Source: a virus. Taken from it: a stretch of 64,000 bases of DNA. Both the position numbers and the translations under genes were made by a program. Within the stretch, counting starts at the first letter, position 1; every line of letters starts with the position of its first letter. This document shows positions 1 through 64,000 of the stretch, piece by piece. The stretch lies in the IMG/VR virus record IMGVR_UViG_3300024317_000004, positions 1-64,000 of that record; one strand, 5' to 3'. A model generated the notes under the pieces. That model ran no database searches and had not been told where the DNA came from. It was given only the letters and a program-made list of their open reading frames with translations.

Positions 1-106
1 CAATCCCGCCACAATCCTCTGCGTGCTTCTCTTCGTATGTGACGTGCTTGTTAGGCACCTCATCGACGCACGTAGGGCACCACCATGGGATACGTGGTTC
101 GGTCAT
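1..106 (-). CDS. small putative zinc-binding protein, cut by window edge
   Basis: The ATG at 104-106 overlaps the stop of the upstream gene as ATGA, so this continues the leftward early operon off the left edge. The 35 visible residues begin MTEPRIPWWCPTCVDEVP and contain a CPTC pair with a further Cys near residue 32, which suggests a small zinc ribbon. The 3' part is outside the window. Function unknown. Confidence 0.6.
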   Translation of the reverse strand, partial: MTEPRIPWWCPTCVDEVPNKHVTYEEKHAEDCGGI

Positions 107-324
107 ACTGCCCTCACGCTCTTTGCTCGCACTCGCTTGTGCGGGTGGCTCGGGGCCTCGGTACCGCCGCAGGACGTCTGTTGCGCCACAATCCACCGCT
201 CGCTTTGCAGCTCAGCACGCAGACGGCGGACCTCGTTCACCAGGTCGCGCACGTCATCGAGATCAACGTTGTCGCATGCGTCGATCTTGGCCTCGATGTA
301 CCTGAGGGTGTCTTCGGTGATCAC
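103..324 (-). CDS. hypothetical early protein, helical
   Basis: A 73-residue product starting at GTG (322-324), which overlaps the stop of the HNH gene as GTGA. The first half is acidic and helical (EDTLRYIEAKIDACDNVDLD, then DDVRDLVNEVRRLRAELQ), a likely short coiled coil. The C-terminus is basic. A longer reading frame extends upstream, but its extra part only shadows the HNH gene, so the GTG start is chosen. No family recognised. Confidence 0.6.
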   Translation of the reverse strand: MITEDTLRYIEAKIDACDNVDLDDVRDLVNEVRRLRAELQSERWIVAQQTSCGGTEAPSHPHKRVRAKSVRAV

Positions 325-749
325 AACACACCCCGCAGATGTCCCACGGCCTTGCGTTTCATGCGCGTGGCGCGGGCATTGCGGACATGCTGAACGTGAT
401 CCACGCGCAGATGACATCTTTGACAAAAAGCCCACAGATTGAATTCGGCGCAGTTCGACGGCGTTGGATCCGGGTAGTGCGCAATCGTGAGCACTACCTT
501 GATCGAGCGGCACTCCGGATCGCCACCAAGGCACAGCGAGCAGCCGTGATGCTTCTGCCATTGCGCAGGGCTTGCCGGGTTGCGCTTGATAATGGCGCCG
601 TTCGGAGCATTGCAGCGCCCGCCGTCGTGGGTATCGCCGCATTGACCGACGCAAGCGCATCGGTTGCCGTCGCGGCATAGGATCGACTCGCGGATCTTGC
701 GCCAGTTCTTTGGGTAGAGCGAGTAGTCAACCGGCACGGTGCGCTCCAT
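321..749 (-). CDS. HNH endonuclease
   Basis: A 142-residue small phage HNH nuclease. The first half carries paired cysteines (CRDGNRCACVGQCGD, then the Cys of GRCNAP) typical of the structural zinc site. The catalytic part reads VVLTIAHYPDPTPSNC, then NLWAFCQRCHLRVD, matching the phage pattern LTxAH...NLxALCQRCHLxxD. These enzymes cleave DNA with one metal ion. In phages they act as packaging-associated nickases or homing enzymes. The position in an early recombination operon does not decide between these. The gene overlaps the 3' end of its upstream neighbour by 23 bases. Confidence 0.85.
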   Translation of the reverse strand: MERTVPVDYSLYPKNWRKIRESILCRDGNRCACVGQCGDTHDGGRCNAPNGAIIKRNPASPAQWQKHHGCSLCLGGDPECRSIKVVLTIAHYPDPTPSNCAEFNLWAFCQRCHLRVDHVQHVRNARATRMKRKAVGHLRGVL

Positions 750-1224
750 ATTCGGCCGGGCACTCGACCCGCGTGATATGCTCGTCGTCGAATCCGCTGT
801 GCCGAGCCTGGCTCAGCGTGTGATCAGTTCCTGCCGTCTTGCTCCACGGTGCCACCAGGCCAAGCATGCGAACGTTCCAGTCCGAATCGCGAGCTTGCAC
901 GCACTGCCTTACCAAAAATCGATTGCGCTCAAGTGGATGCACCGAGCCAATTGGATCCCACCATCGTTCGGTTCGGCGCAGCATGCCGGTCGCGTCAAAG
1001 GCCCACGCCCATCCATCCGTTCGATGCTCTAGGCACTCGATGCCCAACGCGTGCGCCAAGGTCGTGCATTGGCGATCACCACGTTCCGCACCGCCGTTGA
1101 TGATCCTGTCCGGGGCGATCTCCTTGATGTGCTTCAGCAGCGTGCTGAACATCCAATCGCGCGCCGCGCTGGTGTCACACAACGCGCGGGACAAGGAGCA
1201 GAGTAGTAACGTCTTCGTGCTCAC
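727..1224 (-). CDS. SLOG/DUF2493-like nucleotide-binding protein
   Basis: A 165-residue product from a GTG start at 1222-1224, preceded by a good Shine-Dalgarno (GGAGGAAACC) and overlapping the upstream stop. It shows the SLOG/YspA order: RDWMFSTLLKHI near the start, PDRIINGGAERGDRQC (glycine motif), then RNRFLVRQC, and a late GTDHTLSQARHSG. SLOG proteins bind nucleotides or nucleotide-derived ligands, and this subfamily is common in phages with unknown role. The pattern match is good. Ligand and function are not known. Confidence 0.7.
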   Translation of the reverse strand: MSTKTLLLCSLSRALCDTSAARDWMFSTLLKHIKEIAPDRIINGGAERGDRQCTTLAHALGIECLEHRTDGWAWAFDATGMLRRTERWWDPIGSVHPLERNRFLVRQCVQARDSDWNVRMLGLVAPWSKTAGTDHTLSQARHSGFDDEHITRVECPAEYGAHRAG

Positions 1225-1520
1225 GGTTTCCTCCGTATCGCCCCCGACTCCGCCATGTCTTGCAGCACGCGCTTGGTGATCTCCCGCTTTTCTGCCAACG
1301 TCGCGCCCCTCGGATCGGTCGCCAGTGAGACCAAGGCGGCCTGCTGCAGATTGCGTACATGCCGCGCAAGCATCTCCAGCGTGATCACGGGCGCTGGTGG
1401 TTCGCTCACAGCGCCTGACCTTCGCACTGAGCCGGTGCCACGGCATATGCCACACGGAGCGTCGCCCACCAGCGTACCGGCGCCCTTGCAGGAGAGGCAG
1501 ATAAGGGTCAGCGCGGTCAC
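1221..1520 (-). CDS. small DnaJ-type zinc-finger protein
   Basis: A 99-residue product with GTG start in a GTGA overlap. Residues 8-28 hold two CxxC pairs with glycines between (CLSCKGAGTLVG, then CGICRGTGSV), the layout of a DnaJ-type cysteine-rich zinc finger unit. The rest is helical and includes RGATLAEKREITKRVLQDMA. Function unknown, possibly an adaptor in the early operon. Confidence 0.65.
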   Translation of the reverse strand: MTALTLICLSCKGAGTLVGDAPCGICRGTGSVRRSGAVSEPPAPVITLEMLARHVRNLQQAALVSLATDPRGATLAEKREITKRVLQDMAESGAIRRKP

Positions 1521-1792
1521 TGGCTTCGCGCCTCCACGTCGGTCTGCAGGTCTGCGAACTGGCGCACGATCTGCTCCCGGCGCTCGCGTTCCTCGGGACT
1601 CACCAGAGCCGGCAGCGGCTGGTCCGCTTTCAGCTCGAGCAGCGCAATTAGCAGCGTCTCGAGGCGAGCAACGCGATCGGGCAGTCCTTGGATCGTGGCA
1701 GCGACCAGGGCGATCCTCGCCTGCGTTTCCTCGACCATCTTGTCGACGGAGGCCTTGATCGCAGCGAGGATGTCGGCGGGGGACTGGTTCAC
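1517..1792 (-). CDS. hypothetical coiled-coil protein
   Basis: A 91-residue, largely helical product. GTG at 1790-1792 is chosen because it overlaps the upstream stop as GTGA. The in-frame extension further upstream only shadows the neighbouring gene. Segments such as LPDRVARLETLLIALLELK suggest a coiled coil. No family recognised. Confidence 0.6.
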   Translation of the reverse strand: MNQSPADILAAIKASVDKMVEETQARIALVAATIQGLPDRVARLETLLIALLELKADQPLPALVSPEERERREQIVRQFADLQTDVEARSQ

Positions 1793-2079
1793 CGGAAGTC
1801 CTCCATCTTGCACGCGGTCACGTGGATCTCGTCGAGCTTGCCAGCCTCGTGAATTTTCTGGGCCACGTCGGATGCGCCCAAGCCTCTCGCGATGCGCTCG
1901 CACTCGTAGTAGGCGTTCGCTTCGGTGACGCGTTGAAACCCCAGCACCTGCTGCATGCTGAACTCCGCAAGCAGTCGACGCAGCGTCGGCAAGATCGCTT
2001 CCGATGAGTCCGCATGCACCGGGACTGCCTCCAGAATGCGGCGGGCCATCGCGTCGATGGCATTCGGTGTACTGCTCAT
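1789..2079 (-). CDS. hypothetical early protein
   Basis: A 96-residue product starting at ATG in an ATGA overlap with the upstream gene. The sequence is soluble and helical, with an acidic/alanine-rich N-terminal half and a C-terminal segment ending in CKMEDFR. No motif or family recognised. Its placement in an unbroken chain of translationally coupled genes supports it as real. Confidence 0.65.
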   Translation of the reverse strand: MSSTPNAIDAMARRILEAVPVHADSSEAILPTLRRLLAEFSMQQVLGFQRVTEANAYYECERIARGLGASDVAQKIHEAGKLDEIHVTACKMEDFR

Positions 2080-2267
2080 GCCGCTGCCCTCCCTCGCACG
2101 CGCGTTACCTCACGAGCCGGCCTTCGACACGTCTCACACACAAGATTCGGAGGCGTTGGTGCAATGTGGCCACATCGGCACGTACGCGTGGCACGGTCGC
2201 AGGACACGCAGGACCAGTAGACCGTGAACGTATCGTGCTTGCATCGGGGCTTCTCGGCGTCGGTCAC
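2076..2267 (-). CDS. small zinc-ribbon protein
   Basis: A 63-residue product from a GTG start (2265-2267) coupled to the gene above by GTGA. It has eight cysteines in pairs, including CVSCDRATRTCRCGH and CETCRRPA, consistent with one or two zinc ribbons. Small proteins of this kind are frequent in phage early operons and are mostly uncharacterised. Confidence 0.6.
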   Translation of the reverse strand: MTDAEKPRCKHDTFTVYWSCVSCDRATRTCRCGHIAPTPPNLVCETCRRPAREVTRVRGRAAA

Positions 2268-2875
2268 GTGATGACCTCCGCGGGCTCGGCCGCCAACGCG
2301 GCATCCATGGCAGTCGCGAGCGAGTCGGCTCGTCCGGTTTTGGTGATCTTGTAGTGCATCGCGTCGAACTCTCGTCGGCCAGGCGGGCTTTTGAGCGTTT
2401 TGGTGCTCCATCCGACTTCGTCGTTGTTGAAGCGAAAAGGCGTCGACTCGAATTGATACCCGCGAGCTTCCCACCGAACCGTTTCGCCTGCGCGGAGCCG
2501 TGTTTCGACTTCCTTGGGCGTTTCCTGATGGTCGTACCCGTGCAGCTCGACGACGATGGCACTGTCGTCGCAGCGCGCATCCATCGTCTGCCCCCGGCGT
2601 ATCCAGGCGTCGAAATCGTCGTTGGGCGTGGTGGATCCCGTGAGGTAATGAGGCTTGCTCCCGCCGTAAACTTCCTTGTACGGCCTGCCGCCAGCTAGGT
2701 AGTCCTCGGCCGCGTGAGAGAGCGCGTCACATAGGTGCGGGTGTTCTCCGTAGCCCACCAGCGTGCCCGTTGGTCTCTCAAGACGCACCACGCGTAGGCC
2801 ACCGCCAGAGAGGAATGCGTGCAGGCGTGCGCCATCCCACAGGGCCTTGTCGAGCGTGTTGAGATAGTAGGTCAC
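2264..2875 (-). CDS. hypothetical early protein
   Basis: A 203-residue soluble product with a GTG start in a GTGA overlap. The N-terminal half is mixed alpha/beta with a GGGLRVVRLERPTGTLVGYG segment. The middle is acidic and aromatic (NDDFDAWIRRGQTMD). The last third ends in an alanine-rich helix. No signal peptide or membrane segment. Family not recognised, but length and coupling make it a confident gene. Confidence 0.7.
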   Translation of the reverse strand: MTYYLNTLDKALWDGARLHAFLSGGGLRVVRLERPTGTLVGYGEHPHLCDALSHAAEDYLAGGRPYKEVYGGSKPHYLTGSTTPNDDFDAWIRRGQTMDARCDDSAIVVELHGYDHQETPKEVETRLRAGETVRWEARGYQFESTPFRFNNDEVGWSTKTLKSPPGRREFDAMHYKITKTGRADSLATAMDAALAAEPAEVIT

Positions 2876-3264
2876 GCTGACACCTGCGTCCGCGTTTCGT
2901 TCACACCCTCAACCCGCTTCGGTGGTGGCACGTGTGTGATTTTGATGGACGACAACAGCGCTTCCACTTTCACATCAGGCCTGCCCTGTTCCAGGTACAT
3001 CTCCAGGACCGATCGCAATTGCCGAAGTGCTGCGTCTGCCTTCGGGTCTAAGGAACTCGGTACGTAAATCAGCACCGTTCGTGCTGCGTCACGAATGGCC
3101 ATCAGGGCCTTGATGCAGAGCGCGAGTTGCTCGACCCGTGCGAATACCTCCACCAACAGCGCGCGCGTTTCTGGGCTGTGGCGAACTTGCGAGGCGATCC
3201 CGCGCACCCATTCCCGGATGTACGCGACCTGCCCTGACGTGAGGATGTGTCCTGAGGTGATCAT
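2872..3264 (-). CDS. hypothetical helical protein
   Basis: A 130-residue product starting at ATG in an ATGA overlap. Nearly all helical from residue 10 to 100 (for example REWVRGIASQVRHSPETRAL), with a short proline-rich tail near the C-terminus (THVPPPKRVEG). No motif recognised. Its job is probably linked to the recombination operon, but this is only context. Confidence 0.65.
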   Translation of the reverse strand: MITSGHILTSGQVAYIREWVRGIASQVRHSPETRALLVEVFARVEQLALCIKALMAIRDAARTVLIYVPSSLDPKADAALRQLRSVLEMYLEQGRPDVKVEALLSSIKITHVPPPKRVEGVNETRTQVSA

Positions 3265-3464
3265 GCTGCCTCCAGCCTGGTAAGCAATTCTCGCAGGGTC
3301 TTGATGACGGCCTGTCGCGGCAGATTGGAGCTAAACGCCACCTGGCGCCCTTCGAAGTCGAGGGCCAGAAGCCCGTAGCCAGTGTGCCTTGGCAGCGAAT
3401 GCGCAACGATCTTCCCGAGATCGTTGCAGAGGCGCTCCAGATCCTCGTGGCTCGTGGTTGTCAC
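3261..3464 (-). CDS. hypothetical early protein
   Basis: A 67-residue product. The GTG at 3462-3464 overlaps the stop of the recombination gene as GTGA and is preferred over an in-frame start 24 bases upstream. A helix (LERLCNDLGKIVAHSL) is followed by a beta hairpin (YGLLALDFEGRQVAFSSN) and another helix. No family recognised. Confidence 0.6.
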   Translation of the reverse strand: MTTTSHEDLERLCNDLGKIVAHSLPRHTGYGLLALDFEGRQVAFSSNLPRQAVIKTLRELLTRLEAA

Positions 3465-6193
3465 GCTGCCCTCCGCGATCGTTTCCACCCACGCCGGTCG
3501 ATCTCTTCTCGCACGGCCTTCAGAGCGCTCACCATGTGCGCTCCCGTTTCAACCATGCGCTCGGCACAGATCTGCGCGGCTTGCTCTTTGGTGACCAAGT
3601 CGGGGCCGTATTTGAAGAGCGTGTTGTACAGGTGCTTTGTGACCTTGCACTCCGCGAGCCTGGTCCGCAGTGCCTGCGCCGGCGGCATGGAGTCGGCCTG
3701 CTCGATTGCCGCTCTCTCGGGGTCCGCGCTGTCGTTGGCAGGAGTGCCGTTGGGCTTGGGTCCACCGCTCGGCGGCTCGGGATCCTTGGGCGCCAACGCA
3801 TTCTTGAGCCACCGAGATGCCTGTTTTGCGTCGGCCATGCCCGGCACGAGTTCCTGGACACGTCGGACCGCGACGTTGCGCAGTAGCTCGCGAACTTCTT
3901 CGGCTCGCAGATCAATGGCCGGCTTGTGCTTGCGCACGATCTCCGCCACGTCCTCGGCAGAATCAGCGAGCTCGAGCAAGTCCATGACGTCGGTGAAGAC
4001 GTTGTCGCGCGACGTCTCGCGGGTCTCGATGGCTTGAACGTGTTCATTGAGTTGGTTGCGAGTCGCGCTGGCTTTCGTGACATCGAGAACGAGCTTCTGA
4101 GCGCGATAGATGTACGTGTCGAGTCCGCCCGCTTCCTCGCCTACGGCATCCTTGTGCACGCGCCAGACACGCGCGGCTTGTAGGAGCTTGGTGTCAATGA
4201 GCTTGAGCGGCTCAAGATCCTCGCGCAAGGCGTCGAGCGCGGGGGCGTCGCTATCCCCAAGACCCGTGATGACCAACGTGTGGACTTCCTCGGGCGCGAT
4301 GTCATCACGGGCCACAGGCGGCTGCGCTGTCGTCGTGGCGTGGTTAAAAGGATCGTGCGAGCCAACGCGTGCGTCTTCTTCTGCAATGGCGCGCTTTAAC
4401 CACGCCTTGGCGTTCTTCATCTTGCCGACGTCTTCGCAGCGCTTGCATAGGACTTTCCAGGCCGCCTCGCGGTCAGCGGTCGACAGGGCCGATAGTTCTG
4501 CCCGGTGCTTGATCCAGAGCGCCACGGTCTCGCCGGGTAATTCAACCTGTTCAACGTCCGCGTAGAAGCTTGCGAGCGTGGGTGAGATCTCCGTCTCAGA
4601 AGGCGGGTCAGGCTCAACGAAGACCTCGTCAGGCTTCTGCGTAATCTTGATCGGCGCGCCCGCGCTCTTGAGATGAGCCGGGATGGTATCGAGCTCGCTT
4701 TCATCAAGCATGCCGAGCCCGAGAATGGACAACGTGGCGCGTCGCTTGGCCTTGGTGTTGCCGGTGATGGTGATACGTCCGTTCTGACGCATGACCCACG
4801 TGCCGTGCTTGGTGGTTGGGCACCAGACCGGCTCTTCGCCATCTGGCGTTAGAGACAGGTTGCTTCCGCGGACATAGGCACAATCCAAAGTCTGTTGGGT
4901 CGGGACTTCTCCCGTACTGGACATCCCCGGCTTACCAAGCGCGATTCCTTCAAGCGTGGCCAAAATGGCCCATGCCTCCATCACACCGGGCTTTCGCTTC
5001 TTCCCAAAGCGACCTTTGCTGTCCGCGTCTGCTGCCATCATTGCACTAAACATGGCGGCTCTTGCTTCCGCGGAAAGCTGGGTCACAAGAACAGGCATGT
5101 CCGCTGGCCCTTCAATGCCCGCACTCATGAGAACGAATCTCGACTCGTCAGCACTGAGATAGAACCAGTGCTGCGGCAAGCATTCGTACGAAGCCCCGCC
5201 CGGAAAGACCCGAACCGTTGGTTGGCCTACGTCCTCGCGAGCATGAAGGCCAGCACGAGCAAGCAATTCCCGAATCTCTGCAACTCGGCGAGGTTTGGAC
5301 TGACAGATCCCAAGCCGCACAAAGGTTCCTCGACGCTGAATCGTTCCATCGGTCATCACCCAACCAAGTACGGCGGCGAGTTCGGGTGTTAGTGGATGAC
5401 TACCGCCCTCCGCAGGCGCAGCCACAATTAGTCTGTGGCTTGTCCGGATCTCGTTGGCTTTAACCAGTTTTCGCTCTGGCCCTCTGTCCTTGCGAGGGCC
5501 ACGCGGAGCTGCTGCGCCTCTGCACGGCTTGTATGGTTCGGTACCAACTGCCCACGAATGGTCTTCGGTGCATCGGACCGAGAATAGGTTTTTCTCGGTC
5601 GACAGTTTGAAGACCTTTGCGTTTTCGTAAACGCTTACGTTCTCCAGCGGAACCCACTCAGAACGGCCGGTATTCACATCGTACGCAAGGACCGCTTCGC
5701 CGATCATGAGTTGATCGTGACGTTTGAATCCGCGGCGAGTCAGGATCTCACTGCCCAGCGGAACACATTCGACCTTCATCATCGCATTGAGCGGATCGCT
5801 GAGTGCAACCGTGGCCACGGCAGTCTCGGTTCTGCCATTCGGATGCGTAGCGCGACACACAGCGTAGAGAAGCTTGGTGCCTGCAAGATCGACAACGCGA
5901 GGGCCGTCAACGATCTCGCGATTGAGCCGGTGAATGGCCGCGAGCTGATCGGTCGCGCCGCGTGTGGGGTACAGAATTTCCTTGCCGTTGAGCCGTAGAA
6001 TCGCAAACGGCAATGCGGCAGGCGTGAGCCCAAGGCTTTCACAGATCTGCAGATAGAACCGCGATCGCTCCTCGGGATTGAGCGCGGATATGTCCCCGCG
6101 AAGCACAAGCGACTCGACAACCCGCGCCGTGGTCTGGGTGTCGATCTGAATGTCTGCCCGGTCACTCTTCTGGATCGACTTGACGTTACTCAT
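3461..6193 (-). CDS. RecT/Erf-like recombination protein interrupted by an intein
   Basis: A 910-residue reading frame, ATG at 6191-6193 (a GTG start 9 bases upstream is possible). Without the intein the mature protein would be about 573 residues. Residues 1-142 plus the segment after the intein, TKAKRRATLSILGLGMLDE, match a phage protein type often annotated near single-strand annealing proteins, where (E)TKAKRR-T-LS is the strongest conserved block. The assignment as an annealing/recombination protein is therefore by pattern and by the early-operon context. The C-terminal 430 residues are helical with low-complexity linkers (PEPPSGGPKPNGT). The intein sits exactly in the conserved block, as expected for selfish insertion at an essential site. 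Confidence 0.6.
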   Translation of the reverse strand: MSNVKSIQKSDRADIQIDTQTTARVVESLVLRGDISALNPEERSRFYLQICESLGLTPAALPFAILRLNGKEILYPTRGATDQLAAIHRLNREIVDGPRVVDLAGTKLLYAVCRATHPNGRTETAVATVALSDPLNAMMKVECVPLGSEILTRRGFKRHDQLMIGEAVLAYDVNTGRSEWVPLENVSVYENAKVFKLSTEKNLFSVRCTEDHSWAVGTEPYKPCRGAAAPRGPRKDRGPERKLVKANEIRTSHRLIVAAPAEGGSHPLTPELAAVLGWVMTDGTIQRRGTFVRLGICQSKPRRVAEIRELLARAGLHAREDVGQPTVRVFPGGASYECLPQHWFYLSADESRFVLMSAGIEGPADMPVLVTQLSAEARAAMFSAMMAADADSKGRFGKKRKPGVMEAWAILATLEGIALGKPGMSSTGEVPTQQTLDCAYVRGSNLSLTPDGEEPVWCPTTKHGTWVMRQNGRITITGNTKAKRRATLSILGLGMLDESELDTIPAHLKSAGAPIKITQKPDEVFVEPDPPSETEISPTLASFYADVEQVELPGETVALWIKHRAELSALSTADREAAWKVLCKRCEDVGKMKNAKAWLKRAIAEEDARVGSHDPFNHATTTAQPPVARDDIAPEEVHTLVITGLGDSDAPALDALREDLEPLKLIDTKLLQAARVWRVHKDAVGEEAGGLDTYIYRAQKLVLDVTKASATRNQLNEHVQAIETRETSRDNVFTDVMDLLELADSAEDVAEIVRKHKPAIDLRAEEVRELLRNVAVRRVQELVPGMADAKQASRWLKNALAPKDPEPPSGGPKPNGTPANDSADPERAAIEQADSMPPAQALRTRLAECKVTKHLYNTLFKYGPDLVTKEQAAQICAERMVETGAHMVSALKAVREEIDRRGWKRSRRAA
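4757..5767 (-). mobile_element. intein with LAGLIDADG homing endonuclease
   Basis: A 337-residue intein, Cys143 to Asn479 of the host protein, with Thr480 as the +1 residue. Block A is CVPLGSEILTRRGF followed by LMIGEAVLAYD. Block B is VRCTEDHSWAV with the TxxH motif. Block F/G is VWCPTTKHGTWVM, then GRITITGN. The usual penultimate His is Gly. Two LAGLIDADG-type motifs are visible inside, LAAVLGWVMTDGT (about 272-284) and RAAMFSAMMAADAD (about 378-391). These make it a full, probably active homing intein rather than a mini-intein. It is in frame throughout, so splicing is expected to restore the host protein. Confidence 0.92.
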
Positions 6194-6371
6194 CGCTCCC
6201 ACCGCCCTCCTGCCTCGCCCAGTGCCTCAGTACTCGCTCCAGTGCTCTACATGCCTTGTTGCACCGCTCGCCCGCGTACTCGTCATCCTCGCTGTCGAGT
6301 AGATCCAGCGTGACCTTGTCCACAAGCTCGCGCGCCTGCAGGATTGCCTTCTTGCGCTCCTCGGGGCTCAT
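6186..6371 (-). CDS. hypothetical helical protein
   Basis: A 61-residue acidic helical protein beginning MSPEERKKAILQARELVDK. The ATG at 6369-6371 overlaps the upstream small gene's stop as ATGA. The C-terminus overlaps the recombination gene start. No family recognised. Confidence 0.6.
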   Translation of the reverse strand: MSPEERKKAILQARELVDKVTLDLLDSEDDEYAGERCNKACRALERVLRHWARQEGGGSDE

Positions 6372-6511
6372 GCGAACGCTCGTACCACCGCGCCCACCAC
6401 CCACAGCCGCAACACGCCCCGCGTGATCCGCAGACGCAGCTTGTTGCCTCCGAACATCTCCGCCCACGCACATCCTGCTTCCACCGCTTCGAGCCATTCG
6501 CTATGTGACAT
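6368..6511 (-). CDS. hypothetical small protein
   Basis: A 47-residue product starting MSHSEWLEAVEAGCAWAEMF, preceded by GGAGGTGGGCG, a strong Shine-Dalgarno. It ends in an ATGA overlap with the next gene, which supports translation. The C-terminal half is hydrophobic and basic (LRLWVVGAVVRAFA). Function unknown. Confidence 0.55.
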   Translation of the reverse strand: MSHSEWLEAVEAGCAWAEMFGGNKLRLRITRGVLRLWVVGAVVRAFA

Positions 6512-6575
6512 CGCCCACCTCCGTTGATACCGAGCGCGATCCCTGCGCAGAGATCGCCCACGCTACCGACGGCCC

Positions 6576-6791
6576 CTACGCGGCCCCGAGGACCTCGGAG
6601 ACCAACGCCATTCCAAGCGCCTCGTTTCGATCGCGGATCAATCGACGGACTGCACTAGGCGGCCAGCCGTGCTCTCTCGCGATTGCATAAGCGCGATCCG
6701 TGTTGTCCCGGTGAATCGCGGCGGCTAACGCGTGACGTACGCAGCATTCGTCCGCCACGGCGGCTTGCTGGCAGTGCTTGCAGCGGCTCAT
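6576..6791 (-). CDS. small HTH and cysteine-pair protein
   Basis: A 71-residue product. CKHCQQAAVADECC at the N-terminus gives a possible metal site. The middle AYAIAREHGWPPSAVRRLIR reads like a helix-turn-helix. ATG overlaps the upstream stop as ATGA. It may be a small DNA-binding regulator. The 64 bases between this gene and the next hold nothing recognised. Confidence 0.6.
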   Translation of the reverse strand: MSRCKHCQQAAVADECCVRHALAAAIHRDNTDRAYAIAREHGWPPSAVRRLIRDRNEALGMALVSEVLGAA

Positions 6792-7048
6792 TGGCCCATC
6801 CTCGTGACTGCAGCGCGGTTCTGTTCAGCAGCCCACGTCACGTACTCCACGCACTCGCGGCCGATCTGGTCAGCACGCTCGCGGGTCAGCTCGCCGGCTT
6901 CGACCAGTGCATCGACCTCACCAGGTTCATCACGATCGAAGTGATAACGGGCATCGCACTCTGCACAACGCAACCGCCCGGACATGGAGGGCTCGTCGCA
7001 GCTGTCACACTTGGGATCAGGTGTACGAGGATCAATCGCGCTGCACAT
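6788..7048 (-). CDS. zinc-finger protein, first gene of the leftward operon
   Basis: An 86-residue product with two CxxC pairs (CDSCDEPSMSGRLRCAECDA) followed by an acidic helical region. It is the first gene after the operator-controlled leftward promoter, so it would be made first when repression is lifted. Function unknown. The first-gene position resembles where temperate phages place regulators or host-takeover proteins, but there is no motif evidence for that. Confidence 0.65.
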   Translation of the reverse strand: MCSAIDPRTPDPKCDSCDEPSMSGRLRCAECDARYHFDRDEPGEVDALVEAGELTRERADQIGRECVEYVTWAAEQNRAAVTRMGQ

Positions 7049-7092
7049 GAGGACTCCGTCGCGACCGGCGTGAGGGCCGGGGGACAGAGACC

Positions 7093-7141
7093 ATCATACG
7101 AACCAATTGGTTCGTGTCAACTAGTACGAACCTTTTGGTTC
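7093..7141 (-). promoter_or_regulatory. leftward early promoter with two operators
   Basis: Reading leftward: -35 TTGACA (7115-7120) and -10 TATGAT (7093-7098), spacer 16. The spacer is filled by a perfect palindrome ACGAACCAATTGGTTCGT (7098-7115). A second copy, GAACC-TTTT-GGTTC, lies at 7128-7141 just upstream of the -35 and touches the stop of the peptidase gene. Repressor binding would block the promoter that drives the genes from 7048 leftward. Confidence 0.8.
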
Positions 7142-7536
7142 TATTCCTCGATCGTTGTCGTAGAATGTGCGTATTCTACGAGCAGGAGCGTCAAACGCCC
7201 CGCATCTGCAGACGAGCATGCCGTCTTGCGTAGAAGCCAATGCGCGATCTCGTGACAAACCCTTAGCTTGATGCGCTGCGGGTCGGGGCTCGGGCGAAGC
7301 AGGATGGTGCCGCTCGGTAACAACGCCGACTCCAGTTCCGATGGCAGGTCAGGCTTGTAGCGAATGGTGCACCCCGCGGCTTTTGCCAGTGATTCCGCAG
7401 TCATTTGCTGTGCGGAGTGGTGCAGTTCGGTCGCAATGCGCTGGATCTCCTCTTCTTCAACAAGTAGCGGTCCGCGTTGAATCTCGTCGCGTATTGCGAC
7501 TTCAAGTGAATCACCCACCGCCCCTGAATTCCCCAT
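7141..7536 (-). CDS. ImmA/IrrE-like metallopeptidase
   Basis: About 131 residues from the ATG at 7534-7536. A TTG 36 bases upstream is an alternative. The motif RVCHEIAHWLLR holds the HExxH zinc site of the ImmA/IrrE (COG2856) family. Upstream are TELHHSAQQMTAESLAKAAG and a short beta segment, as in that family. Such peptidases cleave a partner HTH repressor to induce mobile elements. Here it lies between two HTH genes and next to operator sites, so it may act on one of those repressors. Target not proven. Confidence 0.8.
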   Translation of the reverse strand: MGNSGAVGDSLEVAIRDEIQRGPLLVEEEEIQRIATELHHSAQQMTAESLAKAAGCTIRYKPDLPSELESALLPSGTILLRPSPDPQRIKLRVCHEIAHWLLRKTACSSADAGRLTLLLVEYAHSTTTIEE

Positions 7537-7702
7537 ATATGGAAAGATGGCCGACGAGCTGGGTGCATGCAAGTCGCTGTCGAGAACACGAAGACTACGA
7601 AAGGAACCTGTGAACGCTGTAACCGCTGCCTGCGACTAAGGGCGCGTCGAATGCAAGGCATGCATTGCGCCATTCATCGCTTGCGTAGCGCTCAATCGCC
7701 GC

Positions 7703-7975
7703 GTGGCGAAACGGCGGCCTTACCGTCAATATCAAGTCCGCACTGCAACGTATCGAAGGATCCAGGGTCGCTTCACGAGCAACCTGCGGCGCCTTCGAAA
7801 CGAACATGAACTCACGCAAGAGCAAGCAGCGCTTGAGTGCGGCATGACCCGGCAGCAGTTTCAGCAACTGGAGTCGGGCACGCAGAATCTTACGTTCACG
7901 ACCGTGGCTCGTATTGTCGAAGGCCTTCGTGTTGACGTGGCTGAACTATTCGCGCCACTGAAGAAGGGCCGCTAG
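7703..7975 (+). CDS. XRE-family HTH regulator
   Basis: A 90-residue protein from GTG at 7703. A basic N-terminus is followed by a classic XRE helix-turn-helix: NLRRLRNEHELTQEQAA, then ECGMTRQQFQQLESG, TFTTVARIVEGL and VDVAELFAP. It is divergent to the ImmA-like gene. The 166 bases between them would hold both promoters, but I see no clear Shine-Dalgarno. It may be a repressor or antitoxin-like partner of the peptidase. Confidence 0.8.
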   Translation: MAKRRPYRQYQVRTATYRRIQGRFTSNLRRLRNEHELTQEQAALECGMTRQQFQQLESGTQNLTFTTVARIVEGLRVDVAELFAPLKKGR

Positions 7976-8567
7976 GGCTGCGGATACACTCCACCCAATA
8001 GCCCCTGCACCCAGGACTCTGGGCCGGCTCTTCGGTTGAGCCGGGTACTCCCCATTCGGGGCAGTCTCATCGAGGTATTCGTCACACGACGCCGGTTGGG
8101 TGCTTTGGGCCGGCTTGCGTTTCGGTACCCTGTGTACCCAGCTTTGGACTCAGGGATTGCCACAATGGGGTGGGAGTCATTGTGCCCCTGCGTCACCGAG
8201 TGCTCCGCCAGCGCCCTTCGCTTGCTATCGCTGCCCGCTGGAAGACACCGAGCCCACATGGGCCCGGAGGACCTAGCCGCTACAGTGGCCAGGAACTGAG
8301 GTCGGTTCGGAGCACGACGAGAGCGTCAAGTTCCACCCGGCAGCGAGTGTAGCAGCTCGCACCAGTCTTAACGCTCTTGTCGTATTCCGAAACGCCACAC
8401 ACTCGAGACTGCTTTCCTTTGTCCAAAATGAGCATCGGCTACTTGGTTCGTTGCCCGGTTTTGAGGCCGGGTCGGGAGTTGCCTCCAACGTCGCCACCGA
8501 AGGGCTACAGCCGACTACATAGCATCCAAGCTGGGAAATACGCAAACGCAGGGCTTCGGCTGGCCGA
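7976..8567. other. 592-bp gene-free region with many inverted repeats (possible structured RNA)
   Basis: No convincing gene. The short frames on both strands have shadow-like composition. Strong hairpins follow one another: CCGGCTC/GAGCCGG (8024-8044), CCCC/GGGG (8050-8061), GCCGG/CCGGC (8091-8114), GGTAC/GTACC (8124-8138), CACAATG/CATTGTG (8161-8184), GCCC/GGGC (8252-8263) and CCCGG/CCGGG (8454-8471). Some may be terminators for the flanking convergent genes, but none has a clear T-run. A structured non-coding RNA is possible. Confidence 0.4.
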
Positions 8568-9170
8568 CTAGACGTTCTTGCTATCGTGAGAAGCCAGAAG
8601 CGGTGGCCGTTCCGCGATCTGTCGGTCTTCGATCACCATCTCCGCGAGCTTGACGAGCGTCCTCGGCGTCGGGAGCCTCCTGGGGAGGGTGAGGTGAGTT
8701 TCGCCGACCTCCTCCCAGACGTCTTCCTCGACACTAGGCGCTAAGATCTTTGCATACCTGAGCAACTGGGGCCATTGAGGCAACTGATTGAGCTTGCGAG
8801 AGCCCTGATCGGAGCCAGAAGGGCTCGGTGAGATCGGCTCGGGCGGTAGGCGTTCGCCCGCAGGTACCTCGGCGCGTCCCTTGATGGCCGCTGCTAGCTG
8901 CTCGGGCGCGAGCCCTCCGTCAATCAGCTCCTCAATCTCCTGAGTGGTTGCGCCGAATCCAAAGGCGAGACCCTTCCTCATATTTGCGCTTCTGGCCTGA
9001 CTCCTGCCTTTTTCCAGCTTGAGAACGCCTTGGCGCCGCAGAAGTCCTTTTGATCGCTCTGCAACTTGGTCCTGAGTCAGCCCAAGCTCGGTTCGCAGCG
9101 TCTTGATCTTGTCCTTCAGTGCCACGTGCCAATTGGTACCTAACCTAGCTCTCATCGCAACGAACCTCAT
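8568..9170 (-). CDS. CI-like HTH repressor
   Basis: A 200-residue protein. Residues about 17-75 form an XRE-like HTH (KDKIKTLRTELGLTQDQVAE, then RRQGVLKLEKGRSQ). A proline-rich linker (GERLPPEPISPSPSGSD) joins it to a C-terminal domain of about 80 residues with no recognised peptidase motif, so it lacks an obvious LexA-type self-cleavage domain. It is divergent from the Cro-like gene across operator half-sites, the standard place for the lysogeny repressor. The nearby ImmA-like peptidase could provide the cleavage that this protein cannot perform itself (inference). Confidence 0.75.
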   Translation of the reverse strand: MRFVAMRARLGTNWHVALKDKIKTLRTELGLTQDQVAERSKGLLRRQGVLKLEKGRSQARSANMRKGLAFGFGATTQEIEELIDGGLAPEQLAAAIKGRAEVPAGERLPPEPISPSPSGSDQGSRKLNQLPQWPQLLRYAKILAPSVEEDVWEEVGETHLTLPRRLPTPRTLVKLAEMVIEDRQIAERPPLLASHDSKNV

Positions 9171-9173
9171 GGC

Positions 9174-9210
9174 ACGAACCTTTTGACACGAACCACTTGG
9201 TTCTTATACT
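9174..9210 (+). promoter_or_regulatory. rightward early promoter with operator
   Basis: -35 TTGACA (9183-9188) and -10 TATACT (9205-9210), spacer 16. The spacer holds CGAACC-ACTT-GGTTC, the same operator as the leftward promoter, and a half-site ACGAACC lies at 9174-9180. A further CGAACC at about 9161-9166 sits in the first codons of the repressor gene. The predicted transcript start is about 9216-9219, at or next to the ATG of the Cro-like gene. Confidence 0.8.
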
Positions 9211-9218
9211 TAGGGACC

Positions 9219-9512
9219 ATGAGTGACCCGTTGCCTTCGGACGGCGCGCGACTGCTGCGTATATATCTGATCAAAGTCGACCAAAGCGTTCCGGTCTTCT
9301 GCGAGATTCACCGGCTCGATCGCGTGCAGGTTCAGCGCTACCTCAAGGGTGAGCGGGCGCGCATCTCGGTCGATTTCGCGGCCGCCATCCAAGACGCCAC
9401 GAACGGCGAGGTCCCCTGGTATTCGTGGTGCTCGAAGACCCGGCGCGCCAACGACCCCGTTGCTGAGCACAACGCAGCTCGCCGGCCACGCCGCTCTCAC
9501 GTCGCAGCCTAG
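9219..9512 (+). CDS. Cro-like HTH protein
   Basis: A 97-residue protein. The ATG at 9219 is favoured over an upstream TTG that lies inside the promoter. Residues 8-55 form a small HTH (LLRIYLIKVDQSVPVFCEIH, then RVQVQRYLKGERARIS), and DFAAAIQDATNGEVPWYSW follows the Cro/YdaS pattern. It is the first gene of the rightward early unit and divergent from the repressor, which fits Cro. The transcript may be leaderless. Confidence 0.7.
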   Translation: MSDPLPSDGARLLRIYLIKVDQSVPVFCEIHRLDRVQVQRYLKGERARISVDFAAAIQDATNGEVPWYSWCSKTRRANDPVAEHNAARRPRRSHVAA

Positions 9513-9530
9513 TCGAGTGGGGGCAGTCCG

Positions 9531-9755
9531 ATGACAGCGTCCAAAGCGCAGCATGCGCATCATGCCAGCACAGCACGCACGGCCGAGCTCGGCAAGCCAC
9601 AGGGGCGTGGCCAGCGCCACCAACGGGCGCGGTTCATTGCGACACTTCGCGCGCCTATCGAAAACGTGGGCGCGAGAACGGGGCATTCGCACGCCTGCGG
9701 TGCCTACATTTCCATGCAACTGGGTTGCAGTAGCACGAGTCTGGAGGCGTCATGA
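9531..9755 (+). CDS. hypothetical small protein (weak)
   Basis: A 74-residue frame rich in Ala, His, Arg and Ser. In its favour, its stop overlaps the following ATG as ATGA, with a GGAGG placed correctly just before. Against it, composition is unlike the neighbours and there is no motif. It fills the otherwise empty space between the Cro-like gene and the helicase locus. Confidence 0.3.
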   Translation: MTASKAQHAHHASTARTAELGKPQGRGQRHQRARFIATLRAPIENVGARTGHSHACGAYISMQLGCSSTSLEAS

Positions 9756-9784
9756 TGGACTACGCCGATTTTCTGCAAAGAAAG
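9752..9784 (+). pseudogene. displaced original 5' end of the helicase gene
   Basis: A good ribosome site (GGAGG) precedes a frame MMDYADFLQRK that matches the helicase N-terminus MLSYQAFLSRK at 10258 (six of 11 identical). After this the frame runs into the HNH gene. It looks like the old start of the helicase, cut off when the HNH gene arrived carrying a replacement start. A near-repeat (TGCAAAGAAA-G/A-CC) recurs 36 bases downstream, at the HNH start. Confidence 0.55.
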
Positions 9785-9809
9785 CCGTGCCCTACCACGG
9801 ACATTACAA

Positions 9810-10301
9810 ATGCAAAGAAAACCACGCGTAGACCTTATCTGCGCAGAGTGCGGGCTCGAGTTCCAGAGACTCGAGTGCCAATTGGGTCGTGGGCGAGGTC
9901 GGTTTTGCTCGAAGGCCTGCCTAGGAATGTCGAAGCGGCACGGAGATATCTTTCAGTGCGCGCTTTGCGACTCGGCGTTTTACCGAGCGCTGGGCGAGGC
10001 GGACGCGGAGATGAAGTTTTGCTCTCGCGAGTGCTACATGGACTGGCGGGCGCTCTATCGAAGCAAGAGCACCTATCCAAAGATAGGCGGCAGGCACGTG
10101 CATCGTATCGTAGCAGAAGCCGTGCTTGGCCGAAGTCTGACCTCAGACGAAGTGGTTCACCATATCGACGAGGACAGACACAACAATCATCCATCAAACC
10201 TGGCCGTCTTCCCCGATCACGCAACGCATATGCGTTGTCACGCCGGGAGGATGTCCAATGCTGAGTTATCAAGCTTTTCTCTCCAGAAAGTCACAGCTTG
10301 A
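9810..10301 (+). CDS. HNH homing endonuclease with zinc ribbons
   Basis: A 163-residue protein. The N-terminal 75 residues hold two Cys-rich fingers (CAECGLEFQRLEC, FCSKAC, CALC, FCSREC). The C-terminal half is an HNH_3-type nuclease: HRIVAEAVLG, then EVVHHIDEDRHNNHPSNLAV and HATHMRCHAG. The last 44 bases overlap the helicase start. Free-standing HNH genes spread by homing. The arrangement around the helicase start suggests exactly this. Confidence 0.88.
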   Translation: MQRKPRVDLICAECGLEFQRLECQLGRGRGRFCSKACLGMSKRHGDIFQCALCDSAFYRALGEADAEMKFCSRECYMDWRALYRSKSTYPKIGGRHVHRIVAEAVLGRSLTSDEVVHHIDEDRHNNHPSNLAVFPDHATHMRCHAGRMSNAELSSFSLQKVTA

Positions 10302-11655
10302 TGGAGATTTCGGCTTTCCGCCGGCCTACTTGCCTGATCACCTCTTTGATTTTCAGAAGTCGATGGTGGAATGGGCGTGCCGAAAGGGACGAGCTGCGCT
10401 GTTCGAAGATTGCGGACTCGGAAAAACTCTCCAAGAGCTGGTCTGGGCCGAAAACGTCGTTCGGTACACCAATCGCCCGGTCCTTGTTCTCACGCCGCTC
10501 GCAGTTGCCGCGCAGACGGTGCAGGAGGGGGCCAAGTTCGGCATCGAAGTCCGTCGCACGCAGAACGTTTCGGACGCCGGCATCTACGTCACTAACTACG
10601 AGCGATTGCATCACTACGACCCAGCCGACTTCGCAGGGGTCGTTTGCGACGAATCGAGCTGTCTGAAGAACTTCGACGGCAAGACCAAGGCTGCGGTCAC
10701 CGAGTTCATGCGCACGCTGCCCTACCGCTTGCTGTGCACAGCCACGGCCGCGCCGAACGACTACGTTGAGCTTGGCACCTCCTCCGAGGCCCTCGGGTAT
10801 CTGGGGCATCTGGACATGCTCAATCGGTTCTTTGTGAACCAGAACAACACCTCGGATACCAAGGGTCGGTGGCGTGGAATGAGTGCGCCGCGCGCCTACG
10901 AACAGAAGCAGTGGCGTTTCAAAGGGCACGCCGAGCAACCCTTCTGGCGGTGGGTGTGCTCCTGGGCGCGCGCGATTCGCAAGCCCAGTGACTTGGGGTT
11001 CGACGATGCCCAGTTTGCGTTACCTGACCTGGTCGAGCGAGAGCACATCGTCAAGGCACGAGCGCCGCGCGAAGACCCGATCTTCCAGTTCGATCGCGGC
11101 TTGGCCGTCCAGCGCAAGGAGCGCCGGCACACCCTTGAAGAGCGATGCGAGCGGGCCGCCAAGCTGGTCAAAAAGACAGGCCAGCCGGCGGTCTGCTGGG
11201 CCCATCTGAACGATGAAGCAGACCGGCTCGAGGCCCTGATTCCGGACGCGGTGCAGGTCAGCGGCAAGGACTCGGACGGGTCGAAAGAAGAAAAGTTCAC
11301 CGCGTTCGCTTCGGGCCAAGCGCGGGTCATGGTGATCAAGCCGGTTGTCGGAGCCTGGGGATTGAACTGGCAGCACTGCGCGCACGTGGTCGTGTTCGCA
11401 AGCTACAGCTTTGAGCAGTACTACCAGTGCATTCGTCGATGCTGGCGCTTTGGCCAGAAGCGTCCTGTTGTCGTCGGTCACGTGGTTTCGGACGGAGAGG
11501 GCGATGTGCTCGCGGCTCGTCAGCGCAAGGCCGCACAGACCGACGTGATGTTCGGCGAGCTATTGCGCCACATGCGCGAGGGCATGGGCGTTGCGCGCAG
11601 CGCGTACGGAAACAAACACGAGGAGGTGCCACCATGGCTGTGTTCGATCAGGTAA
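10258..11655 (+). CDS. SNF2-type (superfamily 2) helicase
   Basis: A 465-residue protein. Motif I is EDCGLGKTLQ, motif Ia PVLVLTPLAV, motif II VVCDESSCLKN, motif III LLCTATAAPND. The C-terminal lobe has VMVIKPVVGAWGLNWQ and YYQCIRRCWRFGQKRPV (motif VI, with the arginine finger). The spacing is that of phage SNF2-like ATPases, which move on double-stranded DNA. The start at 10258 is preceded by GGGAGG inside the HNH gene. It sits directly before a methyltransferase, as in many phage replication modules. Confidence 0.9.
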   Translation: MLSYQAFLSRKSQLDGDFGFPPAYLPDHLFDFQKSMVEWACRKGRAALFEDCGLGKTLQELVWAENVVRYTNRPVLVLTPLAVAAQTVQEGAKFGIEVRRTQNVSDAGIYVTNYERLHHYDPADFAGVVCDESSCLKNFDGKTKAAVTEFMRTLPYRLLCTATAAPNDYVELGTSSEALGYLGHLDMLNRFFVNQNNTSDTKGRWRGMSAPRAYEQKQWRFKGHAEQPFWRWVCSWARAIRKPSDLGFDDAQFALPDLVEREHIVKARAPREDPIFQFDRGLAVQRKERRHTLEERCERAAKLVKKTGQPAVCWAHLNDEADRLEALIPDAVQVSGKDSDGSKEEKFTAFASGQARVMVIKPVVGAWGLNWQHCAHVVVFASYSFEQYYQCIRRCWRFGQKRPVVVGHVVSDGEGDVLAARQRKAAQTDVMFGELLRHMREGMGVARSAYGNKHEEVPPWLCSIR

Positions 11656-12662
11656 TCACGGATCGTTATGGCCTCTATCACGGGGATTGCTGCGAGGTCA
11701 TGGCGCGCCTGCCAGACGCTTGCATTCACCTCTCGGTGTACTCTCCCCCATTTTGTGGGCTCTACCACTATTCGAGCTCGCCGCGCGATCTGTCCAACGC
11801 ACGTAACTACGACGAGTTCTTTGAACACTACGAGATCGTGGTTCGGGAGCTGTTCCGGCTGACCCTACCGGGCCGCATGACGGCCGTGCATTGCATGGAT
11901 GTGCCGAGCGGCAATACCGGCTGCGACCATCGGATCGACTTCCCGGGTGACATCATTCGCATGCACGAGCGGATCGGATTCCGCTACGTCGCACGTTACT
12001 GCATCTGGAAAGAACCGCTCGGGGTTCGCAATCGGACCATGGCCAAGAACTTGGCCCACAAGAGCATCGTCGAGGACAGCTCGCGATGCTCGAACGCGGC
12101 GGCGGATTACCTCCTGGTCTTTCGTCGAAAGGGAGAGAACAAGATCCCGATTGTCCACCCGAACGGACTGACCGAGTACGCGGGCGCACGGGAGATTCCG
12201 AAGGAGCTGCTCGAATACAAAGGCTGGACCGGCAAGCAAACCGAGAATCGGTACAGTCATTGGATTTGGCGACAGTACGCCAGTGCGTTCTGGGATGACG
12301 TTCGCCTTGACCGCGTGTTGCCCTACCGTGAAGCACGCGACTCGGACGATGAGAAGCACGTGCACCCTTTGCAGCTCGATGTGATCGAGCGATGCGTCGT
12401 GCTCTGGTCGAACCCGAAAGAACGTGTGCTCACACCATTCGCAGGCGTTGGGTCCGAAGTCTGCGTCCCTGTAGATCTGGATCGTTTCGCAATCGGGATC
12501 GAGCTGAAGGGCTCGTACTTCAAGCAATCGGTGCGGAATGCAGCCGACTTCTCTGGGCACGCTTCCAAGAAAGAAAAGAAGACCCCGGGCAAAGCACGGA
12601 CGGCTACTTCGCCCACCATCGGCCAACTCGATCTGCCCATCTTCGAAAAGAAAAGCGCGTAG
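11634..12662 (+). CDS. beta-class DNA methyltransferase (N4-C or N6-A)
   Basis: A 342-residue protein. ATG at 11634 follows a perfect AGGAGGTG. Catalytic motif IV is YSPPFCG near residue 37. The SAM-binding motif FAGVGSEVCV lies near the C-terminus, followed by RFAIGIELKGSYF. Motif IV before motif I is the beta-class order. SPPF fits amino-methyltransferases. It overlaps the helicase by 22 bases. No restriction partner is visible, so protection of phage DNA or regulation is likely. Confidence 0.88.
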   Translation: MAVFDQVITDRYGLYHGDCCEVMARLPDACIHLSVYSPPFCGLYHYSSSPRDLSNARNYDEFFEHYEIVVRELFRLTLPGRMTAVHCMDVPSGNTGCDHRIDFPGDIIRMHERIGFRYVARYCIWKEPLGVRNRTMAKNLAHKSIVEDSSRCSNAAADYLLVFRRKGENKIPIVHPNGLTEYAGAREIPKELLEYKGWTGKQTENRYSHWIWRQYASAFWDDVRLDRVLPYREARDSDDEKHVHPLQLDVIERCVVLWSNPKERVLTPFAGVGSEVCVPVDLDRFAIGIELKGSYFKQSVRNAADFSGHASKKEKKTPGKARTATSPTIGQLDLPIFEKKSA

Positions 12663-12666
12663 CCCG

Positions 12667-13080
12667 ATGCCCACCAAGTCCAAGTGGAAGCAACAGGACC
12701 TCTTCGCGCACAACCAGCCACCGGGGCACGCCGCGCCCAAGCCAGAGGTCAATGTTGCCAAATACGCTGGGCGTGCACTCGCGCTGTTCAAAGCCTTACG
12801 AGACCAGGCCTATCGCTCCGCGCTGACGCACCTCGGACACGAGGAAGCCTGGCGGATCACTCGGAAGGCGCACGAGGACTTCGCAACTGCTGTTCGGCGC
12901 ATTGCCAAGGCCTCGGACCTAAGGCTGCTACAAGGCTCGGTGCCGGCGTCTCTGAAAGAGAGTGCCGGCGATGAAATCGTACGCTGTCTGAAAGCCGCCG
13001 GCGGTGACGATCTTTCTGTGCAGGCTGCCAAGCGCGCGGTCGACACGCTGGACAAGCTCGCGTGGAGGAAGCTCGCGTGA
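12667..13080 (+). CDS. hypothetical helical protein
   Basis: A 137-residue product beginning MPTKSKWKQQDLFAHNQ, four bases after the methyltransferase stop. It is almost all helical and Ala/Lys/Arg-rich. Family not recognised. It heads a run of seven overlapping small genes. Confidence 0.6.
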   Translation: MPTKSKWKQQDLFAHNQPPGHAAPKPEVNVAKYAGRALALFKALRDQAYRSALTHLGHEEAWRITRKAHEDFATAVRRIAKASDLRLLQGSVPASLKESAGDEIVRCLKAAGGDDLSVQAAKRAVDTLDKLAWRKLA

Positions 13081-13163
13081 CCCGCCTCTGGCTCACCCTC
13101 TCACTCTGGTTCGGCCGCGCGAAAGCCTGGTGCTCACGCAAGTCGCGGGAGGTGTCGCGATGA
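13077..13163 (+). CDS. tiny hypothetical protein
   Basis: A 28-residue frame from GTG, joined on both sides by GTGA and ATGA overlaps. It starts VTRLWLTLSLWFGRAKAW, a short amphipathic or membrane-active helix. Such a short gene is supported only by the coupling pattern, and it could also be a translational relay. Confidence 0.4.
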   Translation: MTRLWLTLSLWFGRAKAWCSRKSREVSR

Positions 13164-13285
13164 AGCCGCCGCTCTGGCAATTCGTCATCGTGGTGATCGC
13201 GGGCCTCGTGATCGGCTGGAAGCTCGATGACTGCCGCCATGTTCGCGATCCGCAGCCGGCGATCATGCCGGGAGGGTTGCCGTGA
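13160..13285 (+). CDS. small membrane protein
   Basis: A 41-residue product with one transmembrane helix (LWQFVIVVIAGLVIGW) and a short polar tail ending PQPAIMPGGLP. It is coupled on both sides. The tail and its DNA recur at the end of the next gene, where the repeated sequence also supplies the ribosome site for the following gene. Function unknown. Confidence 0.5.
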   Translation: MKPPLWQFVIVVIAGLVIGWKLDDCRHVRDPQPAIMPGGLP

Positions 13286-13527
13286 GGAAGCCGTCGGATC
13301 CAAACTGGGAGCAGTCACTGCGGTACACTGTCCGTCTTCGCTGGTCCGAAGAGGACGGCGAGTTCATCGCAACCTGCGAGGAATTCCCGAGCCTGTCGTT
13401 TCTTCACACAGATCAGTGGTACGCGCTGAGTGGCCTGCGCAAGCTGATCTGCGACGTATTGCGAGATATGCGGACCGCGGGAGAAACGCCGCCACAACCG
13501 GCGATCGCGCCAGGGGGGCTGCCATGA
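13282..13527 (+). CDS. HicB-like protein
   Basis: An 81-residue product with GTG start. Residues 13-37, YTVRLRWSEEDGEFIATCEE then FPSLSF, match the HicB partial-RNase-H fold. No HicA toxin follows, so it is more likely a solitary HicB-fold protein than an active toxin-antitoxin pair. The C-terminus PQPAIAPGGLP repeats the end of the preceding gene. Confidence 0.55.
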   Translation: MRKPSDPNWEQSLRYTVRLRWSEEDGEFIATCEEFPSLSFLHTDQWYALSGLRKLICDVLRDMRTAGETPPQPAIAPGGLP

Positions 13528-13667
13528 AGTTCGCGCTCAACCTGCTCCACCACCTCGCGTACCGCGGCTACCGGCTGTGTCGGTACAGGCCGTCGCGAGA
13601 GATCTTCTTACGCGTCATGCAGTGGGTCTGGCTTGAGCAGATCCGTAGAGCGAGCCGCCATGACTAA
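13524..13667 (+). CDS. hypothetical small basic protein
   Basis: A 47-residue Arg/Leu/Tyr-rich product starting MKFALNLLHHLAYRGYRLCR, coupled by ATGA to the gene before and overlapping the next by 8 bases. No family recognised. Confidence 0.45.
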   Translation: MKFALNLLHHLAYRGYRLCRYRPSREIFLRVMQWVWLEQIRRASRHD

Positions 13668-13857
13668 CCGCGAACTCCGCATCGTCGCCATCCAAGTCGA
13701 CGGCCTCGCGCACTACGACGTGCGGTACTGGCGCCGCCGTGGCCCGCTGTTTGTGCCGGAGAAACGCTACGTCGTGATCGACGGGCGGGACCTGGACGCG
13801 TTGGTGCACGGCCTGTGGCAGGTGCAGCGAGCGATGGCGGCACTCGGGAGGCGCTAA
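13660..13857 (+). CDS. hypothetical small protein
   Basis: A 65-residue product starting MTNRELRIVAIQVDGLAHYD. A beta-rich first half (YDVRYWRRRGPLF, KRYVVIDGRDLD) is followed by a helix. The stop overlaps the next ATG as TAATG. No family recognised. Confidence 0.55.
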   Translation: MTNRELRIVAIQVDGLAHYDVRYWRRRGPLFVPEKRYVVIDGRDLDALVHGLWQVQRAMAALGRR

Positions 13858-14063
13858 TGATTGACGCGCCTGTAATCAAACTTCGTTGCGGGAACGACAT
13901 CGCGAGACCTGATCCGAGTGCCGGACATCTTCGCGTGGACATTGGACAGCCGATTGCTCCGGGCGTTCTGAGTCGCCTGCTCCGGGTGCTCGACAAGTGC
14001 CCATGCGGTTGCGTGATGGCCTTCCTGCGCGACGGCGAGCGCGATCCGTGGGGGCAGACGTAA
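13857..14063 (+). CDS. hypothetical small protein
   Basis: A 68-residue product starting MIDAPVIKLRCGNDIARPD, with a CPCGC cluster near the C-terminus that may bind metal. TAATG overlaps join it to both neighbours. Function unknown. Confidence 0.55.
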   Translation: MIDAPVIKLRCGNDIARPDPSAGHLRVDIGQPIAPGVLSRLLRVLDKCPCGCVMAFLRDGERDPWGQT

Positions 14064-14299
14064 TGGCCGGCTGGAATCGCTACATCCCTGGTAGCAGGGC
14101 ACGGCATCCGGCGCTGACGAATCGCGAGGAGCTACTCCGCGTGCTCGACCGATACGACTGGCAACCGACGCTTGCCGCGAAGTCCATGGGTATCTCCAGG
14201 GTCACGGTGGTGCGCCGGCTCAAGGAACTCGCGCCCGATGTGGTCGCAGCGAAACAAGCGCAGGGCCTGCTGCTTGGAAGGGATGGCAAGGCGCTGTGA
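14063..14299 (+). CDS. Fis-type HTH protein
   Basis: A 78-residue product. Residues 24-57 form the Fis/NtrC C-terminal HTH (LLRVLDRYDWQPTLAAKSMG, then ISRVTVVRRLKEL). Such small proteins are usually DNA-binding regulators or architectural proteins. It precedes the RusA-like gene with a GTGA overlap. Confidence 0.65.
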   Translation: MAGWNRYIPGSRARHPALTNREELLRVLDRYDWQPTLAAKSMGISRVTVVRRLKELAPDVVAAKQAQGLLLGRDGKAL

Positions 14300-14658
14300 G
14301 CTGGCGTGTGGACATCGATGGCATGCGGTTGCGCTCGCTTAATGAACTCTTACGCATGAACCCCAAGGCTCGCGCACGGCTGGTGGCCAAGGAGCGTGAG
14401 CAAGTGTGCGTCATGCTGCTGGGCAAGATCGGGCTGACACCGCCGCGGTTGCCGCTTGTGGTGACGATCGTGCGCATCGGGCCCAAGGCGCTCGATGGCG
14501 ACAATCTGCAGGGTAGCGCGAAGGGTGTGCGGGACGAAGTCGCGAGGTACTTGGGTGTCGACGATGCGGACACTGAGACGCGCGTGACGTGGCGGTACGC
14601 GCAGGAGAAGTCGCGAGGGTACGGGGTGCGGGTGGAGATTGCGGAGGAGGGTCGTTAA
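14296..14658 (+). CDS. RusA-like Holliday-junction resolvase
   Basis: A 120-residue protein, the usual RusA length. The second half has the RusA pattern: GPKALDGDNLQGSAKGVRDE (the D-x-DN acidic site), then LGVDDADTETRVTWRYAQEK. RusA cuts four-way junctions during phage recombination and before packaging. It stands among replication genes, as in lambdoid phages. Confidence 0.85.
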   Translation: MSWRVDIDGMRLRSLNELLRMNPKARARLVAKEREQVCVMLLGKIGLTPPRLPLVVTIVRIGPKALDGDNLQGSAKGVRDEVARYLGVDDADTETRVTWRYAQEKSRGYGVRVEIAEEGR

Positions 14659-15494
14659 TGAAACACAGGAATCGTTTCTCTCAACCCAGGCCAGTGTCGT
14701 CGCCAACGAACGCCATGAAGGCAATGCTTCTGGATGCGCGAGAGGCCATGCAGAAGTACTACGAAGCCGAGATTGATCGCGGGAATCGTAACGAATGGAT
14801 CGCGTTTATCATCGCGCAGAACGACGCTTGTACCAGGCTCTGTATGCCCATTGAGAAGGCGCCACCAGAATTGAGGGGGAGTCTCATCAAAACGAAGCAC
14901 GGAGACGCGCTGGTTGCCTCAATCCCATCGCTAGTCTTCGACAATCCAGCCGTTCTTGAGCATCCATACTTTTCGCCGATCAGGAAGCTCAATCGGAGCG
15001 CAATCGGCAACGACCTTCTGGTTTGTGTCTACGCATTCGGCCAGGTGTTCGCTGGAGCGCTCAAACGAGACTTCGGAATCATGTTGCTCCGACTCGGAAT
15101 GGACCAACGGCAGGCAGATATGATGGAGGAATTCCACCAAAAGATGATCCCCAATCTCCGTCAGATGCTAGTGATTGATTCCAGAGAGCTTGGCATTCCG
15201 CCAAATCAGGTCGCCTACTACATCGGCGTGGCTCGGAGTCGCGACGGGAGAATCTCTCTCACTCGGACCGACTTTGAAACCTCGTCAGGAGAGATCCTGA
15301 CCTTTGCCGATACCTATTCGCTAGACCGACTCAGAAAGGTGTTTTCGGAGGAATTCCCCGTGACGCGCGAAGCTTTGGAGTTACCGGTCGAGAGTGGATA
15401 CTTTCGAGTATTCGCCCAGTTCCTGGGCATGCTGAACGTCTGCGACTTCCCGATTGTCGAGATTCCGCCGCATCGAGGCGCACGTGCACATTGA
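14658..15494 (+). CDS. hypothetical protein
   Basis: A 278-residue soluble protein starting MKHRNRFSQPRPVSSPTNAM, in a TAATG overlap with the RusA-like gene. Predicted mixed alpha/beta, with acidic and hydrophobic stretches and no signal peptide. Its codon usage is somewhat less GC-biased than that of its neighbours, so it may have been acquired separately. A hairpin (about 15516-15543, CGGATG/CATCCG core) follows in the 122-base gap. No family recognised. Confidence 0.65.
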   Translation: MKHRNRFSQPRPVSSPTNAMKAMLLDAREAMQKYYEAEIDRGNRNEWIAFIIAQNDACTRLCMPIEKAPPELRGSLIKTKHGDALVASIPSLVFDNPAVLEHPYFSPIRKLNRSAIGNDLLVCVYAFGQVFAGALKRDFGIMLLRLGMDQRQADMMEEFHQKMIPNLRQMLVIDSRELGIPPNQVAYYIGVARSRDGRISLTRTDFETSSGEILTFADTYSLDRLRKVFSEEFPVTREALELPVESGYFRVFAQFLGMLNVCDFPIVEIPPHRGARAH

Positions 15495-15616
15495 TTGCGC
15501 GACCACAGAAACAAACGGCCCGGATGCAGGAACATCCGAGCCGCTACACGAGGAACAGTGAGTCGAATGGATAGCAGTGAGAGGCCTGAGAAGCAAGTGC
15601 GGAGGGCAAGCGAGCC

Positions 15617-16042
15617 GTGAACCGAAGGAAGCATGTAGATCCGATTCGAGCTCGCGCAATGCCTCTGGAGCGGTTCCCGAGTGACATGCGCGAGAGAATC
15701 ATGGATCTCGTCGCGCTCCCGTACCCTCCAGCGCGCTGGATCTACGTATGCGACGGACTCGCCGCGTTGCCGTCTCGTGCCTGGTACGAATGGTACTGGC
15801 AACGTGGCCTTCGTCCAGAGCGCGAAAGAATCCCGGAGACGCTACGAATCGCTGTCATCGAGCGCGATGGGACCGTGTGTGGCATCTGCAATGGACGTGT
15901 CCCGCGCGATGACGTTCACATTGATCACATTACGCCGGTAGTTCGCGGTGGCCCAACGACACTCAAGAATCTTCGAGTCACGCACTCGCGCTGCAACCTC
16001 CGCAAGGGAGCGCGCGCTCCAGAGGAGTGTGAGCGCCCGTGA
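15617..16042 (+). CDS. HNH endonuclease
   Basis: A 141-residue protein, GTG start. The nuclease part is classical: IERDGTVCGICNGRVPRDDV, then HIDHITPVVRGGPTTLKNLR and THSRCNLRKG. The first 70 residues are a Trp/Arg-rich helical region. The initiator gene follows through a GTGA overlap. It may be a homing gene inserted next to the replication origin or a functional phage nuclease. Confidence 0.88.
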   Translation: MNRRKHVDPIRARAMPLERFPSDMRERIMDLVALPYPPARWIYVCDGLAALPSRAWYEWYWQRGLRPERERIPETLRIAVIERDGTVCGICNGRVPRDDVHIDHITPVVRGGPTTLKNLRVTHSRCNLRKGARAPEECERP

Positions 16043-17187
16043 AGTACAAGCATCAAACTTGGCGTAAATTGTACATCAAGGAAGAGGGTGCTTTTGCGAA
16101 GCTCCCGTTCACCGCACGTGCCTACGCGAAACAGCTCATGCTTCTCTGTGATGGTGCGGGTCGGATTCATGTGGGCAATGGAGACGACTGCGTCAAGCTA
16201 CTCGTAGAGACGGCTGGATTCCGTATCGGTGCCACGCGTGGAGACCGTCGGATGATGAGCACGATGTTCCCTATGCTCTTCGAAGAGGGCTACCTGGTTC
16301 ATCGAAGTCCTTACGTTGTCATTCGAAACTTTGTAGCAGCTCAGCGCAAGTGGTCCGACGACGAAGAACAACCCCCCGGCTCTGACGATTCGTCCACGAT
16401 CGTTCCACCATCCAGCAATGAAGCTGCAGCGAACCCACCACGAACCGGTAATGAAGCTGCAACGACCGAGCAACGACCGAGCAATGACGGTGCAACGAAC
16501 GGGGAACGAACGGGGAACGAACCGACCACTGAACAAGAGCTAAGTACGCTAAATCATTCAGATGACGTTGCTAGCGCGCACACGCGCGCGCTCAGTTCTG
16601 ATCTGAGTAGTTCTGATCTGAGTAGTTTTGAGATGAAGGGGGTGCAGGGGGAACAACAGCAGCCGATCGATAAGCCAGAGACCGATCCGGCAATCACTCC
16701 GGCATCTGGCGATGCCTCCGCGCCGCACAAAAAAACAAAGCGCCGAAAGCCCAAAGCCCCTGCCCCGGAAGTCCCGATCCCTGAACCGGGCACGGTTGCC
16801 AGGTCAGTCTACGACGCGATCGTTAACGACCCGATCCTGGGACCGATCACGGCAGGCCCTGCTGACTTCGCCGTACGCATCACTCACCCGGACGCATACC
16901 CAGGCGTCAACGTGCTGGCGGAAGTCCTACGCGCCGCAGAGCACTACGCTCGCGGCAAGCGGGTCTACACCGATGGCCGCAGAACGCTTGCCAACTGGCT
17001 TCGCGGCGAGGCCGAAAAAGAAGCCAGTCGGCCCAAGCCAACTCCGAACCAACTAGCGCTTGGAGCCAAGAAAACCAAAGGCCCGCTTGATCCAGCACCC
17101 GCGAGCAAGTTCACGCGACCCGGCGAATCGTACGACCCGTTCAGTTTGTACAACGCCGATGGCAGCCCGAAGGGAGCGACGCAGTGA
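16039..17187 (+). CDS. phage replication initiator (O-like)
   Basis: A 382-residue protein. The N-terminal 110 residues resemble a winged-helix replisome organiser (KYKHQTWRKLYIKEEGAFAK, with a predicted HTH). A low-complexity middle (about 115-240) carries 11-residue repeats of SNEA/GNEA type encoded by 33-bp iterons. The C-terminal 120 residues are helical with a conserved-looking Trp-containing segment (YARGKRVYTDGRRTLANWLR) often seen in phage initiators. The next gene is a DnaC-like loader. This O-P-like arrangement, with the repeats inside the gene, points to the replication origin. Confidence 0.75.
   Translation: MKYKHQTWRKLYIKEEGAFAKLPFTARAYAKQLMLLCDGAGRIHVGNGDDCVKLLVETAGFRIGATRGDRRMMSTMFPMLFEEGYLVHRSPYVVIRNFVAAQRKWSDDEEQPPGSDDSSTIVPPSSNEAAANPPRTGNEAATTEQRPSNDGATNGERTGNEPTTEQELSTLNHSDDVASAHTRALSSDLSSSDLSSFEMKGVQGEQQQPIDKPETDPAITPASGDASAPHKKTKRRKPKAPAPEVPIPEPGTVARSVYDAIVNDPILGPITAGPADFAVRITHPDAYPGVNVLAEVLRAAEHYARGKRVYTDGRRTLANWLRGEAEKEASRPKPTPNQLALGAKKTKGPLDPAPASKFTRPGESYDPFSLYNADGSPKGATQ
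16414..16535 (+). repeat. four 33-bp repeats inside the initiator gene (candidate origin iterons)
   Basis: Copies start at about 16414, 16447, 16480 and 16513. The ATGA-containing core falls exactly 33 bases apart in the first three (ATG at 16418, 16451, 16484). Core AATGAAGCTGCA-R-CGA. The fourth is degenerate. The placing of repeats in an O-like gene recalls the lambda origin. Confidence 0.65.
16594..16638 (+). repeat. three 15-bp tandem repeats, AT-richer
   Basis: AGTTCTGATCTGAGT occurs twice in a row (16594-16608, 16609-16623), followed by a degenerate AGTTTTGAGATGAAG. It is AT-richer than the surroundings and lies 60 bases after the 33-bp repeats, as an unwinding element would. Confidence 0.6.
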
Positions 17188-17945
17188 GCGACCCCAAGCC
17201 CCTCTCGGAACTAATCGCCCTGATGGAACGTGTGTTTCAGAAGGCCGCGGAGTTGGACCAGACGCCAGAGGGTCAGGCCCATCGCGCTACGTACTTCGCC
17301 GGCGAAACACGACGACGTCAGCAGCAGTTGATTACAGCAGCGGAAGAGCGGGGCATTCCCTGCGAGGCTAGCATTCGGAACGTACTGCTTCAGGAACAAC
17401 CCTTCCCGACGCAAGCCATGACTGCAGTTCAGCGAGCACTGCAGTGGCGTCTTGACCAACCAACAGCCGCCGGATCCCGTCAGCCAGTCTGTATTGTGCT
17501 GGGTGGACCTCCGGGGAACGGGAAAACCACGGCGCTGTCATGGGCCGTGGCACGTCACGACAGACCCGCGACCTATGTCACCTCTGCGGTGATTGCATCC
17601 ACCCTGCGCAACGGATGGAGTGAGAACGAAGAGCGCTGGCGACGTTGGGGATCAGTAGATCTTCTCGCCGTCGACGAGTTGGGTCTGGAGGACGGCAGCG
17701 AAGGGGCGGCACGAGTAGGCGCGCTCATCGCCCAGCGCAATGACCATGGCCGCGCGACGTTCTGCGCTGGCAATCTCGACGCGCCGACCTTCATCGCACG
17801 CTACGGAAACACCCGGCTCAACTCACGACTGCGCTACGGACAGTCCCGCAACGGAGACGCGAACGGTCTTCCGTGGTGGACCGATCTTAGCGACTGCGAT
17901 CTACGCAACCCTGCCAACCGATCCGCTTTCATGGAGCAACCGTGA
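17184..17945 (+). CDS. DnaC-like helicase loader
   Basis: A 253-residue AAA+ protein, GTG start with GTGA overlap. Walker A GGPPGNGKTT (107-116) and Walker B LLAVDELG (160-167). A sensor-type segment ATFCAGNLDAPTF and RLNSRLRYG follow. The N-terminal 90 residues are helical. The product would load the host replicative helicase at the origin in the preceding gene. Confidence 0.88.
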   Translation: MSDPKPLSELIALMERVFQKAAELDQTPEGQAHRATYFAGETRRRQQQLITAAEERGIPCEASIRNVLLQEQPFPTQAMTAVQRALQWRLDQPTAAGSRQPVCIVLGGPPGNGKTTALSWAVARHDRPATYVTSAVIASTLRNGWSENEERWRRWGSVDLLAVDELGLEDGSEGAARVGALIAQRNDHGRATFCAGNLDAPTFIARYGNTRLNSRLRYGQSRNGDANGLPWWTDLSDCDLRNPANRSAFMEQP

Positions 17946-18172
17946 CCCGCGCCGAACCCAGCACCGTCCAAGTTCGCCTGAACATCCCGCTCGACCAGTT
18001 GTGTCGTGACCTGATGGCACAGCGCGACGAGTGCCAGATCACCAACAGCTTGCTGTGGGAGGCCGTCGTGGCCGCGCGCGAGTACGTTGATGGCTTGAGC
18101 GGTTGTCGAGATAACGTTAACGCGCGCTTCGATGCGCTCTGTGCGGCCCTCAAGCGACTGGAGGCGCTGTGA
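17942..18172 (+). CDS. hypothetical small protein
   Basis: A 76-residue helical protein with GTG start, coupled by GTGA on both sides. It has four cysteines without a clear metal pattern. No family recognised. Confidence 0.55.
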   Translation: MTRAEPSTVQVRLNIPLDQLCRDLMAQRDECQITNSLLWEAVVAAREYVDGLSGCRDNVNARFDALCAALKRLEAL

Positions 18173-18438
18173 CCCCCGCCGAGTTCTGCGCCATCCGCGA
18201 GACCCGTTACGTCAAACCCGTGGCCATGGCCGTTGACCTGGGCATCTCAGAGACCACGGTGCTGAACTACGAGCGTGGGAAATTCCCCGTGCCCGAGCGC
18301 ATCGAAGAGCGGCTGCGGTACGGCGTGGGTGGCCCTTGCCCTCGGTGCAGACGAACGATCACCACCGCGTGGCACGACGGGTTGTGCGGGGGATGCAGCG
18401 CCCTCGTGTTGCCGGAGGCATGCGACCATGCTCGCTGA
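18169..18438 (+). CDS. HTH and zinc-ribbon protein
   Basis: An 89-residue product. The N-terminal half is an HTH (VKPVAMAVDLGISETTVLNY then ERGKFPVP). The C-terminal half is a zinc ribbon (CPRCRRTITTAWHDGLCGGC). It may be a small transcription regulator. Its 3' end overlaps the next gene by 11 bases. Confidence 0.65.
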   Translation: MTPAEFCAIRETRYVKPVAMAVDLGISETTVLNYERGKFPVPERIEERLRYGVGGPCPRCRRTITTAWHDGLCGGCSALVLPEACDHAR

Positions 18439-18649
18439 CCTCATGCCGTTTATCCCCCGTGACCCAGCGTTCGATGGCCTGAGACGTGTCTGGGACAAGT
18501 ACCGGCGCTACGGCAAAACGGCACCGCCAGGGCCTTCCTTGGGCCAAGGACAGGGGTCTGTGGCTACCGAGGCAGATGAAGGCCGTAGCGGGGCGGCTGG
18601 GCCTGTTTCCTTGCCGGTTGACGAAACGCGAAAGCGGGGGCAGTCGTGA
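18428..18649 (+). CDS. hypothetical small protein
   Basis: A 73-residue product, ATG at 18428. The first 30 residues (MLADLMPFIPRDPAFDGLRR) are helical. The rest is polar, Gly/Ser-rich and probably disordered. Coupled to the next gene by a GTGA overlap, the main support. Confidence 0.45.
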   Translation: MLADLMPFIPRDPAFDGLRRVWDKYRRYGKTAPPGPSLGQGQGSVATEADEGRSGAAGPVSLPVDETRKRGQS

Positions 18650-19191
18650 TCGTCACCGCCCCCACCCTGCCTGTGACCCCACAGGTCACCGCGTTCGTGT
18701 ACGAGCTATTTGCTTACCATTTGTCGGAAGCCCGGGCCGAAACGTCAGCGACTCGGTCACTGCCCTCCACGGCCTTGCCAGCAATCTTCGCGGCGGAACT
18801 CGGTTGCGTTGGCAGCGGCAACGATGGCACCAAGCCCGTCATCGGCATCGTGAACGACCCGGAGCTACGCCAGCGCATCGAGCGCGATCCCTTGGGCCAT
18901 CGGCGCTACCAGAGCCTCACGGGGCGTGATCGACTCACCGCGGATGCTGTACACTTCGACGGCAAGGGCGTGGTCATCGCCGACGTCACGTTCGACAAGC
19001 GCGTGATCTCGTGCACCTTGGCACAGCGTGTTGCGTTCCAGGTGGCCGAGACGATGGATGCCAAGCGTTACTGCCGATGGTTGGGCAAGATCGCCGCGAA
19101 GGACTCAGCGCCCGCGTTGATCGACTCCGAGGCCTTCGGGAGCGAGTGCCTTACGAGTGCGGCCAAGGCGTGGTTTGCGATTAGCGCTTGA
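18646..19191 (+). CDS. hypothetical protein
   Basis: A 181-residue soluble product with GTG start, last in the rightward early/replication block. Mixed alpha/beta, with three cysteines near the C-terminal half. No motif recognised. It is convergent with the toxin gene on the other strand and overlaps its 3' end by 11 bases. Confidence 0.6.
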   Translation: MIVTAPTLPVTPQVTAFVYELFAYHLSEARAETSATRSLPSTALPAIFAAELGCVGSGNDGTKPVIGIVNDPELRQRIERDPLGHRRYQSLTGRDRLTADAVHFDGKGVVIADVTFDKRVISCTLAQRVAFQVAETMDAKRYCRWLGKIAAKDSAPALIDSEAFGSECLTSAAKAWFAISA

Positions 19192-19531
19192 GGGGACGAA
19201 CAGGCGCCTTAGAACCAGGGACCATCGGCCGCAATGGCATTGGCACCGAGCCCGGCGAGGGGCGCATGTACAGGTCTTGCAGCGAAACGCATTGATCGTC
19301 TTCGCTCACTGTGAAATACACGGTCACAGCTGGAAAGGCGCCAAGTGGCTGCGTGGGAAGAGCGCGCAAGATGCCCGCCTGCGTCGGGCGGATCGCCGGA
19401 TAGCGTGATAGGTCACGATCGTGGGCCAATGCCCACTTCACAGCCTCAAGCCTGGCATCGGAACGTTCTGTTGAGCCAAAGAAACGTTCGGCTACCGCGG
19501 CGAACCATGGCTCTTCGCGCAGAGTGCGCAT
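19181..19531 (-). CDS. putative RelE/ParE-like toxin of a Panacea pair
   Basis: A 116-residue protein directly downstream (3 bases) of the Panacea-domain gene. The C-terminal part has a beta-rich segment AVTVYFTVSEDDQCVSLQDL, similar in style to RelE/ParE mRNA interferases or gyrase toxins, and a basic tail (VPGSKAPVRPLKR). The toxin assignment rests on the partner and operon, since motif evidence is weak. It is opposite in strand to the surrounding phage genes, as expected for a cargo module. Confidence 0.5.
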   Translation of the reverse strand: MRTLREEPWFAAVAERFFGSTERSDARLEAVKWALAHDRDLSRYPAIRPTQAGILRALPTQPLGAFPAVTVYFTVSEDDQCVSLQDLYMRPSPGSVPMPLRPMVPGSKAPVRPLKR

Positions 19532-19534
19532 GAG

Positions 19535-20086
19535 CTAGCGCGCTGCGTCCAATCGAGCGGCGACCTGCTGGCCAAACTCCATCTCTTCCGGCGATAGCGG
19601 GAGCGGTTCATCCGGAATGCACACCGTGAAGTACGGAATCTCCTCGCCCATGGCTGCTAACCGCCACCCAGCAAACTGATGCGACAGCTCGCTTACTGCG
19701 CTGCCGTCGTGATCGCGAAGCATCTCGATGACCTCATCCACGACCGCAATGTCGCTCGCGATGAAGCAATCGAGATCCGGATCGCGCAGCGGCACCAGAC
19801 GATATCCTTGGTGCAACCCGCGGGTGAAGGGCTGCTCGACTGCGGCACCAGACGCTTTGAGTTCTTCGCGGACCGCCTGCGACTCGCTCGGTACAGGACC
19901 TTGCGCCATCTTCTGGTACGTTGCGCCGGTGATGGGTCGCCCCCGTCGACCGTAGGCAATGAAGTCCGCGTAGAACAGGATCTTGTTGAGCTTGGTACGA
20001 CCGAAGGCAGCATCCTGCGAGGAACGCTGCGCGACGTACAGCATCAACTCCGCGAACTTCTGCGCGTCGTAGACGATCGGTTCCAT
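19535..20086 (-). CDS. Panacea-domain (DUF4065) antitoxin
   Basis: A 183-residue protein. The motif FGRTKLNKILFYADFIAYGR, followed by GRPITGATYQKMAQGPVP, is the hallmark of the Panacea/SocA-like domain, which neutralises many unrelated toxins encoded next to it. First gene of a two-gene unit with its own promoter and palindrome. It may act in superinfection exclusion or in stabilising the prophage. Confidence 0.8.
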   Translation of the reverse strand: MEPIVYDAQKFAELMLYVAQRSSQDAAFGRTKLNKILFYADFIAYGRRGRPITGATYQKMAQGPVPSESQAVREELKASGAAVEQPFTRGLHQGYRLVPLRDPDLDCFIASDIAVVDEVIEMLRDHDGSAVSELSHQFAGWRLAAMGEEIPYFTVCIPDEPLPLSPEEMEFGQQVAARLDAAR

Positions 20087-20105
20087 GGCTGCATCCCAGG
20101 GAGAA

Positions 20106-20140
20106 GTAAACAGAATACGCTATACCTGTTCACTTGTCCA
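20106..20140 (-). promoter_or_regulatory. promoter and operator of the toxin-antitoxin unit
   Basis: Reading leftward: -35 TGGACA (20135-20140), 17-base spacer, -10 TATTCT (20112-20117). An inverted repeat GTAAACAG/CTGTTCAC (20106-20113 and 20126-20133, 12-base gap, one mismatch) overlaps the -10, as in self-repressed toxin-antitoxin promoters. Confidence 0.55.
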
Positions 20141-20215
20141 GCTCGGCCCGCAGGATCGCATGGCCTGACGCACCCACACAACCGCCGAGGTGCGCGAGGC
20201 ATACGCGCTTCTTTC

Positions 20216-20485
20216 TTGCATTCCGCGTTTTCTCATGATCGATTTTGTGGCGGCTCATTGCGCCCGCAGGTCGAGCAGAGCCCGCTCAATGCGGGCGCTC
20301 TGGCGACGGCGCTGAAAAAACCCGCGTCTACGGTGTACCGCTGGCTCAACGCTTGGTACACGCTGGGCATACCGGGCATTCAGCGCGTTCCCAGTGATGG
20401 ACGCACGGGATGGCGTTACGCCATCGAACCCGGCTTTGTGGACGAATGGCGCGCGTGCAGGATCCCTGCCCCACGGCTGGCATAA
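20216..20485 (+). CDS. small HTH protein, start uncertain
   Basis: A frame with a clear coding segment from about 20276: ALATALKKPASTVYRWLNAW, then QRVPSDGRTGWRYAIEPGF, the pattern of a winged or MerR-like HTH. No ATG or GTG lies at the proper place. TTG at 20216 or 20258 are the only candidates. It may be a leaderless or a truncated gene. It lies after the toxin-antitoxin unit on the plus strand and before the tRNA. Confidence 0.45.
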   Translation: MHSAFSHDRFCGGSLRPQVEQSPLNAGALATALKKPASTVYRWLNAWYTLGIPGIQRVPSDGRTGWRYAIEPGFVDEWRACRIPAPRLA

Positions 20486-20565
20486 CCTCCCGCCCGCTAG
20501 CTCTGGAAGCGGTGCGATCCCCCCGACGCCGACGCGAGGCAGCTGGCGAGGCGGGACCTCTCACG

Positions 20566-20727
20566 ATGCAGCACGACACACTCCCGCCGCCCTCACCCGA
20601 AACGTGGCAGTCGACTGAGCCGGTGGACCGGTGGACCCGCAACACACGGGGGTTCGAGCAGCCGAGCGAGGAGCGGGTGCCTGACTTCGACGAGGTGATG
20701 GAGCAGGCGATGAGGGACGCGGGGTGA
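20566..20727 (+). CDS. hypothetical small acidic protein
   Basis: A 53-residue product starting MQHDTLPPPSPETWQSTEPV. Proline-rich then acidic, likely disordered. It ends one base before the tRNA gene. No family recognised. Confidence 0.45.
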   Translation: MQHDTLPPPSPETWQSTEPVDRWTRNTRGFEQPSEERVPDFDEVMEQAMRDAG

Positions 20728-20728
20728 C

Positions 20729-20810
20729 GAAGTGGTGCCCGAGCGGTTCAAGGGGTCGCGCTGTAAACGCGATGGCTACGCCGACGTGAGTTCGAATCTC
20801 ACCCACTTCA
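20729..20810 (+). tRNA. tRNA-Tyr (GTA)
   Basis: A class II tRNA. Acceptor GAAGTGG/CCACTTC with discriminator A; D-arm around GCCCGAGCGGTTCAAGG; anticodon stem TCGCG/CGCGA with loop CTGTAAA (anticodon GTA); long variable arm GGCTACGCC; T-arm GTGAG/CTCAC with TTCGAAT loop. No CCA encoded. It could serve translation of late genes. Since tRNA genes are common integration sites, it could alternatively be a remnant of one. Confidence 0.92.
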
Positions 20811-20829
20811 CTGCTAGTCTTTGCCGAAC

Positions 20830-21060
20830 ATGTTCGTCGTATCGCCCGACCACTACGAGCGCCTGTCCGCGTCGTTCGAGCGGGTCTTCGGTCGTCCACT
20901 GCCTGTTGTGTCCAGCGTGCCACCGCCGTCGCACTCGTTCTCCACGGAGGAGATCACGAGGATGCTGGCGGATCCTGATCTGTTCGCTGGGATTGAGTGT
21001 GACAGTGGTGCTGTCTGGGACGAACTCCCCGCTTGCCAGCAGGCCCCTCGCCTAGCATGA
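20830..21060 (+). CDS. hypothetical small protein
   Basis: A 76-residue product from ATG at 20830 (TTG 9 bases upstream is possible), starting MFVVSPDHYERLSASFERVF. A later segment EEITRMLADPDLFAGIE is helical and acidic. It lies directly before the terminase genes. No family recognised. Confidence 0.5.
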   Translation: MFVVSPDHYERLSASFERVFGRPLPVVSSVPPPSHSFSTEEITRMLADPDLFAGIECDSGAVWDELPACQQAPRLA

Positions 21061-21086
21061 AAAGTTGTAGGTTCACAAGGTGACGT

Positions 21087-21533
21087 GTGGGTGACCGAGG
21101 GCCCAAGATCGATCCGGACTTCGTTGCGCAGGTTCTGGTGGACGCCGCAATGCTGGGCGACGATGCCGCGGCCAAGCGGCATAACGTGTCCATCAAAACC
21201 GTGTCTCGTTACCGCGGGTTGGCTGACTCTGACGAAAACTTGTCCAAACTTGTCTCCCTAAAAAAGAAGGCCGCCGAGAGCCAGTGGGCTGACGGATTGG
21301 CTGGTGCCATCAAGGGACAGATCGAGTTCTTACAGCGCGCGTCCCAAGCTGCCGAGGCGTCGGACCCGGATGCCATCCACGCCGTCGCCGGGTCGCTCAA
21401 GATCCTGGCGGATATCGCGCTGACCTCACGGATGATTGATGCTCGACTTGCTAACCGGGCTGGACCGCAGGGAGCGGCAGATCGACAGGTTTCTGGACCC
21501 GCAGCCGAAGCAACGCCCGGCACCGTCCACTGA
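21087..21533 (+). CDS. terminase small subunit
   Basis: A 148-residue protein, GTG start. The N-terminal HTH (DFVAQVLVDAAMLGDDAAAK, then HNVSIKTVSRYRG) fits DNA recognition of the packaging site. A helical middle (residues about 60-120) fits the oligomerisation core. It overlaps the large-subunit gene by 95 bases. Position and domain order support the call. Confidence 0.75.
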   Translation: MGDRGPKIDPDFVAQVLVDAAMLGDDAAAKRHNVSIKTVSRYRGLADSDENLSKLVSLKKKAAESQWADGLAGAIKGQIEFLQRASQAAEASDPDAIHAVAGSLKILADIALTSRMIDARLANRAGPQGAADRQVSGPAAEATPGTVH

Positions 21534-23181
21534 CTCCGCGACATCCAAAGCCCTTGCGGCGGCCATATCGCTCGCGGCCAGTGACCCAGCTGAGTCGTTT
21601 CGCTTGTTCTGCGCGGAATGCATTCGCATCTCGACGAAAACGCCGGGCGAGGTCAAGTCACTCCAGTTCAACGCGATCCAGGCGAAGTTCTGCGAGCGCC
21701 GGACGGGCCGCGACGTTGTCCTAAAAGCTCGCCAGGTGGGATTCACGACCCTGGAGTTGGCCCGTGACCTTTGGTTTGCTCTCGCGAAGCCACACACCGC
21801 TGTTTCCGTAGTCACTCAACCGCACAAGACAAGCGAGCCGACACGAAAGGTGGTTCGACAGCTTGCGTTCATGCTCGGCTGGATCGGCGAAAGCGTTGGC
21901 GCTCACTGGTCTGGCGGAACATGCACGTTTGCTAACGGGTCAAGCATCACCGTCTTTGATGCCGGCGGCTCCGAGGAAGCTGCAGACAAGCAGGGCCGCG
22001 GTGGCACCTACCACCGGGTTCACGTCACCGAAGTCGCGTTCTTTCCGTATGCGGCCAAGGTGATGAACGCCTTGTTCAAGGCGATTCCGTCGGTCAAGCA
22101 AGGCGGCGAGTACGTCGAGGAGAGCACGCCGAATGGAGCAGGCGGACTTTTCTACGAGCACTACCAAGGCGCGATCGCCGGCACCAATGGGCTGTCAGGT
22201 CACTTCTTTCCGTGGTTTCTGCAGCCAGAATACCGACTCGGTGAGGATGAAGGTCCGGCAGCGCCTGCGGATCCAGAAGAGGTCAAGGTTGCTGAAGCGG
22301 CCAAGGCGGCGGGAGAAACGCTGTCCGAGGCGCAGCTTGGCTGGTGGCGTCAGCAACGAGCGCGCGATGGGCTCGACCGAACGCTTCAGGAGTATCCACA
22401 CGACGCTGATCGATGCTTTCTACTCTCGGGTACGTGCTACTTCGATCGCGATGCGTTGGTACGACTCGAGGCCAAACGTGCCGCGCCCCTTTCGGTCGAA
22501 AGCATCCTTCGGGATCCACCAGACAGTACCGCTAGGCCGTTTCAGGGGCTTCTGTCAGCGTTTTGGCACCAGGTTAACCGCGCCCATGGATCGCTGCTGC
22601 GGGTCTGGGTGCCGCCCTCTGTCGGATGCGGCTATCTGATCGTGGTCGACTCCGCGGGCGGCAAGTCCGACGGAGACTGGCTTGTCGCACCGGTTTTTGA
22701 GCGCAAGAGTCGTCGACACGTCGCAACGCTGCGCGCGCAGATCCAGACCAGCGAGTTCGCTCGTTGGGCTGCCAAGCTCGGGTACGCCTACGGAAAAGCC
22801 GTCATCGTGGTCGAGCGAAACAATCACGGCGGCACCGTGCTTCATGTGCTCGACGAAGAGCTGCACTACCCGGCGATCTGGAGAGAGGATCCGAGCAGGC
22901 CGGATCTTGGATTCTGGACGGGCCCCAGTAACCGCCAAGCCATCATTGATGATCTGGTGGACGCGGTTACGCAGAACGAATTCGAGACCGCGGATCCGCT
23001 GTTTTGTGCCGAGGCCCGAACGTTTATCAAAACGGACAGCGGCAAGGTCGAAGCACAGCCCGGCGCGCACGACGACGTGATCATGGCTTCGGCCATTGGC
23101 TGGCGAGTGCTGACCGGCCCTCGGCATCTACCCGGGCAGCCCCGCGTGATCGACGGTCGCCCCATCGCCCCGTTTGGCTGA
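21439..23181 (+). CDS. terminase large subunit
   Basis: About 580 residues from ATG 21439. ATPase: a divergent Walker A VVLKARQVGFTT and Walker B RVHVTEVAFF, followed by the C-motif EESTPNGAGGLFYE. Nuclease: LIVVDSAGGKSDGDW (first Asp), VVVERNNHGG (Glu) and the late HDDVIMASAIG. This motor pumps DNA into the capsid and cuts it at headful or at specific sites. Type not decided. Confidence 0.93.
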   Translation: MLDLLTGLDRRERQIDRFLDPQPKQRPAPSTDSATSKALAAAISLAASDPAESFRLFCAECIRISTKTPGEVKSLQFNAIQAKFCERRTGRDVVLKARQVGFTTLELARDLWFALAKPHTAVSVVTQPHKTSEPTRKVVRQLAFMLGWIGESVGAHWSGGTCTFANGSSITVFDAGGSEEAADKQGRGGTYHRVHVTEVAFFPYAAKVMNALFKAIPSVKQGGEYVEESTPNGAGGLFYEHYQGAIAGTNGLSGHFFPWFLQPEYRLGEDEGPAAPADPEEVKVAEAAKAAGETLSEAQLGWWRQQRARDGLDRTLQEYPHDADRCFLLSGTCYFDRDALVRLEAKRAAPLSVESILRDPPDSTARPFQGLLSAFWHQVNRAHGSLLRVWVPPSVGCGYLIVVDSAGGKSDGDWLVAPVFERKSRRHVATLRAQIQTSEFARWAAKLGYAYGKAVIVVERNNHGGTVLHVLDEELHYPAIWREDPSRPDLGFWTGPSNRQAIIDDLVDAVTQNEFETADPLFCAEARTFIKTDSGKVEAQPGAHDDVIMASAIGWRVLTGPRHLPGQPRVIDGRPIAPFG

Positions 23182-23184
23182 TTC

Positions 23185-24759
23185 GTGAAGTACAAGAGCC
23201 TTACAGCCAAGTCCCCCGAGTACTCGGCGAGCTACTGGGAGGAGTGCCGGGCGTTCTACCGTGGGGGTCGTGATCTACTTGAGAACAAGTCACTTCTCAC
23301 GCGGGTGTTCCCGCAGCATGCGAACGAAGCCCCCGATATCTATCAGGACCGATGCAGGCGCGCGACATACCTAGCGTATGCCGGCGAGCTGCTTGATTAC
23401 ATCGTTGCGTCTCTTGCGATGGAGCCGCTGACGCTCACCGCAGAGCCCAAGCCGCCCGCGTTCTACCAGGACTTCGTAAACTCGACAGACGGCAAGTCTC
23501 TTACGCTCAACGATCTGATTCAGCAGCAGGTGCTCACCGCGCTGATCTGCAAGACAGCGTGGACGCTGGTGGACTTGCCGCCGTTGGATTCCGGTGCTGT
23601 CATCGAGTCCGAGGCGGATGAAGAGGAATATGGGTTACTGCGGGCGATGGCGTTCCCCGTCGAGCCCGAGTGCGTTTACGACTGGGACTGTACCCCCTCT
23701 GGTGATCTAGAGTGGGCGCTGATCTGCATGCGTTCGAGCCCTCGCAAGAGGCTTGAAGACGACCGTAACGAGATCGTCGAGCGATATACCTACTACACAC
23801 GCGACGGCTGGGAGCGCTACGACGTCACGTACAAGCGGGATAAGCCGCCCGTGCCGAACGACGATATTCCCCTCACGCTATCCGGATCGCATTCGTTCGG
23901 GCAAGTCCCGCTGGTACGACTCGAAGTGCCGGCCGGCATGTGGGCGATGGACAAGATCCACTGCCTGTGTCGTGACATTTTCAACAAGCGATCGGGCATC
24001 TCGTTTTCGCAGTTGCGGCATCTATTCCCGATTCTCACGGCGTACCTTGGTCCAGAGATCGGGCCTGGCAATGAGATCCCCGCGCCCATCGCCCAGGATC
24101 CGGACCGCGCCACCAACCAGGTTTATGGGATCGGTCGGATCGTTAAGTTTGGCGACAAGGATCGCCTCGAATACACCTCGCCCGACTGCGCGATTTACAC
24201 GACGTCACTGGAAGATCTCAACGGCTTGCGCGACGAGCTGCATCGAGTCCTGCATCAGATGGCGCTGGCGGCAAACAACTCCGCTGCAGCGCTGAAACGA
24301 TCGGGCGACAGCAAGGCACAGGACAAAGCCGCTGCCAGCGTCGTGCTAAAAAAGCTCGGGGAGTACGGCAGAAAGCACGCGATCGACATTCACAACCTTG
24401 CTAGAGCCGGACGCATGGATCAGCCCATGACCTGGTCTGCGCACGGCATGCAAGACTTCGACGAGCAAGCGCTTGGCGACATGATCAACGAGGCTGCGGT
24501 TGTTCAGACGCTCACGATCCCAAGCCCGACGTTCCACCAGATCTACCGCTACTCGATCGCGAGCAAGGCGGTGTCTGGTATGGCCACGCCTGAGCAACTC
24601 GAACAAATTCGTGATGAAATCGAAGCCGCCACGACGGCCGAAGAATTTGACCCCCAACGCAAGATGGACTTGGAGACCGCAGCGGTGATGGGCCCGCCAG
24701 AGCCTGATGGCGACGAGATCCCGGACGACACGGGTCGCGACAAGTACAACGAAGCATGA
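23185..24759 (+). CDS. portal protein
   Basis: A 524-residue protein, GTG start, directly after the terminase. The N-terminus (KYKSLTAKSPEYSASYWEEC) and the sequence style match the DUF4055 group of portals, with an aromatic-rich region and a helical acidic C-terminus (EEFDPQRKMDLETAAVMGPP). Twelve copies form the DNA entry ring. Followed by an ATGA overlap with the minor head gene. Confidence 0.85.
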   Translation: MKYKSLTAKSPEYSASYWEECRAFYRGGRDLLENKSLLTRVFPQHANEAPDIYQDRCRRATYLAYAGELLDYIVASLAMEPLTLTAEPKPPAFYQDFVNSTDGKSLTLNDLIQQQVLTALICKTAWTLVDLPPLDSGAVIESEADEEEYGLLRAMAFPVEPECVYDWDCTPSGDLEWALICMRSSPRKRLEDDRNEIVERYTYYTRDGWERYDVTYKRDKPPVPNDDIPLTLSGSHSFGQVPLVRLEVPAGMWAMDKIHCLCRDIFNKRSGISFSQLRHLFPILTAYLGPEIGPGNEIPAPIAQDPDRATNQVYGIGRIVKFGDKDRLEYTSPDCAIYTTSLEDLNGLRDELHRVLHQMALAANNSAAALKRSGDSKAQDKAAASVVLKKLGEYGRKHAIDIHNLARAGRMDQPMTWSAHGMQDFDEQALGDMINEAAVVQTLTIPSPTFHQIYRYSIASKAVSGMATPEQLEQIRDEIEAATTAEEFDPQRKMDLETAAVMGPPEPDGDEIPDDTGRDKYNEA

Positions 24760-25655
24760 CGGGGCTGTTCCAGTCGTTACACCGTCGCGGTGTTGAGCAA
24801 GACGCGCTCTTCGTGGCCCAACAGGTCGCCGCGTTGCCTGGCCCGGTCCTGGCTCAGGTTGCACCGCTCATAGCGCAAGCAGAGCGCGAGACTGCAGAAG
24901 CGCTGCGTCACTGGATCGCTACGGCGCCCGATGCAAGTGACCGGTACACGGCCTACGAGCGCAGAAGGCTGCTAGTCCAACTGCGGGCAGCGTTCGACGC
25001 CATCAAGCGAGTCTCCCCTGCCCTCGCCTCTGCGCTGGGAGAAGGCTCCAAACGAGCCGGCGTCCTATCGCACCAGCACCTACTCTCACAGATTACTCGC
25101 AACTCAGCACGGTACGGGACATCTCTGGAAGCGCCCATCCGGCTCGACCTCGCGCGCATCTTGGCAACTGGCCAAGGGCTCATCCCAAGGTTTCGTGCCA
25201 GTGCGGCTCGTTACAGCGTGAACGTGAGAGAGCAGATCAAACGAGAGTTGGCCGTCGGCGTACTTCGCGGCCAGACGTACCAGGGACTCGTAGAGCGACT
25301 TGCCACACGTTCCATGCCCCATGCCATGCCGACTGTAGAGAACGCCGCCGGCGCGCTGATGAAGCCCGCCAAGTGGCAACTGGAGCGCTTGGTACGCACA
25401 GAGATGGCACACGCCAGCGAAGTGCAGGCCATGGAAGCGTTTCGGCAGGCAAGGCAGCAGATGCCGGACTTGCGTAGGCGTTGGGTCGCTGCGCTCGACC
25501 TCAGAATTTGCAAGCAATGCGCTGACATGGATGGTGCTGTATCGGACCGCCGCGGATCATTCAGTGGCGACGTGCAGCCGCCGCTTCACCCGAATTGCAG
25601 ATGCGTCGCAGTGCCCTGGCGTGAAGCCTGGGATGAAATGGACATGGCCGCGTGA
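24756..25655 (+). CDS. minor head protein (Mu gpF/SPP1 gp7-like)
   Basis: A 299-residue, helical protein. The C-terminal signature is clear: RRWVAALDLRICKQCADMDG, then PPLHPNCRCVAVPWRE, the Cys/His-containing end of the Mu gpF-like family. These proteins sit inside the capsid near the portal, and some are injected with the DNA. It overlaps both neighbours. Confidence 0.88.
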   Translation: MTGLFQSLHRRGVEQDALFVAQQVAALPGPVLAQVAPLIAQAERETAEALRHWIATAPDASDRYTAYERRRLLVQLRAAFDAIKRVSPALASALGEGSKRAGVLSHQHLLSQITRNSARYGTSLEAPIRLDLARILATGQGLIPRFRASAARYSVNVREQIKRELAVGVLRGQTYQGLVERLATRSMPHAMPTVENAAGALMKPAKWQLERLVRTEMAHASEVQAMEAFRQARQQMPDLRRRWVAALDLRICKQCADMDGAVSDRRGSFSGDVQPPLHPNCRCVAVPWREAWDEMDMAA

Positions 25656-26002
25656 GAATCCAGACCTACAGGCAAACCGATACGGACAAGTCGTTTGCGG
25701 CCACGACCGCGACCGATGTCTTGCCTGCGGTAGGCGTCGATCTCTCGCAGGTCGATCGATTCTCGTTGATCCTGAAAAACACCGGAGCCAACTCCGTTGC
25801 GATCACGATCACGTACACCCTTGGCGCGCTCACCGTGACGGACACCACGACGATTGGCACGATCAACGCGGGCGCCACCAAGAGCCTCAACCTTGCGCCC
25901 GGATCGACGGATCCTGCTTACCAAAACGTCAAGATCAGCGGTACCAGCGCAAGCGGAACCACGGTGTCCATTGAAGCGATCGCTGTGAGAAACACGCTGT
26001 AA
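25652..26002 (+). CDS. putative beta-rich virion protein
   Basis: A 116-residue protein with GTG start, Thr/Ser/Val-rich with alternating beta segments (SVAITITYTLGALTVTDTTT). The composition resembles head-decoration or fibre-like beta sandwiches. It is placed before the scaffold gene. Function not shown. Confidence 0.55.
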   Translation: MRIQTYRQTDTDKSFAATTATDVLPAVGVDLSQVDRFSLILKNTGANSVAITITYTLGALTVTDTTTIGTINAGATKSLNLAPGSTDPAYQNVKISGTSASGTTVSIEAIAVRNTL

Positions 26003-26100
26003 CGCAAACACCTCTCCGAGGTGCACGTCCCTGCGAGCCACACGGCGAGGACGCAGGGCGAATCCCACGCCGCACGTCACCCGACGTTAAAGGGAGATCC

Positions 26101-26814
26101 ATGGCCACCGAGAACGAGAATCCCGCAGGCGACAAGCCCGAGGGAGAGAGCGCAACGACGCCCGAGAAGCCGTCTTTTATGACGGCAGCCGATTTCAACA
26201 AAGCTTCGACGGCACGCGAGAAGAAGCTTCTCGATCGCATCGACAAGCTTCTGGAAGAGAGGCTTTCTGCGAAACAGAAGGCTGCCGAGGAAGTCGACGA
26301 GAACGATGCTGACGACGAGCCTGAAGACAAAGGCGACGACAAGGTTGCCGCGAAGAGCCCATCCGACGCGACGGCCAAACAGATTGCCAGTCTTCAGCGG
26401 CAACTAACTCGAGAGCGCAACGAGCGAGAGAAGCGAGAAGCCGCGGACCGGGAGAAGGACGCCAAGATCGCTCGGGACGAGGAGCGCGCCAAGCTCTCCG
26501 AGGCCCTCACGACAGCTGGCGTTGACCCCAAGCGAATTCGTGGCGCGATTGCGCTACTGCACACCGAGGACAAGCGGGTACGTCGCAGCGCAGAGGGCAA
26601 GATCGTGTTCGTCGACGAGAACGACGACGAGTTCGATCTTGCTGCAGGCATCAAGCAATGGATCGCGAGTGACGAGGGCAAGGGCTACATGCCTGCCCGT
26701 GGTGCGCAAGGATCTGGCGCCGAGCCCGGTCGCAACCACAACCGAATCGGAACGAAGAATCAGAAGATCACCAAGCACGAAGCTGGGGTCGCTCTGATGA
26801 GTCTATTGAAATAA
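26101..26814 (+). CDS. capsid scaffolding protein
   Basis: A 237-residue, highly charged Glu/Lys/Ala-rich helical protein with a long coiled coil (residues about 95-150, QRQLTRERNEREKREAADRE). It lies immediately before the major capsid gene and has AAAGGGAGATCC before the ATG. This composition and position are typical of scaffolds, which fill the procapsid and are then removed. No protease domain is seen. Confidence 0.82.
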   Translation: MATENENPAGDKPEGESATTPEKPSFMTAADFNKASTAREKKLLDRIDKLLEERLSAKQKAAEEVDENDADDEPEDKGDDKVAAKSPSDATAKQIASLQRQLTRERNEREKREAADREKDAKIARDEERAKLSEALTTAGVDPKRIRGAIALLHTEDKRVRRSAEGKIVFVDENDDEFDLAAGIKQWIASDEGKGYMPARGAQGSGAEPGRNHNRIGTKNQKITKHEAGVALMSLLK

Positions 26815-26859
26815 GCCGGGCAGCATGCCGCGGCGATTGATGACATCGAGGAGAAAGAC

Positions 26860-27909
26860 ATGGCCGCCGTAGCATTTTTGGACATTCAAACCGCGCTCAA
26901 CACGATCTTCGAGGACGATCTCGCTTCGCAGATCAACCGCGCTACGGTGGGGGCGAAGATCCTGCCGAAGAAAACCGTTCAAGGGAAGAGTATCAACTGG
27001 GATGCTCGTCTCGGCACCGCTGTCGGCACGGCTGAGTCTGACGGCGCGGTGATCTCGACGTACAATTCGGACACCAAGGCTCCCGCCACGCTGTATGTGG
27101 CGACGTACCAGGACTCTTTCAAGCTCGATGGCCGTGCCGTGGCGTCGGCTGCGAACTCCGGAGGCCCCGCCGCCCTGGTCGACCTTTTTGGCGAGCATGT
27201 GATGGAGTCTTCGGAGCGCGTCGCGAGCAAGGTCAACATTGATCTATACAGCGGGACCGGCGCGACGACCGAGCCCATCACGATAGCAGGTTTAAGTACC
27301 GTGGCCCTGCTCGCAGACACAGGCACCTACGCCAACATCTCGCGCAACACCTACTCGCAGTGGAAGAGCAACGTGCTGGGCAATAGCTCGGTGCCACGCC
27401 CGCTCACCATTCAGCTCATGCGTGACATGATGCGCACGATCTATATTGCCTCGGGGCACAAGCCGGACCTGATCCTAGCCGATCCGTTCCAGCACGAGCA
27501 ATACGGCCTGACCTTCGGTCCGTTCCGTCGGTACATCAAAGACTCGATGTACGTCGCCGGCGACAAGATCGAGCTGGACGGCGGCTACTCGGTGCTGGAA
27601 TTCGATGGCATCCCCGTGATCGAGGACAAGGACGCGGTTGCCGGAGAGATGTTGTTTCTGAACACCAAGAGCGTATCGATTCGCCCGCTGCCTCACGCTG
27701 CGATGCAGCTGGCTGCATCCAGCGGCCAGCTCGAGATCACCGGCTCTGAAGAAGCGAACGAAGGCCCCGGCAACACCGGACTGCGTGCGCGGATTCAGCA
27801 GTTGGCTAACGATGGGGATTATATGGTATTTCAAGTTGTCGTGTACCTGCAGACGCAGGTTCGGCACCCGAACCGATGCGGGAAACTAACAGATCTCGCG
27901 ACGTCGTAA
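26860..27909 (+). CDS. major capsid protein
   Basis: A 349-residue protein preceded by GAGGAGAAAGAC. The sequence shows the HK97-like layout: helical N-arm (LDIQTALNTIFEDDLASQIN), then GKSINWDARLGTAVG, a long helix region around MRDMMRTIYIASGHKPDLIL and a C-terminal beta region (GYSVLEFDGIPVIEDKDAVA). The C-terminal tail (from about residue 325) is less typical. It is the only gene here with the length, place and pattern of the shell protein. Confidence 0.88.
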   Translation: MAAVAFLDIQTALNTIFEDDLASQINRATVGAKILPKKTVQGKSINWDARLGTAVGTAESDGAVISTYNSDTKAPATLYVATYQDSFKLDGRAVASAANSGGPAALVDLFGEHVMESSERVASKVNIDLYSGTGATTEPITIAGLSTVALLADTGTYANISRNTYSQWKSNVLGNSSVPRPLTIQLMRDMMRTIYIASGHKPDLILADPFQHEQYGLTFGPFRRYIKDSMYVAGDKIELDGGYSVLEFDGIPVIEDKDAVAGEMLFLNTKSVSIRPLPHAAMQLAASSGQLEITGSEEANEGPGNTGLRARIQQLANDGDYMVFQVVVYLQTQVRHPNRCGKLTDLATS

Positions 27910-27941
27910 TCGGCCGGCCCGACACTTCGAAGAGAGGCTCC

Positions 27942-28316
27942 ATGGACTTTCAGCGTCTTGTTTCGACGACCAAAGTCGTCAACGCATCCACTCATTCCAT
28001 TCGTGGACTCATCATCGGAAGCCCGAACGGACGGCATCAGATCAACGTCGAGCCGCTCGGCGTGCTTGAAGTGCCTGTCGAATGGACACAGAAAGGGCTG
28101 GACCATCGTGGCCAACCGAAGGTGAAGTCCACCCTCGATCAGTACGCGCCCTTCCTCGTGTCCGAGAAAGACCCTCGCGTCAAAGAGGCTCGGGACGTAC
28201 TCGAGAAGGGGCAGTACACACCCGCGGGAGCTCGGGAGCCGATCAAGACCGCTGTCTACCCGCTTCCTCCTGCCCCACCCCAAGCGCCGGTCTATCTACA
28301 GCCCACGAATCAGTAA
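27942..28316 (+). CDS. hypothetical head protein
   Basis: A 124-residue protein starting MDFQRLVSTTKVVNAS, with a proline-rich C-terminus (PLPPAPPQAPVYLQP). ATG 27942 follows AGAGAGGC. It stands between capsid and neck genes, where small head-binding or connector proteins are found. No specific family recognised. Confidence 0.65.
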   Translation: MDFQRLVSTTKVVNASTHSIRGLIIGSPNGRHQINVEPLGVLEVPVEWTQKGLDHRGQPKVKSTLDQYAPFLVSEKDPRVKEARDVLEKGQYTPAGAREPIKTAVYPLPPAPPQAPVYLQPTNQ

Positions 28317-28319
28317 GCC

Positions 28320-28697
28320 ATGGCCTTTAGCGACCCAGACCAGGCGCGAATCTTCTCGCGAATGGGGAGAGCGCGTCGCTACCTCCAGATAGATTCTGCA
28401 TTGGTCCACGCTATCAACGCGGTCGGTGATGACGCAGAAGTCTCGGCACTCATCGTGTCCTATTTGGACCGCTGCGACGAGATCGATGAGAAGCTCGTTG
28501 ATGCCGAAGACCGACAGGCCCTGATGAGTGCAGACCAAGGCGACGTTGTGTTCGCACAGTACCGAGAGCTGGCCGCGCTGCGTTCCCAAGGGCGCATGTA
28601 CATAGGACGCATCGGTCGACTGCTTGGCGTCGAGCCGCTAGGCGACGGCTTCTCTGCGTCCATTGGCATCATCAACAACATGATCAAGTACGGCTAA
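28320..28697 (+). CDS. putative head-tail connector
   Basis: A 125-residue helical protein (YLQIDSALVHAINAVGDDAE, LIVSYLDRCDEIDEKLVDAE). Helical proteins of this length directly after the capsid gene often act as adaptors on the portal ring. The assignment is by position and fold style only. Confidence 0.55.
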   Translation: MAFSDPDQARIFSRMGRARRYLQIDSALVHAINAVGDDAEVSALIVSYLDRCDEIDEKLVDAEDRQALMSADQGDVVFAQYRELAALRSQGRMYIGRIGRLLGVEPLGDGFSASIGIINNMIKYG

Positions 28698-28725
28698 CGC
28701 GGCCCAGTGCCGTTGGAGATGAATT

Positions 28726-29247
28726 ATGGCTGGCGTTCAAGCACGAAGAGTCCACTCTGGCGACGTAACCGGCATGCAAGCCGCGATGGTCGCGAGCATC
28801 AACGAACTCATCAAGACGCAGGTCGCCTCTTTGTTCCACTATGCGATGAGTGAGGACATCCTCACGTTCGCGGATCTATCGGGCACCGGTGCGGCGAATA
28901 CGGCTCTGGCAGTCGCCGCGGCAAATGAGCTCATGGTGAAGTACTTGGCGCACATCGCTGACACCGTTGCTCATAAGGTTGCCGGAACGCCGCCGTCGTT
29001 GACCTTGGCGACGGACCTAACTTCAGCCTGCACGCTCGTTGAAGCCATTCGAACCGATTACACCTCTCATATCGGCTCAACCACGTACCATTCGGCAGCC
29101 GACTCCACGAACACGATCGCGGCAGCCGCAGCTACGACCTTGTCGACGCTCCAGGGCGCACTGAACGAGCTCAAAAACACGACCGGTTTCAACCAGCACG
29201 TAGCCTCAGCTCCTGCTGCCGGCGCTTTGCATATCGTCCCGCTGTGA
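28726..29247 (+). CDS. hypothetical virion protein
   Basis: A 173-residue Ala/Thr-rich protein. Helical N-terminal part, with repeated short motifs such as DYTSHIGSTTYHSAADSTNT. Found in the neck region. It may be a connector or decoration protein. No family recognised. Confidence 0.55.
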   Translation: MAGVQARRVHSGDVTGMQAAMVASINELIKTQVASLFHYAMSEDILTFADLSGTGAANTALAVAAANELMVKYLAHIADTVAHKVAGTPPSLTLATDLTSACTLVEAIRTDYTSHIGSTTYHSAADSTNTIAAAAATTLSTLQGALNELKNTTGFNQHVASAPAAGALHIVPL

Positions 29248-29257
29248 TCCACCTACG

Positions 29258-29986
29258 ATGACCCAAACGCTTCGCGACAAGGTCTTGCCGCCGATCAACC
29301 AGGCGCGCGGGATCATGGGGCGTCTGGGCTTCCGCCCGTATACCTTCGCCGTCATTCGCCGCGTCTGGTCCGGCCGCTCGGTTGGCACTGGATCCGCCCA
29401 GGACACACGCCTCGCGATTGCGCCGGACTACAAGATCCGGCTGGTGTCATTGCAAGAGGTTACCTCGGACGCAGGTACGCTCCGTGATGGTGACTGGCGC
29501 ATTGGGCCCTTGACCCCAGCCGTCGCCGTCATCAAGGGCCACGTCAAGCAGATCGGCACCGGGACGGGCACCGTAGCGGTCAGCCAGAGCGTGCTGCCCA
29601 CTGGCGTGACGCAAGGCAAGTGGCGGCTCGTGGTGGAGATCACGACGTCGGGCCCCGTGGGCACCGGAGCCTTCCGCTACAGCGCCGATGGCGGCACGAC
29701 GTTCTCGACGCCAGCGGCCATTGCAGCGACCTTCCAGATTGCCAGCATCGGTGTCCTGCTGACCTTCAGTGGCACGTTTGTGCTTGGTGACACCTACTCG
29801 GTCAAGGGTGTCAGCGTGGGCTACACGCCTCAGCAACTGCGCCCCTCGACGGTCTTAGATAACATCCAGACCTTCTACGAACTCGTCGGACCCGAAGGCA
29901 CCCTGCTCTGCACGCTGGTACGGTACGACACGGATAGGGCATTGCGGAACACGCTGTACGTACGGCGCACCAGACTCACACCGTGA
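29258..29986 (+). CDS. putative neck/virion protein with beta domain
   Basis: A 242-residue protein. A basic N-terminal region (GRLGFRPYTFAVIRRVWSGR) is followed by a Gly/Thr-rich beta domain (YSADGGTTFSTPAAIAATFQ, LLTFSGTFVLGDTYSVKG) similar to decoration domains. It overlaps the next gene with GTGA. Likely a structural component of the neck. Confidence 0.55.
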   Translation: MTQTLRDKVLPPINQARGIMGRLGFRPYTFAVIRRVWSGRSVGTGSAQDTRLAIAPDYKIRLVSLQEVTSDAGTLRDGDWRIGPLTPAVAVIKGHVKQIGTGTGTVAVSQSVLPTGVTQGKWRLVVEITTSGPVGTGAFRYSADGGTTFSTPAAIAATFQIASIGVLLTFSGTFVLGDTYSVKGVSVGYTPQQLRPSTVLDNIQTFYELVGPEGTLLCTLVRYDTDRALRNTLYVRRTRLTP

Positions 29987-30513
29987 CCGTCCACAACGTA
30001 ACCGCCGCCGAGTTGCCAGCGCTCTTCAGGCGGCTGGAGATGGAGCGGCTCGAGCGGGTGCAGAATTCGTTCTTCGAAGCAGCACAAGCCGGCGTGGCGG
30101 TGATCGCTCGCGCTGCGCCAACGGATATGGGTGAGCTGCGCCGCAGCGTCCACGCCACTCGTGTCAGTCAGGGCGAGAGCCGTGTCGTTATCGATGCCCC
30201 TCATGCTGGAATCGTCGAGGCAGGCAGCAGGCCGCACACGCCGCCATTGGCACCGCTCATCGCTTGGGTACGACGGCATCGCATGGTCTTCGCGAAGTCC
30301 ATCAAGAACCGGGTGATGCTGCGTAAGCAGATCAACAAAAACCTCGCTCTATCTGGCAGACACCTCAAAGCCGCCGCGCAGGCTCGTTGGGGCCGAAAGA
30401 AACCGGCGTTTGGCCTGGGCAGGCACGAGATCTTCGACGCTCACATTGGCAGAGCGCAGCAGTTGCGGGCTTATACAAAGTCCCTGCGTCGTCAGTACCG
30501 CTGGCGTTACTAA
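29983..30513 (+). CDS. HK97 gp10-like neck/tail-completion protein
   Basis: A 176-residue protein, GTG start. The segment ARAAPTDMGELRRSVHATRV, then VIDAPHAGIVEAGSRPHTPP, is the HK97-gp10 pattern (GxLRxSI...YaxxvExGtxph). These proteins join head and tail. The C-terminal 60 residues are strongly basic. Confidence 0.75.
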   Translation: MTVHNVTAAELPALFRRLEMERLERVQNSFFEAAQAGVAVIARAAPTDMGELRRSVHATRVSQGESRVVIDAPHAGIVEAGSRPHTPPLAPLIAWVRRHRMVFAKSIKNRVMLRKQINKNLALSGRHLKAAAQARWGRKKPAFGLGRHEIFDAHIGRAQQLRAYTKSLRRQYRWRY

Positions 30514-30674
30514 TGTCCAAGCTGGCAGACCAGGAGATCGAGCGTATCGCGCGCATGATCCAGGCCAAGATCGCCAAGTACGGCACACGCCCTCGTTGGT
30601 TCGTGCGCAGCTCGTTGCCTCGGTTACGCAAGATCCTAGGCGCCCAAGTCAAGAGGGCGATTCGGGACCCTTAG
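30513..30674 (+). CDS. small basic helical protein
   Basis: A 53-residue basic helical product starting MSKLADQEIERIARMIQAKI. The ATG overlaps the previous stop as TAATG. No family recognised. Coupling supports it as a real gene. Confidence 0.5.
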   Translation: MSKLADQEIERIARMIQAKIAKYGTRPRWFVRSSLPRLRKILGAQVKRAIRDP

Positions 30675-30677
30675 CAC

Positions 30678-31313
30678 GTGCCAACAGATTACGTCGAAGC
30701 CGCCCGCTCCGAGCTGGCCACATGGCTCACGGGGCAGCTCCATGACGCCGGCTTCGTGGGCATAAACGTTCTGGACCAGTGGCCTGCGCCGAGTCGAAAG
30801 CTGGAGTTGCCAGTCATCGCAGTGCTCGCCGTCGGCGAGATGGACCGTGACCCCCACAGCCCGATGCTTCACAGCGTCACGGAGCTAACGGGCGTCCAGG
30901 GCCTGGTGACCTACAGCTACGGGCGCATCACGCTAGGCTTTCAGTTGGACGTCTGGGGCAGCACGCCGCGAGAGCGATCTGCGCTCACGAAAGCCGTCAG
31001 CGACGCCACGAACGTCAACCCGATCTACTCGCTCAACTTGACCAACGCACTTCCAGACTACCGACGTGCGCCAGGCTTGGTACTGCGGCTGAACGACTTC
31101 TACGGCGTGCTCTGCTCGTACCGCTTCGAGCAAGAGGCCGTGCCCGAGGAAGACAGCGACTCCGCGCAAACGATGGAGTTCAGAGCGATGTTTTCCGGGG
31201 AATCGCTGCTGCATGCAGCCAACGTTGAGCAAGTGGCGCTATTGAAGCGCATTCACCTAAGCCGGTTCGTCAACGGCGGCACGACGCCCGACGAAACCGT
31301 GATCACCGGCTAA
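30678..31313 (+). CDS. putative tail terminator/completion protein
   Basis: A 211-residue protein, GTG start. It resembles tail-completion proteins by place (directly before the sheath) and by alpha/beta layout: a helix at the N-terminus (EAARSELATWLTGQLHDAGF), a central beta sheet (ITLGFQLDVWGSTPRERSAL) and a second helix. No exact signature. Confidence 0.6.
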   Translation: MPTDYVEAARSELATWLTGQLHDAGFVGINVLDQWPAPSRKLELPVIAVLAVGEMDRDPHSPMLHSVTELTGVQGLVTYSYGRITLGFQLDVWGSTPRERSALTKAVSDATNVNPIYSLNLTNALPDYRRAPGLVLRLNDFYGVLCSYRFEQEAVPEEDSDSAQTMEFRAMFSGESLLHAANVEQVALLKRIHLSRFVNGGTTPDETVITG

Positions 31314-31376
31314 TCGCCTTCGTACTCGCAACCGATTGTTGTCGTTTCGGCTCAGGCCGCAGCGAAAGGCACCGTA

Positions 31377-32891
31377 ATGTCTCTACCGCTTTTCATCGAT
31401 AGCGTCTCATCGACCTCGCCCGGCAGCCCCGGTGTCTTCGGAGTCGAGATTCCGGTCCCCAGCAAGATCGACGAGGTTAGCAGCGGATACATTGGCTACG
31501 TTGCAGCCTTCGCGTGGGGGCCTGTTCAGCAAGTCGTAACGCCAACGTCTTCGCAGAACTTCTTCGATATTTTCGAGCCTGCAGGGTCGCCGCGTAGCAG
31601 CACGGGCTATCTCGGGATCAAGGGACGCCGCGGCTTCACCTGCAAGATCATCCGCGCTCTAGCGAGTGATGCTGTTGCAGCGACCGGTACCATGACGGGG
31701 ACTGGCGGCAATACCGTTGCGACTGCGAAGTACAAGGGCACGCTTGGCAACAGCATCACGATTACGCAAGCGGCTGCGACCTCGGGGTCATCGACCAAGC
31801 GCAAGTACACCATCACGCTGACCAACTCGGTGACCGGAACGACGACCGAGGTTTACGATGAGGTCGTCCTACCTACCGGCACCACGGTCACGGTGGACGT
31901 CACCGGCAGTAAGCTACTCGCCTCGCTGACCCTCGCGAGCTCGATGACCGCGTTCCCGACGAACGCGACCGTGAGCTTCACGAGCGGCAGCAACGGCAGC
32001 GCGCTGGCGGCCTCGGACTACACCGGGACAGCGGGCGCGAATGACAAAGGCGTGGCCCTGTTCGAGGCCGACACCGACATCCGCGCCATCTGCCACGACG
32101 ACTGCGGCAACTCGCTCCGAGCGGCCGTCAACCTCGCGTTTGCAACGCAGTGTACGACCGATCGTGACCGACGCGCGTTCCTCGATGGCAACCCGGACGC
32201 TGCCGACTTCTCGACCGTCCAGGGATACGTGGTGAGCGGACTCACGACCGACCGAGTCACGTTCTTCGGGGCGTGGGTGACCATCCTCGACGATGCGGGT
32301 ACCACGCAGACGGTGCCGTTCAGCACGTTCGTCGCAAGCGCGTTTTTGAACCTCGAACCGCAGCAGTCCTACTCGTGGCACGATGATCGTGCGCTCAAGT
32401 ACTACGACGCCATCACGGGCGTGGTGGCCAACTTCGCCTGGCAAGCGAGCGCTGTGACGGACCTGGCCACCAGGAAAGGCACCACGTCCATCTGCCTGCC
32501 CGCCAAGACCGCGAAGGGTAAGTTCGTGGCGCTGCATGACCGGTCGACGGATAAGTCGTTCTCGGTCACGCGCAAGATCAAGGACTTCTTCGGGCTGTCG
32601 ATCCAGCCGGCCATGGACCCGTTCGTCAACGGGCCGAACCTCGCGAGCGAGAACCTGTCCCTGAAGGCGATGGCCGACAACTTCTTCCAGGACCAGGAGC
32701 GCAAGGGGCGCATTCAGTCGCCCGTCAATGGTGTGCGCCAGTGGAACACGAGCGTGGCCGCGAACGATACGAACGCGCTCGGTGCGGGTGACTTCTTCCT
32801 CGACGTCACGGCGATTACGCCTGCGCCTCGTGAGCGAATCTTCCTCCGGTACTCCGTTGGCTCAAGCGGCATCACGCTGATCCAGAGCTAG
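31377..32891 (+). CDS. tail sheath protein
   Basis: A 504-residue protein. N-terminal GVFGVEIPVPSKIDEVSSGY, then IGYVAAFAWGPVQQVV, matches the start of myovirus sheaths. The C-terminal domain has the conserved SIQPAMDPFVNGPNLASENL and LGAGDFFLDVTAITPAPRER. The middle insert (about 100-220) is a Gly/Thr-rich beta domain exposed on the tail surface. The presence of a sheath shows the tail is contractile. Confidence 0.92.
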   Translation: MSLPLFIDSVSSTSPGSPGVFGVEIPVPSKIDEVSSGYIGYVAAFAWGPVQQVVTPTSSQNFFDIFEPAGSPRSSTGYLGIKGRRGFTCKIIRALASDAVAATGTMTGTGGNTVATAKYKGTLGNSITITQAAATSGSSTKRKYTITLTNSVTGTTTEVYDEVVLPTGTTVTVDVTGSKLLASLTLASSMTAFPTNATVSFTSGSNGSALAASDYTGTAGANDKGVALFEADTDIRAICHDDCGNSLRAAVNLAFATQCTTDRDRRAFLDGNPDAADFSTVQGYVVSGLTTDRVTFFGAWVTILDDAGTTQTVPFSTFVASAFLNLEPQQSYSWHDDRALKYYDAITGVVANFAWQASAVTDLATRKGTTSICLPAKTAKGKFVALHDRSTDKSFSVTRKIKDFFGLSIQPAMDPFVNGPNLASENLSLKAMADNFFQDQERKGRIQSPVNGVRQWNTSVAANDTNALGAGDFFLDVTAITPAPRERIFLRYSVGSSGITLIQS

Positions 32892-32937
32892 CCAGCCCCT
32901 CGCGTCTTTCAACTCACTCACAACTTGGTGAACTTCG

Positions 32938-33378
32938 ATGGCTGACCCAGAGTTGCCGCTAAACGGTGAGAACACGCCAATTCGCGTGTACGTTAACAAC
33001 CAACCGTTTGGGATATCCGACACGGTCGACAGTTGGAATATCAACGAGGACGCCGTGATCCACACTGACCAATATATCGGTCGGGATCGCGCGCGTTTCG
33101 ACAAGCAAGTGAACGGCTATGACATGGCGCTGAGCGCAGATATGACCAACACAACGCTGTTGGCGGCCCTGCTGGCTCAAGATGCTGCTCGGGAAGCGAA
33201 TCAGCCGATCCCCGAGATCGCCATCGAAGTGCAAGCGAAGCAGCGCAACGGGCCGATCAAGGCGTTTGTGCTCAGCAAGGTCGTGGCCAAATGGAACATC
33301 AAGTCCGGAAGCCGTGTTGAGCGGGTGAAAAAGGGGCTCGACCTCAAAGGCGAGCGAATCATCCCGGTGGCGCTGTAA
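32938..33378 (+). CDS. tail tube protein
   Basis: A 146-residue protein, the usual length for a myovirus tube. MADPELPLNGENTPIRVYVN, then WNINEDAVIHTDQYIGRDRA and a beta-rich C-terminal half. Directly after the sheath. Hexamer rings of this protein form the inner tube. Confidence 0.88.
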   Translation: MADPELPLNGENTPIRVYVNNQPFGISDTVDSWNINEDAVIHTDQYIGRDRARFDKQVNGYDMALSADMTNTTLLAALLAQDAAREANQPIPEIAIEVQAKQRNGPIKAFVLSKVVAKWNIKSGSRVERVKKGLDLKGERIIPVAL

Positions 33379-33816
33379 ATGCCTCAGTTTTACGAGAAGA
33401 TCCTGCCGTCTGGCATGGCGATCCGCGTACGCCCCTTGCGCACACGTGACAAGCTCGACATCGACCGAGACATCGCGGCGAAGGACGGCGATCAGATCGC
33501 TACCATGGTTGCCACGATGGCCCGATGCCTTGTGGCTCACGCCCCACCACAGTCGTGGCAATTCAAGAACGACGACGAGGGCAAGCCAACCGAGGCGCCA
33601 GACACCGACGCCATGCTACGGGACATTCCGCCTAACGCATGGGTTCAGGATAGCCCACTGAGCCTGATTGCTGAGGGCACGTCTGTGGTGGACGTTCTTG
33701 CGCACCTGCCTGACTTCGATTGCGCATACGACACGATCAACCAAGCAAGCGGTTTTGGTGACGTCAAAGCCCCTTTAGTCAAAGCGGCGCCGGCAAGAAA
33801 AGTGACGATCGCGTAG
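33379..33816 (+). CDS. tail assembly chaperone (G-like)
   Basis: A 145-residue protein directly after the tube gene and before the tape measure, the place of the chaperone that coats the tape measure protein. N-terminal beta (GMAIRVRPLRTRDKLDIDRD), then helix; C-terminal basic. Its last codons AGA-AAA-GTG lie where a -1 shift would join it to the next frame. Confidence 0.75.
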   Translation: MPQFYEKILPSGMAIRVRPLRTRDKLDIDRDIAAKDGDQIATMVATMARCLVAHAPPQSWQFKNDDEGKPTEAPDTDAMLRDIPPNAWVQDSPLSLIAEGTSVVDVLAHLPDFDCAYDTINQASGFGDVKAPLVKAAPARKVTIA

Positions 33817-33830
33817 AGGACCTGCCGCAG

Positions 33831-34001
33831 ATGCCGGAAGGGCTCTGGACGCTCGCGTGCGCCGCTCGGTACGGCAGGCAAGCGGTATGGGGCGAGTCGG
33901 GGCTACTGGAAGCGCCGTGGGCAGAGGTTCGCGACTTCGTTGACGCCGTGATGGCGATTGCGTCGATGGAGACCAGGATACCCGGACAAGAAGACGACTA
34001 A
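33831..34001 (+). CDS. T-like extension of the tail assembly chaperone
   Basis: A 56-residue frame from ATG (33831) or, more likely, the -1 frame extension of the previous gene. The -1 frame is open from before 33795 and reads KKSDDRVEDLPQMPEGLWTL, a coding-like sequence with no independent ribosome site. A slip on A-AGA-AAA (33795-33801) would yield a G-T fusion of about 205 residues. Phages with long tails commonly make this by programmed frameshift. The stop lies three bases before the tape-measure start. Confidence 0.6.
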   Translation: MPEGLWTLACAARYGRQAVWGESGLLEAPWAEVRDFVDAVMAIASMETRIPGQEDD

Positions 34002-34004
34002 GCC

Positions 34005-35753
34005 GTGGCAGACACACAGTACAACGTCCTCGTAAATTACGTTACGAAGACGGGGCAGGCTAAGTCGGAGGTCGACTCCATCTCGAAGTCGTTCACTGGC
34101 CTGTCCGACATGGCCGGTGGCATTGCCAGACGCATCGATGGCGCTTTCATGTCGATTGCGCGTATGGGCGTCGCTGCGGTCACGGCAGCGGGGGCAGCAG
34201 GCATCGGCGCGCTGGTCTACGGCGTCACTAGGCTCAATGCGGAGGCCGAATCGGCCACCATCTCGATCGCTGGGATGATTCAGGCGGGCCACGGGGCAGA
34301 GACCTTCTCTCAGGCGATGAGCATGAGCCAATCGGTCATTGCAGCCATGCGTCGCGATGCAGCCGCGCTGCCAGGCGAATTCGAAGATCTCCAGCGCGTG
34401 TTCCAGGGCTCGCTGTCAGGTGGCTTGAACGCAGGCAAGAGCGTCGAGCAGATTGAGCAGTTCTCTGGCCGCATGATGGCCGTGAGTCAGATGCTCAACG
34501 TCGACAGCCAGACGGCCGGCAGAGAGCTGGCCATGATGCTCGACGGCAGAGCGGGAGCACACGTTGTCCTGTTCTCTCGCCTTCGGGCACAGATCGGGAT
34601 GACGGCCCGCGAGTTCAATGAAGCCACGCCGCAAGAGCGCTTCCGGAGGTTAAGCCAAGCACTCAACGGGTTCGATCCAGCAATACGAGCGTTTGGCAAT
34701 TCGTGGTCGGCTATCTCGTCGACGACGATGGACATTCTCAAGAACACGCTCCGCATCGCGTCCGGGCCCCTGTTCACCCGCGTCAAGAACGAGCTGAACG
34801 AGATCAACAACTACCTACAGTCCCACCAAGAACGCCTCAACGAGATCGTCACGAACGTCGGACAACGCCTCGCAGGCGCATTCGACGCAGTCAAAGAAAA
34901 GACCCTGTTCATCAAGGACCACTTCGGCGAGATCGTTGGCCAGGCCCGCGAGATGGGCGAGCGCTTCGGTGGCGCTGCGCTGGTTGGCCGCGGCGCGCTT
35001 GGGCTCATTGCAAACCGTGGTGTGGCAGGTGCCGTAGGTGGTGCGCTGGGTGGCGGGGCCGGCGTTGGCGGCATCGCGATCGCGGCGCTCATGACGCCGC
35101 TTGTCGTAGCGGTCGCCGATGGATCCGTATCGCTACGAAGGTTCAAAGCAGACGTCGACTCTCTACTCACGCCGCTGGAGAATAGCCTCAAGCAGCTAAC
35201 CACCGCATTGGAGCCGCTGATCTCAAAAGCCGGGCAGTTGCAATTCAGCTGGTTTGAGAGGCTGGTCGATAACGCCAAGAAAGTCGCAGACGCATTCGGT
35301 CTCGTGACGTCTGCGTTGACCTACGCGAAGGATCATATCCCCGAAGGCATGACCCATTACATGGACACGTTCTGGGAAGAGTTCAGGCACGGGATGGGGA
35401 TGGCCATCCAAAGCCTGATCTACCTAATCCCGGGCATTGGTCAGGTCATCGGAGCGGTCGATTTGTATAGGTCATGGCGAGCTGGGCGCAATGGGATGAG
35501 CGGCCGAATGATGGCCGACGAGCCAGATGAGCGAGTCGATGCCATCGCGCCGTTTGTGCAGCATGCGTTGGCACGCAACGAACGTAGACAGCAGCAGGTT
35601 CCCCCTCGGGGGAACCTAAACGTTAACGTTCGCATTGAGCAGACTGTGAACGACGCGTCGGATCCGCAAAGGCTATACCTTGTGACGAACCGTGCGATTT
35701 GGGACGCTGTGTATCGGCCGACCGAGATGCCGAAGAATCAAGTCATGCGATGA
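34005..35753 (+). CDS. tape measure protein
   Basis: A 582-residue protein, GTG start. Mostly helical, with several hydrophobic glycine-rich segments (AVTAAGAAGIGALVYGVTRL, then GGALGGGAGVGGIAIAALMT) and a C-terminal SLIYLIPGIGQVIGAVDLYR. It sets tail length and may form a channel for DNA. At about 0.15 nm per residue it would suggest a tail near 87 nm (family rule, not measured). Confidence 0.9.
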   Translation: MADTQYNVLVNYVTKTGQAKSEVDSISKSFTGLSDMAGGIARRIDGAFMSIARMGVAAVTAAGAAGIGALVYGVTRLNAEAESATISIAGMIQAGHGAETFSQAMSMSQSVIAAMRRDAAALPGEFEDLQRVFQGSLSGGLNAGKSVEQIEQFSGRMMAVSQMLNVDSQTAGRELAMMLDGRAGAHVVLFSRLRAQIGMTAREFNEATPQERFRRLSQALNGFDPAIRAFGNSWSAISSTTMDILKNTLRIASGPLFTRVKNELNEINNYLQSHQERLNEIVTNVGQRLAGAFDAVKEKTLFIKDHFGEIVGQAREMGERFGGAALVGRGALGLIANRGVAGAVGGALGGGAGVGGIAIAALMTPLVVAVADGSVSLRRFKADVDSLLTPLENSLKQLTTALEPLISKAGQLQFSWFERLVDNAKKVADAFGLVTSALTYAKDHIPEGMTHYMDTFWEEFRHGMGMAIQSLIYLIPGIGQVIGAVDLYRSWRAGRNGMSGRMMADEPDERVDAIAPFVQHALARNERRQQQVPPRGNLNVNVRIEQTVNDASDPQRLYLVTNRAIWDAVYRPTEMPKNQVMR

Positions 35754-37342
35754 CCGTAGATTCGTCGTTTCTTGGTTCTCGTGGCCAAGGCGATGCTAGG
35801 CCTCCGCGTGTCGACTATCCGCGCGCCTTCGTTGATATCGCTGTAGCGCTTGTCACGAGACCTCCGGTGCCCCTGCCGGACGAAGAGCAACGCGTTATTC
35901 GTGTCAACGCGCAAGGCGAGAAGTCAGCAGCGACCGAGCTGACCATTCCAGAGCGTACGGATCAAGTACACACCGGCATCGTGCCTACGCGTGCAACGTA
36001 TACGCGACGAACGTTCAAACAAGCCGGAGAATGCGACGTAACGGTGCACGGCAGCGTGCTTCCGTTCAACCCGTTGGTTGTGATGGGAGCCTTTCTCCGA
36101 TTGTACGTCGGCGTAGTGGATAAGGTTGACGCGGAGTCAGAAGATGCCGAGTCCCAGATCAGGCAGCAGGGCAATCTTCGATTCGTCGGCTATGCGGACC
36201 AATTCGAAGACTCGATGGATGACAAAGGGCCGGCTGTCACGTTCAAATGTCGCGACCTTAGCGCGCTCTTCATGGATGCGCGACCGGTGCCCAAGAGCGT
36301 TGTCCCGCTATATTCCGACACGCTCGGCGAAGCGCTGCAAAAGCTCGTTGACTATGTCTGCCAGCCGTTTGTCGACGCGGGCGAAGACGCGCCCATCACA
36401 CTGCGTAAAATCGATTCGAGATTCGATGCCAAGCTCAGCAGCGCAGCGCATGCGAGATCGCAGACCGCGCCGATCCTCATCGACCCCAATGCGACTGTTT
36501 GGTCTGTTCTGACGCATGCCTGCGGTCTGGTGTCGACGACGCCCTATGTCATTCTCGATGAGCTGGTAATCACCTCGGCGACGCAAGCCTATGGGACCGA
36601 GAGCGAGACCAAGTACAGCTTCATCTTTGGGTCCGAGAGTAGCAACCTTCTCAGTCTGAATCGCGTTCGCAAGTACTCCAGAAACAGGCGCGGAGTCAGG
36701 CTTGTCTCATATAGCCCAGCGCTGAGGCAGGTTATCGAGGCACAGTGGCCGCAGAAGGGGCAGGAGCCTGCCCATACGCGCCCCGTGACAGGCCTGGGCA
36801 ACCGAGTACCGCCGCACCAGCGGCACGACAGAAAGACCCAGTCTTCCACATCGTCTCATAGCCACAACACGGGCCGCCCGCGCTCTCGTACTGTCACTCA
36901 GCCCAAAGACGAGTACGAGCTGCTGGAATGCCCTCCGGGCATTCACGACAGAGACGCATTAGAGGCAGCCGCGAAAGCCGCATACCTCGAACGTTCATTG
37001 GGCGATCTTGAAGGCAGGCTAGAAACCATCGACCTCACGAACGACGTGCTTGACATCAAGCACTCGGATCGCGTGTCGATTATGGTCAATCCCTCACTCG
37101 AAGCAGAGCTGCTGAACACGACGAGCGATCGACGGGCCGCAAAGCTTCTCTCGACGCGTCTCGGTATGGACCTCGACACACTGTCGACGCTGGTCCAGGC
37201 CACACGGTTGTTTCCGTTGGCGCAATACTTCGTGCGGTCCAGCTCGGTGAGCTACTCATCGGAAGGCCGCTCCTCTGCCACGATGGAGTTCATCAAGCTT
37301 ATTGATGCTCGCCCGGCGAGCCAAGGCGGCACAGGGCTGTGA
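35750..37342 (+). CDS. putative baseplate hub protein
   Basis: A 530-residue protein, ATGA overlap with the tape measure gene. The first 200 residues are beta-rich (YTRRTFKQAGECDVTVHGSV). A polar His/Ser-rich linker (about 345-385) separates it from a second beta/helix part with DRVSIMVNPSLEAELLNTTS. Its position and length fit a hub of gp27/gpD type. No clear single-family signature. Confidence 0.65.
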   Translation: MTVDSSFLGSRGQGDARPPRVDYPRAFVDIAVALVTRPPVPLPDEEQRVIRVNAQGEKSAATELTIPERTDQVHTGIVPTRATYTRRTFKQAGECDVTVHGSVLPFNPLVVMGAFLRLYVGVVDKVDAESEDAESQIRQQGNLRFVGYADQFEDSMDDKGPAVTFKCRDLSALFMDARPVPKSVVPLYSDTLGEALQKLVDYVCQPFVDAGEDAPITLRKIDSRFDAKLSSAAHARSQTAPILIDPNATVWSVLTHACGLVSTTPYVILDELVITSATQAYGTESETKYSFIFGSESSNLLSLNRVRKYSRNRRGVRLVSYSPALRQVIEAQWPQKGQEPAHTRPVTGLGNRVPPHQRHDRKTQSSTSSHSHNTGRPRSRTVTQPKDEYELLECPPGIHDRDALEAAAKAAYLERSLGDLEGRLETIDLTNDVLDIKHSDRVSIMVNPSLEAELLNTTSDRRAAKLLSTRLGMDLDTLSTLVQATRLFPLAQYFVRSSSVSYSSEGRSSATMEFIKLIDARPASQGGTGL

Positions 37343-37980
37343 GGCTACCTGGCCACGTCGGGCATGCGATGCGCGAGATGTTCTCGGGCGCGACATTCCG
37401 CGCGCTGATGGACATCCGTGACGCAGGCGAGGCCTTTCTAGCGGAATTCGGCGCCGACCATTCAGAGGTCGACGATACTACCGGTGGCGCAGACATTCAT
37501 TCACCGTACACCGACGAATTGACTGGCCATGAAGGTACAGCACGCACCCATATCCCAGGCGGAATCCTGTTCTCCATCAAAGAGAAGGGCGACAAGTGCT
37601 TCGTGATTCACCCGCGGGGCTTGCGGGTCCCAGGCGCAGGCATCCTGCTGCATAGCTTGGGTGGCGTCGCGGATAGGGTGCCAGCGTGGCTCGGGCAGAA
37701 GGTTGGACTGTTCGTCAAAAAGTACGTTCTGCGGCTCGAATCGAAAGACGAAGCCGTCGAGATCCAAGCCGGTAGCGGAAAAGACATCGTGCTCAACGCC
37801 GGCACGGCAAAGGTTGGACGGGTGGGCGATACCGTTGACTGCGGCACGCTCTATCTCACGATCGTAAGTGGCGCGGTATCGGCGATCACACACGTTCCGC
37901 CGGGCGGCGCGCCGGCACCTGGTACGCCCGTCCCGCTGAGTGGCAAGATTGCCGCTGGCGCGAACAACGTGAAGGCTTAG
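37339..37980 (+). CDS. baseplate spike protein (gpV-like)
   Basis: A 213-residue protein, GTG start with GTGA overlap. Beta repeats (KYVLRLESKDEAVEIQAGSG, KDIVLNAGTAKVGRVGD) suggest a central spike with an OB-like fold before it and a Gly/Pro-rich C-terminal end. The final codons overlap the minus-strand secreted protein gene. Confidence 0.72.
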   Translation: MRLPGHVGHAMREMFSGATFRALMDIRDAGEAFLAEFGADHSEVDDTTGGADIHSPYTDELTGHEGTARTHIPGGILFSIKEKGDKCFVIHPRGLRVPGAGILLHSLGGVADRVPAWLGQKVGLFVKKYVLRLESKDEAVEIQAGSGKDIVLNAGTAKVGRVGDTVDCGTLYLTIVSGAVSAITHVPPGGAPAPGTPVPLSGKIAAGANNVKA

Positions 37981-38378
37981 TGCGTCTGCGCCGCGTTGGC
38001 GGTCTTCCTTGCCGCAACTTCTGGCCCGCCAATGTCCCACACGTCCGTTTCTGCTTTGCCAGTCCCTTCTGATTCTTCGGCTGTAGCTGTCCTTCTCTCG
38101 AATTGCTCTAGCTTCCTGGCGTACTCGCGTCTGCCGACTCGTTCCGTCCTTTGCCTGGCCATAGCCCTGCGATCGTACGCATCGGCCGCCGCTCTCTCTG
38201 TAGACGACACAGGCGGGCCTGCGACCGTCTGGCAGCGTGGTCCGTTGATTGTCGCCTCTCCGAAACACACGCGGTGCGTTTCGACCGGATGAAGCCTAAC
38301 CGTGACGTTGACGTCTTGGGCCGACGCAGCGCTGGCAAGTAAGCAGGCGACAGCGAAGACGTAGAGTCTTGAGCGCAT
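37977..38378 (-). CDS. secreted protein, cargo gene
   Basis: A 133-residue product with a clear Sec signal (MRSRLYVFAVACLLASAASA, cut before QDV). The mature part is polar and charged, with two cysteines close together (HRVCFGEATINGPRCQTV) that may pair. It lies on the opposite strand inside the baseplate cluster, next to a lipoprotein gene. Role unknown, possibly expressed from the prophage. Confidence 0.75.
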   Translation of the reverse strand: MRSRLYVFAVACLLASAASAQDVNVTVRLHPVETHRVCFGEATINGPRCQTVAGPPVSSTERAAADAYDRRAMARQRTERVGRREYARKLEQFERRTATAEESEGTGKAETDVWDIGGPEVAARKTANAAQTH

Positions 38379-38388
38379 GGGTTGACTT

Positions 38389-39048
38389 CTAGGGCCTATA
38401 TGCGTGCGGAGCGGTTAGGTAGTGAGCCGTTGGGTCGCTCGAGCGCATGACCACGTTGGTATAGACGAAGGCTCCGCTGTACGTGCTTATGGACGGAGCG
38501 CGTATCTCGACCTGAGTGTCCGTTAGGGTCGTGATTGTGTAGTTGTCGAGTCTGCCGTCCTGGCCAACGCAACTCAGTCTAGAGTCGATTCCGTTCAAAT
38601 CTTTGAACAGGGTGCAGGCAAGCGTTTGCAGGTTATCGTTGATTCTAGAGATGGATTTTGCCTGAAAAGTAATACTCGTTTGTAGCTTTCCGTTTGCCCA
38701 TATAACGCCCCCAGAAACGCTCATATCCGAATAGTCTTCTCGTGGCGCTTGCGCAGCAGACCCGCCGACGCTGATGTTGAACGAGAACGAGTAATCTGGT
38801 CGCGGCGGCGGTGCTGGCACAGGGCAAGAGCAAGTTGGCAGCGCTCCGCCATCGTCCGCATGAGCATCCCGTGTTTCCATCCCAAGAACATCGGCCGCCG
38901 CGTCCCGCATCGCCTCAAGCATGTAGCTCATTGGTCCAGCGTCCGCGCCGGCTTCGACGGACTGCATCGAGGGCACGCCACAAGCGAGAAACACACAATG
39001 AATGGATACGGCCCCGAGTAGCGACCAGCCCACGATCTTCCCTCGCAT
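38389..39048 (-). CDS. lipoprotein, cargo gene
   Basis: A 219-residue product, ATG 39046-39048. Signal peptide with lipobox VFLACG, so Cys22 is lipidated. It is followed by an acidic Ala/Asp-rich linker (SVEAGADAGPMSYMLEAMRD) of a kind frequent in Myxococcota lipoproteins, then a Pro-rich stretch (CSCPVPAPPPRPD) and a beta-rich domain of about 120 residues with two cysteines. Surface or periplasmic protein. It may change phage or receptor binding of the lysogen (inference). Confidence 0.75.
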   Translation of the reverse strand: MRGKIVGWSLLGAVSIHCVFLACGVPSMQSVEAGADAGPMSYMLEAMRDAAADVLGMETRDAHADDGGALPTCSCPVPAPPPRPDYSFSFNISVGGSAAQAPREDYSDMSVSGGVIWANGKLQTSITFQAKSISRINDNLQTLACTLFKDLNGIDSRLSCVGQDGRLDNYTITTLTDTQVEIRAPSISTYSGAFVYTNVVMRSSDPTAHYLTAPHAYRP

Positions 39049-39127
39049 ATTGACCCCGCTAGCTACTGCCGCCCCACATTGGCAGTGTTCCAATCGTTAT
39101 ACGGCGCCACTCGCGAAACCTTGACCC

Positions 39128-40195
39128 ATGGCCGTAGGCCCTAATTCACTCAAGTCCTTCACGATCACCGAAGACGTGCCCGACGGCCTTTCGGTGGTCC
39201 TAGAAGGTAGCGGTATTCCGTTCGGAAGGCCGCGTGAGATCACGGGTTTTGAGACAGGCGGGCAACTACAGCACGAGAAGATCTACCTGCCTGGACGCAC
39301 CTCACCGATCTATCAGGTACAACAGGCGCGCCAGCGCGACCTTGAGTTCAACGGTGCGTTCAGAGACCACCTTAGGGCCCAGGACAGAGACGCCGCACAA
39401 GTCGGATGGGCGCGGGAGATGGTTAGGTCCATCGAACAGGTCCGCAAACGGGCGAACCTCGTCAAGATCGAGTGGGGCAAAGACAGCTGGCTCGGGCTAC
39501 TCACCGAGACGAAGTTCGGCTGGGAATCCGAAAGCGACGTTACGTATCACCTGATTTTTGCCATCGCATCCACTGCCGACACGGAGACGCAGGAAGCACC
39601 GCAGGCCACCGAGCCACAGCGAACGCCAGTCGATATCGCCGCACTGATCCAACGAGATCTTGCAGAGGCTAGAGCACAGTTGGCCGCGTTAGCAGTCAGA
39701 GCGAGTGCTTTGCAAACCATGGTGACCATCCTCAACGCTGTCGACACCGCGCAACAGGCCGCCCGTGACCTCGCCGAAGCTGTGACCACGTCCGCTACCG
39801 TATCCCGCGCCGCAGCGAATGCTGCAGCAGCCAGAGTGGATGGCGCGGGGCGTGCCACGCAGGATGCTTCGAGGGCCATCATCAAGATGCTGTCCGGCAC
39901 AAAGACGCTGGCGATTGTACCCGACGGTGACCCATCGCTGACGCTGTCGTGGCTCTCGGCGAGCACCGCGACGCTCATTGCAGCCGATGGCGCCATTGAT
40001 CGAGCGCGGTCACTGCGTGCCTCGGCTCGCTCGAGCGTGACGAAGACGGCGCGTGTTTACGTCGTTCGAAGCGGTGACACGCTGGAGTCGATAGCCCGGA
40101 GCGAGATGGGCGATGCGTCGCGTTCGGGCGAACTTGGCGTCAGGTCCGATGAACTCCGCCCTGGCTTGAACATTCGCATACCCGAATCAGCCTAA
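39128..40195 (+). CDS. baseplate/tail protein with LysM domain
   Basis: A 355-residue protein. The N-terminal 150 residues form a tail-associated domain (GRTSPIYQVQQARQRDLEFN, then FGWESESDVTYHLIFAI). The middle is a long Ala-rich helical region (AARDLAEAVTTSATVSRAAA). The C-terminus is a LysM domain (RVYVVRSGDTLESIARSEMG), which binds peptidoglycan. This layout resembles tail proteins of the gp53/DUF-LysM type. Likely baseplate wedge. Confidence 0.72.
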   Translation: MAVGPNSLKSFTITEDVPDGLSVVLEGSGIPFGRPREITGFETGGQLQHEKIYLPGRTSPIYQVQQARQRDLEFNGAFRDHLRAQDRDAAQVGWAREMVRSIEQVRKRANLVKIEWGKDSWLGLLTETKFGWESESDVTYHLIFAIASTADTETQEAPQATEPQRTPVDIAALIQRDLAEARAQLAALAVRASALQTMVTILNAVDTAQQAARDLAEAVTTSATVSRAAANAAAARVDGAGRATQDASRAIIKMLSGTKTLAIVPDGDPSLTLSWLSASTATLIAADGAIDRARSLRASARSSVTKTARVYVVRSGDTLESIARSEMGDASRSGELGVRSDELRPGLNIRIPESA

Positions 40196-40878
40196 TGTCC
40201 TTCGTCCAGCTACTTGCAACGTCGCCCTACCGCGTCAGGGTGACCCTGGGCCAGTCCGTCTCTACGTACACGCCCGGCATCCTGGTCGCCACGAACTGGT
40301 CGATTGCCCGCGTCGACGGTGCTGGCGGCGTTCCGGTCTCGGTCACGTTCGCGTTTCAGACGGATGTTACGTCGCTGGAACTCGCGCTCTCCTCCCCGCT
40401 CCTCGACGGCATCCAGTACACGCTGTCCGAGTCACCGGCGGGCTCTGGCGTTGTGGCATGGCGCGCGCCGGTTACGCAGTCGACGCAGCAGCAGGGCGTT
40501 GCCAGTGATCCGGAAGCAGAAGCATTAGGAGTGGACATTGATTTTCTTGCAGCCTCTCTCGACGCCACCGGAGACATGCCCGAGATTCGCGGCAAGAACT
40601 GCCTCGCCAACGATCTCATATGCATCGCCCTCACCTCGCCCAGCGAGCTGTTCCATCGGCCCGCCGAGGGCGGCGACATGCTCAGCGAAGTCAACGCACC
40701 GGGCAACGATCCGGATGCCGTAGGACGCCGATTGCGGGCCACGTGGTCCAAAGACCGCAGGGTGAAGAGCATCGGTCCGATTGAGATCACAGACGACGGT
40801 CAAGGCAGCCTCACCGCGAGCACGGCCGTACAGACCGTGCCACTCCCTGAGCCGCTCACGATTCGAGTCACCACGTAA
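40195..40878 (+). CDS. baseplate wedge protein (gpW/gp25-like)
   Basis: A 227-residue protein, TAATG overlap. The second half carries the gp25-like core (RRLRATWSKDRRVKSIGPIE, then ITDDGQGSLTA). The family is usually 110-140 residues, so the first 90 residues, a beta-rich region (YRVRVTLGQSVSTYTPGILV), are an extra domain. Found before the J-like gene as in P2. Confidence 0.65.
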   Translation: MSFVQLLATSPYRVRVTLGQSVSTYTPGILVATNWSIARVDGAGGVPVSVTFAFQTDVTSLELALSSPLLDGIQYTLSESPAGSGVVAWRAPVTQSTQQQGVASDPEAEALGVDIDFLAASLDATGDMPEIRGKNCLANDLICIALTSPSELFHRPAEGGDMLSEVNAPGNDPDAVGRRLRATWSKDRRVKSIGPIEITDDGQGSLTASTAVQTVPLPEPLTIRVTT

Positions 40879-42041
40879 TGTCCGTAGCACTCCCAACGGT
40901 TGATGAACTCGCCGCCGCAGGTCGCGCAGCCTTCCGCAAGTCCATCGACCCCGATGGCACCGGTGCGGTCGACCTCGCTGCCGGCAGTCGTAACGATACG
41001 GCAATCAGCGCGCTCACGGCGATTGCCAACCGGATCCTGGCCTACGTCCTGGACCGCGTCGCAGCGGCCCGTATTGCCAGCGCTACCGGCGATGACCTCG
41101 ATGCCGCGGCACTGGACTGGTACGGCGAGTTCCGCAAGCAAGACGTCGCTGCTACGGGTTTCGTCGAGCTAACACGTCCTGGCACTGGCCTCACGTCCAT
41201 CCCGCTCGGGTCCAGGTTCGCGATACCCGCATCCGCAGGCCAGCCTGCCATCACGTTTCAGGCTTCCCAAGACGTCTCGGTTGAATTTGCGTCCCTCACG
41301 GCCGTAGTGCCCATCGAGTGCACGCAGACGGGCACGCAGGGCAACATCGGGACGCCGCTCAAGATCACGGCGGTCCTGGACACGTTGCCTGACAGCACGT
41401 GGACGCCGAACACGGCCTACAGCGCCGTCATCGGTGGCGGCGGTGACCGCGAGAACGATGACCAGTTCAAAGCGCGCCTACGCCTCACCACGCCTCAGGC
41501 CGAACGGCAGCGAGGCACCAAGGCCGCCATTGACACCGGTGCCTTTCGGGTCGCAGGCGTGACCTTCGAGACAGCTATAGAGCCCAACGACGGCACGGTG
41601 GTTTTGTACGCTGGCGATAGCGCGTTCAATCTGCCGACGGCACTGAAGCAAGCTATCGACACCGAGCTGCTCAACTGGCGCTGCTTCGGCGTGCCGGTCA
41701 TTGCCCGCTCGTACAACGTACAGACGGTGCAGGTCACTGCAGTCGTGCACATGGCTCGCTCGCTTGCGAATTACGACCAAGCTGCGGTCGTGAGTGACGC
41801 CGTGCAGCGGGTGATTGATTACTTCGAAGCGCGGCCGAATCCCGATGAGTATTGGCGTGACGCCGTAATCGGCGCGCTCTTCAAGGCTCATGCAGAGGTA
41901 CAGCACGTCATCCTTTCAGCGCCATCGTCTGATCAGCCTCGCCCGACCGACGCTGGTTATGGGTCGGTAACAGCGCTCGATCGATTCAAAGCCGATGCGT
42001 CGTCCATCGCGATCACCATACTCGGCCCGCAGACTTCGTAG
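40878..42041 (+). CDS. baseplate J-like protein
   Basis: A 387-residue protein. Features of the J family: N-terminal ELAAAGRAAFRKSIDPDGTG, SALTAIANRILAYVLDRVAA, the PLGSRFAIP segment, GTQGNIGTPLK, and GGGDRENDDQFKARLRLTTP with AIDTGAFRVAGV. The product forms the wedge triangles of the baseplate. Confidence 0.92.
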   Translation: MSVALPTVDELAAAGRAAFRKSIDPDGTGAVDLAAGSRNDTAISALTAIANRILAYVLDRVAAARIASATGDDLDAAALDWYGEFRKQDVAATGFVELTRPGTGLTSIPLGSRFAIPASAGQPAITFQASQDVSVEFASLTAVVPIECTQTGTQGNIGTPLKITAVLDTLPDSTWTPNTAYSAVIGGGGDRENDDQFKARLRLTTPQAERQRGTKAAIDTGAFRVAGVTFETAIEPNDGTVVLYAGDSAFNLPTALKQAIDTELLNWRCFGVPVIARSYNVQTVQVTAVVHMARSLANYDQAAVVSDAVQRVIDYFEARPNPDEYWRDAVIGALFKAHAEVQHVILSAPSSDQPRPTDAGYGSVTALDRFKADASSIAITILGPQTS

Positions 42042-42046
42042 GAACC

Positions 42047-42589
42047 ATGGCCTCTTATCCCGACACGCTTCTGCGGAATAGCCCGCCCACTCAGGACCCC
42101 GACTACGGCGGCGCATCTGCTTCGAAGTGGGGCAAGCTCTCGATCGCTTGGGTCAACAGCGTTCTGCAGTTCTTCGAGGGTGTTTACCTAAACATCATCT
42201 ACCAGCCGAATGGGCGAATCTTCGTTGTCGTCCAGCAGGCTGTTGCCGCTGGGGATGTTGTGTGTTTGTTTCCTGACGTCCCCATCAGCAATGCTCGTTA
42301 CTGGGCGCAGCGGTATGCCGCTACCATCGGCGGCAACGCGACAACCAACGTTCAGATCCTCGGTGTAGCTATGAAGCCGGCATCGTCGGGTGTGGCTGCA
42401 GAGGTCGCTCCGTATGGAATCATTCCAGCTTCTGTAACAGGGCTCATTGCAACGTCCGGCACATCGTTTGATGTAGGGCTGAATGCTGCTAATGGGCGCA
42501 TGCGCAGCGCGCAGGCTGGTGACGTGATCCTGGGTCGCTGCGACGGACAGTCGAACATGTTGTTCAGTGGCCATGGCGAGGCCGTATGA
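42047..42589 (+). CDS. hypothetical virion protein
   Basis: A 180-residue protein between J-like and I-like genes. A Trp-containing N-terminus (YGGASASKWGKLSIAWVNSV) is followed by a beta-sandwich-like part with GRIFVVVQQAVAAGDVVCLF. The second half resembles decoration or cement domains. An unusual place for such a gene. No family assigned. Confidence 0.55.
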   Translation: MASYPDTLLRNSPPTQDPDYGGASASKWGKLSIAWVNSVLQFFEGVYLNIIYQPNGRIFVVVQQAVAAGDVVCLFPDVPISNARYWAQRYAATIGGNATTNVQILGVAMKPASSGVAAEVAPYGIIPASVTGLIATSGTSFDVGLNAANGRMRSAQAGDVILGRCDGQSNMLFSGHGEAV

Positions 42590-43413
42590 ACCTCGATGCG
42601 GACGTCGATCTGCCCGATGAGTACGATCTCTGCCCTGACCGCAACGACCAGATTCTACCCACGCTCGACGACGCAATGGCGCTGCTGCCAGGCTGGGCGC
42701 AGCGGCTGGATAGCCCCGTTCGCGACGCATTGCTCGAAGCGTGGCGCGCGATGGCGAACATGCTGCAGGCGAAGCTTGGGCAGTTCATTGCGCAGACCTA
42801 TTCGCCACGCACCGCAGAAGACACGTGGCTCGACGAATTCGGGCAACTGCTACATCAGCCCAAAACGGGCAACGAGAGCGAAGGCGAGTACCGCGCGCGC
42901 TTGCTGGCACGTGGTGACGTCGTCAGCCCCAATGCCATCAAGGCTGCTGTGGACGCGCTCGTCGCGAAGGTCTCGCCCATCGCTCCGGTGTACCTAGAGC
43001 CAGCCACGGACGCGATCTTCTGGTCGGACCTCGGTAGCCCATGGACAGCCTTCTGGCAGCCCGTAGACCACAGGCTGTGGGCCGACTACCCGGATAACAT
43101 CAACCCCCACGTCGGCGTCTATTGGGTACCCGACGTTGAGTACGCGCTGTTTTGGATCGTGCTGCCGGGCGACTCTGGCGCCTCGGAGCCACAGGTCTAC
43201 TGCCAGCCAAACGATGAAGGCGCGCCAGGAACGCAGTGGATCAACCTGTTCAATGACCCCTCGTTCGTGATGCCGGTCAACACCGAGGTCGGCTTTGTGT
43301 TCGCAAACGACACGCCGCTGCTTGAGCAGATCGCATCGAGCGTGAACACGATTCGCGGTGGCGGCGTGACCTGGATGGCCTTCAGCGATTTCGGAATCGC
43401 CTCAGCGCTCTAG
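42586..43413 (+). CDS. tail protein I-like / baseplate wedge protein
   Basis: A 275-residue protein, ATGA overlap. N-terminal pattern ALLPGWAQRLDSPVRDALLE, then DTWLDEFGQLLHQPKTGNES with a YRARLLARG segment, fits P2 gpI/DUF2313-like proteins, which connect the baseplate edge to fibres. The second half (about 140-260) is Trp/Asp-rich and not typical. Confidence 0.7.
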   Translation: MNLDADVDLPDEYDLCPDRNDQILPTLDDAMALLPGWAQRLDSPVRDALLEAWRAMANMLQAKLGQFIAQTYSPRTAEDTWLDEFGQLLHQPKTGNESEGEYRARLLARGDVVSPNAIKAAVDALVAKVSPIAPVYLEPATDAIFWSDLGSPWTAFWQPVDHRLWADYPDNINPHVGVYWVPDVEYALFWIVLPGDSGASEPQVYCQPNDEGAPGTQWINLFNDPSFVMPVNTEVGFVFANDTPLLEQIASSVNTIRGGGVTWMAFSDFGIASAL

Positions 43414-43425
43414 CGAAAGAAACAT

Positions 43426-44613
43426 ATGGGCAATCGAATTGTCATCACGCCTGGCGCTGCGGCCACGGCCGTCGATATGCAGCGTCTTGCAGACGTGGCA
43501 TGCACGGCCGAGGACCGTGTCTCGGACACGTTATTCACCCCCGCGTGGGCCGGCGATGGCGTCTTCGACAAAAAAGTCTTCCCCCTGGTCCCAGAGCCTA
43601 GCCTCTCGCCATACGTACGCCCTCGCCTGGTGTACCCAGGTACGATTACCGGTGGCGTAGACATCCTGCCAGCGTTCTACGAGGTGGGCGCGCCGGGTGC
43701 CGTTTCTGCGAACGCGAACACTATAAGGCAATCCGCTTCGAAGCAGACGCTCTACTCGCTGCCGGCTACGGCATTCCCATCATCGGTTGGCCCGCGTATC
43801 GACCTCGTATACGCGAAGGTCGAACTTGTCGATACGGTCGAGTCACGCAAGTACAAAGATCCGAACACGGGCGCGGTAACGACGTCGCCCGTGACGCTCT
43901 ATAGCACGCCGACGGTCACGTTTGGCGTGGTCACTGGCGCCGACGATGGGTCGCTCACCGTCGGTGATGTGCCTGCTGACACGGCATCTGCGTGGCATTT
44001 CCCGCTCGCGTTCCTTTTCTTGGACAACGGCAGCGGTGGCGCTTGGACGCAAGGCACCGCGATTGCGCAGACTCGCATCAACCAGTTTTGGGACAGCGGG
44101 TGGATACGTCGGCACAGGGTGCAGCTCGCCGAGGCCGCGAGCATCATGTCCGATGCGTATGTACCCAGCGTCAACGGCCGCGCATCAACGCCTCTTAGCA
44201 ACCGGTGGGGTGCCAGCATCGCCGTATCCGGGATTCTGCAGAACTACGCCGCAGACCCCGGTGTATTCAAGGTCTTCGACAACCAGCACGATTGGTCACG
44301 ACGGTTCGCCAAGATCTATGCGGGCTACCTTGCCGACAGCATTGGCAACGCAGCCACACCCGACGGCACATCGCCAGCGCCTGCCCGGTTCGACCCGACC
44401 ACGAACGTCATGAGCACGTTCCAGTTCATTGGCGCAACCGCAGGCTCTCGCTACCTGCTGCAAGATTGGAACGTCGGCTCGACCGAGCACCTCAAGTTTT
44501 ATCTGAGCACAACCGGTGCCATCGAGGTGGAGTTCATAGGTGGCCCGCTCGGCGGCGGCGGTTCCTCTGTCTACGTCATCCTGATCGAAGCTTCGGACCA
44601 GTTCAAGCTCTAG
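43426..44613 (+). CDS. tail fibre/tip protein, copy A
   Basis: A 395-residue protein. First 30 residues helical (ITPGAAATAVDMQRLADVAC), then Thr/Val/Ser-rich beta structure. The C-terminal end YVILIEASDQFKL is nearly the same as in the next gene. Shared blocks with copy B include FDKKVFPLVPEP, RLVYPGTITGG and FKVFDNQHDWSRRFAKI, so they are tandem duplicates. Likely side-fibre subunits bound to the I-like protein. Confidence 0.72.
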   Translation: MGNRIVITPGAAATAVDMQRLADVACTAEDRVSDTLFTPAWAGDGVFDKKVFPLVPEPSLSPYVRPRLVYPGTITGGVDILPAFYEVGAPGAVSANANTIRQSASKQTLYSLPATAFPSSVGPRIDLVYAKVELVDTVESRKYKDPNTGAVTTSPVTLYSTPTVTFGVVTGADDGSLTVGDVPADTASAWHFPLAFLFLDNGSGGAWTQGTAIAQTRINQFWDSGWIRRHRVQLAEAASIMSDAYVPSVNGRASTPLSNRWGASIAVSGILQNYAADPGVFKVFDNQHDWSRRFAKIYAGYLADSIGNAATPDGTSPAPARFDPTTNVMSTFQFIGATAGSRYLLQDWNVGSTEHLKFYLSTTGAIEVEFIGGPLGGGGSSVYVILIEASDQFKL

Positions 44614-44619
44614 GAAGCC

Positions 44620-45834
44620 ATGGGAACCCGCAAAGTTTGGAACGACGGCGAGGCATTCTCGACAGTCGAAGCGCAGCGTGCTGCCGATGCTGCAGCGACC
44701 GCTGAAGAGCGCGCTTGGCAACTGCTGGCTACGCCAGAGTTCCAGGGCTCCAGCACGTACGACAAGCGTGTCTTCCCGCTCATCCACGAGCCTCAGGACA
44801 CGTCGTACAACTACGGCAGGTCCTTAGTCTACCCAGGTGCCATTACTGGCGGCGTTACCATCCTGCCGGCCGTCTACACCGTCGGTGCGACGGGCAACGA
44901 CACGAGTGACGCGAGCGAGATGATCTTCTCGGCAACGCGTCTGACAACAGTCGATTTGCCGGCGTCGTCCTTCCCGACCTCAGTAACCAATGGCCGCACC
45001 GACCTCGTCTACGCGTTGATTCAACGAACCGCGACGACTGCCAACCGTAGAATCAAGGACACAACGACCGGCAACGTTTCGACGCAGACCGTTACGGTTT
45101 ACAGCACACCGACGGTTACCATCGACGTGGCACACGGTCCCGCAGACGGCACGTTTGACCCGCCCGCGTTGCCGGCGGATAGCTCAACGGCTTGGTACGT
45201 CCCGCTTGCTTTTCTGACCCTGGACGACGGCGCGGGCGGACCCTGGACGCAAGGGAACACGATCTCGCGATTCCGCATCTTCGAGGCGTGGCCAGCCGGC
45301 TGGATCAAACGCAGCCGCATTCAGGTGACTGCCGCTGCGTCGTTGATGACGGACGTCGTCTACAACCCAAGCGCGAACGGCAGGTCATCCGCAGGACTCA
45401 CGAATCAGTGGGGATCCAATCTTCGGAAATGCGCCGTTCTGCAGCGCAAGACCGCTGGCTCTGGCACTTATGCTGTGTTTGACAACAAGCACGACTGGCG
45501 ACGTCGTTATGCGAAGATCTCCATCGGTAGGGTTGTGACAACCGTCGGCGGGTCCACATCGATACCACCCGAGACCGACGGCGGCTCAACAACTGGCAAA
45601 GCGTTCAATGAGACGTCGACCGGGTTCTACTGGATCAACTCCGACGAAACAGGCACCAGTGGCGGCGCCTACGCTGCGGTGCTCGATTGGTCGGTCGGTG
45701 GCGACGCACAGAAGCGATTGCTCATCGGCGTGAACAATCAGACAGGCGCACTGGGCTTCGCATTCGCGGGCACCGACGCGACCGAGTCTCACTTTATCGT
45801 CGAAATCGAAGCAAGCGACCCGTTCAAGTTCTGA
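44620..45834 (+). CDS. tail fibre/tip protein, copy B
   Basis: A 404-residue paralogue of the previous gene. Matching blocks: YDKRVFPLIHEPQ, RSLVYPGAITGG, TVTVYSTPTVTIDVAHG and AVFDNKHDWRRRYAKI, and end HFIVEIEASDPFKF. The differing regions lie in the middle and before the C-terminus, where receptor specificity would reside. Same strand, six bases apart from copy A. Confidence 0.72.
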   Translation: MGTRKVWNDGEAFSTVEAQRAADAAATAEERAWQLLATPEFQGSSTYDKRVFPLIHEPQDTSYNYGRSLVYPGAITGGVTILPAVYTVGATGNDTSDASEMIFSATRLTTVDLPASSFPTSVTNGRTDLVYALIQRTATTANRRIKDTTTGNVSTQTVTVYSTPTVTIDVAHGPADGTFDPPALPADSSTAWYVPLAFLTLDDGAGGPWTQGNTISRFRIFEAWPAGWIKRSRIQVTAAASLMTDVVYNPSANGRSSAGLTNQWGSNLRKCAVLQRKTAGSGTYAVFDNKHDWRRRYAKISIGRVVTTVGGSTSIPPETDGGSTTGKAFNETSTGFYWINSDETGTSGGAYAAVLDWSVGGDAQKRLLIGVNNQTGALGFAFAGTDATESHFIVEIEASDPFKF

Positions 45835-45840
45835 ACCAAC

Positions 45841-46812
45841 ATGGGATTTATCAGCCTTATACGCACGGCCGCTGGACGCATGGCGGTCAAGCTCGATGCG
45901 CTCCGTATTACGGGCGGGTCCAACTCGCTCAACCTCCTTGTCTACGATTCGTCAGAGAACGCGTACATCCCAACGAATCCGTCCGCGATTAACGTCCACA
46001 CGCCTGGATACTCCGGAGACGGCCGTGACGGTGCGGTTCACTACACCACGAATACCACGCTCACGCAGGATATTCGAGCAACCACGCTGCTTGTCGACGT
46101 GGGCGTGTCGCTCAACGTTGCAGGCTTTGAGATCAGCGCAACCACGTCCATCACGAACAACGGCACGATTCACGACAACGGCGCCAATGCGTCCGGGGCT
46201 ACACCAGGCACGAATCGAGACCCCACGACGTGCAGTGTCGCCCTGGCTGGCGGAGATGGCGGAGCGCGAACGGCAGCCGGCGGAGTCACGAAGACGTCTC
46301 CGGTGCTTGGTGGTGGTCTACTTACTCCGGAGCCTTTTGGAGCGAGCGGCGGCGCGGGAGCTGGGACTGGTCACGGAGCAGGCGGCAACAATAGCACCTC
46401 GTTCACGTTCGACGTGAACGTGCGTAGTCCATTCTCCGGCCCAAGCCCGATGAGCATCGGGCTTATCTTGGGTTCCGCGGGTCAGTTTGAGGTCGTAACG
46501 CTTGGCTGCGGCGGCGGCGGCGGGAATGCCTCGACCGGCGGTACTGGAGGTGGCGGCGGCGGAGTCGTAAGACTCGGATCCCCGTTGATCATCAACAACG
46601 GCACAATCTCTGCCAAGGGCGGCAACGGCAGCGCTGGCACGGCATCTGGTGGCTCAGGCGGTGGAGGCGGTGGGGGCGGTCGCATCATCATCGTTGGCAA
46701 TCTAACTGTGGCCGGCACGCTCAACGTCTCCGGTGGCACCGGCGGCGCGGGCAACGGTTCCGGGACAGCTGGCACCAATGGGCAAGCTGGATCCGTTCAC
46801 CTGTTCAACTGA
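45841..46812 (+). CDS. glycine-rich tail adhesin, copy A
   Basis: A 323-residue protein. N-terminal 110 residues: GFISLIRTAAGRMAVKLDAL, then VHYTTNTTLTQDIRATTLLV. The second half has runs of glycine (GCGGGGGN, GGTGGGGGGVVRLGSPLI, GGSGGGGGGGGRIIIV). Glycine-run sandwiches of this kind occur in T-even-type adhesins (gp38 of S16), where variable loops between them bind the receptor. A tandem paralogue follows. Confidence 0.72.
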   Translation: MGFISLIRTAAGRMAVKLDALRITGGSNSLNLLVYDSSENAYIPTNPSAINVHTPGYSGDGRDGAVHYTTNTTLTQDIRATTLLVDVGVSLNVAGFEISATTSITNNGTIHDNGANASGATPGTNRDPTTCSVALAGGDGGARTAAGGVTKTSPVLGGGLLTPEPFGASGGAGAGTGHGAGGNNSTSFTFDVNVRSPFSGPSPMSIGLILGSAGQFEVVTLGCGGGGGNASTGGTGGGGGGVVRLGSPLIINNGTISAKGGNGSAGTASGGSGGGGGGGGRIIIVGNLTVAGTLNVSGGTGGAGNGSGTAGTNGQAGSVHLFN

Positions 46813-47810
46813 TGCGTCTCGTAAAACTTGTTCGTACTGCAGCAGGCAGACTCGCTGCGGTTGTTGGAGCGGTCCGTATATCCGACGCGTCGTCGGATCT
46901 GAGTCTTCCGATCTACGATCCGTCCGAAGACGCTTTCGTTCCTGGGAAGCCTGACTCGGTCGTGCGTATCCCTGGGTTCTTCGGAGACGGCAAAGATGGC
47001 GCAGTTCACTACACTACCAACACGACGCTCGCCCAAGACGTCAGGGCCGTCACGGTCCTTGTGGACCAAGGCGTTGTCGTCAATCAAAACGGCTTCGAAA
47101 TCAGCGCAAACTTTTCGATTGTGAACAACGGCACGATTCACGACAACGGCGCAGACGCTTTTGGTGGTGCCCGCGGAGAACAAAGATCTCTGCTTAACTC
47201 GTGCGGGCTCGCTGGTGGGCAAGGCGGGTTCCCGGGAGTGATAGGGAACCCCTCGCGAAGCCTATTCGTAGAGACTGCCGGGAGCGGTTATTATTTTACC
47301 TCCGAATCTCTTGGCGCCAGTGGAGGCGATGGCGGCGGTCCATCGGGCGGTGGCGGTGGAGACAATTCAACTTCCTGGGCCTCGTCGACGATCGGGAGCG
47401 GCCCATTCGTTGGACTGGATCCTACAAGCTGCACATTTTTATTCGACCCCACCGCGCTTGATAGTCCAGCCGCAGGCATTGGCAGCTTGTCGCTTGGAGC
47501 CGGAGGCGGTGGCGGCACGGATCCGGATGGTGGTGGTGGTGGCGCTGGTGGTGGCATCGTCCGCCTGCGCTCATTGCGCTTTACCAACAACGGCCTCATC
47601 TCTGCGCGCGGCGGCAATGGCGGAAACGCGGTTGCAGGCAATAGCGGCGGAGGTGGAGGCGGTGGGGGCGGTCGCATTGTGATCGTTTCCTCGCAGCTCG
47701 TTCAAGGCACGCTCAGTGTATCCGGCGGCATCGGCGGCTCTGGTCTTGGGACCGGCACTTCTGGGGCAAGTGGCCAAAGCGGCACGATTCACATCTTTGG
47801 TAATAACTGA
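46812..47810 (+). CDS. glycine-rich tail adhesin, copy B
   Basis: A 332-residue paralogue of the previous gene. Shared blocks are TAAGRLAAVVGAVRISDASS, VHYTTNTTLAQDVRAVTVLV, NGTIHDNGAD and the run GGGGGGGGGRIVIVSSQLV. The loops between glycine runs differ (for example YYFTSESLGASGGDGGGPSG). The ATG overlaps the previous stop. Two copies give two candidate receptor specificities. Confidence 0.72.
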   Translation: MRLVKLVRTAAGRLAAVVGAVRISDASSDLSLPIYDPSEDAFVPGKPDSVVRIPGFFGDGKDGAVHYTTNTTLAQDVRAVTVLVDQGVVVNQNGFEISANFSIVNNGTIHDNGADAFGGARGEQRSLLNSCGLAGGQGGFPGVIGNPSRSLFVETAGSGYYFTSESLGASGGDGGGPSGGGGGDNSTSWASSTIGSGPFVGLDPTSCTFLFDPTALDSPAAGIGSLSLGAGGGGGTDPDGGGGGAGGGIVRLRSLRFTNNGLISARGGNGGNAVAGNSGGGGGGGGGRIVIVSSQLVQGTLSVSGGIGGSGLGTGTSGASGQSGTIHIFGNN

Positions 47811-48173
47811 ATGCTAGCAAAACGTGATGACGTGATCGTGCCGCAAGGCGCGACCTATCGACGCGTGTACCAGCTTTTGGACACGGATCTGACGGGCTAT
47901 GCGGTGCATTCGCAGTTCCGCGATAGGCCGAACGGCACCGTACTCCTCGATCTGTCGCATCCGCCCGTGAACGGATCCGGAATCACGGTCGACGTTCAGC
48001 AAACCGATGACGGCCGTCCGATCACGATTTTGACCGTGCTCGCGCTGCAGGATCTGACCACGCCACTTGCGCCAGGGACTGCCGTTCATGACATTAAGAT
48101 CACGAGCCCTGGCGGCGAAGCGGATCGCATCGTCGAAGGCATCGTCATGATCACCGCAGAGGTCACGCAGTGA
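47811..48173 (+). CDS. putative fibre-attachment protein
   Basis: A 120-residue beta-rich protein (IVPQGATYRRVYQLLDTDLT). The pattern of a short beta sandwich with the VPQGATYRRVYQL start is seen in phage adaptors that join fibres to the tail. It overlaps the large fibre gene by GTGA. Assignment by context. Confidence 0.5.
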   Translation: MLAKRDDVIVPQGATYRRVYQLLDTDLTGYAVHSQFRDRPNGTVLLDLSHPPVNGSGITVDVQQTDDGRPITILTVLALQDLTTPLAPGTAVHDIKITSPGGEADRIVEGIVMITAEVTQ

Positions 48174-50362
48174 GTGACGTCATCGTCTCCGCGGCGGATG
48201 AGGTCATCACGGTCGCTGCTTATCAGGGCACGCCCGGCCCCCCGATGCCTGCCGTGCGTCTAGCAACCGCTTCGGCATTGCCCGCGTTCACTGCAGACGT
48301 CAGCGGTATTACGTTCAATGCCAATGGACCCGTGACCCTCGATGGTCAAGCAACCGTCGCGGGCACCGATGTGCTGTCCAAGAACGAAGGCGGCGGGACC
48401 TCGATCTACAACCGAATCTTTACGGTGAAGACCGTCGGCGACTCGGGCACCCAGGAGCGATGGCTTTACAAGCAGAACGTCGCCTACAAGATCGGTTTCC
48501 CGGTTGTCGTCGGTCTTGGTGGTATCAATGCTGGGACATTTTGGCAGGTAGCCGTCGATGGCGCGATTACGCCCGGCACGACACCGCTCGCCTGGCAAGC
48601 GCCGATCAGCGGCAGTGGCGGAGGCGTATCGGACGGTACAACGATCCAGGGCAACGGGTCGCCTGGTAGTCCGTTTGCCGTCAAGGATGGCGGGATTCCT
48701 GACGCCAAGCTCACGAGCGCCTTCCTCAAGGCAGACGGCTCCGTTACGTTGGCCGCAAACTGGGCCGTTGGAAGTCATAAGATCACTGGTCTTGCCGATC
48801 CAACGTCTGCACAGGATGCTGCCACCAAGGCGTATGTCGATGCGGCCGCACAGGGCTTCGATCTCAAAGCCTCGGTCCGTTTCGCGACAACCACGAACGA
48901 CACATTAAGCGGGCTTGCAGCCAGAGATGGTGTGACGCCCGTTGCGGGCGACCGCGTCCTCGTCAAGAATCAGAGCGCCGCCTCCCAGAACGGGATCTAT
49001 GTCGCAGCTTCCGGAGCCTGGTCCCGCTCGACAGACGCCGACACAAGTGCAGAGGTCACCTCGGGCCTATTCACCTTCGTCTCCGAAGGCACGATCAACG
49101 GCGGCACTTCTTGGGCACTGACAACTGCGGATCCGATCACGCTTGGCAGCACAGCGCTTGCGTTCACGCAGACCCACGGGCCTGGAACGTACACGGCGGG
49201 TACCGGCCTTCAGTTGACGGGCACGCAGTTCGCAATTGACAGCACGGTCGTCACGCTCGCTGGCTCACAAGCACTCACCAACAAGACACTCACCTCGCCC
49301 ACGATCAACGGGTCGGCTCTAAGCGGAACGTTTTCAGGCAATCACACGGTTTCCGGACAAGCCTCGTTCACGGAGGCAACCGCGCCCATCATCAGCGCCA
49401 AGATCGGCCCCTCCTCCGGCCAGCAACACACCATCCCCACGGTCACCAGCAGCACGCTCGCAGTGCTCGGCGCCGCGCAGACCTGGACGGCAGTCCAGAC
49501 GCACTCGATCGACGATGGCGTACAAAACGACATTACCGATGTCGTCTTGGTGCGGCACACGTACAACGCGGGTAATGGCGCAAGCAACATTGCCGCGGGT
49601 ATGCTGTTTCAAACGGAGGACAGCGCCGGCAACGTTCAGGACACGGCACGCATCGCCGGCATTCTGACCAACGCAACATCGGGCAGCGAGACGAGCGCGA
49701 TCGACTTCTGGGCGTGGTCCTCGGGTGCGCTCACCCGCCGGATGCGTCTTGGTTCGGACGGCGGGCTGCTCGTTGGGAGCACCGCCGCACTCGGAGCGAT
49801 CGGTATTGGTATTCCGAACGCTACGTTCTTTTATGCACGCAACAATACGGACACCGGTTGGGTGCAGATGTTTCAGCTCAATGGCACGAGGCCGGAATTC
49901 GGCACGAACATTGGGTGCATGTTTCGAGGTCAACCGCTGCAGCTTCTGTCCGGGACAACGATTGATTTTTTCCCTGCGAACCAGACGGGACCTTCGATGA
50001 GTAACACCACCATGATGTGGGGGTGTAACGACGCAACGGCATCGGCTACAGACTTTACGCATCGTGGTGCGAACATCACGGGTACGAACGCGGCCGGTAA
50101 GACACTTGCAATACAGGCGCCTCTAGGCACAGGCACTGGCACCAACGGAATCCTCCGGTTCACGGGCGGCAAAGTCGGCTCCACCGGCACAACTGCACAC
50201 GCTCTAACCACCCTGATGGATCTTCAGCACAGTGCCGTGGATAACGACACGGTGATGTGGCTGACGATCCGCAAAGGCGGCGTCGACACGACCGAACGGG
50301 TCACTCTGGTAGCCGCCGCAAGCGTAGCGGGCTCCGGCCGCAACTTTCTGAGCGTTTCGTAA
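48170..50362 (+). CDS. tail fibre protein
   Basis: A 730-residue protein, GTG start. Near residue 20 a collagen-like start (AAYQGTPGPPMPA) is followed by beta-repeat regions. A typical fibre segment is ADGSVTLAANWAVGSHKITG, then LADPTSAQDAATKAYVD. The C-terminal half is Gly/Thr/Ser-rich with a region around GSDGGLLVGSTAALGAIGIG. These features match fibre shafts with a receptor-binding tip. Confidence 0.8.
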   Translation: MSDVIVSAADEVITVAAYQGTPGPPMPAVRLATASALPAFTADVSGITFNANGPVTLDGQATVAGTDVLSKNEGGGTSIYNRIFTVKTVGDSGTQERWLYKQNVAYKIGFPVVVGLGGINAGTFWQVAVDGAITPGTTPLAWQAPISGSGGGVSDGTTIQGNGSPGSPFAVKDGGIPDAKLTSAFLKADGSVTLAANWAVGSHKITGLADPTSAQDAATKAYVDAAAQGFDLKASVRFATTTNDTLSGLAARDGVTPVAGDRVLVKNQSAASQNGIYVAASGAWSRSTDADTSAEVTSGLFTFVSEGTINGGTSWALTTADPITLGSTALAFTQTHGPGTYTAGTGLQLTGTQFAIDSTVVTLAGSQALTNKTLTSPTINGSALSGTFSGNHTVSGQASFTEATAPIISAKIGPSSGQQHTIPTVTSSTLAVLGAAQTWTAVQTHSIDDGVQNDITDVVLVRHTYNAGNGASNIAAGMLFQTEDSAGNVQDTARIAGILTNATSGSETSAIDFWAWSSGALTRRMRLGSDGGLLVGSTAALGAIGIGIPNATFFYARNNTDTGWVQMFQLNGTRPEFGTNIGCMFRGQPLQLLSGTTIDFFPANQTGPSMSNTTMMWGCNDATASATDFTHRGANITGTNAAGKTLAIQAPLGTGTGTNGILRFTGGKVGSTGTTAHALTTLMDLQHSAVDNDTVMWLTIRKGGVDTTERVTLVAAASVAGSGRNFLSVS

Positions 50363-50372
50363 AGGAACCAAC

Positions 50373-50705
50373 ATGGCAACGCTGAAGCAGGTTTTTGACC
50401 TGGGAACGGACATTCCGATCCAGGATCGGTTGATTGCGTCCATGCGCCACCTGGCGAACTACATTCTGACGGCGGAGTCCTCGCCGGCCGACGCACGCGA
50501 GAATCTCGCAAGGGCCGTCTTGCGGGATGCGACCACCCATCGGCCGGCATTCCAGGTGCAGATCGCAGACAACGTTACAGCGCAAACGTCAGCCTATTCT
50601 GGCGGGACGTTGCATTCTGAGAATATTGTCGATTCGGACATTGATTACATCATTGGCGTGAGTTGGGACTTGGTTGCGAGTCTGTACTTCGCGCCCGCGG
50701 AGTGA
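50373..50705 (+). CDS. hypothetical protein after the fibre gene
   Basis: A 110-residue protein preceded by AAAGGAACCAAC. Starts MATLKQVFDLGTDIPIQDRL. A helical N-terminal half and beta C-terminal half (IIGVSWDLVASLYFAPAE). It may be a fibre chaperone or trimerisation partner by position. No family recognised. Confidence 0.5.
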   Translation: MATLKQVFDLGTDIPIQDRLIASMRHLANYILTAESSPADARENLARAVLRDATTHRPAFQVQIADNVTAQTSAYSGGTLHSENIVDSDIDYIIGVSWDLVASLYFAPAE

Positions 50706-50710
50706 CTCGT

Positions 50711-51025
50711 ATGAAGCAAATTCCAGAAAACGACGCCTTGCGCATTCTGGCGCATGGCCAAGAGCGGCGAGCGTGCAGTGCCGAGATGGACTTACTCGCG
50801 GAGCGTCACAGGCAACTGTCTCTGCGGCGTGACAAGGCGCAAGCCAGTATCCGCGAGATCATGAAACGAAACGGCCTTGATCCGGATGCACACGCCGTTG
50901 TGACCAGCGACGACGCATCGCAGCCACTTGGGGTCGTGGTGAACGCCAACACTGGCCAGCCGATCGCCGAAGAGCCACCGCCCGCGACCGATCAGTCTGT
51001 TTCCGCAGCCGATCAACCATCATGA
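50711..51025 (+). CDS. hypothetical coiled-coil protein
   Basis: A 104-residue product. ATG 50711 (with GGAG eight bases upstream) is preferred over a GTG at 50702 in a GTGA overlap. Helical first half (EMDLLAERHRQLSLRRDKAQ), proline-rich tail. It overlaps the lipoprotein gene by ATGA and begins the lysis block. Confidence 0.55.
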   Translation: MKQIPENDALRILAHGQERRACSAEMDLLAERHRQLSLRRDKAQASIREIMKRNGLDPDAHAVVTSDDASQPLGVVVNANTGQPIAEEPPPATDQSVSAADQPS

Positions 51026-51588
51026 CACGAGTCCTCAGCGGTCTCTTCGCGCTCGCTTTGCTAGTGGCCTGCGGCGGCACGGGCGCGGACATGCCCCTTG
51101 GCGGGCGTGATGTCGCGGTGGCCATCGTGGACTGCGTGAGCCCACAGCGAGAGTGGATCACGGCTGAAGTGCAGTCGTTTGGCTGGCATGTCTCCGAAGC
51201 GGGTGAGGTCTCGGTCCGATGCGCGGACACGGGTGATCGAGGTGGCGCCGGCGAGTATCGCCTGGGCGCGAGCGAGGTGCTTCTCGATCCCACCAAGGCC
51301 GCAGGCGAGTTCGCAGCCAGGGCCGTCGCAGGTCACGAGTTGGTGCATTACCTACTTAGCAAGGGACCGCACCCAGAGACCGGCAGAATGCACGTGTGCA
51401 CCTGGCCGATCAACGATCCAGTGCCACCCAACTGCTACCCGTATGCGACCCCAAGCCGCGTCCTGATGTCCCCCTCGGGGCCTATGGAGTGGGATGATGA
51501 CCAGGAGATGTTCAGCCTGGACGTGGTGCCAGAGTACCGCGTGACGGAAGTGGATCGGCAATTCATCGAGTGGGCATTGCGGCCATGA
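51022..51588 (+). CDS. lipoprotein zinc metallopeptidase
   Basis: A 188-residue protein. Signal with lipobox LVAC (Cys17), so it is exported and lipidated. A zincin motif AVAGHELVHYLLSKGPHPE places His105, Glu106 and His109 at the zinc site, with more histidines following. Two cysteine pairs (CVS, CAD, CTW, CYP) may be disulfides. As an envelope protease near holin and endolysin it may help lysis or modify the envelope. The family is unknown. Confidence 0.75.
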   Translation: MTRVLSGLFALALLVACGGTGADMPLGGRDVAVAIVDCVSPQREWITAEVQSFGWHVSEAGEVSVRCADTGDRGGAGEYRLGASEVLLDPTKAAGEFAARAVAGHELVHYLLSKGPHPETGRMHVCTWPINDPVPPNCYPYATPSRVLMSPSGPMEWDDDQEMFSLDVVPEYRVTEVDRQFIEWALRP

Positions 51589-52025
51589 CCTTCGCGCAAT
51601 TCTTCGCCCTACTCGCAACGTTCGGCACGGTGGCGCTCGTGGTCATTCCGGTCGTGCGCCCGTACGTCAAAGACGCGCGTTACGCAAAGGCTCTGGAGAT
51701 CCTCGAAAAGCTAGCGTCGGCCGCGGTGGGCAGTCGAGTCCAGCGAGTCGTTGATTTGAAAGACCCTGCCAAGCCAGGCTATTGGTCGCCTGCTGCCGCG
51801 CTCTCAACCAAGCAGTCTGCGGTCGATGACGTTGTCGTGCAAGGGCAGCGCGCGGTTGACACGCTCAGAAAGCTCGGCGTCGAGCGACCCGAGTACCTGA
51901 TTGCGCAGATGATCGAGAGCGCGGTGACCGCACAGAAAGCCGCTCGGCCGGCAGGAGCCACTGCTGTGGCCGTCGCGCCCGCGATGCCTGCGTCGGTGAT
52001 TCAGACAGGAGGGAATGAACCGTGA
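51585..52025 (+). CDS. holin-like membrane protein (LLH type)
   Basis: A 146-residue protein, ATGA overlap with the lipoprotein gene. One N-terminal membrane helix (FFALLATFGTVALVVIPVVR) is followed by a helical cytoplasmic part (ALEILEKLASAAVGSRVQRV) and an Ala-rich end. The layout resembles LLH-family (superfamily 6) holins. Exact role, holin or other, not shown. Confidence 0.6.
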   Translation: MTFAQFFALLATFGTVALVVIPVVRPYVKDARYAKALEILEKLASAAVGSRVQRVVDLKDPAKPGYWSPAAALSTKQSAVDDVVVQGQRAVDTLRKLGVERPEYLIAQMIESAVTAQKAARPAGATAVAVAPAMPASVIQTGGNEP

Positions 52026-52210
52026 GTCTCATCCAGGTGATCATCATTCTGATCGTCATCGGCGTGCTGCTCTGGGCCATCAATTCCGTCATCCCGATGG
52101 ATCCCAGGATTCGGCAGATCATCAGCGCCGTGGTCATCGTGGCCGTGGTGCTGTGGCTACTGGCGGCGTTCTTCCCGGGCCTGGGGCTGTCAACGATTCG
52201 AGTGCGGTGA
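52022..52210 (+). CDS. two-helix membrane protein (Thivi_2564-like), possible holin
   Basis: A 62-residue product, GTG start with GTGA overlap. Two membrane helices (VIIILIVIGVLLWAINSVIP and IISAVVIVAVVLWLLAAFF) separated by a short charged turn. The sequence is close to the Thivi_2564 family of bacterial and phage small proteins. In this place it may act as holin or antiholin. Confidence 0.7.
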   Translation: MSLIQVIIILIVIGVLLWAINSVIPMDPRIRQIISAVVIVAVVLWLLAAFFPGLGLSTIRVR

Positions 52211-52214
52211 CCCC

Positions 52215-52487
52215 ATGCGAACCCTATGGATCATACCCGCGATCGGGCTGGTGGTTGCAGGTTGCCCCGCGATGCCAAAACCAGACGGCTGCACTCCTGG
52301 TGCCCAACGCTGCCACAACGACGTGCCCCAGGTCTGCTCGCCAAGCGGGCGATGGTCGAGCACGAGCCGGCCTTGCAGCCAGGTTGGCGCTCAATGCTGC
52401 AACACGCCCTCCGTCTACGATGGCCGGCCGATCTACACCTGTGCCACGCCGGCACGCTGTCTTGATGCCGACGGGGGTACGCCATGA
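52215..52487 (+). CDS. small cysteine-rich lipoprotein
   Basis: A 90-residue protein with lipobox VVAGC. The mature part holds nine further cysteines (CTPGAQRCHNDVPQVCSPSG, CSQVGAQCC, CATPARC), a pattern seen in many Myxococcota exported proteins. It may be an outer-membrane-side spanin-type or surface protein. Evidence for a spanin role is only the position in the lysis block. Confidence 0.65.
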   Translation: MRTLWIIPAIGLVVAGCPAMPKPDGCTPGAQRCHNDVPQVCSPSGRWSSTSRPCSQVGAQCCNTPSVYDGRPIYTCATPARCLDADGGTP

Positions 52488-53041
52488 AGAACGCCGATCC
52501 GGGCACCGCGGCAGCCTTTGCAAGCTTTATGCTGTCGCGATTCCGCGGTCTGCTGCTTCCCGAAGGCGCGGTATCGGCCCTCTTCAGCACGACCATCGGC
52601 TTTGATCCCACGAGGCTTCTCAGCGCTCGCGCGATGACGCTGGGCCCTGTCGTTTGGATGCGCGACGGCCTCTCGCCCGACGAGCAGATGGTCACGATCG
52701 TGCACGAGTGCGACCACTTGATCGCCTGGTGGGACAAGCCCGCGGAAGTCTCGTGGCTCTACCTGGCCAACGAGGAGTTCCGTGTCGAGCAGGAGGTACG
52801 TGCCTACCTCGCGGGGCTAGAGTTCACCTTCGCGCGCACCAAGCAGATTCCCGCCACGCTCGATGACGTGGTCGAGCCGATGCACCACGGCTACGCGTTG
52901 AGCAGTCGAGTCATCGCGTTTGCGCGTGCCAAGCTCGAGCAGGGCGCCACGATGGTGGCACAGGGGCTTGTGACCACGGATTCGGCACGCGTGGGGATTG
53001 ACTGGCTTGAGCATAACGCCAGCGAGTTGCTCGCCACGTGA
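52484..53041 (+). CDS. zincin-like (HExxH) protein
   Basis: A 185-residue cytoplasmic protein, ATGA overlap. Motif VTIVHECDHLIAWW gives His74, Glu75, His78, and a possible third ligand lies in NEEFRVEQEVRAYLAG about 25 residues later, the order of zincin peptidases. No signal peptide. It may be a peptidase or, less likely, a structural use of the fold. A second HExxH protein in the same block is unusual. Confidence 0.65.
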   Translation: MKNADPGTAAAFASFMLSRFRGLLLPEGAVSALFSTTIGFDPTRLLSARAMTLGPVVWMRDGLSPDEQMVTIVHECDHLIAWWDKPAEVSWLYLANEEFRVEQEVRAYLAGLEFTFARTKQIPATLDDVVEPMHHGYALSSRVIAFARAKLEQGATMVAQGLVTTDSARVGIDWLEHNASELLAT

Positions 53042-53514
53042 TACCGCTTCTGGCTCTGATCGCAGACAGCGAGGGCTCGGTTAGCTACCCGGTTTTCGCG
53101 GCGGCAATCGTTGGCATCTTCACGACGCTCGGAAGCGTCATTGCGATGCTTTACAGACGCGTCGAGCGCGACGCGCAAAAGTGCTTTGAGGACCGCGCGA
53201 ACGATCAGAAAGAACGCGCCTCGGAAAACAAGACGTGGGCGGATCGTATCGAAGCGCTGCACAAGGAGCGCGCGGCCGAGAACCAAGCGTGGTTTGGCAA
53301 GGCCGAGGCCCTGCATCGAGAGCACGAGACCAAGACCGAAAAGATGCTCGAGCAGGTCATCAAGATGGCTGATCGCAGCAAAGAGGTCGAATACGCCACG
53401 ATCGGCGCGATCACCGACTCCAGCAAGTCCATGCTCGGTGTGGGGCAAGCGGTGAACACTCTCGCCGAAAAGCTTAATGAGCGCAGAGCCGAGTCGCATT
53501 CTGCTCGTGGATGA
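53038..53514 (+). CDS. membrane-anchored coiled-coil protein
   Basis: A 158-residue protein, GTG start. One N-terminal membrane helix (VFAAAIVGIFTTLGSVIAML), then a long charged coiled coil (FEDRANDQKERASENKTWAD) and a small helical end. The layout, one TM plus a periplasmic coil, fits an inner-membrane spanin, but the orientation is not certain. It overlaps the receiver gene by 38 bases. Confidence 0.6.
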   Translation: MIPLLALIADSEGSVSYPVFAAAIVGIFTTLGSVIAMLYRRVERDAQKCFEDRANDQKERASENKTWADRIEALHKERAAENQAWFGKAEALHREHETKTEKMLEQVIKMADRSKEVEYATIGAITDSSKSMLGVGQAVNTLAEKLNERRAESHSARG

Positions 53515-53866
53515 CAACCCCTTGATGCTGGACCATCACGCCGTGATGCTTCGGGTCGCTGGGTTCTCGGTGCGAGCAGAAAATAATCGTCGCGATGCGA
53601 TGCGTGCTCTCGCGAGCTATCGTCCGCACTTGATTGCGTCCGATATCCGCATGGAGCGCATGGACGACGGGTACGTGCTGTGCCGGCAAGTCCGAAGCGA
53701 TCCAGACATCGAGGACATTCCGATCATTCTGTATTCGGCGCAAGACGTCACCACCGAAACGAGAAACCAGGCCCAATCCGCGGGCGCGACGGCCATCCTG
53801 ATGACCCTGCCCGGTATTGATTGGCTCGTCAGAGAGATTCGATCGGTTCTGTCTTTGCCGCAGTAA
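53477..53866 (+). CDS. stand-alone response-regulator receiver domain
   Basis: A 129-residue protein that is only a REC domain. ILLVDDNP gives the acidic pair Asp12/Asp13, IASDIRM the phospho-acceptor Asp56, and ILYSAQD the conserved Ser/Thr. The conserved Lys (normally KP in the last loop) is replaced in GATAILMTLPG by Leu, which often means altered signalling. Phage-encoded REC proteins are rare. It has no output domain, so it may titrate or imitate a host two-component system. It ends just before a terminator. Confidence 0.85.
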   Translation: MSAEPSRILLVDDNPLMLDHHAVMLRVAGFSVRAENNRRDAMRALASYRPHLIASDIRMERMDDGYVLCRQVRSDPDIEDIPIILYSAQDVTTETRNQAQSAGATAILMTLPGIDWLVREIRSVLSLPQ

Positions 53867-53911
53867 TTCCTGGCATTGCCACTGTCACGAGCTAGTCTCT
53901 AACAACAAACT

Positions 53912-53944
53912 GGCCCTCTGAACGCGCGAACGTTCGAGGGCCTT
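53912..53944 (+). terminator. intrinsic-like terminator after the lysis block
   Basis: Stem GGCCCTC (53912-53918) with GAGGGCC (53936-53942), 17-base loop that contains a smaller inverted repeat (GAACG/CGTTC), followed by only two T. It separates the late operon from the cargo genes. Confidence 0.55.
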
Positions 53945-53971
53945 ACCGACGCACGATAGGAGGTGCAGTCG

Positions 53972-54664
53972 ATGGACACACGCAAGCATGCCCTGCCGCC
54001 CAGAGCAAGGGACCTTACGAAAGAGTCTCCGTTCGGTCGTTTGACCGTTATCGAGTACGCTGGCCTTACAGCAACCGGCAAACACAGAAGACCGCTTTGG
54101 CGGTGTCGATGCGAATGCGGAAAGATCTGCATCATACGGGCCAGCAGTCTGGTGAAAGGCGCCACTACATCCTGCGGATGCCTGCACAAGGAAGTTATTC
54201 TAAAGGCCGTCACGAAACACGGGCATCTCATCGGAGGAATGCCCCCAGAATACAGAAGCTGGGCAAAAGCCAAGTCTCGTTGCCACACGAAGAGTGACCA
54301 TTCCTTTGCCGAGTATGGCGCACGCGGCATCTGCATGTGTAGCCGTTGGCGCGATAGCTTCGCGGCATTCTACGAAGACATGGGGACGCGGCCGTCCGCG
54401 AAGCATTCCATTGATCGAAAGAATGGCGATCTTGGATACTGGTGCGGCCGCTGCGAAGAGTGCACAAGGAACGGCTGGATTGCCAACTGTCGCTGGGCAA
54501 CTCCGACACAGCAAAGTCGCAACCGGGCTCATGTTCGAAAGATCGCTTACAAAGGGCAGGAGTTGCTTCTGCCTGAATGGGCCGAGAAGCTAGGCATTCC
54601 CTACCGGACTCTGTACGACCGCCTCAAAAGAGGCTGGTCCGTTGACCGGGCTCTTAAAAAGTAG
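53972..54664 (+). CDS. HNH/AP2-like homing endonuclease
   Basis: A 230-residue protein. ATG 53972 follows a perfect AGGAGGT. An N-terminal zinc-binding part (RCRCECGKICIIRASSLVKG, then SCGC) is typical of phage AP2/HNH homing proteins. The nuclease core reads SAKHSIDRKNGDLGYWCGRC, then NCRWATPTQQSRNR. A C-terminal HTH-like segment follows (EWAEKLGIPYRTLYDRLK). It heads the cargo block and may have brought in neighbouring genes by homing. Confidence 0.85.
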   Translation: MDTRKHALPPRARDLTKESPFGRLTVIEYAGLTATGKHRRPLWRCRCECGKICIIRASSLVKGATTSCGCLHKEVILKAVTKHGHLIGGMPPEYRSWAKAKSRCHTKSDHSFAEYGARGICMCSRWRDSFAAFYEDMGTRPSAKHSIDRKNGDLGYWCGRCEECTRNGWIANCRWATPTQQSRNRAHVRKIAYKGQELLLPEWAEKLGIPYRTLYDRLKRGWSVDRALKK

Positions 54665-54691
54665 TCGCGCTGGAACAAAGGATCCATTGCT

Positions 54692-56932
54692 ATGACCACA
54701 GCACCGAAGATTATTGCCCTGCAGTCTGCGGGCCCCGGAGTCCTGACGGCCGTTCTTGAGACCATCAACCAAGAGCCCAAGGGCTCTCAGCCAGACGTCC
54801 TCGACCTGGATCCGGCGCACTGGACGGTCAATGGCGCGCACCCAGTTGCGATCCACCGGTACTCATTGCCATGGTACGAGCAACCCAAAGCCGCAGACGG
54901 AACCTACGAGATCACGGTTCGTCACTCGGTGTTCTTAACGCTTGGGCAGCCTTTCGTAGACGCGACGTCCTACGCGGTTGCGTGCCCTTATGGGAACGCT
55001 GGGCTTGTGTTTGGCAATAGGACGACGTTCGCGTCGTGCATCAAGACCAACCAGTCTGCGTATGCAAAAGCATCCACCGCGCGGTTCGCGAACCTCGGGG
55101 TGTGGCTCGGCGACGGGGGCCCGATGGCCCTCAGTCCTTTGCCGGCGTACGAAGTCATTCGCGAGTCGGATGGCGCGGTCATCTACAAAGGAACCGCCGC
55201 GGCGGGCATCGATGACACTGGGTTAGCGGGGCCTAAGAGCGGGGAAATTGTCCATCGCCTGGATCTGAGCGCAGTCCCCGAGGGCGGCGCTTATTTTGTG
55301 AGTGTTCCGGGTATCGGCAGAAGCCGATCGTTTTGGGTTGGCGGCGACGTTGAGCGCAGGACCGCCATCGTTGCACTGCACAGCTTGACGATCGCTCGGT
55401 GTGGGCAGGAACTCAAGGAACCGTGGTCGCCATGGGCAAGGCCTGCGTGCCACCCACGCGTTACGGACGCGCGGTCACCCTATCCGGGCAGCGGGTTTAT
55501 TCAGGTACCCAGTGGCGCGCAGACATTCGAGATGCGCGGCATGCGGCACGACGCCGGGGACTTTGACAGAAACCCCAACCACGCCATCATTCCAATCTTA
55601 CTGCTTACCTACTTCGAAGCGTGGCCCAGTCACTTCACCGATCGGCAGTATGACATTCCGGAGTCTGGAAACGGCACGCCGGACCTGCTGGACGAGGCCC
55701 TTTGGGATGTCCTGGGGCTTGAGCATCTCCAGATTACCGATGCGAATGACCCGCTCAATGGCGGAGTTCGCAGCGGTACCGAGCAAGCGCGCCATCCAGA
55801 CTACGGAATTGATAACGCGGTACTCGACAAGGGTGTGTACTCCACGTGGGGGGTGGACGGTCAGGCTGATTCGCCCGGCGAAGGCTTTACCGCCTTTGCG
55901 GCCGGGATCTTTGCTCAGGCAAGTCGATTGGTTCGCCCCTACGACGCGGCACATGCAGACGATCTGCTCGGAAGAGCACGTCTCGCGTGGGGCTATCACG
56001 CCAGCCACAACACCGCGACGGCGATCAAGGCATACAATCTTTACGCCTCGCTTCAGCTCTATCTGACGACGGGCGAAAGCCCGTTCCATGATCTGTTCAA
56101 GGCGCAAGCGAACGCGATTCTCGTAAAGGATGGCAGTTGGCCCGTTCAGTATCGAGGCGGCAATCTGGCCGCGAAAGTGCAGACCGTGCACTTTGCCTCG
56201 TACACGCTACCCACATCACGCGCTGTCGATGCGACGTTGGTCGATGCGATCAAGGCACGCGTGATTCGGGAGGCCGACCAGGGCGGGTATCACGGAATTC
56301 ATCCGCTCACCGACCCATATCCCGTGGGTGCAACGAAGTTCCTGGGATACGGAGCACTGACCGCACCGGGCCGGAACGACGCAGATGCGTTTGCGAGTCT
56401 CTACGAGACCGACCCCGCCAAGAAGCAGCAGCGCATCAACAAGATGAGCCTGCTTGCTGACGGCATCCTTGGACTCAATGCCATGGGCATGAGCTATGTG
56501 GTCGGCATCGGGACCGATCAACCGAATTGCCCGGGGCACCTGGATAGCTTCTTCGCGGAGAAAGACACGCTCCACCCCATCCCAGGTGTCATGGTGTACG
56601 GGCCGAGCGAAGGACGCAGCGGCTACGACTACCAGATGACCATCACGAACAAGCTCGTTCCCTCCTACGAGCAACTGCCAATTGGCAGGCGTTTCGTGCA
56701 TGCCTGGGCATCGATTTTAAACGCGGAAGACACCATATGGGAGGTGCGCGTCTGGTTCGCCGTCCTGATGGCCTTCCTCCACGACGCCTCCAAAGACCCT
56801 GCACCCACGCTCCCGCCTCCGCCACAGCCGAGTACCGGCGTCACGCTCACAGCAGACCAATGCGATCGGTTTACACGTGCTGTTAGCGACCTCAACGCGA
56901 TCCGCGACGAGCTGGGCTTGAAAGCCAGCTAA
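54692..56932 (+). CDS. GH9-family glycosidase (endoglucanase-like)
   Basis: A 746-residue protein. The N-terminal 215 residues resemble the Ig-like CelD_N domain of GH9 enzymes. The catalytic domain has GMRHDAGDFDRNPNHAIIPI (Asp287 and Asp290, the DAGD pair), the diagnostic IPESGNGTPDLLDEALWDVL, and a late SILNAEDTIWEVRVWFAVLM whose Glu679 fits the general acid. The last 50 residues are a linker plus helix. No signal peptide is visible, so release at lysis or virion attachment is possible. GH9 enzymes cut beta-1,4-glucans. The real substrate is unknown. Confidence 0.82.
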   Translation: MTTAPKIIALQSAGPGVLTAVLETINQEPKGSQPDVLDLDPAHWTVNGAHPVAIHRYSLPWYEQPKAADGTYEITVRHSVFLTLGQPFVDATSYAVACPYGNAGLVFGNRTTFASCIKTNQSAYAKASTARFANLGVWLGDGGPMALSPLPAYEVIRESDGAVIYKGTAAAGIDDTGLAGPKSGEIVHRLDLSAVPEGGAYFVSVPGIGRSRSFWVGGDVERRTAIVALHSLTIARCGQELKEPWSPWARPACHPRVTDARSPYPGSGFIQVPSGAQTFEMRGMRHDAGDFDRNPNHAIIPILLLTYFEAWPSHFTDRQYDIPESGNGTPDLLDEALWDVLGLEHLQITDANDPLNGGVRSGTEQARHPDYGIDNAVLDKGVYSTWGVDGQADSPGEGFTAFAAGIFAQASRLVRPYDAAHADDLLGRARLAWGYHASHNTATAIKAYNLYASLQLYLTTGESPFHDLFKAQANAILVKDGSWPVQYRGGNLAAKVQTVHFASYTLPTSRAVDATLVDAIKARVIREADQGGYHGIHPLTDPYPVGATKFLGYGALTAPGRNDADAFASLYETDPAKKQQRINKMSLLADGILGLNAMGMSYVVGIGTDQPNCPGHLDSFFAEKDTLHPIPGVMVYGPSEGRSGYDYQMTITNKLVPSYEQLPIGRRFVHAWASILNAEDTIWEVRVWFAVLMAFLHDASKDPAPTLPPPPQPSTGVTLTADQCDRFTRAVSDLNAIRDELGLKAS

Positions 56933-56949
56933 ACAAACAGGAGATTTTC

Positions 56950-57978
56950 TTGACGACTTCGATTGCGATTTTCCACAAAGACCTGAGCCAAGCGAGCGCG
57001 CGCTATTCACACATTGCGCTTGGCGTCGGCGCCATGCACACCGCAAAGGTCCTGCGGGCACACGGCATTCGCGCGCGGGTGTTTGCCGTGAAGACCCCGG
57101 AGCAGATCGCCGAGATTCTCTCGACACACGGTCCAGTCAAGTTCGCAGTGCTCGAAGCGCCGTGGATCAAAACAAAGGCCATCGAAGAGCTAATCAGCCT
57201 GTTCCCGTCCACCGAGTTTCTGCTGCGCTGCCATTCACAAGTGGCATTTTTGCAGGTCGATCAAAACGCGGTCCGCCTGGTCCGGGAAGCGTTGCGCTTG
57301 CAAGAGATCAGCACGAACTTCCGCGTCTGTGGCAATTCCAAGCGGCTCTGCGATTTCCTTCGGGTCGCGTACGGATCACAGTGCCTCTTGCTGCCAAACC
57401 TGTACGACATTCATCGCGAAAAGCGACGGCACCGACCCTTGCCACGCGTCGGTCCCATCAAGATCGGATCGTTTGGCGCGAGCCGAATCCTCAAGTTCCA
57501 TTCGACGGCTGCTGCCGCCGCCCTGATGGTCGCAAGAAACCGCGGCACGGACCTAAGCTTCTATCTCAACGTCGGACGCGATGACCCTGGCGAGTGGATC
57601 CTCAACGCGATCCGCCAGATGTTTGCAGACGTGCCGTGGGCCAAGCTCATCGAGATTCCGTGGTGCCCATGGCCAGAGTTCCGTCATCAGATTGCGACGA
57701 TGGACGTGTGTCTACAGCTCTCGGCGACCGAGAGTTTCAACATCGTGACCGCTGATGCGGTTGCGGAAGGTGTCCCGAGCGTCGTAGGCCCTGCGATCGA
57801 CTGGGTGCCATCCTATTGGCAGGCGCCCATTGATGATCCTGCGGCCGTCGCACGCACCGCAGAGGTCCTGCTCGACGATCGCTATGCGCCCGAAGATGGG
57901 TTCAAGGCGCTCACAGAGTACGACGAGATGAGCGTGGCGGTGTGGAAGAAGACCCTCGCCACAGCGCTCGAGGACTAA
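56950..57978 (+). CDS. GT4-like glycosyltransferase
   Basis: A 342-residue protein. TTG start at 56950 with AGGAG upstream. The C-terminal nucleotide-sugar region carries CLQLSATESFNIVTADAVAE, then GVPSVVGPAIDWVP, the E-x7-E style donor motif of GT-B fold family 4. The N-terminal half (YSHIALGVGAMHTAKVLRAH) is the acceptor domain. It may modify host surface glycans or phage parts. It follows the GH9-like gene. Confidence 0.78.
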   Translation: MTTSIAIFHKDLSQASARYSHIALGVGAMHTAKVLRAHGIRARVFAVKTPEQIAEILSTHGPVKFAVLEAPWIKTKAIEELISLFPSTEFLLRCHSQVAFLQVDQNAVRLVREALRLQEISTNFRVCGNSKRLCDFLRVAYGSQCLLLPNLYDIHREKRRHRPLPRVGPIKIGSFGASRILKFHSTAAAAALMVARNRGTDLSFYLNVGRDDPGEWILNAIRQMFADVPWAKLIEIPWCPWPEFRHQIATMDVCLQLSATESFNIVTADAVAEGVPSVVGPAIDWVPSYWQAPIDDPAAVARTAEVLLDDRYAPEDGFKALTEYDEMSVAVWKKTLATALED

Positions 57979-57996
57979 CCAAACGAAAGCAGGTGC

Positions 57997-58197
57997 ATGA
58001 TGGTACGAGCGAAGTTCAAGTGCGAGTCGGCCCACGAGAACGGTTACGCGATGCTGCGTGCCGTGTACGGACCGGAAAACGAACCGTGGTCCACCGCAAC
58101 GCCACACGGCGAGCTGCAAATCACGATCAGCAATCCCACTGCTCCCAAGTTCGAGGTGGGCAAGTGCTACTACCTGGACTTTTCGCCGGCGGAGTGA
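57997..58197 (+). CDS. hypothetical small protein
   Basis: A 66-residue product starting MMVRAKFKCESAHENGYAML, beta-rich, with SD GCAGG upstream. It resembles small phage proteins of unknown role (FEVGKCYYLDFSPAE at the C-terminus). Coupled to the next gene by GTGA. Confidence 0.6.
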   Translation: MMVRAKFKCESAHENGYAMLRAVYGPENEPWSTATPHGELQITISNPTAPKFEVGKCYYLDFSPAE

Positions 58198-58367
58198 AGA
58201 AGACATTCGATGCCAAGTATCTGCGCGCTGGCGATAAAGTCCGCGTGTTCTCGTCCGGCCGATTCGGCTGCGTGATAAAGACAGCGTACCGGGAATGCCT
58301 TGTGACGCTGGACGGGGAACATGAGCCCGTTTGGGTGCCAACGCTTTACTTGGATGGTGTCTATTGA
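58194..58367 (+). CDS. hypothetical small protein
   Basis: A 57-residue beta-barrel-like product from GTG 58194 (KKTFDAKYLRAGDKVRVFSS). Its SH3-like pattern (GDKVRVFSSGRFGCVIK) is similar to small binding domains. Coupled on both sides. Function unknown. Confidence 0.5.
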   Translation: MKKTFDAKYLRAGDKVRVFSSGRFGCVIKTAYRECLVTLDGEHEPVWVPTLYLDGVY

Positions 58368-58624
58368 AGCCCTCACTCGCCGAAGCCGAGGCCTTCCGCC
58401 GCGTGATCGAAACCGCTCGAGCGCTTGTTCGGTGTGCAGACGAGTTTCTGCCGGAGTCCCCCGAAGCCTGTCAGGAGTATCTCGAGGCCCACGAAAGCGC
58501 GCTCGAAACCTTCGGCAAGGTCTGCGAGGAGCAGGACGAAACGCGGCGGCTGGCGATCCTCAAGGAAGCCAGTGACCTTGCCGAAAGGCAGCGGTCATGG
58601 GAAGCGTGGATGCACAACTCCTAG
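58364..58624 (+). CDS. hypothetical helical protein
   Basis: An 86-residue acidic helical product. TTG 58364 is chosen because it overlaps the preceding stop as TTGA. Another TTG lies 33 bases upstream. Helices EAFRRVIETARALVRCADEF and ACQEYLEAHESALETFGKVC. No family recognised. Confidence 0.5.
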   Translation: MKPSLAEAEAFRRVIETARALVRCADEFLPESPEACQEYLEAHESALETFGKVCEEQDETRRLAILKEASDLAERQRSWEAWMHNS

Positions 58625-58651
58625 AAGCGGTCTGTGGGACCGGTTCGGTGG

Positions 58652-58701
58652 CTAGTAAAGGATCGTTTACTAGCGCATTCTGTTGGTAAAGGAAGCTTTA
58701 C
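58652..58701. promoter_or_regulatory. two related inverted repeats before the endolysin gene
   Basis: CTAGTAAA (58652-58659) with TTTACTAG (58666-58673), 6-base centre, and GTAAAG/CTTTAC (58686-58701), 4-base centre followed by TAG. Both carry the half-site TAGTAAA or GTAAAG. They lie 95-145 bases before the endolysin ATG in a 172-base gap with no gene and may be operators. Confidence 0.45.
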
Positions 58702-58796
58702 TAGCCTCGATGCCACGCCATATTCAACGAAACGGCCCGATCGTTTAATAAGCCCGCTGCCCTCGGTGGCTTGTTCAAGCGAGGCGAAACACGCGC

Positions 58797-59594
58797 ATGG
58801 AAAAGTGGAGTGAACCGAAAGGGCCACCACCGCGATGGCTCGACCTTGCCGACGAAGTCACGGCCGACGAGCCGAAGCCGCCTCGTGACCAGTTCGTCGT
58901 GGCGTGCATGGAGGCGTGCTTGCGACTCGATTGCAACCCGATGCAAGCGGCAGGCGTCACGGCCAACGTGATGAACGAGAGTGCGTGGGGGCAGTCGTAT
59001 CGCGGCAATAACTTGGGTGGCTGGAAGATCTACGAGCACTACGCGATCGCGTATCGCAAGGCTCATGGCAAAGGACCACGCTGGTGGCGCGGTCCCGGCA
59101 ACAAAGCGCCTGGGGCCACACCGAAAGACCTCAAAGGGGGCGATCCGCCGTGGTGCTTCTACAGAGCGTTCGAGTCCATCGAGGACTTTCTCGCGAGCTG
59201 GCTCAAGACGTTCGTTCCAGAGCCGCCCCTTGGTACGCCCTCTCGCGAGAGCAAAGGCGATCCCGCAACGGGTGATTACCGACTTGCGGGTGAACGATTT
59301 TGGGGCCGTCGGGCCAATTGGTTCGATGCCATGGTTGCGGCCGGGTACAAGGGCTCGCGCACCGAAGCGAGTCCCGAGCAAGCGATTGCCGAACATCACA
59401 GTTTGGTGCAGTCCGCCTTAACTCGCTGGGGGCAATCACGTTTAGGCGTGACGGCTGACGGAGCCTGGGGGCCCAAAAGCAAAACGGCCTGCGCCGCGTT
59501 TCAGGCTTGGCACGGACTGTCGGTCACGAACATTCTAGACGACGAGACGCTGGTTGCTTTGGTGCACAGCAAACAACAGCCCCAACCAGAGTGA
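58797..59594 (+). CDS. endolysin: glucosaminidase-like domain plus PG-binding domain
   Basis: A 265-residue protein. Residues about 30-190 resemble a lysozyme/GH73-like domain: ANVMNESAWGQSYRGNNLGG, with Glu61 as probable catalytic residue, then GGDPPWCFYRAFESIEDFLA. The C-terminal 70 residues form a peptidoglycan-binding domain (GVTADGAWGPKSKTACAAFQ). No signal peptide, so holin-dependent release is expected. ATG 58797 has GAGGCG upstream. Confidence 0.82.
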   Translation: MEKWSEPKGPPPRWLDLADEVTADEPKPPRDQFVVACMEACLRLDCNPMQAAGVTANVMNESAWGQSYRGNNLGGWKIYEHYAIAYRKAHGKGPRWWRGPGNKAPGATPKDLKGGDPPWCFYRAFESIEDFLASWLKTFVPEPPLGTPSRESKGDPATGDYRLAGERFWGRRANWFDAMVAAGYKGSRTEASPEQAIAEHHSLVQSALTRWGQSRLGVTADGAWGPKSKTACAAFQAWHGLSVTNILDDETLVALVHSKQQPQPE

Positions 59595-59606
59595 CCTGGT
59601 TGGGGC
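59579..59606. terminator. bidirectional terminator after the endolysin gene
   Basis: A perfect 11-bp stem GCCCCAACCAG (59579-59589)/CTGGTTGGGGC (59596-59606) with 6-base loop. It lies over the last codons of the endolysin. On the minus side it is followed by a T-rich stretch (TGTTGTTTGC), so it can also end transcripts coming from the gene at 60986. Confidence 0.7.
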
Positions 59607-60389
59607 CATTCCCTGTCCCTTCCGCTCCTTTGCAGTCCTGCCCCATCCGCTCCATTGCCATCGGTTGCAATGAGGCCCGTTCCTCTCGTAGCCCCTCCCG
59701 TCCTATCCATTCCACTCGGTTGCTGTCGCTTGCTCTCCCCTCCGTCCCCCTGCTTTGCCCGAGCCTTCGCCCGGCTCCGATGCAGCACGCTGCACCCGAG
59801 TCGAGCCACCGGCGAACCGGCGAACTCGGGGCCTTTGCGATCCTTTCCCCTGCTGTCCTGACCTGTCCGCATCCCATCGGCTCCCCTCCCCTCCCCAACG
59901 CTCCCCATTAGCGCTCGGGACGAGGCCCGGATTGCTCCGGGCGCCGTTGGGCTCCACTCCTGTCCGGTTCACTCCGTTGCCGCCCTTGCCTCTGCTTTCC
60001 GCTCCCCTCTGCCCCAATGCAGTCCGTCGTTTCCAACGCACTCGCTTGAATGCGCTCGAAACGGCGCTCGCGCGAACGCGATGCCGGCCATTCCGTTCCT
60101 CCCCGGCCCAATCATGTCATTCCCAGGCCGCTCCCATGCTCTGCAGTCGGCCCCCCTCCATCGCGTTCCGCTTCACCCCAGTACACATCCACTCCTCTCC
60201 CCTCTCCAAAGCACCTGAATGCTCTCGAGACGGGACCCGATCTCTCGGGACACGTCGCCTTTCCTCTGCGGTCCGTTCACTTGCTCTCCGGTGCCGTCCC
60301 ATCACTTCCTTTGCAGCCAACTCTCGTCCTGCCCACTCCCCGCTTTTCCTCTCCGCTCCACCCCTCTGCCGTCCGAAGTCTAAAAAGAA
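59607..60389 (-). repeat. 780-bp tract with a 5-bp period (GGA-rich on the minus strand)
   Basis: No gene. On the plus strand T recurs at every fifth base in the pattern T-(C/G)-C-N-N: 25 of the 29 pentamers from 59616 to 59760 fit. By eye there are about 56 TCC and only about 4 GGA triplets on the plus strand, where about 12 of each would be expected by chance. The transcript of the minus strand would be GGA-rich, broken by hairpins (TGCAG/CTGCA; CCCGGA/TCCGGG; CCGAGT/ACTCGG). The period of 5 excludes a coding explanation. Confidence 0.75.
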
Positions 60390-60986
60390 TTATGCGGCTT
60401 TCTTTGCTAGGTCGCCGTCCCAGCAAACGACCGCGAAAATCCCGAACGGACCACCACGCTGAACTCTGTAGTCGCCGAGACCGTTTCCGATGCCGGCCTC
60501 TTCGAGCAAGAGCCTGATAGTTGCTTCATCCAAGATCTCCGTACGCAACCGAAGATTGAACTTAGCGCTCCATTCGTCGAGCCGCGCACGATGTCTCATG
60601 ACGCGGCCTTTTGTTGCGGGAATTACGACCGCTCGGCTGTCAACCTCGAAGTCCTTTGCGCGAGTTTTTCGGTCCTTGAGATACAAGGGCACCATGTCTT
60701 CGCAAACCACGCACGCAGCGGGCACGAGATACTTTAAGGACTTGCGAGATCCTCGCTGTTTGTGTCCAGCGCCCATTTCGGCGATTGCGCGGCTAATCCC
60801 AGTACCTGCGATGCATAGTCCGCCCTTAGAGTCGCGATGCGTGCCTTTCTCGGCAATGTCTCGCGGCAACTCTGTGGTGATCTGCACGCGACGTGTTGAT
60901 TTTCCACTGTCCGCCTGCGCCTGATCGCCAAACTTGTGAATCAGCAACGGCGAAACGCCCTCGATCCAGACCTCAATCGTTTTCAC
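60390..60986 (-). CDS. phage protein of widespread unknown family
   Basis: A 198-residue protein. GTG start at 60984-60986 with GGAGG six bases upstream. N-terminal IEVWIEGVSPLLIHKFGDQA, middle FEVDSRAVVIPATKGRVMRH, C-terminal LLLEEAGIGNGLGDYR then GGPFGIFAV. I recall this layout (G-x-SPLL-x-H-x-F; SR-VVIPATKGR; G-L-DYR...GPFG-F) from many phage proteins with no function, and the glycine-rich end is reminiscent of RAMP folds. It is under a promoter with a palindrome and is flanked on both sides by the 5-bp periodic sequence. Confidence 0.72.
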   Translation of the reverse strand: MKTIEVWIEGVSPLLIHKFGDQAQADSGKSTRRVQITTELPRDIAEKGTHRDSKGGLCIAGTGISRAIAEMGAGHKQRGSRKSLKYLVPAACVVCEDMVPLYLKDRKTRAKDFEVDSRAVVIPATKGRVMRHRARLDEWSAKFNLRLRTEILDEATIRLLLEEAGIGNGLGDYRVQRGGPFGIFAVVCWDGDLAKKAA

Positions 60987-61078
60987 TTTGCCTCCATTAA
61001 GCCCTTTCGGGCCCCTTCCATTCCCCCGCTCTCCATCCCCACCACTTGCTCTCCTTCGTGTTCCAGTCCAACGCGCAC
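60987..61078 (-). repeat. 5-bp periodic leader of the gene at 60986
   Basis: The predicted 5' untranslated RNA (about 85 bases) also shows the period of 5. The plus strand has eight TCC triplets in about 85 bases. The last one (CCTCC on the plus strand, 60991-60995) is the Shine-Dalgarno of the gene. Confidence 0.6.
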
Positions 61079-61106
61079 ACTATACGTACTTTGTACGTAC
61101 AAGCAA
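61079..61106 (-). promoter_or_regulatory. promoter with TACGTAC palindrome for the 60986 gene
   Basis: Reading leftward: -35 TTGCTT (61101-61106), spacer 16, -10 TATAGT (61079-61084). The spacer is occupied by a perfect inverted repeat TACGTAC-TTT-GTACGTA (61083-61099). The same TACGTA core recurs in the promoter of the ribbon-helix-helix gene, so that protein is the likely binder. Confidence 0.6.
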
Positions 61107-61107
61107 G

Positions 61108-61272
61108 TTACTTCTTTACTTCTCGTAGCAATCGTCTTGCTTCGAACAACGCAATGCGTCTGACGAACGACGACACATCTTCACCTGATAATTCTGCGGC
61201 TTTCGCGAGATCTCGCTTTTCCGCTTCCGTGAGACGCAACTCGAGACGCGCCGACCGACCGGACTCAACCAT
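61108..61272 (-). CDS. ribbon-helix-helix DNA-binding protein
   Basis: A 54-residue protein: a short beta strand (SARLELRLTE), then two helices (AEKRDLAKAAELSG and EDVSSFVRRIALFEARRLLR), the Arc/MetJ-type ribbon-helix-helix fold. A -10-like TATGAT lies six bases before the ATG, so the mRNA may be leaderless. TACGTA lies in the promoter spacer. Probably it represses itself and the downstream gene. Confidence 0.75.
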   Translation of the reverse strand: MVESGRSARLELRLTEAEKRDLAKAAELSGEDVSSFVRRIALFEARRLLREVKK

Positions 61273-61300
61273 AGGCCAATCATACGGCTACCATACGTAC

Positions 61301-61417
61301 ATGGCCACGGCGATATCACGGAAGGTTACAGAAGCACGTAAAACGACGGCGCGGCTCAAGGAGCTTGGCTACAAGCTAGGGCAGTGGGTAGACGCCCCGC
61401 CAGCCGACGTGCCATAG
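61301..61417 (+). CDS. hypothetical 38-residue protein
   Basis: Starts MATAISRKVTEARKTTARLK and ends WVDAPPADVP. It is divergent from the ribbon-helix-helix gene. No Shine-Dalgarno, but the ATG lies within CCATACGTACATGG, the operator-like site. A small helical, basic protein if made. Three terminators follow. Confidence 0.4.
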   Translation: MATAISRKVTEARKTTARLKELGYKLGQWVDAPPADVP

Positions 61418-61464
61418 TTCGACCGTTCGGCACGACGTTGTCCGTGACGTGTTGAGCTCCTGAG

Positions 61465-61498
61465 ACGGCCTGGTCACCCGCCAGGCCGTTTTGCTTTT
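61465..61498 (+). terminator. intrinsic terminator 1
   Basis: Perfect 9-bp stem ACGGCCTGG/CCAGGCCGT with 7-base loop, then TTTTGCTTTT. A strong rho-independent terminator after the small gene at 61301. Confidence 0.85.
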
Positions 61499-61574
61499 GC
61501 GCTAGACATCCCGCCGTCACGCTGGCACAGTCCCCATCAGAAGCGTTTCTCGCAAGAGGAACTACCGCACGATT

Positions 61575-61611
61575 CGCCCTGGCCCTCACCGGCTAGGGCG
61601 TTTTGCTATTT
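61575..61611 (+). terminator. intrinsic terminator 2
   Basis: Stem CGCCCTGGCC/GGCTAGGGCG (10 pairs with one G-T), followed by TTTTGCTATTT. It lies 85 bases after the first terminator with no gene between, so it may end a separate small RNA. Confidence 0.75.
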
Positions 61612-61668
61612 CTGGCACGCCGTGCGACGGTCCATCGTACACTTTCACACGTAGATGGGACTGATACG

Positions 61669-61704
61669 AGGCCTTGGCATGGTGCTGAGGCCTTTTGTTT
61701 TTGT
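61669..61704 (+). terminator. intrinsic terminator 3
   Basis: AGGCCT at 61669-61674 pairs with AGGCCT at 61688-61693, followed by TTTTGTTTTTG. A second hairpin (GTCCATC/GATGGGAC) lies just upstream at about 61630-61661, giving the layout of a small RNA. Confidence 0.7.
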
Positions 61705-61971
61705 GGCACACTGGAGCCAAGGGATCCGCTGCTCTGGATTATCCCGGGGATAGCAGGTCGCTTACCTAAGGCACGCCGGTCCGTGGCACAGAACCGCGGG
61801 CCGGGGTGTTATGCTTGCGTCAATCCGTTTGCCTGGGCGATGGGCCCGCGCACGTAACAGGCGTAGGGCCACACGGAGTGGGATCCGCGTTACGCGGGTC
61901 GTGCACAGACCCGGAGGCGAAAGCAGCCGGGTGCTTGTGCATGCGAGTTTGCGGGGAGTTTGAGGGAGCCT
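61705..61971. other. gene-free region
   Basis: About 265 bases without a convincing gene between the third terminator and the 3' end of the minus-strand HNH gene. It has a hairpin CCGCG-TTA-CGCGG near 61890 and otherwise no recognised sites. Confidence 0.5.
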
Positions 61972-62850
61972 TCACATCTCGCCCAACGCTCGTGCCATGG
62001 CCTCGGCGACGCGTTTCCAGTCGTATCCCTGCACGTGAATCGTCACGCTCGCTTCGACGGTCGAGCCGTACGTAATCTGGATCTCTTGCCGCCGCTCAGT
62101 CGCATCGACGGTAACGACGCGACCGTTGATCAGTGCGCTGTACCGTCCCCCGTTCAGATCTTCCCATACGACATCGCTCATAGTTTTTGTGTCCCCTTCC
62201 CCTTCCAACAACCTCGTTTGCAGTTCTGCCGTCTCGGCATACATGAGGCATTTGCCGGTAAACTTACCATTGCTATAGATTGGCAAATCGTGGAATGGGT
62301 ATTGTTCCAAGGATCGCCTTACCATCTCATTGGTCTCGGCAGCATTGAGGTACTGTCTCGTCTTATTCAACCACACGTACTCGTCATCCGTAGTTGCCGA
62401 TGGGCCAGAAACAAAAGCATACGCTTGTCCGTAGGCTATAGCGTTAACGAGGACGCTGCTTACGCCAAACATTTTGCCAATCTTCTTCGTGGATAGGCTG
62501 TGTGTTCTGTAGATTTTTCTAATCTCTCTTACCTCATCGTCACTCAGCTTCCTGTATTGCCTCCCCTTCTCGATCATGTCCTTTGTGTTGGCTTTAGAGT
62601 CGCCTACGAATAGGTGGCCCCAGTTGCAGCAGGGCGGGTTGTCGCATGAATGGCAGATGAACATTCCGTCGGGAATAGGACCAACAGCGAGTTCCCACGC
62701 GGCCCTGTGAGCCGCGTATTGTTTCTTGCGATCTTCCCAGTAAACGCGGCCGTACCCGTTTCTATTTGTAGGCCCAGTCCACACGATGCACCCGCTATCG
62801 TTGTCGTGGGTGCACTTCGCATAAAGATCGCTGATCGTTTTCAGCATCAT
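61972..62850 (-). CDS. HNH endonuclease with extra C-terminal domain
   Basis: A 292-residue protein. ATG 62850 is preferred over the upstream frame that shadows the next gene. The N-terminal 90 residues are an HNH_3 nuclease (GCIVWTGPTNRNGYGRVYWE, then FICHSCDNPPCCNWGHLFVG). Then an HTH (LSTKKIGKMFGVSSVLVNAI). The C-terminal 110 residues are unrelated (DVVWEDLNGGRYSALINGRV) and may be the rest of a gene into which the nuclease was inserted. Confidence 0.82.
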   Translation of the reverse strand: MMLKTISDLYAKCTHDNDSGCIVWTGPTNRNGYGRVYWEDRKKQYAAHRAAWELAVGPIPDGMFICHSCDNPPCCNWGHLFVGDSKANTKDMIEKGRQYRKLSDDEVREIRKIYRTHSLSTKKIGKMFGVSSVLVNAIAYGQAYAFVSGPSATTDDEYVWLNKTRQYLNAAETNEMVRRSLEQYPFHDLPIYSNGKFTGKCLMYAETAELQTRLLEGEGDTKTMSDVVWEDLNGGRYSALINGRVVTVDATERRQEIQITYGSTVEASVTIHVQGYDWKRVAEAMARALGEM

Positions 62851-62858
62851 CTTGGCCT

Positions 62859-63110
62859 CTAACTTCCTGCCCGTTTCTTTGATTTCTTCTCCTGACCCCA
62901 TCCTGGCTTGCGCAACGTAAGCCCCTCGGCAAGCTCGGGCTGTTCTTGCACCCACGTCTGCAGAGTGCGCCTGCCGATCCCGAGCCTCTCGGCGGCTTTG
63001 GGCACGCTGCCTTCGGCCTTCAGCGCCCTGCTGATCTTCAGCCTGAACGCCTCGGGGTCCGTTGCTCGCAGGGCTAGTAAAGCGTGCGTGGCGGGATGGG
63101 TGATAGCCAT
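62859..63110 (-). CDS. small HTH regulator
   Basis: An 83-residue protein. Middle ALKAEGSVPKAAERLGIGRR, then TLQTWVQEQPELAEG, a Fis/TrfB-like HTH. The C-terminus is basic (GWGQEKKSKKRAGS). Its ATG lies six bases after a -10-like CATAAT, so it is likely made from a leaderless transcript. Probably binds the TGCCGTCACGGCA sites beside it. Confidence 0.7.
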   Translation of the reverse strand: MAITHPATHALLALRATDPEAFRLKISRALKAEGSVPKAAERLGIGRRTLQTWVQEQPELAEGLTLRKPGWGQEKKSKKRAGS

Positions 63111-63116
63111 TCCGCT

Positions 63117-63208
63117 ATTATGATGCCGTCACGGCACGTACGCAAGCCTACACTTTACCACGAAAACAAAACCGTTACCTCGACATGATGCCGTCACGGC
63201 ACCATACT
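63117..63208. promoter_or_regulatory. divergent promoters, each with a TGCCGT-C-ACGGCA operator
   Basis: Two copies of the 17-base TGATGCCGTCACGGCAC (63121-63137 and 63186-63202) hold the 13-base palindrome. Plus: -35 TCGACA (63180-63185), -10 CATACT (63203-63208). Minus: -10 CATAAT (63117-63122) and -35 TTGCGT. In both the palindrome fills the spacer, and the ATG lies six to eight bases after the -10. Confidence 0.7.
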
Positions 63209-63215
63209 GTTTTGT

Positions 63216-63515
63216 ATGGACACAGCGACGATGGCAACCGGCACCGAGCAGTGGGAAATCGAGCATGACGAACTCGTTCAGGTCTTCGAAGAGATCGCCA
63301 ACGAACACGCTGCCCACTGGGAGAGCATTGTGGACGGCCTCGCTTCCGACGAGATCCCTCCCCCGCCCGCCTCGCCCTGGCCCTCGCTCGAAGCTGCCAT
63401 GCGTGAGTGCGAGTACGTCGCCCTGCTGGCCGTCGCGGTCACCCCGAGCGAGCGGTACGTGGTGCGTGGCGACGATGTCACCTGCACGGTCCGACCGGCC
63501 GCGAGGGCATCATGA
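63216..63515 (+). CDS. hypothetical acidic protein
   Basis: A 99-residue product starting MDTATMATGTEQWEIEHDEL. Acidic helix, then Pro-rich linker and a beta segment. First gene after the divergent plus promoter. The ATG lies at the predicted transcript start. No family recognised. Confidence 0.65.
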   Translation: MDTATMATGTEQWEIEHDELVQVFEEIANEHAAHWESIVDGLASDEIPPPPASPWPSLEAAMRECEYVALLAVAVTPSERYVVRGDDVTCTVRPAARAS

Positions 63516-64000
63516 GTTACGAAGCAGCCCCCGCTACCGCCCTTGTCGCAACCCACTGCTGTCTCTGCGGGCGCCCGCTGGTCGATGCAGAATCCGTCGA
63601 GTGTGGCGTTGGCCCGGTCTGCCGTCGCAAGTACGGCTACGTGGACGGCCCAGACTGTAACCGCACCGAGGCAAACCGGCTGGTGTACGAAATTGCGGCT
63701 GCCCCGGCTGCCAATGATGTGCCCGGCAAAGTTACAGCCATTCGCCTGCTTGGGTACTACAAGCTCGCTGAGAGGCTAACCGAGCGGCTCCTATCGAACA
63801 TGGGCACAGTCCTGGTTACCTATGAAGCCGACACGATGGTGATTGAATCCGACGGGCTCACAGATGACGGTTTTAAGGTCCTGCTAGCCATTCTGCGCTC
63901 GGTGCCGGGTCGTCGTTGGGATGCTAACCGCCGGGTCAATACCGTTCCCGTGAGCCAGAAGCGCGCACTGTGGGATGCGCTCCGCAGCAAGATGCCGGCG
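63512..64000 (+). CDS. zinc-finger plus HARP-like N-terminus of a larger protein, cut by window edge
   Basis: The ATG overlaps the previous stop as ATGA, and the frame stays open for 163 codons to the edge. Residues 16-42 form a DUF6011-like zinc finger (CCLCGRPLVDAESVECGVGP, then VCRRKYG). The visible end (SVPGRRWDANRRVNTVPVSQ) resembles the HARP domain found before SNF2 helicases. The rest lies outside the window. Confidence 0.65.
   Translation, partial: MSYEAAPATALVATHCCLCGRPLVDAESVECGVGPVCRRKYGYVDGPDCNRTEANRLVYEIAAAPAANDVPGKVTAIRLLGYYKLAERLTERLLSNMGTVLVTYEADTMVIESDGLTDDGFKVLLAILRSVPGRRWDANRRVNTVPVSQKRALWDALRSKMPA

Follow-up and report, generated by a model that had tools for sequence, protein, structure and literature searches.

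Introduction

VIPR is a recently described system, proposed to be a forerunner of CRISPR (bioRxiv 2026.04.26.720920), that comprises a phage RAMP protein and guide RNAs built from 9-16 YNNGG repeats with a 3′ tail (PMC13142463; bioRxiv 2026.04.26.720920). The NN pairs recognise double-stranded DNA with one base skipped, and the system is used between competing phages (PMC13142463). One part of the published description permits "a related consensus" for the triplet in others of the seven VIPR types, and a DNA-binding vap is reported for types II, VI and VII (PMC13142463). In the VIPR locus of the Escherichia phage SUSP1 the triplet is GGT or GGC, and a second gene, presumably vap1, directly follows vipr. 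A RAMP fold is also common to the backbones (Csm3/Cas7) of class 1 CRISPR systems, which have a 6-nt register and are recognised by an array together with multiple cas genes.

Here we describe a minus-strand locus in a virus sequence of 64,000 nt (the window; positions 1 to 64,000 of the 72,417-base IMG/VR record IMGVR_UViG_3300024317_000004) that is, with a probability of about 0.92, a phage-encoded VIPR system with a variant scaffold triplet. In this analysis the identification is based on a period-5 tract, the RAMP fold of the adjoining gene product, its homology to SUSP1 Vipr, the co-occurrence of tract and gene across the family, fixed triplets with variable NN pairs, and stem-loops between the runs. 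The locus shares with SUSP1 VIPR a homologous, phage-borne RAMP protein, a 5-nt unit consisting of a fixed triplet and a variable NN, one guide upstream and several downstream of the gene and on its strand, and putative 3′ tails. It differs from SUSP1 in its triplet (GSA), in having no sequence-conserved tail, in lacking a second gene directly after vipr, and in having an upstream ribbon-helix-helix gene with a shared operator-like palindrome. Compared with class 1 CRISPR-Cas, there is a single small protein, the unit is 5 nt with a fixed triplet, and neither a CRISPR array nor cas genes were found at the locus.

The period-5 repeat tract

A sequence-only reading of the window had described a tract of about 780 bp with a 5-bp period downstream of the gene, and the same period in the leader before it. 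Autocorrelation analysis of the tract (59607-60385) gave identities of 0.407, 0.429, 0.407 and 0.418 at lags 5, 10, 15 and 20, respectively, relative to 0.305 +/- 0.015 in dinucleotide shuffles (n = 1000), none of which was as high (0/1000; z 6.5 at lag 5). Lags 3, 4 and 6 were without excess. Across 780-bp windows of the whole stretch, the lag-5 excess was highest at the tract (0.110), with a mean of -0.015 (sd 0.022) and a maximum of 0.066 outside it. As plain autocorrelation gives no signal in a leader this short (60990-61075; z -0.2), the leader was scored with a motif trained on the downstream tract alone; its best in-phase run scored 14.8, relative to 5.2 +/- 1.7 for shuffles, with 1 of 5000 as high. 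Scanning the same motif over both strands of the window gave matches at essentially this locus only, all on the minus strand. The period in tract and leader and the minus-strand reading of the pattern were thus borne out, and a recount of the tract gave exactly the 56 TCC and 4 GGA triplets that had been reported for the plus strand.

On the minus strand, approximately 106 G-(G/C)-A-N-N units, framed by hand, form about seven runs of 8-23 units each, one in the leader and six downstream of the gene. Run boundaries were drawn from the sequence only, and the guide lengths are to be compared with the 9-16 units published for VIPR on that basis. The unit had been read as GGA every five bases, which is right as to the period; the repeated element is G-S-A-N-N, with GGA itself making up only 51 of the 106 units (GCA, 18; GGG, 12; GGC/GGT, 4). 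Position 1 is G in 91 units, position 2 is G in 81 and C in 21, and position 3 is A in 83 and a pyrimidine in 6, with A prevailing in all seven runs. These three positions are constrained, and positions 4 and 5 are mixed. As in VIPR, long putative non-coding RNA regions with pentanucleotide repeats of a fixed triplet and a hypervariable NN lie on either side of the gene; the triplet departs from strict GGY in all but the four GGC/GGT units.

The vipr gene and its flanking sequences

The vipr gene (60390-60986, minus strand) starts with GTG, has a GGAGG Shine-Dalgarno sequence at 60991-60995, and encodes a 198-aa RAMP (Cas7-like) protein that matches phrog_4652, a family of unknown function (E 2e-17). 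Searches of Pfam, NCBIfam and PADLOC gave no family match. The sole significant PDB sequence match was 36PP, the SUSP1 Vipr protein (E 8e-4 with the single sequence, 5e-54 with the family profile), and hhalign against the SUSP1 protein gave 100% (E 1e-47). A fold search with the AlphaFold model (pLDDT 86.9) returned CRISPR Csm3/Cas7-type chains for all of the top 50 PDB matches (probability 1.00). The product is a small single-domain RAMP protein homologous to SUSP1 Vipr, and its glycine-rich C-terminus had been correctly read as RAMP-like. The tandem repeats detected in the window include none that resembles a CRISPR array; short repeats of 11/33 bp (GCAACGACCGA) at 16414-16525 apparently lie within an ORF.

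A likely promoter of vipr and its guide RNAs (61078-61106, minus strand; TTGCTT-16-TATAGT) was identified by direct reading, with the palindrome TTGTACGTACAA in its spacer, and is absent from the list produced by a promoter scan. Five copies of TGTACGTA are present in the window, where 0.35 would be expected, including sites in the vipr promoter (61091-61102) and at 61294-61301, in the ribbon-helix-helix gene's own promoter. This gene (61108-61272, minus strand) lies just upstream of vipr on the same strand and encodes a 54-aa ribbon-helix-helix protein (TacA1/NikA-like; Pfam PF08681, E 1e-7; PF21983, E 1e-6), which is likely a regulator and possibly an accessory (vap-like) gene product. Since TGTACGTA is shared by both promoters, the protein may control both vipr and its own expression. 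The neighbouring genes examined encode an endolysin, the ribbon-helix-helix protein and an HNH nuclease. The portal and terminase proteins of the phage gave distant matches only, and a contig with a 98% terminase match (L008), from IMG 3300028072, is a fragment. Elsewhere in the window (54692-56932), a 746-aa ORF resembles a glycoside hydrolase (cellulase) by eye, which is unusual in a phage.

Predicted guide RNAs and tails

When the SUSP1 locus was read in the same way as a positive control, one upstream and three downstream guides were obtained, matching the published map (PMC13142463). In the window, seven guides (vrRNAs 0 to 6, all minus strand) are predicted. The leader guide, vrRNA 0 (61000-61069), has 11-14 GSA/NN units, with 1 of 5000 shuffles as good, and is predicted to end in a small hairpin, GGGGCCCGAAAGGGCUU (61014-60999). 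Downstream of the gene, vrRNA 1 (60260-60374) comprises 23 units in phase, which may be two guides in succession, and is followed by a predicted stem-loop tail (60210-60259) with a z of only -1.4. Next, vrRNA 2 (60095-60200) has approximately 19-21 units, whose phase slips by 1 nt near 60185, and a tail at 60026-60097 (z -2.1), and vrRNA 3 (59951-60025) has 15 units and a tail at 59906-59950 (z -1.6). They are followed by vrRNA 4 (59833-59904), with 7 + 7 units either side of a 1-nt slip at 59869 and a tail at 59759-59832 (z -2.4), and by vrRNA 5 (59678-59758), with 16 units and a predicted hairpin tail (59650-59677; CAUUGC...GCAAUG). The last guide, vrRNA 6 (59609-59653), has 8-9 units.

The stem-loops were predicted one by one, are unlike in sequence and have no common conserved structure, with z between -1.4 and -2.4 except for the last; a stem-loop is predicted after each run, in line with the hairpins noted earlier between the runs. 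The tail of vrRNA 6 (59575-59610), which is the likely transcript end, is a 16-pair stem (-26.2 kcal/mol, z -5.1). A bidirectional terminator had been placed near 59579-59606, and the strong stem stands; it is terminator-like on the minus strand only (59610-59575), and its T tract is weak. An Rfam search of the locus gave no match at the gathering score and no hammerhead; permissive matches to lncRNA models were taken as chance.

Co-occurrence of vipr and repeat tracts in homologous loci

Homologues of the window protein with 23-29% identity are encoded by the phages LESphi2, phiHSIC, UmaThurman, ODay and Trine, and in each of these phages the strongest 5-periodicity adjoins the homologue. A blastn search of the locus against phages gave nothing, a single-protein search of viral_contigs gave no close relatives, and relatives in viral_contigs were found only with alignments as the query. 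The presence of the tract beside homologues was a check that the earlier reading had proposed. Of the 35 homologous loci, about 27 of which are distinct, 34 have their strongest 5-periodicity no more than 900 bp from the gene. The period-5 peak stands out plainly from the remainder of the locus, save in two loci with arrays running further out, and in the one exception (L025) a weak GGY run is still present. A homologue in a Planctomycetota MAG (L049, 4001-4500) is packed between genes with no guide tract nearby; homologues were found in 10 of 392 Planctomycetota genomes with the alignment of the window clade.

The asymmetric purine tract beside a lysis gene had also been considered as a site acting at the DNA level, whether a packaging signal, a centromere-like array or a replication-stalling tract. 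Its position among phage genes varies, however, from the lysogeny region in LESphi2 to the structural operon in phiHSIC and ODay, and what is constant in these unrelated phages is adjacency to one gene and its strand. Three fixed bases in five also suit an RNA that a protein repeat reads, and a DNA-level site is accordingly very improbable.

On the gene strand of the homologous loci, the unit is GGY/NN nearly everywhere, in runs of approximately 9-18 units. In Planctomycetota L069 and L077, scaffolds that seemed to read GCC proved to be an artefact of strand, as these loci were not gene-oriented and read GGC on the gene strand. The scaffolds of L055 (GCN) and L058 are ambiguous or divergent and were left out as firm exceptions to GGY; L058 has a regular array (1850-2420) with a strongly repeated hairpin tail and a scaffold other than GGY. 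In the Gordonia phage Trine (L006, 4561-4850; the same in L026), the tails between guides resemble a tRNA 3′ half (GGGGTTCGACTCCCCGG), and ARAGORN called a degenerate tRNA in one of them; processing of the Trine guides by tRNA-processing enzymes is conceivable.

These scaffolds bear on two further roles that had been proposed for the RNA. As a sponge, it would titrate a CsrA/RsmA-type protein by displaying GGA in hairpin loops, and the many GGA triplets, some as A-N-GGA, are compatible with this. However, GGA was found in periodic runs between the stem-loops and outside the hairpin loops, the homologues have no conserved GGA, their units (GGY, and GCA in phiHSIC) are not the CsrA core, and the tract accompanies a RAMP gene, which together leave the sponge hardly credible. 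The periodic runs and the accompanying RAMP gene count equally against a decoy for ribosomes made of Shine-Dalgarno-like purine repeats. GGA does resemble part of a Shine-Dalgarno sequence, but the GGC/GGT and GCA scaffolds of the homologues do not, and we regard this role as most unlikely. The remaining proposal, that the RNA is a scaffold for the RAMP-like protein encoded there, was essentially right. A tract on the strand of one adjoining gene, with three positions in five constrained and two hypervariable, corresponds to the guide RNAs published for VIPR (PMC13142463).

Possible scaffold switch or decay

The nearest relatives of the window Vipr are encoded in the IMG/VR loci L050, L051/L052, L053 and L054. 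Their five Vipr proteins are 43-51% identical to that of the window and form a clade with it (support 100/99), and their guide arrays likewise adjoin the gene; all have GGY/NN scaffolds, unlike the GSA of the window, whose guides are therefore not canonical. Because all five nearest Viprs are of the GGY type, the simplest account is that GSA arose on the branch leading to the window. A further non-GGY scaffold is found at the phrog_4652 locus of the Listonella phage phiHSIC, with three modules of 10 GCA/NN units, which share A at the third position with the window and differ in having C throughout at the second. As phiHSIC is distant from the window in the tree, its change is probably independent.

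All 32 GGY-type Viprs compared carry tyrosine 50 and proline 175, and so do the other atypical proteins. In the window Vipr they are replaced (Y50H, P175V), along with a mostly conserved proline (P134A), and P175V falls in the G-loop region. The window triplet has shifted from GGY to GSA, probably in step with the protein. We put forward more tentatively, and at rather less than even odds, that the code has been switched, with the window Vipr reading GSA/NN in place of GGY/NN by way of Y50H and P175V, and with phiHSIC GCA as a second, independent switch.

The main alternative to a joint change is that the locus is in decay, with its function lost and the departure from GGY a product of mutational drift. 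Decay would account for the loss of residues that are invariant or conserved elsewhere (Y50H, P175V, P134A), for the 1-nt slips within vrRNA 2 and vrRNA 4, and for a scaffold noisier (78-86%) than that of the sisters (up to 98%). Nevertheless, the third position has shifted to a single base in all seven runs (A in 83/106, a pyrimidine in 6/106), and drift would not focus on A; the 198-aa ORF is intact and models well, and the promoter/operator appears intact. We consider decay unlikely.

Target searches

The composition of the variable pair was compared with six codon frames and background, using the phage's own genes. The first variable base (A.28, C.24, G.38, T.10) resembles codon position 1 (A.24, C.23, G.39, T.14), and the pair is best fitted by codon positions 1-2 in the sense direction (log-likelihood -286.9; next best -289.7; background -293.9). 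Due to the small margin over the next frame and the purine-rich tract, this fit is suggestive only. Searches of viral_contigs and genome_contigs with exact 8-11-unit, 1-nt-skip patterns of vrRNAs 1, 2, 3 and 5 gave no convincing target, the few matches being attributed to chance as none extended beyond the pattern. A search with mismatches in seven related virus records was near the control level. No self-target with a 1-nt skip was found in the phage's own 72 kb, which was counted in favour of VIPR. The empty searches carry little weight, since other phages of the same host have probably not been sampled.

Discussion

By analogy with the published system, we infer transcription, filament formation, reading with a 1-nt skip, repression and a role in inter-phage warfare. 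A transcript running along the minus strand between about 61078 and 59575 would give rise to the Vipr (RAMP/Cas7-like) protein and approximately seven vrRNAs, separated by stem-loops that would serve as their 3′ tails. Each fixed G-(G/C)-A triplet would be bound by one Vipr subunit as a scaffold, leaving the two variable bases exposed, so that jointly the pairs would read double-stranded DNA as NN-x-NN-x, a gapped guide in which the skipped base x would usually be a codon wobble position. The resulting filament would most likely silence genes of competing phages or satellites.

The locus indicates that the supposedly fixed half of the VIPR guide, the protein-bound triplet, can differ from one related system to another, and it points to a few positions in the protein at which changes accompanied that of the triplet. 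The pairing of protein and RNA within the code thereby becomes directly testable, and the window system is a candidate for a natural orthogonal partner to the SUSP1-type system. If the code has indeed been switched, the guides of this phage and its relatives would be mutually unreadable, and VIPR systems could evolve new scaffold identities. Such variation would concern what is possibly a pre-CRISPR way of reading DNA by RNA.
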